Shown: in pieces, positions 1-35,275 of the stretch
How the letters are laid out: the number at the start of each line of letters is the position of its first letter
Position numbering within the stretch: position 1 is the first letter of the stretch
From: Candidatus Melainabacteria bacterium
Lineage (GTDB): Bacteria; Cyanobacteriota; Vampirovibrionia; Obscuribacterales; Obscuribacteraceae
Length of the DNA: 35,275 bases
NCBI GenBank assembly: GCA_027451745.1
Contig: DAIDIP010000026.1
Coordinates: 1 to 35,275 of the forward strand
Direction: 5' to 3'
The notes under the pieces: model-generated
What the model was told of the DNA's origin: nothing
Database searches by the model: none
The model's input: only the letters and a program-made list of their open reading frames with translations
Made by a program: the position numbers and the translations under genes

Positions 1-648
1 CTAGTTGCCGGTGTCAGCATAATAACGCGCTCGATCTGAATCTGCGCGGGCGCGATCGGCAGCTGCTCTTGCTCGATCATCATATTGTTTAGCAGTTGGG
101 TCACCATTTTGAGATGCATAATATACTCTGTCCGACGCCTGCCTAGCCGCTTCGGATGCATAGTAAGCTTCAGATGCATTGCTTTGTCTATTGCCTTTAT
201 CTTTGTCATAGCGGGCTCTTTCCTCGGCATCACGAGCTTTACTTGCCTGATTTTCTGCTTCTTGCCAATCACTATAAGCGGTACTCGAACCCCATTTATT
301 GTTATTTTCTTTGGTGGAGTTTGTTTGTGGCGATCCACCAAATAACATACGTAAAAACTGCTGGCGTCCATTGACAGGAATATTCGGTTGTCCAACTTGC
401 CGCATTTGATTAAAATAAGGACTATTGATTTGGGGGTTGTATTGCATAGGCTGCTGCGGAGGCTGTTGTAACTGTTGCAACATTGGCTGTTGAATGGGTT
501 GCATGCCAGAAGGAGGCACATTAGACCAATTAGAATTATCAACCTTATTGAGCATGTTTTCTAATTGTTGATTTTGTTGAGCATGCACACCTTGCACAAA
601 TGATAACGCCAAGCAAAATGATATGAATAATGTATTTTGTCTTTTCAT
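1..648 (-). CDS. Secreted Gln-rich protein with Ala/Arg/Asp helical tail, unknown function
   Basis: Complete 215-residue ORF. Residues 1-23 form a clear signal peptide (basic MKR start, hydrophobic core, VHA cleavage site before QQ), so the protein is exported. Residues about 24-95 are rich in Gln, Pro, Met and Asn and look disordered. Residues about 127-215 are dominated by Ala, Arg, Asp, Tyr and Glu with RARA/DRAR-type words, which suggests a long charged helix or coiled coil. The start codon overlaps the stop codon of the heptosyltransferase gene by four bases (ATGA at 645-648), so it is translationally coupled as the last gene of the envelope operon. I recognise no family. A periplasmic or surface role tied to the LPS genes is inference from position only. 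Confidence 0.7.
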   Translation of the reverse strand: MKRQNTLFISFCLALSFVQGVHAQQNQQLENMLNKVDNSNWSNVPPSGMQPIQQPMLQQLQQPPQQPMQYNPQINSPYFNQMRQVGQPNIPVNGRQQFLRMLFGGSPQTNSTKENNNKWGSSTAYSDWQEAENQASKARDAEERARYDKDKGNRQSNASEAYYASEAARQASDRVYYASQNGDPTAKQYDDRARAAADRARADSDRARYYADTGN

Positions 649-1688
649 ATTTTTATAGCTGTCTTTTCATAAATTCCTATAGCTGCTTGTATAACAATTT
701 GCGGGTTTAATTGGGTCAGGCATTCTCTTTTGTCTTCACAAGTTTTTTTGTAATGGCATGGTCTACATGATAAAGAAGAATCATAAATTGCTGCATGGTT
801 ATCACCAAATGGTCGCCAACGTACAGGGTCTGTGGGTCCAAATATAGACAGGGTGGGCGTTCCTACCGCCGCTGACAAATGCGATGGTCCACTATCTACA
901 CATATAGCAAGTTGCATAAGCTTGTACAAGGCCATGCTTTCACGGATAGATAATTGCCCTGCTAAATTTATACATTTAACACCACTTGAATCAATAATTT
1001 CTTGATTGAGCTTGATATCAGATGGAGCACCGGAGAGTACGGGTGTAAAGCCGTGCACATTGTGCATTTGTTCAATAATCTTTGCCCAACTTGCATTTGG
1101 ATACATTTTATCTGGATGAGCAGCGGCGGCATGAATAAGCAAATATTTTTTTGTTTCTTGAGACAAAAGTGATTTTGCTGTGATTATTTCTTCTCTAGTT
1201 GTCCAGGCTTCTAAATAATTATCTGCAATTGGAATATTGGCAGCCCGCAAGACATCCAAGGTGGATTCAACTTCGTGTTTATTAGTATTCCATGGTGCAT
1301 TGGTAGTCAAAAGAAATGACTTTATACCGCCGCCATAGCCTATACGTTTCTTCGCTCCAGATAGAAAAGCTAATAAAGCAGCTGAAGCAGAACGCTTAAG
1401 AACAAAAACTACATCGTATTTTTTTTCTTTGAGAATTGAAAGATATGACCAAAAAGATTTTGCTTTACCTTGACCTTGATCATATTTATGGAAACGAGTT
1501 GTATCATATTCGATCAATTCATTTATATATGGACAATTTTCTAAGACTTGGCCGCTTTGTGGTCCCACTAAAACATCAATTTTGGCGTCAGGATAATAGT
1601 TATGCAAATTGCGCAAAAATGGCACAGTAAGGATTGTGTCGCCTATAAAGCGATAGCGAATTACTAATATTTTTTTTCCATTATCCAT
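645..1688 (-). CDS. Glycosyltransferase family 9 (LPS heptosyltransferase-like)
   Basis: 347 residues, the usual size for ADP-heptose:LPS heptosyltransferases (WaaC/WaaF/RfaQ group), which add heptose to the inner core of lipopolysaccharide at the cytoplasmic face of the inner membrane. Visible family features are the N-terminal KILVIRYRFIGDTIL start of the first Rossmann-like half, and in the second half the DSGPSHLSAA and GTPTLSIFGPTDP stretch that binds the nucleotide sugar, followed by a Cys-rich segment near the C terminus. It lies 3 bp downstream of lpxK and overlaps the next gene by 4 bp. Family membership is firm. The exact acceptor, and whether heptose or another sugar is moved, cannot be told from sequence alone. 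Confidence 0.88.
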   Translation of the reverse strand: MDNGKKILVIRYRFIGDTILTVPFLRNLHNYYPDAKIDVLVGPQSGQVLENCPYINELIEYDTTRFHKYDQGQGKAKSFWSYLSILKEKKYDVVFVLKRSASAALLAFLSGAKKRIGYGGGIKSFLLTTNAPWNTNKHEVESTLDVLRAANIPIADNYLEAWTTREEIITAKSLLSQETKKYLLIHAAAAHPDKMYPNASWAKIIEQMHNVHGFTPVLSGAPSDIKLNQEIIDSSGVKCINLAGQLSIRESMALYKLMQLAICVDSGPSHLSAAVGTPTLSIFGPTDPVRWRPFGDNHAAIYDSSLSCRPCHYKKTCEDKRECLTQLNPQIVIQAAIGIYEKTAIKI

Positions 1689-1691
1689 TGT

Positions 1692-2789
1692 CTATACTGT
1701 TCTGTATTGTATATTGCATAGTTTAATCAATGAGATCAAATCGAGCGGTTCGCCTATCCATTGTGTTTGCAAATTTATAGCCATTAACCGTGAGCTTATG
1801 GGGGAATTGCTCAGCTTCACCATATCCTTGGCGGTAGTAAGAAAGTATTCAGCACCTTTGGATTTACGTAGAGCTTCTAACTGTTCAATGTCTTTGACCG
1901 AATAATTATAATGATCATCATACTCGACAGCTTCAAGAATATTAGCACCAAGAGATAGAACTGTTTGTTTGAATCCGTAGGGTTTAGCTATGCCGCTAAA
2001 GATTACGACTGGCAATCCTTTTATTTTATCAAGCGATGATTGAATTGGTTGTTCGTTAATTTCCTGCTCAATTGATACTGGCTGGAATCTGCACAAGCTT
2101 ATTTTGCAACTGGGAGAATATTGCCAAACAAAACTTTTGAATTTATCAATTTTTGCTTGTTCAAAGGCACTAGGGATTTTGGTAATCACTACGTGTTGGG
2201 CTCGCTTCAGTGCTGAGCCTGGTTCTCTTAGTCGACCTACAGGAAGCAATGTGTCATTCCATGGTGGGCAATCATAATCGAGTAGAACAATGTCATAATC
2301 ACGTTCAAGTGGTAGATGCTGAAAACCATCATCTAATAGAAGAATTTCACAGTCGTATTCACTAATTGCCTTTTGTCCAGCAATAAAACGATTTTTATTT
2401 GTGATGACCACCGCTTTTGGCAGCATTCTAGCCATCATTAATGGCTCATCACCCGATTCTTCAATTGAGGCAAAATTGTTGTGCCCATCACCTACAACTG
2501 TACAAGATGTGGCATTAGATCTTTTGTAACCGCGAGTGAGGATACCTACTTTTATATTGTTCGCTATTAGCCTATTGGCTAAATCAATAATAATAGGTGT
2601 TTTGCCTGTGCCACCTACTGATAGATTACCAACGCTTATTACCGGTTTAGATAATCGACTAGAAGATAGCAATTGATTTTTATATGCTAGCTGACGCAGA
2701 TCAATGACTCCCTGATAAGGCAAGGTTAGCGGGCTCAGTAATTTGATCGCTAAACGCTCTACTAATGTATGAGGGTTTCCCCAGGTCAT
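1692..2789 (-). CDS. lpxK: Tetraacyldisaccharide 4'-kinase LpxK
   Basis: 365 residues. LpxK phosphorylates the 4' position of tetraacyldisaccharide-1-phosphate to make lipid IVA, working at the inner membrane with ATP. The diagnostic P-loop is at residues about 52-64 (SVGNLSVGGTGKT), followed by the TRGY motif, the DDGFQH motif in the middle and the conserved GRLREP segment. The N terminus is amphipathic and hydrophobic, as expected for membrane association. The gene overlaps waaA by four bases (2786-2789) and is followed after 3 bp by the heptosyltransferase, so kinase, Kdo transferase and heptosyltransferase follow the pathway order of lipid A and core assembly. Presence of LpxK implies a lipid A based outer membrane. 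Confidence 0.95.
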   Translation of the reverse strand: MTWGNPHTLVERLAIKLLSPLTLPYQGVIDLRQLAYKNQLLSSSRLSKPVISVGNLSVGGTGKTPIIIDLANRLIANNIKVGILTRGYKRSNATSCTVVGDGHNNFASIEESGDEPLMMARMLPKAVVITNKNRFIAGQKAISEYDCEILLLDDGFQHLPLERDYDIVLLDYDCPPWNDTLLPVGRLREPGSALKRAQHVVITKIPSAFEQAKIDKFKSFVWQYSPSCKISLCRFQPVSIEQEINEQPIQSSLDKIKGLPVVIFSGIAKPYGFKQTVLSLGANILEAVEYDDHYNYSVKDIEQLEALRKSKGAEYFLTTAKDMVKLSNSPISSRLMAINLQTQWIGEPLDLISLIKLCNIQYRTV

Positions 2790-4201
2790 AGTGTTATTTT
2801 CTCGCCAATTTTTATTTCATTATCAATCGAACTATTCTTTTTACTTTCTAATAAGCCAGCAATGGCATTGATTGCTTTTGCTACTGCACCACGGTTATTT
2901 TCTAACCATTGTTGACCAGTCTTGCCCATTTGTTCGCGCAATTTGGCATCATTCAACAAGGTAAGGATTGCATTTTCAACTTCGTTATCGCTATAGCCAA
3001 TAAGCAATGCCTTTTCTTTGCTGAGTATAGTTGCAGATTCTTTAGTTTTAAATAAATGTTGTCCGCATACAACAGGTACAGCATATAAATATGGTTCAAG
3101 TAAATTATGACCACCAACTTTAGCAATGCTGCCGCCAACAAAAGCCACAGAAGCAATGGCATAAAAATTGCCCAATTGGCCAATTGTGTCAAGCAGATAA
3201 ACATCATTTGGCTCGCTAAGTTTTTCATTCTTGCTATAGCGTTTTGCGCTGCATCCATTGTTTTCTATTATTTTGGCTACTTGATCAAAACGTTCTGGAT
3301 GCCGAGGAGCAATTATAAGTTTGATGCTTTTATTGTTGTTAATACTATTTTCGGCTACAGCTTGTTTATAAGCATTCAGGACTACTTTTTCCTCATCAGC
3401 GTGCGTAGACCCAGCTATTAAAACCAAATCATTTTTATTAATGCCGAGTTGTATTTTTAAATTTTCTATGGCTTCGGCATTCAACAAGGCTGGCCAATCA
3501 TATTTTAAATTTCCAAATATCTGCACTGGCAAGTCATTTCCAGCTACTTCTTTATATCGCTGACTTTCCGCTTCAGACTGAGCACCAACTAGAGATAGTT
3601 TATTTATGATTGGTCCAAAAAACCATTTGCTTAGCTTGTATCTGCTAAATGATCTTGGGGACATACGTGCATTGACCATTGTTATTGGTATTTTTTTAGT
3701 GGCACATGCATCAATAAAATTAGGCCATAGTTCAGTTTCGAAAATAATGACTAAGTCTGGCTCAAGCGTGGTCAAAAAATAGTCAACAATCTTAGGAAGA
3801 TCAAAAGGGAAATATATAACTTGGGCAAAATTACCAACTCGTTTTTTTGCTAATGATTTTCCAGCCTCAGTGGTTGTAGAAACAATCAGTGGTTTATGGG
3901 GATATTTATTTCTAATTGCTTCAATTAAAGGATACGCACCGTTAAATTCACCTACAGAAACAGTGTGAATCCATATACAACCTTTACATTTAATAAGGTT
4001 AGCTTTTAACGAGGCATCAATAAAACCAAATTTTTGTTTTAAGCCAGCCCTTGTTTTAGGCACAAAGAGCAAAACAGGACTCATTAAAAGCAATCCACCT
4101 TTGAGTAAAGAAGAATAAGCAGTAAGTGAAAGTTTTTGAGAAATCGTTGACGGCATTGAATTATATTGACCATTGTCTAAGATGAAGACTGCGTTTTCCA
4201 T
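2786..4201 (-). CDS. waaA: 3-deoxy-D-manno-octulosonic acid (Kdo) transferase WaaA/KdtA
   Basis: 471 residues as drawn. It transfers Kdo from CMP-Kdo to lipid IVA at the inner membrane (GT30 family). An N-terminal hydrophobic anchor (about residues 30-47) is followed by WIHTVSVGEF, which holds the catalytic Glu of GT30 enzymes. The GT-B C-terminal domain shows GSTHADEE, APRHPERF and GGHNLLEP. The ATG at 4201 puts the start inside the upstream epimerase gene (25-bp overlap). An internal ATG at 4156 would give 456 residues and a start closer to the family norm. Neither has a good Shine-Dalgarno sequence, so the start is uncertain. The 3' end overlaps lpxK by 4 bp. Confidence 0.94.
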   Translation of the reverse strand: MENAVFILDNGQYNSMPSTISQKLSLTAYSSLLKGGLLLMSPVLLFVPKTRAGLKQKFGFIDASLKANLIKCKGCIWIHTVSVGEFNGAYPLIEAIRNKYPHKPLIVSTTTEAGKSLAKKRVGNFAQVIYFPFDLPKIVDYFLTTLEPDLVIIFETELWPNFIDACATKKIPITMVNARMSPRSFSRYKLSKWFFGPIINKLSLVGAQSEAESQRYKEVAGNDLPVQIFGNLKYDWPALLNAEAIENLKIQLGINKNDLVLIAGSTHADEEKVVLNAYKQAVAENSINNNKSIKLIIAPRHPERFDQVAKIIENNGCSAKRYSKNEKLSEPNDVYLLDTIGQLGNFYAIASVAFVGGSIAKVGGHNLLEPYLYAVPVVCGQHLFKTKESATILSKEKALLIGYSDNEVENAILTLLNDAKLREQMGKTGQQWLENNRGAVAKAINAIAGLLESKKNSSIDNEIKIGEKITL

Positions 4202-5205
4202 GGTGCTAATGCTTTAGCCATTCCCTCGGTAAATGGAATACGTTCTATATAACCAAGCTCCCTTTCTGCTTTTGAAATATCAAAGCCCTGATTTACAGCT
4301 ACTAAACGATAAGCTGCACGTGAGTAACGGGCTAATTTATTTTTCAATTGCAAAGAGACATAGGGGGTGATTAAGCAAGCTGTTTCCACAAGCAACTTAG
4401 CAGCATAAGTAGGAATAATCAGATTTACTCTGGGTAAATTCAGTTCATCACATATGGTGTCAAAGAGTAGTCTCTTTGTTATCGATTGACCGTCAGTAAG
4501 ATTGTAAATCTGACCATAAGCTTTAGGATTTAACATGGCAGATTCTATAGCACGGCAAAGATTTTCTACAAAAATAACATTGGTTTCTTTTTGTGTATCT
4601 CCCACCAGCATTGCCCGTCGTCGTTTCATCGCCTGGACAAGCTTAGGCAGCCAGGTTCTTTCATACGGTCCATAAATGAATCCTGGTCTCAATACAGTAA
4701 TCTCAATTTCTTTATCTAAGGCTTTTTCCATAACCACTTTTTCTGCTTCAATTTTGGAATTTGCATAAGCCTCTCGAGAATAAATTAGTGGCTGTTTTTC
4801 ACAAATACCATATTGATCTTGATCGCCGGTTATAACAGACAAGCTACTTATGTGCACAAATTGTTTAACACCAGCAGAAATAGCAGCTGATAAAACATTT
4901 TGTGTACCTTGAACATTGACTTCATGCAATTCTTGCCATCTTGAATACGGCTCAACATTTGCGGCGGCATGAACGACAATATCGCAGCCAATCATATAGT
5001 TACTTAATTGAGCAGGTCCTCTAATATCAGCCACTGCATAAGTTAAGGAGCGAGGATAAGTCTTTGCTAAATTATCGAGTTTGGAAGCCCGACTAGATGG
5101 GCGAATACAGCCCATTACTTCAAAGCCTTTATTAACTAGATATTCAACCAAGTACGAACCGACTGTACCTGTGGCACCAGTGACAAAAACTTTGGGTTTA
5201 TTCAT
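4177..5205 (-). CDS. NAD-dependent epimerase/dehydratase (extended SDR)
   Basis: 342 residues. The N-terminal Rossmann motif GATGTVG is at residues 10-16. The conserved HAAA segment is near residue 79, the active-site Tyr/Lys pair is Y147 and K151 (YANSK), and LRPGFIYGP follows, as in extended short-chain dehydrogenases acting on nucleotide sugars, flavonols or sterol-like compounds. It is the first gene of the minus-strand envelope operon, which hints at a sugar or lipid precursor for the cell surface, but the substrate cannot be assigned. HpnA-like and dihydroflavonol-reductase-like proteins share this pattern. A strong promoter-like sequence lies about 75-110 bp upstream (5284-5312). Confidence 0.85.
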   Translation of the reverse strand: MNKPKVFVTGATGTVGSYLVEYLVNKGFEVMGCIRPSSRASKLDNLAKTYPRSLTYAVADIRGPAQLSNYMIGCDIVVHAAANVEPYSRWQELHEVNVQGTQNVLSAAISAGVKQFVHISSLSVITGDQDQYGICEKQPLIYSREAYANSKIEAEKVVMEKALDKEIEITVLRPGFIYGPYERTWLPKLVQAMKRRRAMLVGDTQKETNVIFVENLCRAIESAMLNPKAYGQIYNLTDGQSITKRLLFDTICDELNLPRVNLIIPTYAAKLLVETACLITPYVSLQLKNKLARYSRAAYRLVAVNQGFDISKAERELGYIERIPFTEGMAKALAPWKTQSSS

Positions 5206-5283
5206 TCTTTAGGAACTCGATTCGACAACATACCGGGGCACTTTTATGCCAATAAACATTCACTCTATTCTATCTTGCCAAGG

Positions 5284-5312
5284 AGTATATTATTAGCCGT
5301 TCACCTAGTCAA
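5284..5312 (-). promoter_or_regulatory. Sigma70-type promoter of the envelope operon
   Basis: Read on the minus strand, a -35 box TTGACT (5307-5312, 5 of 6 to consensus) and a -10 box TATACT (5284-5289, 5 of 6) are separated by exactly 17 bp. Transcription would begin near 5277 and leave a leader of about 70 nt before the epimerase start at 5205. No other promoter-like sequence was seen in the tightly packed genes downstream, so this probably drives all five. Confidence 0.6.
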
Positions 5313-5329
5313 AGCAAATGTTTGCTTTG
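5310..5329. promoter_or_regulatory. 20-bp palindrome overlapping the envelope-operon -35 box
   Basis: CAAAGCAAATGTTTGCTTTG consists of two perfect 9-bp arms around a 2-bp centre. It overlaps the last three bases of the minus-strand -35 element (5307-5312) and extends upstream of it, where a repressor or a class II activator would bind. It could instead fold as a hairpin in a transcript running rightward. The arms are visible in the sequence; operator function is inferred. Confidence 0.45.
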
Positions 5330-5575
5330 TTTAAGCATTTTAAGCAGTCTTGACCTTGAATTCTATATTTAAGGCCTACAATTAAGTTAGGTAAGACTTA
5401 GAGTCGAAGTGGAAAGAGCTTCTTTTCAACTGTTTATGTTGAATTGCTCACCCTAAATAGCTAAAAATTGCCAGCAGCGAATATTTTAGCAGTGGTCCGG
5501 GCATATTACTTTTGCTTGGTATACCCGGTCTGCTCGATAAGCAACCCGCCTTAGGTGCGTGACTCGTTATTCGAA

Positions 5576-6601
5576 ATGATTAGAGCTTTAGCAATTAATT
5601 TGATAATGACCATTGCCTTCCAGGTAATTGCTTCTTGTCCGGCATATTCGGCAGTAGAACGACAAGATTTAATCCCTTTGGGTGAAGACTTAGGCTTTCC
5701 CGTTTATCAGTGGAAAGACAATTCAATTCCTACTAAAGCAATAATTGTCGCTTTTCACGGCATGACATTTTATGGATTAGCTTTTGAAGACATGGCTAGC
5801 CATTTTGCCTCTGAAGGCTATCCGGTTTATTCTTATGATTTCCGTGGTTTTGGTTTCTGGCGTAAATCACACGATAAGTATAAAAATATTGACGGCAAAG
5901 TTCATTTTAGTCAGGCTACAGAAGACGGGAAAAAACTTATCAAAGCGCTTCATGCTCAATATCCAGGACAAAAGATTTTTTGTATCGGCGAAAGTTTAGG
6001 CTCCAATTTAGCCTTATGGGCAGTTTCGCAAGAGAGTTTGCCTGTGGATGGTCTTATTTTATGCGGGCTTGCAGTAAAGAATTCATATCATCCAACCCCA
6101 CGCTGGGTTTTGGACTTTGCACGCGAAATTACTAATCCAAATAGACCTATGAATTTGACCCCGTATGTCAAACCAAATTTGGCTTCAGATCCTAAAGTAA
6201 CCAATATTTATTTAAAAGATCCAGAGATAGTTCATAAACTTAGTTCTGTTGAATTGGTCAAAGCTCTGATCACAAATAAAAAGTCAATTGAAAGCACTTA
6301 TTTAATTTCACCGTCAATATCTTTTCTAATTATCTCTGGTGAGAATGATCGAATGTTTAAAGCTAGTGCGCTTCCAGATTTTGCTACTAAATTGGGCGAA
6401 GAAAGGACAACAGTAAAGATTTTGCCTAAAAAGGGACATCTATTATTAGAGTTGGCGCCAATGGATAATGAATTATCGAGCACTATTGATACATGGCTTG
6501 ATGATCAAATTCAAATCAAACAAACTCAAGTTGAGAAAAAAGAATTCGAAGATGAAGGTGCAATGCAAACCAAACCAAACACGGTTAGCTTGTTGCAATA
6601 G
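5576..6601 (+). CDS. Exported alpha/beta hydrolase (lysophospholipase / monoacylglycerol lipase-like)
   Basis: 341 residues from the ATG at 5576. A GTG at 5555 would add seven residues before a good signal sequence and is less likely. The N terminus is a hydrophobic signal with a possible lipobox (I18-A19-S20-C21), so the protein may be a lipoprotein; AYSA at 23-26 could instead be a signal peptidase I site. The fold is shown by the oxyanion HG motif (61-62), YDFRGFG (87-93), the nucleophile elbow GESLG with Ser140, Asp258 (SGENDRM) and His288 (KKGHLL). All three catalytic residues are present. Family members cleave fatty acyl esters such as lysophospholipids or monoglycerides. The true substrate is unknown. 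The C-terminal ~30 residues are charged and extend beyond the fold. Confidence 0.85.
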   Translation: MIRALAINLIMTIAFQVIASCPAYSAVERQDLIPLGEDLGFPVYQWKDNSIPTKAIIVAFHGMTFYGLAFEDMASHFASEGYPVYSYDFRGFGFWRKSHDKYKNIDGKVHFSQATEDGKKLIKALHAQYPGQKIFCIGESLGSNLALWAVSQESLPVDGLILCGLAVKNSYHPTPRWVLDFAREITNPNRPMNLTPYVKPNLASDPKVTNIYLKDPEIVHKLSSVELVKALITNKKSIESTYLISPSISFLIISGENDRMFKASALPDFATKLGEERTTVKILPKKGHLLLELAPMDNELSSTIDTWLDDQIQIKQTQVEKKEFEDEGAMQTKPNTVSLLQ

Positions 6602-6672
6602 GTCTTAATTTCTTTCAATATCTTTCTAATACTAAGTCAGTATAATTACTCAGTTCCAATTATTTTTGCTAG

Positions 6673-7134
6673 GATATTTCTGGCATTTTATCAGATAAAG
6701 AATATTGGCTCAAAATATTCGACGATAATTTTTTCGGCAGCGTTTTATGCTCAATTGAAGCAGCAAAAATAATGAAAGAAAAAGGTAGTGGCAAAATAAT
6801 CAATACCTCCTCAATAAGAGGACTTCCTGAGGGTGGGCGCACCGGCATAATGGCTTATTCAGCAGCTAAAGCGGCTTTGATCAATTTTACTAAAACTTTG
6901 GCAAAAGAATTAGCACCAACAATCACAGTCAATGCTGTTGCGCCAGGATTTACTGATAGTTCGGCTTTTAACGGCGTCGCAAAAGAAACAATAAAGGGTT
7001 ATCTAGACAGCACGTTGCTTAAAAGATGGATTACACCAGATGAAATTGCCGATGCCTTCCTTTATCTAGCTGGGGCAGATGCTATTACCGGAGAAGTTCT
7101 AGTTATTGATGCTGGTTGGACACTCAATCTTTAA
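6673..7134 (+). pseudogene. Remnant of a short-chain dehydrogenase/reductase, N-terminal half missing
   Basis: From the ATG at 6772 the frame encodes 120 residues that match the C-terminal half of a classical SDR: GKIINTSSIRG (Asn/Ser), the catalytic YSAAK, the VNAVAPGF loop and an ending GEVLVIDAGWTLNL. SDR-like sequence continues in frame upstream of that ATG (codons reading DKEYWLKIFDDNFFGSV, then SIEAAKI), back to a TAG at 6670-6672, with no start codon in between. The nucleotide-binding first half (TGxxxGxG) is absent, and only about 70 bp separate the remnant from the hydrolase stop. It therefore looks like a 5'-deleted gene. The fragment could not bind NAD(P) by itself. Its stop overlaps the priA stop. 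Confidence 0.75.
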
Positions 7135-9656
7135 ATAAGATCAACTGCGTCCATATCAACTGCTACTTGCACATCGTCTATGGTGGGTCTGTTTTTAAAG
7201 AACGCTGCAATTAAATTGTGACCTTCTTCGCCAAGCTGGTTTTTGATAATCAAATGTTGACGCCATTTATTGTGCAGTTTTTCCAATAAGCAAGGTGCAG
7301 GACCAAGAATAGTCAGGTCTGATGTTTTTGTATCTGCAAAATAGGTGCTAAGAGTTTCGGCAATGCGCTCCGCAGCATACTTTGTTTTTTCTTGATCATT
7401 ACCAGCAACAACTATGCGAATTAATTGGCTAAAAGGTGGATAAGAGAATGATTCTCTAGAGGGCAGCTCAGCGTCATAGAAACTATGATAGTCATGCGAC
7501 AAAGCAAATTTTAAAGCAGGCAACTGGGGATTGAATGTTTGCACTATTACTGTTCCTGGTAAATTACCACGGCCGGCTCGTCCAGCCACTTGCGTAAGCA
7601 ATTGAAAGCCACGCTCGGTACAACGATAATCAGACAAATTGAAAGCCGCGTCAGCTGCCAAAATACCCACTAGAGTAACATTGGCATTGTCCAGTCCTTT
7701 AGCAACCATTTGGGTACCGATTAATACGTCGGCTTGGTGCGAAGAGAATTTTTTGAAGATTTCTTCGTGAGCACCTTTTTTTTGGGTAATGTCACTATCA
7801 AGACGTAATATTTTGGCTTGTGGTAAGAGTTCTTGCAAATCCGACTCGACTCTCTGAGTTCCTAAACCATAATGTTTTAAAAATGGCTGGTGACAAACTG
7901 GGCAGTCTTGTCCCAAACGAGATTGAAAGCCACAATGATGACAGACTAATGTATCAATAAAGTCTTGACCGCTTTTAGTGGAATAAGTACGGTGATAAAC
8001 CATGGGTACGCTGCAATTTTTGCAGGCTGCTACATAGCCACAAGCCCGACAAAATACATGACTGGCATAGCCACGTCTATTGAGTAAGAGAATAGATTGC
8101 TCTTTTCTAGAAAGACATTCTTCAATAGCTTTTGCTAACGGTTGCGAAAATATAGAGCGGTTACCAGATAAAAATTCGCTGCGCATATCAACAATAACAG
8201 TTTTGGGAAATCCTTGATCAAATACACGTTTAGGCAAAGAAAGAATTTTGTTTTCTTTTTGCGCTTGATAGTAAGCAACCACATCTGGCGTAGCACTGCC
8301 GTACAAAACCATTGCGCCTGATAATTTAGCTTTTTCTAGAGCTAATGTTTTAGCGTTATAACGAGGTGGCGGACTGGTTTGTTTATAGCTGCCGTCATGT
8401 TCTTCATCAAGAATAATTAGACCAAGGGAGGGAATATTCACTAAAATAGCTGACCGGGCACCAAGCAATATTTTTAGTTCGCCATTTTGTAATAACCGCC
8501 AGGTATCAAAACGTTCACCATCACTTAGACCACTATGCCAAACAGCAACTTGTTTGCCAAAACGCTCATTAAGGCGTTGGGCTAATTGTGGAGTAAGGGC
8601 AATTTCTGGAACCATGAGTAATGCAGTGCAATTCTGCTTCAAAGTCTCTTCAATGAGTTGCATATATATTTCAGTTTTGCCAGAACCAGTTACACCATGC
8701 AAAAGCCAGGGTGTGATAACGTTGGTTTCGGTATTTTTCAATTGTTCTAATAAGGCCTTATTGAGAACCGAAAGAACATGTTTTTGATCTGCGGTTAAAT
8801 GCAAATAGGCTGATTTTTCTTTATCTTCTGCATCTAAGTATTGCAAAGGATCACGTATTTGATCTTCTTTGCTTAGCAACAAAACACCGTCTTCTAACAG
8901 GCTATTTATTACTTTGTTGCTAACTTTGGCTGATTTTACTAATAACGGTTTAGGAGATCTGCCACCATGTTCTTGTAGCACAGCTACAACTCTTTTTCCG
9001 GTTACAGTTGAAGGCTCTTTATTTGTCCAAGTGAGCATGTCTTTTGTTTTTATAGTGCTAGTCTTCGATATTTCATTAGCACGTTCAATTATGTTATCGG
9101 CTAGCAGACGATTGAATACTTTATAGAACTGATTTTCTTTTTCTTTTGCGCGTTTACGCCAGCGTTGTTTAAGGACGGACAGAGAAAGAGTATTTGATTT
9201 GGTTGCTTTCAATTCATCTAAAATTGCTAATTCTTGTTGATTGTATTTTTCTTGCTCTTGCAAGTTTGTATCCAATAGACGCACTGTTTGTTTTAGTCGC
9301 GGCACAAGACAAGCTGGTAGAGCAGCAATCATCACATCCATTAGACTGCTCAAGTAATAATCGGCAATCCATTGTAGGAACTTTATATATTCACTATCAA
9401 AAAAAACTTGTTCATCTAGGAGAGTCAATATTTCTTTAACTTCAATATTCTGAGCAAAGTCTTCAGGCAATCCTTGTCTAACTGAAACAACAAACCCTGT
9501 AACTGCTTTTGATGAGCCAAAAGGCACCAAAACTACAACACCAGGCGATATTCCTTGAACCAAAGAATCCGGTATGGCGTAAGTAAAGAGTCGGCTTTTG
9601 ACTGTGTTTGCGGGAATATCTACTACAACATTGGCAAAAAATTTGTCAGTTGGCAT
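7131..9656 (-). CDS. priA: Primosomal protein N' (replication restart helicase PriA)
   Basis: 841 residues from the ATG at 9656. A TTG at 9704 would add 16 hydrophobic residues that the family lacks, and a GGAG lies 11 nt before the ATG. PriA reloads the replisome at stalled forks. The N-terminal DNA-binding domain begins ANVVVDIPANTV. The helicase core has GVTGSGKTEIY (Walker A), LDEEHDGSYKQ (DEEH box) and GSATPD. The inserted zinc region carries the expected four Cys pairs (CRACGY, CKNC, CHHC, CPVC), followed by GTQRVE and the motif VI region QVAGRAGR. Length and all motifs are normal. It lies downstream of the HNH gene on the same strand and ends tail to tail with the SDR remnant. Confidence 0.96.
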   Translation of the reverse strand: MPTDKFFANVVVDIPANTVKSRLFTYAIPDSLVQGISPGVVVLVPFGSSKAVTGFVVSVRQGLPEDFAQNIEVKEILTLLDEQVFFDSEYIKFLQWIADYYLSSLMDVMIAALPACLVPRLKQTVRLLDTNLQEQEKYNQQELAILDELKATKSNTLSLSVLKQRWRKRAKEKENQFYKVFNRLLADNIIERANEISKTSTIKTKDMLTWTNKEPSTVTGKRVVAVLQEHGGRSPKPLLVKSAKVSNKVINSLLEDGVLLLSKEDQIRDPLQYLDAEDKEKSAYLHLTADQKHVLSVLNKALLEQLKNTETNVITPWLLHGVTGSGKTEIYMQLIEETLKQNCTALLMVPEIALTPQLAQRLNERFGKQVAVWHSGLSDGERFDTWRLLQNGELKILLGARSAILVNIPSLGLIILDEEHDGSYKQTSPPPRYNAKTLALEKAKLSGAMVLYGSATPDVVAYYQAQKENKILSLPKRVFDQGFPKTVIVDMRSEFLSGNRSIFSQPLAKAIEECLSRKEQSILLLNRRGYASHVFCRACGYVAACKNCSVPMVYHRTYSTKSGQDFIDTLVCHHCGFQSRLGQDCPVCHQPFLKHYGLGTQRVESDLQELLPQAKILRLDSDITQKKGAHEEIFKKFSSHQADVLIGTQMVAKGLDNANVTLVGILAADAAFNLSDYRCTERGFQLLTQVAGRAGRGNLPGTVIVQTFNPQLPALKFALSHDYHSFYDAELPSRESFSYPPFSQLIRIVVAGNDQEKTKYAAERIAETLSTYFADTKTSDLTILGPAPCLLEKLHNKWRQHLIIKNQLGEEGHNLIAAFFKNRPTIDDVQVAVDMDAVDLI

Positions 9657-9769
9657 AGTAGGGTAATCTCCATTACCTGTGAGCAAGAGCAGGACTTTTA
9701 GCAAAACAAAAACGCTAAGAAGTCACTTGCCGATTTAACAGGCTTATCTATTTTAACTTAAGCATCTTA

Positions 9770-9790
9770 GCTTGAGCACTTAACTCAAGC
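9770..9790. repeat. Perfect 7-bp hairpin over the HNH stop codon
   Basis: GCTTGAG (9770-9776) and CTCAAGC (9784-9790) form a perfect stem with a 7-nt loop that includes the end of the HNH coding region. There is no following T-run on either strand, so it is not a typical intrinsic terminator. Twelve bases of it (CTTGAGCACTTA, 9771-9782) recur at 29379-29390 just after the DUF445 gene. Confidence 0.45.
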
Positions 9791-10279
9791 ACCAATCAAG
9801 TATTTTCGCCAATTATATTCATGAGCATTTGAATGCTTAGAGATCTCAAATTGAACATGGCTAAATGGACGTCGAGGCACAATTTTTAAAGACAGGTCAG
9901 CTTCTCTTGGAGTACGGTCGCCTTTGCCTACATTACACTTCAAGCAGGCTGCCACAACATTGTCCCAGCTGTCAGTACCTCCTTTGGATCGAGGTATGAC
10001 ATGATCAATTGTTAAGTCATGACGACGGTCACCACAATATTGACAAGTGTAGCTGTCTCTATGCAAAACATTACGTCTAGATAAGCTAATTTCTTTGTAG
10101 GGAATTTTGACATATGCCCGCAGTCTTATGACTGTGGGCAGGGGAAAGCTGGCATATATTAACTTGCCATTATGCTCGATTTGTTCGGCTTTACCCTTCA
10201 AAATGAGAATAACAGCCCGACGCCAATTACAAATGTTGAGTGGTTCATAAGAAGCATTAAGTACAAGTACCTTACTCAA
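9785..10279 (-). CDS. HNH endonuclease family protein
   Basis: 164 residues. The start MSKVLVLNASYEPLN is typical of a compact HNH family common in Cyanobacteria, Actinobacteria and Deinococcus. The HNH/beta-beta-alpha-metal site is complete: C79 and C82 (CQYC), D92-H93 (TIDHVIPRSKGG), N107 and the second zinc pair C112 and C115 (CLKCN). These residues bind zinc and a catalytic metal and cut nucleic acid. The cellular role of this stand-alone family is not settled; a restriction or repair function cannot be decided from sequence. It has its own strong promoter (10360-10389) and may be cotranscribed with priA, which starts about 130 bp downstream. Confidence 0.88.
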   Translation of the reverse strand: MSKVLVLNASYEPLNICNWRRAVILILKGKAEQIEHNGKLIYASFPLPTVIRLRAYVKIPYKEISLSRRNVLHRDSYTCQYCGDRRHDLTIDHVIPRSKGGTDSWDNVVAACLKCNVGKGDRTPREADLSLKIVPRRPFSHVQFEISKHSNAHEYNWRKYLIGA

Positions 10280-10359
10280 ATTGACTCCAGAGCTTAGACT
10301 AAAGCGGCTACTATACTAAGTTTACCCGTTGTGCCTTAATTTTTCCTTTACGATTTAAT

Positions 10360-10389
10360 ATTATAACTAAGTACTACTAATATTGTCCA
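10360..10389 (-). promoter_or_regulatory. Sigma70-type promoter of the HNH gene
   Basis: On the minus strand a -35 TGGACA (10384-10389, 5 of 6) and a perfect -10 TATAAT (10360-10365) are separated by 18 bp. The expected transcript starts near 10353, about 74 nt before the HNH start codon at 10279. It is arranged back to back with the putative rpsB promoter. Confidence 0.6.
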
Positions 10390-10413
10390 CAAAAACCGTC
10401 ACGATAGGGCTTG

Positions 10414-10422
10414 TGCTACAAT
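10414..10422 (+). promoter_or_regulatory. Extended -10 promoter candidate of the rpsB cluster
   Basis: TGCTACAAT is an extended -10 element (TGn followed by TACAAT at 10417-10422). No convincing -35 box stands 16-18 bp upstream, which is tolerated when TGn is present. Transcription would start near 10429 and give a leader of about 110 nt before the rpsB TTG start. Confidence 0.4.
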
Positions 10423-10490
10423 TTCTTGGTTGGTTTTGTGGGTTCATCCAGAAAACGATTTCAGCGCTTTTGTCAATCGAAAGGTGGCTG

Positions 10491-10508
10491 CTAGCCAGAG
10501 TTGGCTGG
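10491..10508 (+). other. rpsB leader hairpin
   Basis: CTAGCCA (10491-10497) pairs with TGGCTGG (10502-10508) around a four-base loop, with one G-T pair. It ends 14 nt before the Shine-Dalgarno AAGGAG (10523-10528) of rpsB. Ribosomal protein S2 controls its own leader in several bacteria. Whether this stem is such a site is inference. Confidence 0.35.
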
Positions 10509-10540
10509 GGCTTTATATAAAAAAGGAGAAGTTACCAATC

Positions 10541-11422
10541 TTGTCAGCAACATCAATGAGACAATTATTAGAAGCAGGTGTCCATTTCGGTCACCAAACC
10601 AGACGCTGGAATCCAAAGATGCGTCCATATATCTATGGGGAGCGCAACGGCATTTATATAATTGACCTGGAACAAACAACCCGGGCTCTTGAGAAAGCTT
10701 GCGAATTTATGCGTAAAGCTGCCTCCGAAAAGAAAAACATAGTTTTTGTTGGCACAAAGAAACAAGCTGCTGAAATTATTGAGCAAGAAGCAAAAAGATG
10801 TGGTGCTTTCTTTGTCAATCAACGCTGGCTGGGCGGGATGCTCACTAATTTTGAAACTATTAGATTGCGCATTAATCGTTTGAAAGAACTAGACGAAATG
10901 AAAGCTAACGGTGATTTTTATCGTCGCCCCAAAAAAGAGCTCACAGTACTAAATCGTGAATTGTACAAGTTGGAACGTTCTTTAGGCGGTATCAAGGGTA
11001 TGCGTGGTCGCCCTGATGTATTATTCATAGTCGATCAAAGACATGAATTAATTGCTGTAGCTGAAGCTAAAAAAATGGACGTGTCTGTAGTAGGTATAGT
11101 TGATACTAATTGCGACCCAGACAACATTGATTTTGTCATTCCTGGTAATGATGATTCGATTCGTTCGATCAAACTCATTGTGAGTGCTGCTGCTGATGCT
11201 GTTTTAGAAGGCAAGCAAGGAGCTGCAGTAGAGTTCGAAAGTCCTGTTGCTGTAGTTGAAGAAGAAATCGTAGCAGTGGAAGAATTGGTTGCAGTAGCCG
11301 CTATTGAAAGTTTAGAAGATAACGGTTCTGTGAAAGAGGAATTGGTACCTGAATTAGTGATTGCTACTGATAGTGCTGAAATTCAAAAGTACGAAGACGC
11401 CTATCTGGATTCAGAAGACTAA
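10541..11422 (+). CDS. rpsB: 30S ribosomal protein S2
   Basis: 293 residues from a TTG at 10541, reading [19 protein letters not shown], which matches the family start exactly. The frame is open further upstream to 10430, but that stretch has no S2 similarity and contains the leader. AAGGAG at 10523-10528 lies 12 nt before the TTG. Further family signatures are TRRWNPKM, the [10 protein letters not shown] segment, [11 protein letters not shown]-like residues and the [12 protein letters not shown] loop. S2 sits on the small subunit near the mRNA exit. The tail after about residue 225 is an acidic Val/Glu-rich extension of around 65 residues that the core protein does not need. It begins the standard rpsB-tsf-pyrH-frr order. 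Confidence 0.97.
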
Positions 11423-11468
11423 CAATTCATCAGTCATTAGCTTATAGAAAGAAGGAAGCAGAAAGATT

Positions 11469-12362
11469 ATGGTAGATATTTCGGCCACTATGGTAAAGGA
11501 TTTAAGAGAAAAAACTGGTGCAGCCATGATGGACTGCAAAAGAGCTTTAGTGGAAGCAAGTGGCGATTTTGAAAAAGCCTGCGAGGTTTTAAGACAACGT
11601 GGGATTGCTGTTGCTAGCAAAAAAGCTTCGCGTGCTACCAGTGAAGGTTTAGTGGTAGGCAAAGTAGCTGTAGATGGCAAATCGGCTGTTTTAGTTGAAA
11701 TAAATTGTGAAACAGATTTTGTTGCCCGCAATGACGCATTTACCGAATTGACTAAGCGTCTATGTGAAATAGCTCTAACTGCTAAAGCTGATACAGTGGA
11801 GAAATTACTGCAAGCCAAAGTTGACGGTACAACTGTAGAAGATCTTATTTCACAAGCAATCGCCAAGACTGGTGAAAATATTGTAGTTCGTCGTATATCG
11901 CTATTAGACTTAGGCAGCAAAAATGGTTTGTTTGGTCTCTATATACACAGCCAAGGCGGAAAGATAGGGGCCTTAGTGAAATTCGAAACAAATAATGCTG
12001 TTTCAAATGATACTTTCGGTCGCGAAATAGCTATGCATATTGCTTTTGCAAAGCCCCAATATTTGAGCAAGCAAGAAATTCCGCAAGAAATAGTAGAAAA
12101 CGAAAAACGTATTGAATCTGGCAAAGCAGATTTGGCAGACAAAAAAGCTGAGATCAAAGAAAAAATTATTGCTGGACGCCTAGACAAGATATTAGGTGAG
12201 CGTTGTTTACTTGAACAACCCTTCGTTAAAGATTCTGCTCTTACAGTAGGAAAATATATCGAAGAACAAGCCAAACAATTAAAAGTAGATATAAAAGTTA
12301 CCGGTTATACGCTTCTCATCCTGGGCGAAGCAACAGAAACAACAAATGGTAAAGAGCACTAA
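11469..12362 (+). CDS. tsf: Elongation factor Ts
   Basis: 297 residues, normal for EF-Ts. The protein exchanges GDP for GTP on EF-Tu. The N-terminal UBA-like domain reads VKDLREKTGAAMMDCKRAL. The signature NCETDFVARND is in the core, and the dimerisation region and a final KVTGY segment follow. The ATG at 11469 has AAGGAAG ten bases upstream (11452-11458). It follows rpsB by 46 bp and is presumably on the same transcript. A small hairpin (GAGCA/TGCTC, 12354-12368) spans the stop codon and is too weak for a terminator. Confidence 0.97.
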   Translation: MVDISATMVKDLREKTGAAMMDCKRALVEASGDFEKACEVLRQRGIAVASKKASRATSEGLVVGKVAVDGKSAVLVEINCETDFVARNDAFTELTKRLCEIALTAKADTVEKLLQAKVDGTTVEDLISQAIAKTGENIVVRRISLLDLGSKNGLFGLYIHSQGGKIGALVKFETNNAVSNDTFGREIAMHIAFAKPQYLSKQEIPQEIVENEKRIESGKADLADKKAEIKEKIIAGRLDKILGERCLLEQPFVKDSALTVGKYIEEQAKQLKVDIKVTGYTLLILGEATETTNGKEH

Positions 12363-12427
12363 TTGCTCACTGACTAGATTGTCAACTGGCGAACGTTTAT
12401 TAAAACCGTTAGTAAGGAGCTAGTAAG

Positions 12428-12466
12428 GTTGATCAGGTAGAAGAATTGTAATTATCTAAGATCAAC
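12428..12466. repeat. Inverted repeat in the tsf-pyrH spacer
   Basis: GTTGATC (12428-12434) and GATCAAC (12460-12466) are perfect 7-bp arms, with an inner TAGA/TCTA pair that can lengthen the stem. It lies 46 bp before the pyrH start. It might be a leader structure or processing site. There is no T-run behind it. Confidence 0.35.
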
Positions 12467-12512
12467 AAATAGGTTATATTGGCTATAAGACAGGTATTTT
12501 AAACGTTAGCAA

Positions 12513-13298
12513 ATGACAGCAGTAAAATTCAAACGTATCTTATTAAAATTGAGCGGTGAAGCTTTAGTTGGTTCAGCCCATTTTGGCATTGATCCTGTCA
12601 TCGTTAACAGTATTGCAGATGAAGTACTTTGTGCTCATCGTCTAGGTGTACAAATTGCCATTGTGGTTGGCGGTGGAAATATCTTCCGTGGCGTACAAGG
12701 AAGTTCTTGGGGAATGGACAAAGCTGCTGCAGATTATGTTGGCATGCTGGCTACAATAATGAATTGCTTGATTTTGCAAGAAGTATTGAAAGCAAAGGGT
12801 GTTGAAACACGGGTACAAACAGCTATAGCAATGCCTGCTGTTGCAGAACCTTTTATTCGTCTTAAGGCTATTAGACATTTAGAAAAAGGACGCGTCGTTA
12901 TCTTTGGTGGCGGTACAGGTAATCCACATGTCACAACAGATACAGCTGCAGCTTTAAGAGCAGCAGAGATGAAAGCAGATGTACTGCTAATGGCTAAAAA
13001 TAATGTTGATGGAATCTATGATGACGATCCAATCAAAAATCCGTCCGCTAAGAAAATGAACACTATTAGTTTTGAGCACCTGATTCGTCAAGGCTTAAAA
13101 GTAATGGATCCTGCCGGAGTCTCTATTTGTCAGCAAAATAATATCCCCTTTGTGGTTTTCGATTTTGCTAAGCTCGGCAGCATTGAACGTATTGTTCGCG
13201 GAGAAAAAGTTGGCACACTCGTTGGCGCTAGCTTAAAAACAGAATTTGAAACTGAAAATAAGACTGGAACCAAAGAGAAAAAAGTAGAGGCTAGGTAA
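12513..13298 (+). CDS. pyrH: Uridylate kinase (UMP kinase)
   Basis: 261 residues. It converts UMP to UDP with ATP in pyrimidine nucleotide synthesis and belongs to the amino acid kinase family. Visible are KLSGEAL near the N terminus, the VVGGGNIFRG glycine loop, GTGNPHVTTDTAAALRA and the NVDGIYDDDP segment, all typical. The last 20 or so residues form a Lys/Glu-rich tail. It lies 150 bp after tsf and only 2 bp before frr. The spacer in front holds an inverted repeat GTTGATC/GATCAAC (12428-12466) but no convincing promoter, so read-through from the rpsB promoter is likely. Confidence 0.97.
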   Translation: MTAVKFKRILLKLSGEALVGSAHFGIDPVIVNSIADEVLCAHRLGVQIAIVVGGGNIFRGVQGSSWGMDKAAADYVGMLATIMNCLILQEVLKAKGVETRVQTAIAMPAVAEPFIRLKAIRHLEKGRVVIFGGGTGNPHVTTDTAAALRAAEMKADVLLMAKNNVDGIYDDDPIKNPSAKKMNTISFEHLIRQGLKVMDPAGVSICQQNNIPFVVFDFAKLGSIERIVRGEKVGTLVGASLKTEFETENKTGTKEKKVEAR

Positions 13299-13300
13299 AG

Positions 13301-13858
13301 ATGAGCACAACCCAAGTGATTTCTCAAGCAGAAGAGAGAATGAAAAAGGCCATCTCTTCACTCCAAAAGGAATTTCAAACCATTAGAACTGGTAGAGCTA
13401 ACGCTGCTTTACTCGATAGAGTGGACGTTGAATATTATGGTACCAACACCCCACTAAAGGGCTTAGCCAATATCTCTACTCCTGATGGACGCTCTTTGTT
13501 GATTCAACCTTATGATAAAGGCGCTCTCAAAGAAATAGAGCAAGCCATACATAAAGCTGATTTGGGTCTTACACCCACCTCAGACGGCAATGTGATTCGT
13601 ATCAATGTACCTCAGTTGACTGAAGAAAGACGAAAAGAAATAGTTAAAACAGTCAAAAAATTTGGCGAAGACACACGTATTGCTATGAGAAACATTCGTC
13701 GCGACGCTGCTGACGAATTGAAAAAACTCAAAGCAACTCAAATATCAGAAGATGAAATTAAACGTGAAGAAGAACATTTACAAAAAGTAGTGGATAAATA
13801 CGTCAAAGAAGTTGATAAGCATGTGCATGAGAAAGAAGCTGAAGTAATGGCCGTGTAA
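13301..13858 (+). CDS. frr: Ribosome recycling factor
   Basis: 185 residues, the exact family length. RRF works with EF-G to split post-termination ribosomes. The family blocks RTGRANAALLDRV, VEYYGTNTPLKGLANIS, the DKGALKEIEQAI helix and NVIRINVPQLTEERR are all present, followed by the long three-helix-bundle segment. The start lies 2 bp after the pyrH stop. Its last codons and stop are partly duplicated in tandem just downstream (13844-13889). Confidence 0.97.
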   Translation: MSTTQVISQAEERMKKAISSLQKEFQTIRTGRANAALLDRVDVEYYGTNTPLKGLANISTPDGRSLLIQPYDKGALKEIEQAIHKADLGLTPTSDGNVIRINVPQLTEERRKEIVKTVKKFGEDTRIAMRNIRRDAADELKKLKATQISEDEIKREEEHLQKVVDKYVKEVDKHVHEKEAEVMAV

Positions 13859-13889
13859 GCAAGGCGTAATGTCTGTGTAAGCAAGTAGC
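13844..13889 (+). repeat. Imperfect tandem duplication across the frr stop codon
   Basis: The 22 bases 13844-13865, which contain the end of frr and its TAA, are followed directly by a 24-base near copy at 13866-13889. Both copies share GTAATG and GTGTAAGCAAG. The second copy is untranslated because the first stop is intact. Confidence 0.6.
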
Positions 13890-13923
13890 GTAATAATAGC
13901 AAATTAGTAATAATGCTAATTAA

Positions 13924-14041
13924 GAGGCTAAAGGCGACGGAGCGTAAATAGTTAAGCAGCGAAGTGAAGGGCGACCATTTCGGCGGTCGCAACGAAGCGG
14001 GGACAAGCGAAGAAGCCGAAGAGGCTGAAGGCGACGGAGCG
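13924..14041 (+). repeat. G+C-rich purine-rich spacer with a 21-bp direct repeat before glmS
   Basis: Two 21-bp copies at 13924-13944 and 14021-14041 differ at one position. Each begins GAGGCT and ends GGCGACGGAGCG. Between them lies a hairpin GCGACC/GGTCGC (13971-13990). The segment is far richer in G and C, and in G plus A on the plus strand, than the surrounding genes. GGAG of the second copy (14036-14039) lies 11 nt before the glmS ATG and may serve as its ribosome binding site. Confidence 0.6.
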
Positions 14042-14050
14042 ATTAAAAAG

Positions 14051-15925
14051 ATGTGCGGGATAGTTGGATATTTAGGATCAGGAAGCGCAGTACCAGTTCT
14101 AGTGTCAGAACTGCGTAGTCTTGAATATAGAGGTTACGATTCTGCTGGCTTAGCAGTTATAGAACAAGGTAATCTTCGCATTTTAAAAGCAGCCGGTAAA
14201 TTAGCTAATTTAGAAACCATTTTGAAAGAAAAATCTCCTATTGCTCAGGTAGGAATTGGACATACCCGATGGGCGACACATGGTGAACCAAACGACACCA
14301 ATGCTCATCCCCATACAGACGAATCCAAAGTAGTTGCAGTTGTTCATAACGGCATAATTGAAAACTACAGGGAACTCAAAAACGAACTTCTAGATAAGGG
14401 TATTAACTTCAGCTCTGATACTGATACTGAAGTGGTAGCACATTTAGTGTCATATTATTATGGGCAAACGAAGGACATGCTCAAAGCAGTCAGAAAAGCT
14501 GTTACACGCTTAAAAGGTATTTATGCTCTTGCTATATTGAGCCCCGAATATCCAGATCGTATTTTTGCTGTTAATCATCATTACTCTCTAACTGTTGGGT
14601 TAGGAGAGAATGAAAGCTTTTTAGCCTCAGATGGACTCGCTGTAAGACCATACACAAATCAACTTCTTCGCCTTGAGCAAAGCGAGATAGTTGAATTAAC
14701 AAGTTCTGGATATAAGTTATACAGTTTTGATGGTGAGGAAGTTAAGCGCGCTCCTATAACTTCAGAAGGCAATTTATATGTTATCGATAAAGGTGGCTAC
14801 AAGCACTTTTTATTGAAAGAAATAAATGAACAGCCTACAGTATTGAGACAAACATTAGCTAAGTATTTACCGGATGTGCAAAAGCCGGTCAACTTAAAAA
14901 AAGAAAGAACTGATTTGGTAAATAGTCTTCATACAGCTGGTATCACTTTAACAAAAGAACAAATAAAAAATATTGACCGTATCCAAATAGTTGCTTGTGG
15001 TACAGCATTTTACTCAGGAATGGTAGGCAAATATATTCTTGAATCATTGGCACAAATTCCAACCGATATAGAAATCGCCTCTGAAATACGAGGTCGTAAG
15101 CTTTTAAGTAATGAGCGGACATTGACCATTGCTGTAAGTCAATCTGGTGAAACTGCAGATACTCTTGCAGCTATAAAAGAAGCCAAAGAAAATGGTTCAC
15201 ACACCTTGGGGATAACCAATCGTGCAGATTCTCATTTGGCCCATATCACAACTGATTTAATTACAACAGAGTGCGGTATTGAAGTATCAGTTGCTGCTAC
15301 AAAAACATACATTGCTCAGCTAGCTAGTTTTTATTTGTTAGGTATTTACTTGGCAGAAGAAAAAGGTTTGCTTCCTCCGGAAAAAGCAGCGCAATTAAAA
15401 CACGAATTGTATCTTATTCCTACCTGGCAAGAAAAAATACTTGCTACTAGTGAAGATATTCGGCAAGCAGCTTTGAAGTATTGCTCGGCAAAAGATGTAG
15501 TATTTATGGGGCGTGGTTTTAATTATCCCACCGCTCTAGAAGGCGCTTTAAAGCTGAAAGAACTAAGTTATATTCATGCTTCTGGTTATGCCGCTGGTGA
15601 ATTAAAGCATGGTCCAATTGCCGTTTTAGATGAAAACGTTCCGGTTGTTACTATATTGGTCCCCGGTGTTGTATATGATAAAAGTTTGTCGAATGCGCTT
15701 GAAGCAAAAGCCAGGCAAGCTAAGATGATAGCTGTAGCTGTAGAAGATGATGATAAGGTCAACGGTATATTCGAAACTGTAATGCGCATACCTGTTGTAG
15801 ACGAGTTCTTGAGTCCATTACTCACAGTATTACCACTACAGCTTTTTGCTTATTATGCAGCCGAGGCGCTGGGAAAAGATGTTGACCAACCGAGAAATTT
15901 AGCTAAGTCTGTCACAGTCGAATAG
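14051..15925 (+). CDS. glmS: Glutamine-fructose-6-phosphate aminotransferase (isomerizing)
   Basis: 624 residues from the ATG at 14051. This start is required because the next codon is the N-terminal nucleophile Cys (MCGIVGYLG). The frame is open about 90 bp further upstream but only through the repeat-rich spacer. GlmS makes glucosamine-6-phosphate, the entry to peptidoglycan and lipid A sugars. The glutaminase half shows YRGYDSAG, HTRWATHG and HNGIIENY. The isomerase half has two SIS domains with ACGTAFYSG, SQSGETADT and the terminal NLAKSVTVE. Domain order and length are normal. It supplies substrate for the LPS genes at the other end of the window. Confidence 0.97.
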   Translation: MCGIVGYLGSGSAVPVLVSELRSLEYRGYDSAGLAVIEQGNLRILKAAGKLANLETILKEKSPIAQVGIGHTRWATHGEPNDTNAHPHTDESKVVAVVHNGIIENYRELKNELLDKGINFSSDTDTEVVAHLVSYYYGQTKDMLKAVRKAVTRLKGIYALAILSPEYPDRIFAVNHHYSLTVGLGENESFLASDGLAVRPYTNQLLRLEQSEIVELTSSGYKLYSFDGEEVKRAPITSEGNLYVIDKGGYKHFLLKEINEQPTVLRQTLAKYLPDVQKPVNLKKERTDLVNSLHTAGITLTKEQIKNIDRIQIVACGTAFYSGMVGKYILESLAQIPTDIEIASEIRGRKLLSNERTLTIAVSQSGETADTLAAIKEAKENGSHTLGITNRADSHLAHITTDLITTECGIEVSVAATKTYIAQLASFYLLGIYLAEEKGLLPPEKAAQLKHELYLIPTWQEKILATSEDIRQAALKYCSAKDVVFMGRGFNYPTALEGALKLKELSYIHASGYAAGELKHGPIAVLDENVPVVTILVPGVVYDKSLSNALEAKARQAKMIAVAVEDDDKVNGIFETVMRIPVVDEFLSPLLTVLPLQLFAYYAAEALGKDVDQPRNLAKSVTVE

Positions 15926-15977
15926 TTGTGGACATCTACGAAGAAGTAGTTAATATCAAAGCTGATTCGAAATATAG

Positions 15978-16060
15978 CGGAACGGACGGCGATGGTGAGG
16001 CGGCGGCAGTGAAGCGTCGATACGCGCGTAGGCGCCGAGGAACGAAGGCGAGGCAGCGCT
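15978..16060 (+). repeat. G+C-rich purine-rich spacer before hemW
   Basis: This 83-bp stretch between glmS and hemW is made largely of GCG, GGC, GAGG and GAAGG words and stands out from the AT-rich genes on both sides. It resembles the spacer before glmS in composition and in short words (GGCGA, GAACGAAGGCGAGG versus GCGAAG, CAACGAAGCGGGG). AAGCG (16012-16016) can pair with CGCTT (16057-16061). No protein or known RNA was recognised in it. Confidence 0.5.
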
Positions 16061-16066
16061 TATAAA

Positions 16067-17203
16067 ATGTCCCTTGGTGCTTATATACATATTCCATTTT
16101 GCAATTATAAATGTCATTTTTGTGATTTTGCTACTTCATTGGCTTTAGATGAATTGCAAGACAAGTATTGCAGTGTTTTAAAAAATGAAATTGCTAAACG
16201 TCTTGTAAATTCGCCTTCTAAACCACAATTGGGAAGCATCTTCTATGGCGGCGGTACACCAGGGCTTTTAGATGCACAGAATTTATATGATATCCATCAA
16301 ACATTATTAGCTAACGCTTCGCTCTTGCCGGAGAGCGAAATATCATTAGAAACTACACCAGAAACTATTACAGTTGCGAAAGCCAAAGAATGGTTTAGTT
16401 TAGGAATTAATCGCCTATCTATAGGCATTGAATCATTTAATGATTACGAGCTTAAACGTGTTGGGCGTGGGCATACATCCCAACAGGCTGTAAAAGCTAT
16501 TAAAGATGCGGTAAAAGCGGGCTTTACTAATATCAGTTGCGATTTAATGTATGGCTTGCCTGGACAAAGTTTGGATATTTGGCAAGATTCACTAAATCAG
16601 TTTATTAAATTAGCAAAGCAAATTCCCCAAATAACCCATATTTCTGCCTATGGGCTAGAGTTAAATAATAATGGTCCTCTAGCTAGGATTTTTCCGCAAG
16701 AAAGTGGCGCTTATCCAAGTGACGAGACTTTTGTCGCACAATTAAATTGTCTTGTTAAAGTCTTGGCTGAAGCAGGGTTTGAGCAATATGAAATTTCAAA
16801 TTTTGCCAAAGGTGATTATCGTAGCAAGCATAATTTAAATTACTGGCAAGATGGCGAATACCACGCTTTTGGTGTTTCTGCTCATCGCTATATTAAACCC
16901 TACCGTAGCTCCAATTGGCGTATTTTATCTCGTTATTTGGAAGATTCTTTAGGTGATGAGACATGCGAATTAATCGATAGCGAAACTCAGGTCAAAGAGG
17001 CAATCATGCTGGGTTTGCGCACTACTGAGGGCATAAATCTCTTGCAATTTGAAAAGGCTTTTGCGGTCAATTTAGCGCTAAAACATAGGGATTTAATCGA
17101 AGATTTAATAGGCTGCGGCGTCCTTCGTCAAGAAGCAGATAACATAAGATTAACCATAGCTGGACAGCCAATAGCTAATACAATAATTGCCAAATTTTTC
17201 TGA
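16067..17203 (+). CDS. hemW: Radical SAM protein HemW (heme chaperone, formerly HemN-like)
   Basis: 378 residues. The start GAYIHIPFCNYKCHFCDF carries the 4Fe-4S cluster motif CX3CX2C at C12, C16 and C19, in the form typical of HemW rather than HemN. YGGGTPGLL, LETTPETIT, LSIGIESFND and LMYGLPGQS follow along the radical SAM barrel, and the C-terminal HemN domain has NYWQDGEYHAFGVSAH. HemW binds heme and delivers it to target enzymes; it is often misnamed as coproporphyrinogen III oxidase. It follows glmS by 141 bp, most of which is the G+C-rich spacer. Confidence 0.92.
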   Translation: MSLGAYIHIPFCNYKCHFCDFATSLALDELQDKYCSVLKNEIAKRLVNSPSKPQLGSIFYGGGTPGLLDAQNLYDIHQTLLANASLLPESEISLETTPETITVAKAKEWFSLGINRLSIGIESFNDYELKRVGRGHTSQQAVKAIKDAVKAGFTNISCDLMYGLPGQSLDIWQDSLNQFIKLAKQIPQITHISAYGLELNNNGPLARIFPQESGAYPSDETFVAQLNCLVKVLAEAGFEQYEISNFAKGDYRSKHNLNYWQDGEYHAFGVSAHRYIKPYRSSNWRILSRYLEDSLGDETCELIDSETQVKEAIMLGLRTTEGINLLQFEKAFAVNLALKHRDLIEDLIGCGVLRQEADNIRLTIAGQPIANTIIAKFF

Positions 17204-17305
17204 TGGAAATAGGACCCATTCCTTTCACCGATCATTATTCGATTAACAGTATCAAAATGGGGGTATGGAATTAAGGGGTTAGTGTTAGAGAGCGGCGGTT
17301 AGACA

Positions 17306-19048
17306 TTGAAGATATGTCCAAAGTGTCATGCAAAGTTCGAGGACTCCATAACTGAGTGTCCTAAAGATAACACTGCGCTGCCCGCCAATGATCGACCCAA
17401 TTTAATTGGTACTTGTTTAGCAGATCGCTATCAAGTACTTTCTGTTATTGGTAGTGGTGGAACAGGCATAGTGTATCAAGCTCATCATCTAAAGATGGAT
17501 AGATTGGTGGCGATAAAAATGATGCATTCACATATGGTGGCACGTCCAGACGCACTAAAAAGTTTTTATGCAGAAGCAAAAACAGTAGCCTCGCTAAAGC
17601 ACCATAATATTGTTACTCTCTATGATTTCGGCATGGGTCCTGATAATCAACCATTTTTGGTAATGGATTATATAGAAGGTCGTAGTCTAAAAAAAGCAGT
17701 ACAGCAAGATGGTCCTATTTCGTTGGAACAAATGAGATTCATTCTCGATCAGATAGTAGATGGACTAGCTTATGCCCACGCCGAAGGCATAGTACACCAA
17801 GACTTAAAACCAGAAAACATTATGCTAACGCCAATTAACAATAGCCCCGACAAGATAACACTGGTGGATTTTGGTATGGCAGCGCTGAACGAACCAGATA
17901 AAGACATGGCTATTTCGGGTAACAAAAAAAAGAAATTTGTTGGCAGTCCACATTACATGAGCCCAGAACAATGCTTATCTAGTGCAAATATTGATAACAG
18001 AAGTGATGTTTATTCATTGTCCTTTGTTCTTTACGAAGCACTCTCAGGTAAATTACCTTTCGAAGCCAAATCCGGTATAGCCATGATGGATAGCCATGTA
18101 CGTGAAATACCTAAGCCTTTTAAAGAAAGTGGTCCTGAAGTCCCAAGTCTACAAGTATGCACAGAATTAACTCGTGTTTTCAATAAAGCCATGGCTAAAG
18201 AACCAGATAGCCGACAGGAAAATATAATTGAATTTGGAGTTGAATTAAATGAGGCTCTGGCTCGTGATGCTGTTAAGGTTAAAGCTGTAAAACATCGCAC
18301 TATTGCGGCCGAACAAGTCTTGGTACATGCACAAACAATTAATCGCCAACAAGCTATTGATTTATCGAGTTATAAAGAAAGCCAAAACAATCCTAACCTA
18401 AATGCCCAGGTACATAGCGGACGACAATTCTTGTCTCGTCAAGCAGCTATAGAAGCAGCTTACTTGCATCAAGACGAAACAGATACTTCTAGTCAAGACG
18501 AAAAAGATATTTCGAGTCAAGAAGAAACAAATACTTCTAGTCAAGACTTTTCAAGCAGCCCCAGAGACAATATTATAGTTAGACTGTTAAAGAAGATGCG
18601 GCTTATTTGTTCTAAGCCTGCAGTTAATATTGCCACAAATCCGACCGAAATAAATAGAGAGTTCATTCAATGTCCTTATTGCCAAGCCACAGTAACGAGA
18701 GGGGTTCAGTTTTGTCTTACGTGCCAACGAAAATTGACCGCCTCGTCCATAACTCATAAGCTCTCTGCTAATCGCAGTGGAAACGCTTTTACTTTCCACC
18801 AATTAAGCGCTTTGGAAGAAGATATTAGCAATATTGCCACCAAATCAAATATTCAAAATCTACGCCAACTACGCCAACTCTCTAACATGGGTAAAATACA
18901 ACGCGTTCTAAATTATGCTTTAGGTATAGGAATAATACTTGGCGGAATAGTTATTCTACAAAGTTATTTAGATATGAGCAAATCGTGGCATACCATTAGT
19001 CATTTTGTGCATTTGCCTAATATGCGCAGCAATGCCCGCTTTAGATAA
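17306..19048 (+). CDS. Membrane-anchored Ser/Thr protein kinase with two zinc ribbons
   Basis: 580 residues from a TTG start that gives MKICPKC. An N-terminal zinc ribbon (C4, C7, C18) precedes a Hanks-type kinase domain at about 42-310: glycine loop GSGGTG (49-54), K71, E90, catalytic loop H164-Q165-D166 with N171, DFG 188-190 and SPHYMSPEQ. The usual HRD Arg is Gln, so this is a non-RD kinase and activation-loop phosphorylation may not be needed. Three 8-residue repeats (TSSQDE-like) lie at 389-412. A second zinc ribbon (C456, C459, C470, C473) and one membrane helix (about 537-556) follow, leaving a short tail outside. Substrates are unknown. It ends 10 bp from a convergent gene. Confidence 0.9.
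   Translation: MKICPKCHAKFEDSITECPKDNTALPANDRPNLIGTCLADRYQVLSVIGSGGTGIVYQAHHLKMDRLVAIKMMHSHMVARPDALKSFYAEAKTVASLKHHNIVTLYDFGMGPDNQPFLVMDYIEGRSLKKAVQQDGPISLEQMRFILDQIVDGLAYAHAEGIVHQDLKPENIMLTPINNSPDKITLVDFGMAALNEPDKDMAISGNKKKKFVGSPHYMSPEQCLSSANIDNRSDVYSLSFVLYEALSGKLPFEAKSGIAMMDSHVREIPKPFKESGPEVPSLQVCTELTRVFNKAMAKEPDSRQENIIEFGVELNEALARDAVKVKAVKHRTIAAEQVLVHAQTINRQQAIDLSSYKESQNNPNLNAQVHSGRQFLSRQAAIEAAYLHQDETDTSSQDEKDISSQEETNTSSQDFSSSPRDNIIVRLLKKMRLICSKPAVNIATNPTEINREFIQCPYCQATVTRGVQFCLTCQRKLTASSITHKLSANRSGNAFTFHQLSALEEDISNIATKSNIQNLRQLRQLSNMGKIQRVLNYALGIGIILGGIVILQSYLDMSKSWHTISHFVHLPNMRSNARFR
18470..18547 (+). repeat. 24-bp tandem repeat inside the kinase gene
   Basis: Three imperfect 24-bp units at 18470-18493, 18494-18517 and 18518-18541, plus six bases of a fourth, encode an acidic Ser/Gln linker with the pattern QDETDTSS. 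The unit is a multiple of three, so changes in copy number keep the frame. Confidence 0.8.
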
Positions 19049-19058
19049 ACGCCAAATA

Positions 19059-19358
19059 TTAGCTTGGTGACCAATTTCCTTTCATACTTTGTCCCAATCT
19101 AAAACCTTGAATCAAATTTGTGCGCATCAACTGATAAACCTCGTGCAATGCTTCTGGATCAGATATGGAATGTTTTTCTGATATAGCATTCACCTGTTGC
19201 ATCGCTAGCGCGGAGAAGTAAACAAACACTTCGTCTCGAACTTCGCCATAGCCTTGATTAGGTAATTTAGATACAGCTCTACCAAAGTCATTATTTATTG
19301 CTTCAACCAATTGATGTTGCAATGAATCTGTATAAAATGCATCTGCTTTTTTACCCAT
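19059..19358 (-). CDS. Small hypothetical protein
   Basis: 99 residues, mainly predicted helix, no signal peptide, no membrane segment and no cysteine. Features seen are a basic start (MGKK), a central VRDEVFVYFSALAMQQV stretch and a C-terminal LMRTNLIQGFRLGQSMKG helix. I do not recognise the family. It lies 61 bp downstream of the uracil-DNA glycosylase on the same strand, so it may share its transcript, and converges on the kinase with a 10-bp gap. The balanced composition and soluble character favour a real gene over chance. Confidence 0.6.
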   Translation of the reverse strand: MGKKADAFYTDSLQHQLVEAINNDFGRAVSKLPNQGYGEVRDEVFVYFSALAMQQVNAISEKHSISDPEALHEVYQLMRTNLIQGFRLGQSMKGNWSPS

Positions 19359-19419
19359 ACGCCCTCTTGCTCTTATCCCGTACTTATTATTCTTGATTTT
19401 TGCTGTTGATGATAAATGA

Positions 19420-20124
19420 CTAACCTAGTCGCGATAGCTCTTCTTTAACCAGTTTAATATCCTGCCACATCAGCCATTTTGGACTGCCAACTGTTTTGGT
19501 GTCATTACGAAGCAAATATGATGGATGGAAAATAGGCATCGCCTTCGCGCCACAATAATCGAACCAGCGACCACGGATTTTACTTATAGGTTCTTTCAGT
19601 TGCAAAGTATACTGTACAGCAGTAGATCCGGCTAGCAAAATTAGGGCAGGACCTACAAAAGTTATTTGTGCCATTAGATACTCTTTGCAGGCGGCTGCCT
19701 CTTCTTTAGTGGGCACACGATTTAATGGCGGTCGACACTTGACAATGTTGCAAATATAAGTATCCCACTGTCTATCTATATCTACTGACGCTAATATTTT
19801 GTCGAGCAATTGTCCAGCTCGCCCAACAAATGGAAGACCGGTTTCGTCTTCTTTTTGACCTGGTCCTTCGCCGATGATCATTAGTTTTGCCTTAGGATTT
19901 CCGTCTGCAAAAACAACATTTGTACGAGTTTGGCATAAGTCACAACGCGTGCACACACTGGCTGCTTTCGCCAAAGCATCTAATGAGGCAAAACTTATGT
20001 CGCCTATAGTAATTACTTCTTCGAAGCGCAATGACGAATCGTTTTCTTTATTCTCAGCGCGGTTGTTTTGTGAAGCGCTAGTTATTGTCAGCTGTCTGAT
20101 ATCTTGTTCAGCCATAAATTCCAT
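19420..20124 (-). CDS. Uracil-DNA glycosylase, family 4 (iron-sulfur type)
   Basis: 234 residues. It removes uracil from DNA as the first step of base excision repair. Four cysteines in the family spacing bind a 4Fe-4S cluster: C58 and C61 (CTRC), C130 (NIVKC) and C146. The water-activating motif GEGPGQKED is at 85-93, followed by GLPFVGRAGQLLD, and the C-terminal HPSYLLR has His200. The first ~50 residues are a polar extension; ATG codons at 20124 and 20115 are both possible starts. The family is typical of thermophiles and many other bacteria lacking family 1 Ung. A weak promoter-like pair (TTGGAC, TATCAC, 17 bp apart) lies upstream at 20169-20197. Confidence 0.9.
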   Translation of the reverse strand: MEFMAEQDIRQLTITSASQNNRAENKENDSSLRFEEVITIGDISFASLDALAKAASVCTRCDLCQTRTNVVFADGNPKAKLMIIGEGPGQKEDETGLPFVGRAGQLLDKILASVDIDRQWDTYICNIVKCRPPLNRVPTKEEAAACKEYLMAQITFVGPALILLAGSTAVQYTLQLKEPISKIRGRWFDYCGAKAMPIFHPSYLLRNDTKTVGSPKWLMWQDIKLVKEELSRLG

Positions 20125-20205
20125 AAACCATGCGTTACATTTTTATCTCTACTAGCCTGCCCTTACCTGTGATATTACTAATCTTGTGCTGGTCCAAAAT
20201 TAGAT

Positions 20206-21099
20206 TTATGCAGTAGTGAGCGATTGAAGCTCGCTTATAGATAAATGATTAACGTTTTTTATAGGATATCCCAAGCATTTTTTTGCTGTAGCACTAAAAG
20301 ACTCTAAATTTCCTGTGACAAAAAATTTTGTTATCAACTCTTTGTGTTCTAGTGTTTGAATAGCAGTCGAATTAATAGAAGAAATATCTGGAGTAAGTAT
20401 ATTTGCTATTAGTTCAGCTGGATCTAGAATTTGCATCTCGTTGCCAATTAATTGCAATAAAGAATCTTTTAGAAAAGAAAAATGTGTGCAGCTGAGTACG
20501 ACTATTTGGGATTTTTGTTCTCTAAATAGATCAATATAGTTAGACAAAAGAATTTTAGTTCTGTCGTCATCAACTAAACCATTCTCCACTATATTTACAA
20601 GTTCAGCTGAGGCAATTTCTTGCACTTTAAGCAATGGAGCATGATTTTTGATGGCGTGCAAAAAAGCGTGGCTCCGTACCGTTGCTTGAGTAGCCAATAT
20701 TCCCACTCTTAGTCCCAATTGACTAACATATCGAGCAACTGGTTCTACTAGATCTAAAACTGGCAAATTAGTCATGCTGTATACAAACTTGCCAGCAATA
20801 GCACTTGCTGTATTACAACCAAAAACAATTAGGTCAACATTTTGTGTTTCAAACCATTGAATAATTTGCTTAGTATAAGTAAGTATCTCTTGCGCACTTT
20901 TTGTGCCATATGGAAAGCGTCCACTATCAGCAAGATAAATAATCTCTTTATTGTTTTTATCGGATGACAATACATTTTGTTTGTCATTTAGGTATTTAAT
21001 TATAGAAAGTCCCCCAACACCGGAATCAAAAATCCCCAAACGACGACATTCTTTGAACTTGTCAAAATCTTTGAAATCTCCTTCGAACAATTTAGTCAT
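20206..21099 (-). CDS. murI: Glutamate racemase
   Basis: 297 residues from the ATG at 21099; a TTG at 21108 would add three residues. MurI makes D-glutamate for peptidoglycan. The two catalytic cysteines lie in FGCNTASA and LSCTHFSF, and the family start reads GIFDSGVGGLSI. The short polar N-terminal extension of about 20 residues before that motif is unusual but harmless. GAGG lies a few bases before the ATG. It is divergent from hppA, with about 190 bp between the starts. Confidence 0.95.
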   Translation of the reverse strand: MTKLFEGDFKDFDKFKECRRLGIFDSGVGGLSIIKYLNDKQNVLSSDKNNKEIIYLADSGRFPYGTKSAQEILTYTKQIIQWFETQNVDLIVFGCNTASAIAGKFVYSMTNLPVLDLVEPVARYVSQLGLRVGILATQATVRSHAFLHAIKNHAPLLKVQEIASAELVNIVENGLVDDDRTKILLSNYIDLFREQKSQIVVLSCTHFSFLKDSLLQLIGNEMQILDPAELIANILTPDISSINSTAIQTLEHKELITKFFVTGNLESFSATAKKCLGYPIKNVNHLSISELQSLTTA

Positions 21100-21242
21100 A
21101 TACCTCAATATTTAATTCAAACTATTTTTTTAATTTAGCAACAAATTACAGTGAGCAATAAGCGTTAAACTCCCTGTATTGCTACAAATACAAAGATGAG
21201 CATGTGTTTAGCGACAGATTACTATCTAGCAATGCTTGCTTA

Positions 21243-21285
21243 TATAATAAAACATGTCAACTCGGAATCAGAGAATTAGAGGAAG
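21243..21285 (+). promoter_or_regulatory. hppA promoter -10 box and ribosome binding site
   Basis: A perfect -10 TATAAT at 21243-21248 stands about 40 bp before the hppA ATG. The -35 is poor (TTACTA, 21219-21224, 18-bp spacing). A strong Shine-Dalgarno AGAGGAAG at 21278-21285 lies five bases before the start at 21291. Confidence 0.45.
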
Positions 21286-21290
21286 TATAA

Positions 21291-23372
21291 ATGGCCCAAT
21301 ATGCCTTGATGTTTGTTTTTGTATCTGCGCTCCTAGCTCTTATATACGGGCTCTTTGTTGGATTCAGCATACTTAGGCTGAATCCTGGAAATGAACGCAT
21401 GCAAAGTATCGCCGGGGCAATACAAGAAGGCGCCGCCGCTTATATGAATAGGCAGTATTTGACAATTGCTTTTGTCGGACTAGCTCTTTTTATTGTCATT
21501 TGGACTTTCCTAGGACGTTTGACAGCTTTGGGATTTTTGACTGGTGCAATTCTCAGCTCATTGGCTGGTTTTATTGGTATGTATGTTTCAGTCAGAAGTA
21601 ATGTTCGTACTACTCAAGCTGCTACTAAAGGTCTAGCCGAAGCACTGAGTGTCGCCTTCAAAGGTGGATCCGTTACAGGTCTATTGGTAGTAGGGTTGTC
21701 CCTTTTAGGAGTCGTTTCTTTCTATGCTCTTACAAAAGACATTAATGCTCTAGTTGGTTTAGGTTTTGGGGCTAGCTTAATTTCAGTTTTTGCTCGACTA
21801 GGAGGCGGGATCTATACAAAAGCTGCTGACGTTGGTGCCGATCTTGTTGGCAAGGTAGAAGCTGGAATCCCTGAAGACGATCCTCGTAATCCTGCTGTTA
21901 TCGCTGATAACGTAGGAGACAATGTTGGTGACTGCGCTGGTATGGCAGCCGATCTTTTTGAAACATACGCTGTAACTGCGATAGCTGCCATGTTGTTAGC
22001 CAATGAGACTTTTAAAGGTCAAATTCAACAAGGACGTACTGACGTTCTCATCTACCCATTAGTCTTATGTGCTGTATCTATTCTTACCTCTATAGTGGGG
22101 ACATTCTTTGTTCGCATAGGCAAAAACAAAAACATAATGGGTGCCTTATACGGTGGTTTATTAGCAGCTGGTATTTTGGCAGCAATAGCATTTTATTTTG
22201 TTACTGACGCTTGCATGCAAAATCTAACCATGAACGGACTAGCTATTAATCCTATACGTTTCTGGTATGCCACTTTAGTTGGACTTGCTGTTACTGGTTT
22301 AATTGTTTGGATTACAGAATATTTCACATCAACTGAATATTCGCCTGTCCACAGCATTGCTAAGGCATCACAAACGGGGCACGCCACTAATATTATTGCT
22401 GGACTAGCCGTTTCAATGAAAAGTACCGCTTGGCCAGTTATTGTAATTGTAGTTGGCATTCTAGCTTCTTATGCTTTAGCGAATATTTTTGGCGTAGCAT
22501 TGGCGGCTGTTGCTATGTTGAGTATGGCCGGTATGATTGTCGCCATTGATGCCTATGGACCTATCACAGACAATGCTGGCGGTATTGCTGAAATGGCAGA
22601 ACTTCCGCAAGAAGTACGTGCCATCACTGATCCACTAGATGCTGTTGGCAATACTACCAAAGCCGTTACCAAAGGCTATGCCATTGGTTCAGCTGGACTG
22701 GCCGCTATAGTCCTTTTCAGTTCCTATACTGAAGAATTGCAAGCCCAAATTAGTAGTAATGCTGGAGGCACTATAAGTTTCGACTTGTCTAGCCCATTCG
22801 TTTTGGCAGGGTTATTTATAGGTGGATTAATTCCTTATTTATTCGGAGCATTTGCGATGGAGTCAGTCGGTTATGCCGGTGGACTCGTAGTCGAAGAAGT
22901 ACGACGTCAGTTCAAAAGTATCCCTGGTATCATGGACGGTACTGCCAAACCTGACTATGCTGCTTGTGTAGATATCGTTACTCAAGCGGCTCTAAAACAA
23001 ATGATCATACCAGCACTATTACCTGTATTGACGCCGGTCGTTATTGCTCTAGTTGGTTTTGTTTGGCTCAACAATGCTTTGCCTGGTCAATATGCTGCTG
23101 CAAAAATTTTAGGTGGTGTACTTGTTGGCAGTATCGTAACTGGAATATTTGTAGCCATTTCAATGACATCTGGTGGTGGCGCATGGGACAATGCCAAAAA
23201 ATATATTGAAGAAGGCAATTATGGCGGCAAAGGTTCAGATGCTCATAAAGCAGCCGTAACAGGCGATACAGTTGGAGATCCATATAAAGATACAGCTGGT
23301 CCAGCTATCAATCCAATGATCAAAATTCTCAATATTGTGGCTCTATTGCTGGTATATTTCATAGCCAAATAA
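21291..23372 (+). CDS. hppA: Membrane-bound proton-translocating pyrophosphatase, K+-independent type
   Basis: 693 residues, with about 16 membrane helices. It couples hydrolysis of pyrophosphate to proton pumping across the cytoplasmic membrane. The pyrophosphate site is shown by [23 protein letters not shown] and by the C-terminal [18 protein letters not shown]. The residues that set potassium dependence read GNTTKAVT, with Lys457 and Thr460. Potassium-dependent enzymes have Ala at the Lys position, so this should be a K+-independent H+ pump. Its own promoter-like sequence and strong ribosome site precede it. It ends 13 bp from the convergent TPR gene. Confidence 0.96.
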
Positions 23373-23385
23373 CAAAAAGAATTCA

Positions 23386-24714
23386 CTAATTTGTAGTTCT
23401 TAAAGAAAAGGTTTTGTTTAGCCAATCTTTAAACTGCCAGGCCCAATCGTTCTTGTTTATATTTAGCCTATCTTCTAAACGCAGTAAATGCTGGCTAATT
23501 TCACGATTGTATGGCTCTAGGGTTTGTGCTTCTCTTAAATATTGAAGTGCGGCCGGATAATAGTGCTTGTAATTTTCTATAATTAAGGCAAGGTTGTATT
23601 TTGCTTCCGCAGACTTTGGATTGAGTTTGCTAGCAATAAGACTCTGAGCTAATGCCGACTCAAGCAGATGTTTCTCCAAACAAATTTTTGCTAATTCAGT
23701 ATGTACCGCCGCATTTTTTTCTAACTCTGGATAATAGGCCAAATCAGAGACTATATTTTTAACGGTTTTCTTGGAAACATGGCTAGAAATTACAACTAAA
23801 CTCTTTTGCACAAAAGTTTTGTCATTTAAATTGGTGGCTGTTGTTAGGGCAAATAATCCTGGTAAAAGTGCATCATTGTAATTTCCACACCACATAAGCG
23901 ATCTGCAATAGCCAACAGAAATAGGGAAGTTATTAGGCTCGCTTTTAAAAGCAATAGCAAGATGAGAACAAGCTTTTTCAAACTTGCCTACCCGCATAAA
24001 AACTAATCCAGCAATTTCGTTAGCCTCAGGCAAATTTTTATCATAGCCTAAATCAAGCATAGCTAGTTGTAATGCTTTAGAATGTTGATCTTTCATCAAA
24101 TACAAAGTAGCTAAGGCAGAGGAAAGTCCAACAATCGGTTTAGGTGTTGTGGCTAGAGCCTCTTCATATAGTCCTGCTGCTTCGTCATATCTATGTTCTT
24201 TGTATAAAGCATTACCGGTCCAAAACAAAATTTGTGGATCGGCAGGAAATTTTGTCATTGCCTGTTTTAGCAAACTGCTGGCAGCGGTTAATTGTCCAGA
24301 CCGCACTAATGCTTTTATAAGTTCCAGAAAAGATTCAACTCGGTTAGGTCCATATTTAAAAGCCAGCTTGTATTGTTCCATTGCCTGCTCAGGTAATCCT
24401 AACGAATCACAACAATTACCTAGAACAATATGAGCATGGATATTTTGGGGATTTTTGTGGACTATGTCGATTAATTCAGCTAATGAATTTTTAGAAAGAC
24501 GTTCATTGGCTAATTCTTCTTCTATTCGGTTGACTGGGTCCTTGGCAGAGTCTTTATTGGATGAATCAACAGCACTCATGCTGTGTTGAGCGGCTACCCC
24601 CATTTGGTATAGCTTAAAATCAGGACAAAAAGCAATATAGAGTAGACATATCGGCAAATAAAGGCTGGGAAATTTAAATAACGATTTACTGGGGTTGGTA
24701 TTCTTAAATTGCAC
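23386..24714 (-). CDS. Tetratricopeptide repeat protein, membrane-anchored or exported
   Basis: 442 residues from a GTG at 24714, with AAGG seven bases before it. A basic start and hydrophobic stretch at about residues 15-30 (LYLPICLLYIAF) form a signal anchor or signal peptide. From about residue 85 to 430 the sequence is a run of TPR helix pairs, with typical words such as GNCCDSLGLPEQAMEQYKLA, GNALYKEHRYDEAAGLYEEA and YNLALIIENYKHYYPAALQYL. TPR solenoids mediate protein contacts, so this is probably a periplasmic scaffold. No enzyme domain is seen. Its partner is unknown; the gene is divergent from the TadE-like pair. Confidence 0.85.
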   Translation of the reverse strand: MQFKNTNPSKSLFKFPSLYLPICLLYIAFCPDFKLYQMGVAAQHSMSAVDSSNKDSAKDPVNRIEEELANERLSKNSLAELIDIVHKNPQNIHAHIVLGNCCDSLGLPEQAMEQYKLAFKYGPNRVESFLELIKALVRSGQLTAASSLLKQAMTKFPADPQILFWTGNALYKEHRYDEAAGLYEEALATTPKPIVGLSSALATLYLMKDQHSKALQLAMLDLGYDKNLPEANEIAGLVFMRVGKFEKACSHLAIAFKSEPNNFPISVGYCRSLMWCGNYNDALLPGLFALTTATNLNDKTFVQKSLVVISSHVSKKTVKNIVSDLAYYPELEKNAAVHTELAKICLEKHLLESALAQSLIASKLNPKSAEAKYNLALIIENYKHYYPAALQYLREAQTLEPYNREISQHLLRLEDRLNINKNDWAWQFKDWLNKTFSLRTTN

Positions 24715-24960
24715 TTTTTACCTTCATATTGAGCATCAGCAGCCATTTCTGAGAATGATACATAAAATTTAGAGCTAAAATATGAATTTCCTCTTGATTT
24801 CTACTGCGTTTTGGGGCAAAATCTAGCTTACAAAATTTGCTTGAATTAAAATTGGCTGTACTATAACGTTAACTGAAAGATTAATTCGGGGCATATCAAA
24901 ATAGTAAGCGTTTCAATTTTTTGACCATTTTACTAGCTTACAGTTAATAACAATAATTCG

Positions 24961-25521
24961 ATGGCTATTGAGCCAGGCTCAAGTGAGTTATATTTAGAGG
25001 AGATCTTGTTAAATAAAAATATGAGCACATTTAAGAGATATCCGTCCAGATTGAGAGGCAAAAATGGTGCCAACATAGCAGAACTACCTCCTGCTCTTCT
25101 TATTTTGTTCTTTTTCTTCTTTTTTCCAGCAATCAATATTTTGTATCTAGCTTTTGCTTTTGGCGTGGGCTGGTTTTTAAATAATATAGAACTTCGCTCA
25201 GTAGCATGCCACACTCCGACTTCCTTAGGTTTGCCATATCCACCAACTGGATTATATAATCCAGCGCAGAATTTACCCGAATCGGTAAACTGGAAGGGAT
25301 TAATGGGGGTAACGGAGGACAGTACTCCTGAAGTAGCTCAATTTCCAGCCCGAGGGGCAGCGGTAATTTCATCACAAGTTAAAACAACAGTAAGTATCAC
25401 ACCTTTACTTATAATGCCAGTTTTTAAAACAATGCCTTTTTTTGGGCAAATACCAGGTTTAGGTAAACCTCTAAATCTAACTTATGTAGGGACAATTCAG
25501 CAAGAAGAACCGGGTCCCTAA
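24961..25521 (+). CDS. TadE-like prepilin/pseudopilin A
   Basis: 186 residues from the ATG at 24961. A TTG at 25006, three bases after GAGGAG, or an ATG at 25021 would shorten the leader and may be the true start. The key feature is a type IV prepilin site: Gly36 then ANIAE, placing Glu41 at +5, followed by a hydrophobic helix with a run of Phe (LILFFFFFFPAINILYLAF). This is how TadE/TadF/TadG-like minor pilins are built: prepilin peptidase cuts after Gly and the helix packs into the pilus. The C-terminal part (about 75-186) is Pro-rich with no recognised domain. The next gene, 5 bp away, has the same plan. Confidence 0.65.
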   Translation: MAIEPGSSELYLEEILLNKNMSTFKRYPSRLRGKNGANIAELPPALLILFFFFFFPAINILYLAFAFGVGWFLNNIELRSVACHTPTSLGLPYPPTGLYNPAQNLPESVNWKGLMGVTEDSTPEVAQFPARGAAVISSQVKTTVSITPLLIMPVFKTMPFFGQIPGLGKPLNLTYVGTIQQEEPGP

Positions 25522-25526
25522 TATTT

Positions 25527-26012
25527 ATGACATATAGTAGACATTATATCTGGGGCAAGAATAAGAAATCACATCGTTATCAGGGTACCGCCATAATCGA
25601 GACCGCTGTCGGGTTATGTGTTCTTGTACCTATACTTTTGCTTTTGTTCGATGTAATTTCTCTGCTTCTTGGTCAAACAATAAATGATGACTTGGCAAAA
25701 AGCGCTGCTAGAGCGGCATCTCAGTGTTCTACACAAAGCGATGGCTTGAGTGCAGCTACTAATTATATAATTGGAACCCAATATACAGGCTCCACAGGAC
25801 TCGTAGCCAATGCTATATTAGTTGAATCTCAATTTAATTGGGATTCAATTAATGGCATAGTTACAGTTGTTACTCAAGTAACTGTTAATTTGCCAATACC
25901 TGTGCCTCTTGGAGGACCATCATCTCAAGTTATGAAGGCCGAAGCTTCCGAACCAATCCTAGGACTGCCTCCTGTACCCAGTGGTGGTGCAGCAGTTGGT
26001 GCTGCTAGTTAG
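25527..26012 (+). CDS. TadE-like prepilin/pseudopilin B
   Basis: 161 residues. A short basic leader ends in Gly20, followed by TAIIE with Glu25 at +5 and a 20-residue hydrophobic helix (TAVGLCVLVPILLLLFDVIS). This matches the TadE domain signature G-x-A-x-x-E. The rest has the DDLAKSAARAASQC segment common after TadE helices and a beta-rich tail. It follows prepilin A by 5 bp, so both are made together. No ATPase, secretin or prepilin peptidase of a Tad system is in the window. The last 12 bases, including the stop, are duplicated directly after the gene. Confidence 0.75.
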   Translation: MTYSRHYIWGKNKKSHRYQGTAIIETAVGLCVLVPILLLLFDVISLLLGQTINDDLAKSAARAASQCSTQSDGLSAATNYIIGTQYTGSTGLVANAILVESQFNWDSINGIVTVVTQVTVNLPIPVPLGGPSSQVMKAEASEPILGLPPVPSGGAAVGAAS

Positions 26013-26024
26013 GCTGCTAGTTAG
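26001..26024 (+). repeat. Perfect 12-bp tandem duplication across a stop codon
   Basis: GCTGCTAGTTAG occurs at 26001-26012 (ending in the stop codon of prepilin B) and again at 26013-26024. The second copy ends exactly where the convergent heavy-metal-domain gene ends (stop at 26025-26027). If the first stop is read through, the second stops translation four codons later. Confidence 0.85.
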
Positions 26025-26477
26025 CTATTGAACAGGTTCGTTCATTGGCACAAAGGGTGGTATTAGAGGTAATGGCAAACTGCTCACGCTTGTATCATTT
26101 ATCTCAAGTACCTTTATATTGGGCTCTTTTTCTTTAATTACAGCGACTATCTCATCTGACTTTATTTGACTTGCTTGATATATAACGCTAACTCCATACG
26201 GACGTTTGAGCATAACAACCGCTTCTTTTACCCCAGGTAAACTGTTGAGCTTGCGCTGAATTGAAAGCAAACATGCAGCACAACTCTTACCTTCTAGACG
26301 AAAATCTAATCTGTGTAATGCCGATTGGCTGTTATTGGTATCTGCATTTGTTGCCGCAAAGACTGAGTTAATAGTCGAAGTACACAAAACAGCCCAGCCA
26401 ATGACTATTAAGCCTCTGACAAGCCGTTGCATGCGAACCTTTAAAATATCCCAGCCCTTTGGCGGTATGCTAGCCAT
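26025..26477 (-). CDS. Exported heavy-metal-associated (HMA) domain protein
   Basis: 150 residues. An N-terminal signal (hydrophobic core about 18-33, FAA at 40-42) indicates export; an internal ATG at 26432, with AAAGG before it, would start right at the signal. The HMA fold follows at about 56-125, with the metal site CAAC (C66, C69) in GKSCAACL, the usual helix SIQRKLNSLPGVKEAVV and a YGVSVIY strand. MerP, CopZ and P-type ATPase N-domains share this fold and bind Cu+, Hg2+ or Zn2+. The tail after 130 is Pro-rich. It lies 12 bp downstream of ftsZ on the same strand, an unusual partner. Confidence 0.8.
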   Translation of the reverse strand: MASIPPKGWDILKVRMQRLVRGLIVIGWAVLCTSTINSVFAATNADTNNSQSALHRLDFRLEGKSCAACLLSIQRKLNSLPGVKEAVVMLKRPYGVSVIYQASQIKSDEIVAVIKEKEPNIKVLEINDTSVSSLPLPLIPPFVPMNEPVQ

Positions 26478-26489
26478 TACTATTTCCCT

Positions 26490-27623
26490 TTAACGGGGTT
26501 GTCTGGCTTTTAAAAACTCAGGGATATCTAAAATGTCGCTGGCAATTTTTTTGAATTCATTGCCCGGCTTTTGTGGCTCAGAAGGAACTCGTCCGTTCAT
26601 ACCGCCCATTGCCAGTTGTCCGGCACGAAATTTATTTTGCACTTGATCAGCATTAATATCTACGCCAGTAGCAATAACAGTAATTAATACCTCACCATGT
26701 AAACGATCATCAATTACAGCACCAAATATAATATTAGCCTCATCCGATACGGCTGAATAAATCACATTGGCAGCTTCTTGTACTTCATGCAATGTCAAAT
26801 CAGGACCACCGGTAACGCTGAAGATAACTCCTGAAGCTCCATCAACTGTGGTTTCAAGCAATGGACTGCTAATTGCATTGCGTGCTGCTTCTACAGCTCT
26901 TCCTTCGCCGGTTGCCCGTCCTACGCCCATAAGTGCCGAGCCTGCTGTATCCATAATGGCTTTCACATCAGCAAAATCGACATTGATTAAACCTGGTACA
27001 GTAATAATGTCTGAAATTCCTTGAACGCCCTGCATGAGGATTTTGTCAGCTTCAACAAAAGCATCTTGCATTGAAGCTCTATGATCAACTACTTCCAAAA
27101 GTCTTTGATTAGGGATCACAATTAAAGTATCAACCCGCGAACGAATTTCATTCAGTCCGTTTTCAGCTTGTGTGCTACGGCGTTTACCTTCAAATATAAA
27201 TGGCTTGGAAATAACTCCCACAGTAAGAGCGCCATTGTCTTTTGCTATTTCAGCAACAACTGGACCAGCACCTGTTCCAGTTCCACCACCCATACCGGCA
27301 GCAATAAAGACCATATCAGCTCCCTCTAAGGCGCTGGCAATTTCTTCTCTACTTTCTTCGGCAGCCTTTTGTCCTACGGTTGGGTTGCCACCTGCACCTA
27401 GTCCTTTGGTTAATTTGCCACCGATTTGCAAACGATTATTGGCAGAAGACATTTCAAGCGCCTGAGCATCAGTATTGCAGGTCCAAAATTCAACACCATT
27501 TAGACCAGCAGCTATCATGCGGTTAACTGCATTCGAACCGGCTCCGCCTACACCAATCACTTTGATGTTTGCCTTGCAGTCAAAATTCTTAATTAGATTT
27601 TGCACGTTAGTATTTCTGTCCAT
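26490..27623 (-). CDS. ftsZ: Cell division protein FtsZ
   Basis: 377 residues from the ATG at 27623, which has GGAAAG seven bases upstream (27631-27636). A TTG at 27668 would add 15 residues. FtsZ is the tubulin-like GTPase that forms the division ring. The GTP-binding start [17 protein letters not shown], the tubulin signature [14 protein letters not shown] and the T7 loop [12 protein letters not shown] are intact. The C-terminal peptide [13 protein letters not shown] keeps the conserved D-I-P-x-F-L that binds FtsA/ZipA/SepF-type partners. The linker is short. No ftsQ, ftsA or mur genes flank it, so it stands outside a division cluster, followed instead by the HMA gene. Confidence 0.97.
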
Positions 27624-28087
27624 CTTGTTTCTTTCCACAGGCTCAAGCACGACTAAAACCCCTCTCAAAAACGCTTCTTTAAAGAAACGCTATTATTTAC
27701 CAAACAAATACTCGATTTAAATATCGTTCGCCTTCGCAAACAATCTAGATAATGCTCACCAAAAGCATGAGACATCCGAAGCATATACACAAACAAAGCC
27801 TTTTGTTTAAAGTAGCTATAAAATAGAACTTTGTTCAGTAGGTAATCGTAAAAGGAATGCTTGTTATTTGCAAGTCGATTACTTGCCTTCGTTGTTAACC
27901 TTTTCAAAACTATAGAAGTTGAAAAGCAGGGGCAAAGCAGTTGCCAGTAGCTAGCCTGCTGAATTTCAGCAGTTGTCATTAGATTCTTTTGGCTTAGATA
28001 AGATTTTATAAAGCTAAGACAGTTTTCGTTTACTATTGTGTGCGTATCTTTTAATTGAGCCTTTACTAGAGGGAAACAAACAATTCA
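27624..28087. other. Divergent intergenic region ftsZ / DUF445
   Basis: About 460 bp. It contains the terminator-like hairpin near ftsZ and an inverted repeat GTAATCG (27842-27848) / CGATTAC (27876-27882). The minus-strand frame of about 100 codons at 27665-27979 shows no family, no signal and an odd composition, and I do not regard it as a gene. No promoter with both good boxes was found for either flanking gene. GAGGG at about 28070 may serve the DUF445 start. Confidence 0.45.
27665..27691 (-). terminator. Terminator-like hairpin in the ftsZ leader
   Basis: On the minus strand the stem CGTTTCT/AGAAGCG (one T-G pair) around a TTAA loop is followed at once by TTTTT, the layout of an intrinsic terminator. 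Its core TTCTTTAAAGAA (27675-27686) is a perfect 12-bp palindrome. It lies about 45 bp before the ftsZ ATG, so it could end an upstream transcript or attenuate ftsZ. The stem is short and AT-rich, so strength is doubtful. Confidence 0.35.
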
Positions 28088-29377
28088 ATGCCCTGGATAA
28101 CAATTCAATGGCACTTTAATTCACTTTTTGCAGACAGCAATTCCATTTTTTGGAATGTTCTGGTACCTCCATTGCTTTTTGCCATACATGGATTTATAGC
28201 CACCTGGATGGCAGTGTGGTGTTTATTTCATCCTTATAATGCAATATTTGTCCCTGGAACAAGAATTCAATTACCTCTTACGCCTGGAATATTTCCTAAA
28301 AGACGAAGCAAATTATCTCAAGCTGTAGCTGCGACCGTCACAGAAACTTTACTTACTACAGCAGACATTAGAACTAAAGTTGAAACTTTATTGACTGAAA
28401 GCAATATATATCTTTCAGTAGATTTATTTATTGAATCAGTGCTGGTTGAATTTAGAGATATAACTAAATTACACCGATTGGCTTCTGATGTAGCTGAATT
28501 AAGTCCAACACTGCTGCATCATATTCTCGACTCCACAATTGACAGCATAGAAACGGGCAAAGACAGGCGCTTAGCCACCATGGTAAGTAAAATATTTGAC
28601 GAGTTGATTCTTTCTGCCAAAATCACTTCGGATCAAGCAGAGGCTATTTCAGCATTTCTAATGGACACTCTTGTCACACCGGCTAAAATTCGCGCAGCTC
28701 TTTTAGCTTTACTTAGCCCAGCAAATATAAGTGCTTTAGATGACTCTATCCAGAATCACGCTGGCACCGCTTATAAAATCCTAGCCAAATTGATTGGTAT
28801 AAAACGAGTATGCTATGAATGCAGAAATTTTTTGGAGAAGGAAACTCACGAATCACAAAGGGTTATAGGCGATCTAATCAAGCGCTTTAATATCCAAGAT
28901 CAAATTACAAACCAAATAGCTAATTTTGATTTACGCTCGCTGCCATTGCAAACAATATCCCGCTGCAAAGAAAACTTAGTCATATTTGTTGAATCGTTTT
29001 TAGTAACCTATAGAAATGATTTATTGCAAGCAGTAAATAAAATTGAATCTGAGGCTATGGCATCTGTGCGAGCAGCTATTGTTCACTTCAATCCTGCATC
29101 TATTCCACCGACCTGGATCAATCGCATAAAGCAAGATCTTGCCCATTTTGCCTATTTGTATTTAAACCGAGAGTTGGGAGTTTTACTTGAAAAAGCAATT
29201 CCTGCTTTAGGAATGTATTCTTTAATTGCTCAAAAGATTGACCTTTTCAGCGCTGAGCAAATAGAAGACGTTGTAAAACGTATTTGTCATCAAGAACTTT
29301 TATGGTTAGAAATTTTTGGCGGAATTATAGGTTTCTTTTTAGGAATATTACAGATATTGGTCAATGCAATGCATTAG
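28088..29377 (+). CDS. DUF445 family membrane protein
   Basis: 429 residues. One membrane helix lies near the N terminus (about 22-48) and one at the very end (about 405-427), with a long helical soluble part between. The diagnostic DUF445 stretch follows the first helix: HGFIATWMAVWCLFHPY, then LPLTPGIFPKRRSKLSQAV. The family (YheB/YjiN group) is widespread, sits in the cytoplasmic membrane and has no settled biochemical role; Bacillus members have been linked to spores and Gram-negative ones to the envelope. It is divergent from ftsZ and convergent with the next gene, which it approaches to within 26 bp. Confidence 0.82.
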   Translation: MPWITIQWHFNSLFADSNSIFWNVLVPPLLFAIHGFIATWMAVWCLFHPYNAIFVPGTRIQLPLTPGIFPKRRSKLSQAVAATVTETLLTTADIRTKVETLLTESNIYLSVDLFIESVLVEFRDITKLHRLASDVAELSPTLLHHILDSTIDSIETGKDRRLATMVSKIFDELILSAKITSDQAEAISAFLMDTLVTPAKIRAALLALLSPANISALDDSIQNHAGTAYKILAKLIGIKRVCYECRNFLEKETHESQRVIGDLIKRFNIQDQITNQIANFDLRSLPLQTISRCKENLVIFVESFLVTYRNDLLQAVNKIESEAMASVRAAIVHFNPASIPPTWINRIKQDLAHFAYLYLNRELGVLLEKAIPALGMYSLIAQKIDLFSAEQIEDVVKRICHQELLWLEIFGGIIGFFLGILQILVNAMH

Positions 29378-29400
29378 CCTTGAGCACTTAGCCTAAGCTT
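29374..29400. repeat. Short repeats at the DUF445 / hypothetical convergent junction
   Basis: TTAGCCT occurs at 29374-29380 and 29388-29394. CTTAG-C-CTAAG (29387-29397) is a small palindrome. CTTGAGCACTTA at 29379-29390 is identical to 9771-9782 after the HNH gene. No T-run follows on either strand, so this is not a clear terminator. Confidence 0.4.
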
Positions 29401-29403
29401 TAC

Positions 29404-30522
29404 CTATGACTCTTGAAGCAGGGCGAGTATTTCTCCAGCTTTATTTTTGAATTCATGCAATTGATTGGTGAGATTGAGAACTCTCTGAGCCCCCTTAAAA
29501 TCATGTTTGTTGAGGGCTTCGGCTCCTTCTCCAACAAGCTGTTCTAGCTTTTTATCTGATAAGGCGACTAATGCTTCTAAAGCATTTTCAAGCGTCTGGG
29601 GTTTTGAAGATGACAAAGAAAAGATATCTATTTTTGACGGTTTTTTTGTTTCTTCAGTGCTTTTAGGATTTTTGTTATCGACAGAAAATTGACTAGCGCT
29701 TGCAGCTGCCTCTTTCGCTGTTTCCATCATCTCAACAAGTAACTGCTTAGGATCGTAAGATAATTTTTCAAAACCAGCCGGAGCTATCACATTATGATCA
29801 CCAGTTGATCCTCCATTTAAAGTCTGAAGACAAAAGGTGCTTTCATTCCATTGCTGACTGCGAACACTTTTAATTAATTTTTCAAATAATTTGTTAGCTA
29901 AATTGGGCAGATGATCTGGCAAAATCGTTTGATCGTCAATTTGCCAGCCAAAGGTAGCACCTTTTCTCAAGAAATTAATCGATAGATAAGGCTTATAGAT
30001 CTCTGGGTTGGAATTTAGACTTATTACTCTGTCCGAGGGTAGAATATAGCATATAATAATTTCGCTTGTGCCTCTTAAGATGAGCGACCAATCACTTGTA
30101 TAGATTTTTCCTGAAAAAGCAGGCAATTCTGAATTTGTGTCTAACCAGGATCGACTACTCTGTTTTTCAAGGGTTGGTCTTTGCAGATGAAATTGTGTTT
30201 TTAGATCACCATTTGCCTTGTTCGCTTCATAAACTTGGCTTTGCAATAAATCAAACATAGAATCCATAAGCTGAAGCATTGATTTGTGCGGATCGCGAAT
30301 ACTTTCAAAAGTTTGAATGGGCTTTTTATTACTAGTTGGTGTTTGTTCGCCACTATTTATTTGATTTTGATTTTTTAGGCTACCAGAAAGTGGGAGTAAA
30401 TGATCTGGCTTAAGACTTGCTTCTTGGCGCTGAATGGCTGGTAGCGCCTGAAGCTTTAATTTCGATTCGCTCATACTGCTTTGAGACATAGCCTCTGTTT
30501 CCATTGATTCTTGATGAACCAA
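29404..30522 (-). CDS. Large hypothetical protein, soluble, multi-part
   Basis: 372 residues from a TTG at 30522 with AAGGGG three bases before it; ATG codons at 30504 and 30489 are alternatives. The protein is not recognised. Residues 1-80 are polar and Ser/Gln-rich, likely disordered. About 80-110 forms a helix (MLQLMDSMFDLLQSQV). A compact mixed domain at about 135-225 has SDWSLILRGTSEIIICYILP and INFLRKGATFGWQIDD and looks beta-rich. A disordered linker follows, then a helical end (about 310-372) with ALEALVALSDKKLEQLVGEG. There is no signal peptide or membrane helix. A monocistronic cytoplasmic protein seems likely. Confidence 0.6.
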   Translation of the reverse strand: MVHQESMETEAMSQSSMSESKLKLQALPAIQRQEASLKPDHLLPLSGSLKNQNQINSGEQTPTSNKKPIQTFESIRDPHKSMLQLMDSMFDLLQSQVYEANKANGDLKTQFHLQRPTLEKQSSRSWLDTNSELPAFSGKIYTSDWSLILRGTSEIIICYILPSDRVISLNSNPEIYKPYLSINFLRKGATFGWQIDDQTILPDHLPNLANKLFEKLIKSVRSQQWNESTFCLQTLNGGSTGDHNVIAPAGFEKLSYDPKQLLVEMMETAKEAAASASQFSVDNKNPKSTEETKKPSKIDIFSLSSSKPQTLENALEALVALSDKKLEQLVGEGAEALNKHDFKGAQRVLNLTNQLHEFKNKAGEILALLQES

Positions 30523-30821
30523 GTTCCCCTTAAAGCCCTTATTCCCTTAGCCAGCTTAGGTTTAACAAAATGCGCGTAGCCTTGTAGTATAACAACCTTA
30601 ATAAAGATTTGACCCATGACAAAACGCTACAATCCTTCAAAGGATACCTAAATAACCGATGCAAAAGTTGCTGTGCTTGGCTGTAACAGTTAAGAATTCG
30701 GTCTCTTAACTCAATAAAGCCTATTTTCAGCATTTGGCTTGAGTTTCTGCTCAAAGTACTTAATTATTAAACGTCTTTTGGCCTTATTTAAGCTATGATT
30801 GTTAGATAGATAACATGATTG
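30523..30821. other. Divergent spacer between hypothetical gene and uvrA
   Basis: About 300 bp with no credible gene; the short minus-strand frames here have no recognisable content. A weak plus-strand promoter pair (TTGAGT 30739-30744, 17 bp, AATTAT) and an isolated TATGAT (30794-30799) are the only promoter-like words before uvrA. No LexA-type box was recognised. Confidence 0.35.
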
Positions 30822-33725
30822 ATGGCTGCGGTAACTATAGACGCTGAAAGCATGCAAAGTAGTGATGATATTATCGTGCGCGGGGCACGACAACATAATC
30901 TCAAAAATATAAGCTTAGAGATCCCTCGTAACAAATTTGTCGTAATCACTGGTGTTAGTGGTTCTGGAAAATCATCTTTAGCCTTCGACACGATATTTGC
31001 TGAAGGACAAAGAAGATACATAGAATCATTGTCGGCATATGCACGGCAATTTTTGGGGCAACTAGATAAGCCTGATGTTGATAGCATAGAAGGTTTAAGC
31101 CCTGCTATTTCAATAGACCAAAAATCTACTAGCCATAATCCCAGATCCACTGTTGGTACAGTTACTGAAATATACGATCATTTGCGATTGCTCTATGCTC
31201 GTGTTGGCACGCCACATTGCCCAGAGTGTGGAAGACTGATTAATCCACAAACAGTAGACCAAATTGTTGACCAGGTTCTCAATTTACCAACCAACAGCAA
31301 AATTCAAATCCTTGCACCTTTGATAAGTGGCCGCAAAGGTGAATATCAAGCACTCTTGCAAGATTTACGCAAAGAAGGTTTTGCAAGGGTAAAAATAGAC
31401 GGAGAAATTCTTGCTTTAGAAGATGAAATATCTCTAGATAAAAATAAAAAACATACAATAGAATTAGTTATTGATCGCTTAGTTATAAAAGCTAGCATAC
31501 AAGCAAGATTGGCTGATAGTCTTGCTTTAGGTCTAAAATGGGGACATTCTAGCGTCCTTGTAGATATTCTTACTCAAAATGGCGAAGATAGCAAAGAAAG
31601 CAAACAATTACTTTTTTCTGAGCAATATGCTTGTGCTTATTGCAATATAAGTTTTTCAGAAATCACTCCTCGTATATTTAGCTTCAATAGTCCATATGGT
31701 GCTTGTGCTGAATGTCACGGACTTGGCTCTACTACAGAAGTTGATGCTAGTTTGGTTGTACCAGATCCAAAAAAGAGCCTAGAAGAAGGCGCCATTTATC
31801 CTTGGTCCAAAACAGGAAATCCATACTACAGCCAAATACTAAGCTCGGTAGCTAAACACTATAAATTTAGCATGGAGACCCCATTTGGAAAATTGACCAA
31901 GGCACAACGAGACACAATTTTGTACGGTTCAGGCGACGAAAACATAAAGCTTGTATATGAATCTTATGATGACAGCGGTTTGACCTATTATCGAAAACCC
32001 TTTGAAGGTGTGATCCCTAATTTGAAAAGACGCTATGAAGAATCTCAATCTGAAAGAGTTAAGCAAGACTTAGAAAATTATATGACAGAGGCTATTTGTG
32101 ATGAATGCGGGGGCAATCGTCTTAAACCAGAAAGCCTAGCTGTAAAAGTTGGTGAGCTATCGATAGCTCATCTGTGTGCATTGTCTGTTGTAAAAGCACA
32201 AGAATTTTTTAGAACCCTATCTGATAAATTATCGGCAAGACAAAATACAATAGCCCATCAAATACTGATCGAAATTTCTGCCAGGCTAAAATTTTTAAGT
32301 GATGTCGGACTAACCTATCTTACTTTGGATCGTAAAGCGAGCACATTGTCTGGCGGTGAAGCTCAGCGTATCAGGCTTGCTACTCAAATTGGCTCTGGAT
32401 TATCGGGGGTTTTGTATGTACTTGACGAACCTTCTGTAGGTTTGCATCAACGTGATAACAATCGCCTTGTTGCTACACTAAAACATCTGCGCGATCTAGG
32501 AAATACTTTGTTGGTGGTGGAGCACGATGAAGAAACAATCAGACAAGCCGATTGGTTAATTGATATTGGACCAGGGGCAGGACTGCATGGCGGTTATGTT
32601 GTAGCTCAGGGCAAATTAGAGGATATTGCCAATTGCAAAACATCTTCTACTGGCGCATATTTATCTGGACGTCAGCAAATACATATACCTGATAAACGCA
32701 GACAGGGCAACGGCATGAAAATAAAAATTGTCGGCGCCTCGTTGAATAATTTGAAAAATATTGATGTAGAGTTTGGTTTGAATAAATTTATAGCCGTCAC
32801 TGGTGTTAGTGGCTCTGGTAAATCGACTCTAGTAAATGATCTTTTTTATCAATATCTTCGCCATTTTTTAAATGGGACGGTGCCTAATCCTAAAGGGTTA
32901 ATTAAAGTTGAGGGTGTCGATAATATTGACAAAGTCATAGATATTGACCAATCACCAATTGGGCGCACACCAAGATCTAATCCTGCCACTTATACCGGTT
33001 TATTTGATGTGGTAAGAGATGTTTTTGCCACTACCCGCGAAGCACAAGCGCGAGGATACTTACCGGGCCGCTTCTCTTTCAACGTTAAGGGCGGACGTTG
33101 CGAAGCATGCAGTGGCGAAGGAATGAATGAGATTGAATTGAATTTTCTACCCTCAGTTTTTGTACATTGCGAGGTATGCAAAGGTGCAAGATATAACAGA
33201 GAAACTTTAGAGGTCAAGTTCAAAGGCAAATCCATTGCCGATGTTTTAGAAATGACTGTTGAGGAAGGGCTTTCCTTTTTCACTAACGTACCAAAGGCTC
33301 AAGCTAAACTTGCCACTTTAAAAGAGGTAGGTTTAGACTATATAAAACTAGGACAACCGGCTACCACCCTTTCGGGAGGCGAAGCTCAACGGGTAAAATT
33401 AGCCGAACAATTATCAAAGCGAGCCACAGGCAAAACTATTTATATTTTAGATGAACCAACGACCGGTTTATCATTTGCTGACATAGATAAGCTCCTGCAA
33501 GTGCTTAATAAATTGGTCGATTCTGGCAATACTGTTCTTGTCATTGAGCACAATTTGGACGTTATAAAACAGGCTGACTGGATTATCGATTTGGGACCAG
33601 AAGGCGGCGATGGAGGGGGCTCAATTATTGCCCAGGGCACTCCTGAGCAAATAGTTCTTAGTAGAAACTCCCATACTGGGCAATTTTTACGCGCCTGCCT
33701 TAATTTGAGCACCATTTCTATTTGA
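30822..33725 (+). CDS. uvrA: UvrABC system protein A
   Basis: 967 residues from the ATG at 30822, with a TTG one codon earlier. UvrA finds bulky DNA lesions and loads UvrB in nucleotide excision repair. Both ABC ATPase modules are complete: Walker [10 protein letters not shown] and GVSGSGKST, signatures [12 protein letters not shown] and [12 protein letters not shown], and Walker B regions ending in LDEPS and LDEPT. The zinc modules CAYC...CAEC (with [15 protein letters not shown]) and CEAC...CEVC are intact. The family start [15 protein letters not shown] is present. The stop codon overlaps the Fur-box-like palindrome before fur. Confidence 0.97.
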
Positions 33726-33742
33726 TAAAGGTTAAACTTATC
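33724..33742. promoter_or_regulatory. Fur-box-like palindrome at the fur start
   Basis: GATAAAGGTTAAACTTATC is 19 bp with GATAA/TTATC ends. By my alignment it matches the classic 19-bp Fur box GATAATGATAATCATTATC at 13 positions. It overlaps the uvrA stop codon and ends five bases before the fur ATG, so binding could block transcription entering fur. Confidence 0.4.
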
Positions 33743-33746
33743 CTTG

Positions 33747-34190
33747 ATGCAACATCTATCTTCCTATGATCCAATAATCGAGAATCTGCGCAAGCGGGGG
33801 CATAGAATTACAGCCCAACGAGAAACAATTTTGCAGATTTTTAAAGAGGAACCACATGGAAATCATCTTTCCGTGGAAGAATTACATAGTAAGCTTCTCG
33901 AAAAGGGTTATAGGGTCAGTTTAGCAACCACATACAGAACGCTAAAACTCCTTTCGGTACTCGGACTGCTACGTGAACTGGATTTTGCCGAAGGTCATAA
34001 GCACTACGAACTAAAACAAGACACTTTACCCCATCAACACATTATTTGTACTAGTTGTAATATGACATTAGAATTTGAAGATCATTTTCTCGAAACCATC
34101 GGCCAAGAAATTGCCTCTAAGCATCATTTTCAGGTCATTGATGCCCAATTCAAAATTTTTGCGCTATGCCCTCGCTGCAAAGACAAATAA
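33747..34190 (+). CDS. fur: Fur family metal- or peroxide-responsive regulator
   Basis: 147 residues from the ATG at 33747, with a TTG one codon earlier. The N-terminal winged helix has LRKRGHRITAQRETIL and the recognition helix region SLATTYRTLKLL. The metal-binding half has GHKHYE, HQHIICTSC with the first Cys pair, and CPRC near the end as the second pair, the structural zinc site of Fur and PerR. Family members repress iron uptake (Fur), zinc uptake (Zur) or peroxide defence (PerR); the subtype is not clear from sequence. It follows uvrA by about 20 bp and may be cotranscribed with it and with the next gene, 17 bp downstream. Confidence 0.85.
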   Translation: MQHLSSYDPIIENLRKRGHRITAQRETILQIFKEEPHGNHLSVEELHSKLLEKGYRVSLATTYRTLKLLSVLGLLRELDFAEGHKHYELKQDTLPHQHIICTSCNMTLEFEDHFLETIGQEIASKHHFQVIDAQFKIFALCPRCKDK

Positions 34191-34207
34191 GGAATTAAAG
34201 CGCAGTT

Positions 34208-35275
34208 ATGACTAAACCTATTAATCCGTGGAAATTACCCGAATTTAGAGCAGGACAAAACATTGTTTGCCGCGTAGAGAGGCAAGAGCCAGATGGCTAC
34301 GCTGTAACGATATCAAAAGAAAACTTGCCTGGTTTTTTACCGACTGAAGAGCCTTTGCGCATTGGCGAGGAAGTTCTAGCCCAATTTGTTTGTGTAACTA
34401 ACAATCGCATATTACTTACAACACGATTTTCAAGTATTACCAATCAAAAACGACCTTTTCAATACGTTGACTGGGAGCAACAACTCAGTCAATTAGGCAC
34501 AGAAGAAGGACAGGCGAACTCTCCATCTCAATTAAGCGAAGAAGAGGCCGCTTTTATGGTATGGGCACAGCAAGCTAGTCCTGCAAGTATCCATCTTCGC
34601 AGAGCAACAGATTTAATTCTTCCGCCTCTAAACCCAGCAGATGTAGAGAATTTTACGATAGCTGAGCACGATGTGGAATGGCTCATTACTGATTTGGAAG
34701 GCGGTATGCGAAGTGGTTGTTTGAAAGCCTCCTGCGAGAGCAAACTTTCCCGAAGTGCAATGCTGCTTTATCGCGGCAGATGCGTGGGCTGTATATATAG
34801 CAACAAACAATATCCAGAATGTCCACCACAAGAAGAAGCGCTACAAAATACACTTTGCGATCTAAAAAATCCAGACACTCAGGTTAAGCTCTATGATTTA
34901 CCTGAAAGTTTAGTCCTAGCATCTTCAGCACTATTTCTTGGTTATCCTCTTGAACATAAAGAGAATCCAGATCCTAGAGATGCTTTTGACTATACACTTG
35001 AATGGCTAGACAGTAAAAAATATACAGCTTGTCTTACTATTGGATTAACTAATCGACTTGGACACTGCTTTGTTTATGTGTATCGCGGTCTTTATGTAGG
35101 AGCATTCTACGTCGAAGACCAAACGTTCACCCAGAATAGAGATGTCGTCTACAATATTTTTCAAGAAGATCCACAAGCCAGTTTAAATGTACAAATTCTG
35201 CCAAGTGAGATGACCTCGGCAGCTGTGCGGTTTGGCTATAGTCTAAGTATTGCAACCAAGCAGATATTCTTATAA
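34208..35275 (+). CDS. S1/OB-like domain protein with two copies of a ~100-residue repeat
   Basis: 355 residues, complete at the window edge. Residues about 14-74 look like an S1/OB RNA-binding fold (RAGQNIVCRVERQ, then PGFLPTEEPLRIGEEV, then NNRILLTTRF). A polar linker follows. Residues about 151-249 and 257-350 are clearly duplicated: DVEWL / YTLEWL, LLYRGRCVGCIYSNKQ / YVYRGLYVGAFYVEDQ, YDLPES / QILPSE and FLGYPL / RFGYSL. The repeat resembles PATAN/DUF4388 domains of bacterial signalling proteins, but that link is tentative. No signal or membrane segment is present. It starts 17 bp after fur on the same strand, so it may be under the same metal control. The function is unknown. Confidence 0.7.
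   Translation: MTKPINPWKLPEFRAGQNIVCRVERQEPDGYAVTISKENLPGFLPTEEPLRIGEEVLAQFVCVTNNRILLTTRFSSITNQKRPFQYVDWEQQLSQLGTEEGQANSPSQLSEEEAAFMVWAQQASPASIHLRRATDLILPPLNPADVENFTIAEHDVEWLITDLEGGMRSGCLKASCESKLSRSAMLLYRGRCVGCIYSNKQYPECPPQEEALQNTLCDLKNPDTQVKLYDLPESLVLASSALFLGYPLEHKENPDPRDAFDYTLEWLDSKKYTACLTIGLTNRLGHCFVYVYRGLYVGAFYVEDQTFTQNRDVVYNIFQEDPQASLNVQILPSEMTSAAVRFGYSLSIATKQIFL

Follow-up and report, generated by a model that had tools for sequence, protein, structure and literature searches.

A protein of 355 residues is encoded at the very end of the window (the whole stretch of 35,275 nucleotides that was analysed, from a member of the order Obscuribacterales), directly behind a gene for a Fur family regulator. 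The locus raises the question of what this protein is made of, and of whether its position behind fur has a meaning for its function. The protein joins two known but diverged domains in a new way, and this combination is restricted to one order, in which it is general. The genes concerned and the signal between them are the following.

30822..33725, + strand: uvrA, the first gene of the cluster (homologues at 65-83% identity)
33747..34190, + strand: fur, Fur family regulator of 147 aa counted from the ATG, 21 bp after uvrA
34189..34194, + strand: AAGGAA, putative ribosome-binding site of the fusion gene, read from the sequence and overlapping the fur stop codon
34208..35275, + strand: S1-PATAN-like fusion gene, 355 aa (open frame; full-length orthologues at up to 56% identity)

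The product of the first gene is taken to be UvrA. The product of fur, scanned from an upstream TTG, passes PF01475 (E 4.5e-33, 114.4 bits versus a cut-off of 23.1), and its best NCBIfam model is a Fur model, which it matches with 94 bits versus an equivalog cut-off of 220. The fusion gene is complete, with an ATG at 34208 and a TAA at 35273-35275 that takes up the last bases of the contig; it is not truncated by the contig end, given that the orthologues stop at about the same point. Since fur ends at 34190, the distance of 17 bp between the two genes that was given in the initial annotation is confirmed, and the tight spacing by itself suggests that uvrA, fur and the fusion gene may be read as one transcript. 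With the consensus tried, the window contains 6 Fur-box-like sites versus 4.5 expected, 30 of 100 shuffles having as many, and none of the sites lies just upstream of uvrA or fur. A Fur box in the window was rejected because this count is not in excess over the shuffles, and promoters and terminators in the window were rejected for the lack of a clear excess. A conserved tie to the downstream gene was also rejected, given that this neighbor differs among the nine loci listed (by names given by eye, RNase G/E-like in five, valyl-tRNA-synthetase-like in two, and others in two).

The window protein alone gave no matches in Pfam, NCBIfam, or PDB sequence searches with E up to 5, and scans of the orthologous members together with a PDB profile search gave scattered weak matches or none. 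The family is recognised by neither Pfam nor NCBIfam. Its parts were delimited from predicted structure and alignments as follows.

34229..34432, + strand: S1-type OB domain, residues ~8-75 (AlphaFold model, structural matches, and profile match to S1 repeats)
34433..34597, + strand: low-confidence linker, residues ~76-130, with a short helix from the conserved W89 (pLDDT and alignment)
34646..34942, + strand: PATAN-like repeat 1, residues ~147-245 (AlphaFold C-terminal model; paralogue matches to PF14332)
34943..35200, + strand: PATAN-like repeat 2, residues ~246-331, then a conserved RFGxSLSM-like tail (model and repeat-repeat hhalign)

The architecture computed is thus an S1-type OB domain on a flexible linker, followed by a rigid pair of homologous repeats. 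The AlphaFold model of the fusion, made with 37 sequences, has a mean pLDDT of 85.6, and its OB domain has strands at residues 18-27, 30-35, 40-44, 55-64, and 67-72, with block pLDDT of 87-96 over residues 11-70. The top structural matches of this domain are S1-type and other OB domains, with Z of 8 to 9.3 over 59-77 residues, values that are at the edge of what the tool takes as more than a common arrangement although the matches are consistently S1/OB; they include eIF2-alpha (2a1a, Z 9.3, 65 aa, 2.8 A) and ribosomal S1 (4nng, Z 8.9, 74 aa, 2.4 A). The initial annotation had described the N-terminal part as S1/OB-like and had proposed structure prediction as a check; the five-strand model and the S1/OB structural matches agree with it, and an OB fold is present. 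Comparison of the N-terminal profile with 44 S1 repeats of relatives, collected by a profile search seeded with one repeat, gave Prob 95 and E 3.7e-8 in hhalign, with none of 100 column shuffles scoring as high, while seven other profiles (among them Fur, FeoA, PATAN, and the repeats) gave Prob <1. The domain has in common with the S1 domain (PF00575; ribosomal protein S1, eIF2-alpha, the S1-domain protein 3go5, and GSP13) the five-strand OB fold, a GFLP-type loop, and a final LLS-type strand. It differs in being below Pfam detection (the Pfam S1 cut-off is not reached by the window protein, which has no Pfam match, and there is no S1 match among 26 aligned members), in having no helix assigned between its third and fourth strands, in the replacement of two aromatic positions, in its conserved Cys21 and Cys62, and in being a single copy joined to signalling-type repeats.

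The two aromatic positions bear directly on what this domain may bind. S1 columns 17 and 20, the aromatics of which are presumably RNA-contact residues, are each F in 22 of the 44 S1 repeats of relatives. At column 17, the fusion family has G in 28, D in three, and K in one of 32 rows, and at column 20 it has A in 20 and S in six of 33 rows, with others in the rest. In these alignments, the canonical S1 aromatic platform is replaced in the fusion family, and a canonical RNA-binding S1 domain is disfavored because the F positions are here mostly G and A. The net charge of the N-terminal domain is +2 to +5 in 25 of the 26 rows of the fur-type group, the exception being the window protein, with 0; these rows are made of the window protein, 21 linked rows, L051, L052, and the second copy of L061, near-identical rows included. 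The C-terminal part is acidic where the N-terminal domain is basic (25 of the 26 rows), and in the other S1-bearing group the N-terminal net charge is -4 to +1 (six rows).

Domain 1 of ribosomal S1 binds protein, not RNA. It is possible, though somewhat unlikely, that the S1-type domain of the fusion binds protein, and that the whole is a two-ended scaffold, which could for example join some other complex to a pilus motor or a small GTPase as its PATAN partner. Such a scaffold is favored by the replacement of the two aromatic positions while Y31 (32/33 rows) and R67 (29/33) are conserved in the OB domain, and by the observation that half of the 44 S1 repeats collected from relatives also have no aromatics there, including the first repeat of the S1 protein (for example L118 62-133). 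The basic character of the domain in most fur-type rows argues against it.

The cysteines provide another possible function. Cys21 and Cys62 of the OB domain are found in 30 and 29 of 33 rows, respectively, and Cys171 and Cys195 of repeat 1 in 36 and 35 of 37 rows. A redox or metal sensor that works through these four residues would be in line with this conservation (29/33 to 36/37 rows) and with the adjoining fur gene, but the pairs are mostly lost singly, which makes such a sensor very unlikely. In the N-terminal pair, both cysteines are present in 27 of 33 rows, one is lost in five, and both are lost in one; in repeat 1, both are present in 34 of 37 rows and the remaining three have lost one. 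A disulfide or metal pair of Cys21 and Cys62 is disfavored, given that five of the six departing rows lose one cysteine only, and the case for a Cys21-Cys62 disulfide is weakened by these single losses.

The linker that follows has pLDDT <50 at residues 76-87, 97-109, and 121-129, and its length varies widely among orthologues, with W89 being kept in 27 of 31 rows. When modelled by itself, the C-terminal part reached a pLDDT of 92.3 and a pTM of 0.88. In this model the same order of elements is seen twice (strand, helix, three strands, helix, strand); repeat 2 has one additional short strand, and further helices follow each repeat. The internal duplication proposed in the initial annotation is significant both in the single protein and by profile. 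Residues 146-246 and 247-355 of the window protein align with a Smith-Waterman score of 59, which none of 2000 shuffles reached (maximum 50), and the profiles of the two repeats match with Prob 96.4 and E 1e-9 in hhalign, with none of 100 column shuffles as high. The W-L, YRGxxVG, LP, and GY motifs reported there are found in both repeats of the alignment.

The kinship of these repeats with PATAN comes mainly through paralogues that lack the S1-type domain. All five S1-less paralogues scanned match PF14332 with E of 4.2e-5 to 4.2e-3, within model positions 8-47, and repeat 1 of the fusion family matches the first repeat of these paralogues with E 7e-44 in hhalign, for profiles that share five rows. 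Because repeat 1 is homologous to a repeat of proteins that match PF14332, both repeats of the fusion probably descend from PATAN (DUF4388) domains and have diverged from them. No scanned member reaches the PF14332 cut-off of 25 bits, the best being an S1-less paralogue with 24 bits, and a PF14332 match was not found for the window protein itself; at E up to 1, the model is matched by eight of the 35 members of the third alignment. Two of three paralogues of the window genome match it (E 0.026 and 0.22). Direct comparison with a profile made of 16 genuine PATAN domains of related genomes gave E 2.3e-4 and Prob 45 for the pooled repeats and E 7.8e-4 for repeat 2 (in both cases none of 100 shuffles as high), E 0.033 for repeat 1 (two of 100 shuffles as high), and E 4.4e-3 for the first repeat of the S1-less paralogues. 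Controls came close to these scores, with E 1.8e-3 and Prob 15 for FeoA versus the pooled repeats and E 4.9e-3 and Prob 7 for S1 repeats versus PATAN, so that the direct profile comparison is suggestive only. The initial description of the repeats as PATAN-like therefore stands through the paralogues and, weakly, through direct profiles, while at the level of the Pfam cut-off it does not.

Fold searches with the repeat module gave no PDB and no viral matches with E up to 1e-3, and the best fold match, 8brf (YopQ; VIA Z 6.2, 83 aa, 3.3 A), is not convincing. One PATAN sequence searched versus the PDB also found no clear relative; for this reason, the repeat module is not taken as a new fold, and the fold searches could hardly decide on a PATAN fold. 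The element order of the repeats agrees with a by-eye reading of PATAN sequences, and the repeats have this order and the TG-x-L and G-x-x-V-type motifs in register with PATAN (DUF4388, PF14332; PatA, PixG, and PixE). The founding paper on PATAN names an alpha-helical insertion in its title. The fusion differs from PATAN in its tandem pair with an invariant S181-R182 and in the absence of a receiver domain from the window protein. In these genomes, genuine DUF4388 matches belong to separate genes, five of them in the window genome. The archaeal DUF2226 (PF09987) is matched weakly by two of the window-genome paralogues (E 0.0088 and 0.044, below cut-off) and by one of 26 and two of 35 aligned members (best E 0.023 and 0.007, respectively, again below cut-off).

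In the published descriptions consulted, PATAN domains bind the pilus motor PilB (PixE with PilB1) and PATAN genes lie near mglA, so that PATAN modules appear as protein-binding modules of pilus and chemotaxis-type signalling and not of RNA biology (PMC9090330, PMC7690835, PMC10519157, PMC4316618). This binding of proteins is a further point in favor of the two-ended scaffold, but the conserved neighbors of the fusion gene are uvrA, fur, feoA, and a zinc-ribbon gene, and neither pilB nor mglA was recognised by eye downstream in the nine loci listed. In a study of Anabaena, the PATAN response regulator all2165 is in a table of FurC-affected genes (PMC12282138), which for the Fur link of the fusion is a lead only. 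Full-text literature searches, which covered few subscription journals, found no paper linking PATAN with FeoA or with an S1 domain, and none on Obscuribacter with FeoA or on Obscuribacterales with Fur.

A protein search of 60 genomes, that of the window included, gave matches in 39 and none in the 21 genomes of the other orders of the class, and in a draw of 292 genomes of the phylum the window genome matches while none of the other 291 does. By profile search, the family (fusion or S1-less paralogue) is present in 53 of 53 Obscuribacterales genomes, and the S1-type domain in 51 of them, the two others (G001 and G348) being 70-71% complete. These computations show that the fusion family is confined to, and general in, the order Obscuribacterales; L050, L069, and L071, labelled Actinobacteria, Chloroflexi, or Proteobacteria, are taken as mislabelled bins. 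Three alignments were made, the first with 26 of 30 proteins, the second with 36 of 57 listed proteins in addition to that of the window, and the third with 35 of 37 stretches. Identity with the window protein is 41-56% for the full-length relatives aligned and 37% for a second copy in tandem. In a tree of 35 rows, S1-less and S1-bearing rows separate (100/100), whereas the rows linked to fur are spread over more than one clade (four changes).

Several variants of the modules were also seen. Order genomes have up to eight matches to the S1-type domain, and L034, L035, L036, and L037 contain frames of 105-112 codons that are mainly this domain alone. Two tandem fusion genes lie behind fur in L061:5998-8213, the second of them highly diverged, and in L056:5797-6303 the zinc-ribbon-like protein encoded between feoA and the fusion gene has a diverged version of this S1-type domain itself, which makes it a module shared by two neighbors. 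The window genome (G000) has three S1-less paralogues of the repeat module elsewhere (L031, L032, and L033).

The conservation of synteny with fur, the other check that had been proposed at the outset, was determined in 52 loci. Five have <1500 bases upstream (L048, L052, L070, L076, and L092), nine were judged to be paralogues by score and neighborhood (L079, L085, L086, L087, L089, L090, L091, L093, and L094), one is a relocated orthologue, and 37 are fur-linked. The fusion gene is therefore behind fur in 37 of the 38 testable loci, on the same strand and with at most small genes between, the sole true exception being the relocated orthologue L051; given that several loci are near-identical, the 37 are not independent events. 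Upstream of fur, uvrA is found in 35 of these 37 loci, the other two either lying at the edge of a contig or showing no match. In one genome of the genus of the window, uvrA, at L137 (G001:C80) 187-3190, matches in two overlapping frames, which points to a frameshift or to an error of assembly.

Between fur and the fusion gene, the window has neither of two small genes that are common at this place in other loci. A FeoA-type ORF lies there in 34 of the 37 fur-linked loci and a zinc-ribbon-like ORF with CxxC motifs in 33, so that the usual cluster, which is new in this analysis, is uvrA-fur-feoA-zinc-ribbon-fusion. It is seen among loci L043-L084, for example with the two small genes at L059:5424-5904. 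The FeoA model used at the loci was made of 14 motif-picked sequences from the same loci, and for this reason its E-values are not independent; PF04023 is independent, and it is passed by the FeoA-type protein of L059 (E 1.6e-10, 41.3 bits versus a cut-off of 23). One of the 34 is a diverged FeoA-like copy (L068), from a genome (G017) in which PF04023 is not matched. The zinc-ribbon call stands for an ORF of at least 35 codons with at least two CxxC motifs, sought at the locus only, and two such proteins scanned had no Pfam match over cut-off. For L052, counted as cut, there is a candidate counterpart contig in G018 with a FeoA match just upstream. In G008, the genes uvrA, feoA, and zinc-ribbon form a cluster that has no fur, and the fusion lies on a different contig.

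This conservation of order could be passive, the protein being a housekeeping one whose place behind fur is an accident of an ancient gene arrangement. The presence of the repair gene uvrA in the same block is compatible with this, as is the survival of the fusion gene after relocation in G008, and some paralogues with and without the S1 domain are found elsewhere in repeated neighborhoods: L079, L087, and L089 are S1-bearing paralogues of the other group with an enoyl-CoA-hydratase-like gene downstream, and L091 and L093 are S1-less paralogues between seryl-tRNA-synthetase-like and diaminopimelate-decarboxylase-like genes (all names by eye). Nonetheless, the order persists in 37 of 38 testable loci over a range of divergence in which identity with the window protein drops to ~40%, and a passive neighborhood is regarded as unlikely.

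FeoA-domain proteins (PF04023) are beside fur both here and in known fur-feoA iron loci, the difference being that in this order feoB is elsewhere and that a zinc-ribbon-like protein and the S1-PATAN fusion follow. PF04023 is matched in 21 of 27 order genomes. Both FeoA and FeoB are matched in 20 of the 27, neither in six (the window genome included), and FeoA alone in one, a co-occurrence with a Fisher p of 2e-5 that ignores kinship and incompleteness (three of the six Feo-less genomes are 65-71% complete). Among genomes from the remaining orders of the class, a FeoA match lies ~2 kb or less from a FeoB match in six of the seven genomes with both, whereas in Obscuribacterales this is the case in none of 20, with the two on different contigs in 19 and 575 kb apart in one. 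From this difference it seems that feoA departed from feoB and joined the fur cluster in Obscuribacterales.

The fusion could then be a dedicated Feo accessory, forming with FeoA and the zinc-ribbon protein a cytosolic module for the control of iron uptake. The frequencies of the FeoA-type and two-CxxC ORFs in the gap between fur and the fusion, and the co-occurrence of FeoA with FeoB, are in favor of this. However, the fusion is kept in five of the six genomes without FeoA and FeoB matches, the contig of the sixth (G001) ending inside fur, and in G008 feoA and the zinc-ribbon gene are together without the fusion; this reading is accordingly judged improbable. In the five readable Feo-less genomes, the gap between fur and the fusion gene is 17, 214, 243, 304, or 308 bp, versus 575-1490 bp in the other 33 loci, and none of the five has the zinc-ribbon ORF in it; G017 (L068) keeps the diverged FeoA-like ORF. 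In the window genome itself, neither FeoA nor FeoB is matched and the locus lacks a zinc-ribbon gene, yet the fusion is present. Since the fusion persists without Feo matches, it is not merely a Feo part, and an obligate part in Feo transport was rejected.

The reading that is tentatively preferred, with considerable doubt, is that the fusion may be an adaptor of Obscuribacterales, made together with Fur from the uvrA-fur unit, with its OB end on RNA or an RNA machine and its PATAN-like pair on a partner. The fusion would be co-produced with Fur from the uvrA-fur transcription unit, and the S1-type domain, which is basic in most orthologues, could dock either on RNA itself or on a machine bound to RNA, for instance the ribosome, while the paired PATAN-like module would bind a partner protein. 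The amount of this tether may follow the Fur operon, and the tether would link translation or RNA metabolism to a partner in iron status or stress response. The S1 profile match, the basic domain, the fur linkage, and the protein binding by PATAN support the adaptor. It is weakened by the charge of 0 of the domain in the window protein, by the replaced aromatics, and by the absence of an excess of Fur boxes; the relocation in G008 and the fur-linked rows not forming one clade also weaken it, as do PATAN scores below the cut-off with a FeoA control that comes close. The proposal of the initial annotation that the protein is a metal- or redox-controlled RNA regulator is, at this point, a hypothesis.

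A more far-reaching version of the adaptor, and an improbable one, is a lineage-defining, post-transcriptional arm of the Fur regulon, in which iron would control the recruitment of a PATAN-type signalling adaptor to RNA or ribosomes by the S1-type domain, and FeoA and the zinc-ribbon protein would be partners from the ancestral state. Full-text searches, in a collection with few subscription journals, found no literature that links metal regulation, PATAN, and translation. The family is present in every one of the 53 genomes of a non-photosynthetic cyanobacterial order, with ties to fur and to a feoA that is distant from feoB. If its S1 end binds RNA or ribosomes, this family would link metal regulation, PATAN-type modules, and translation.
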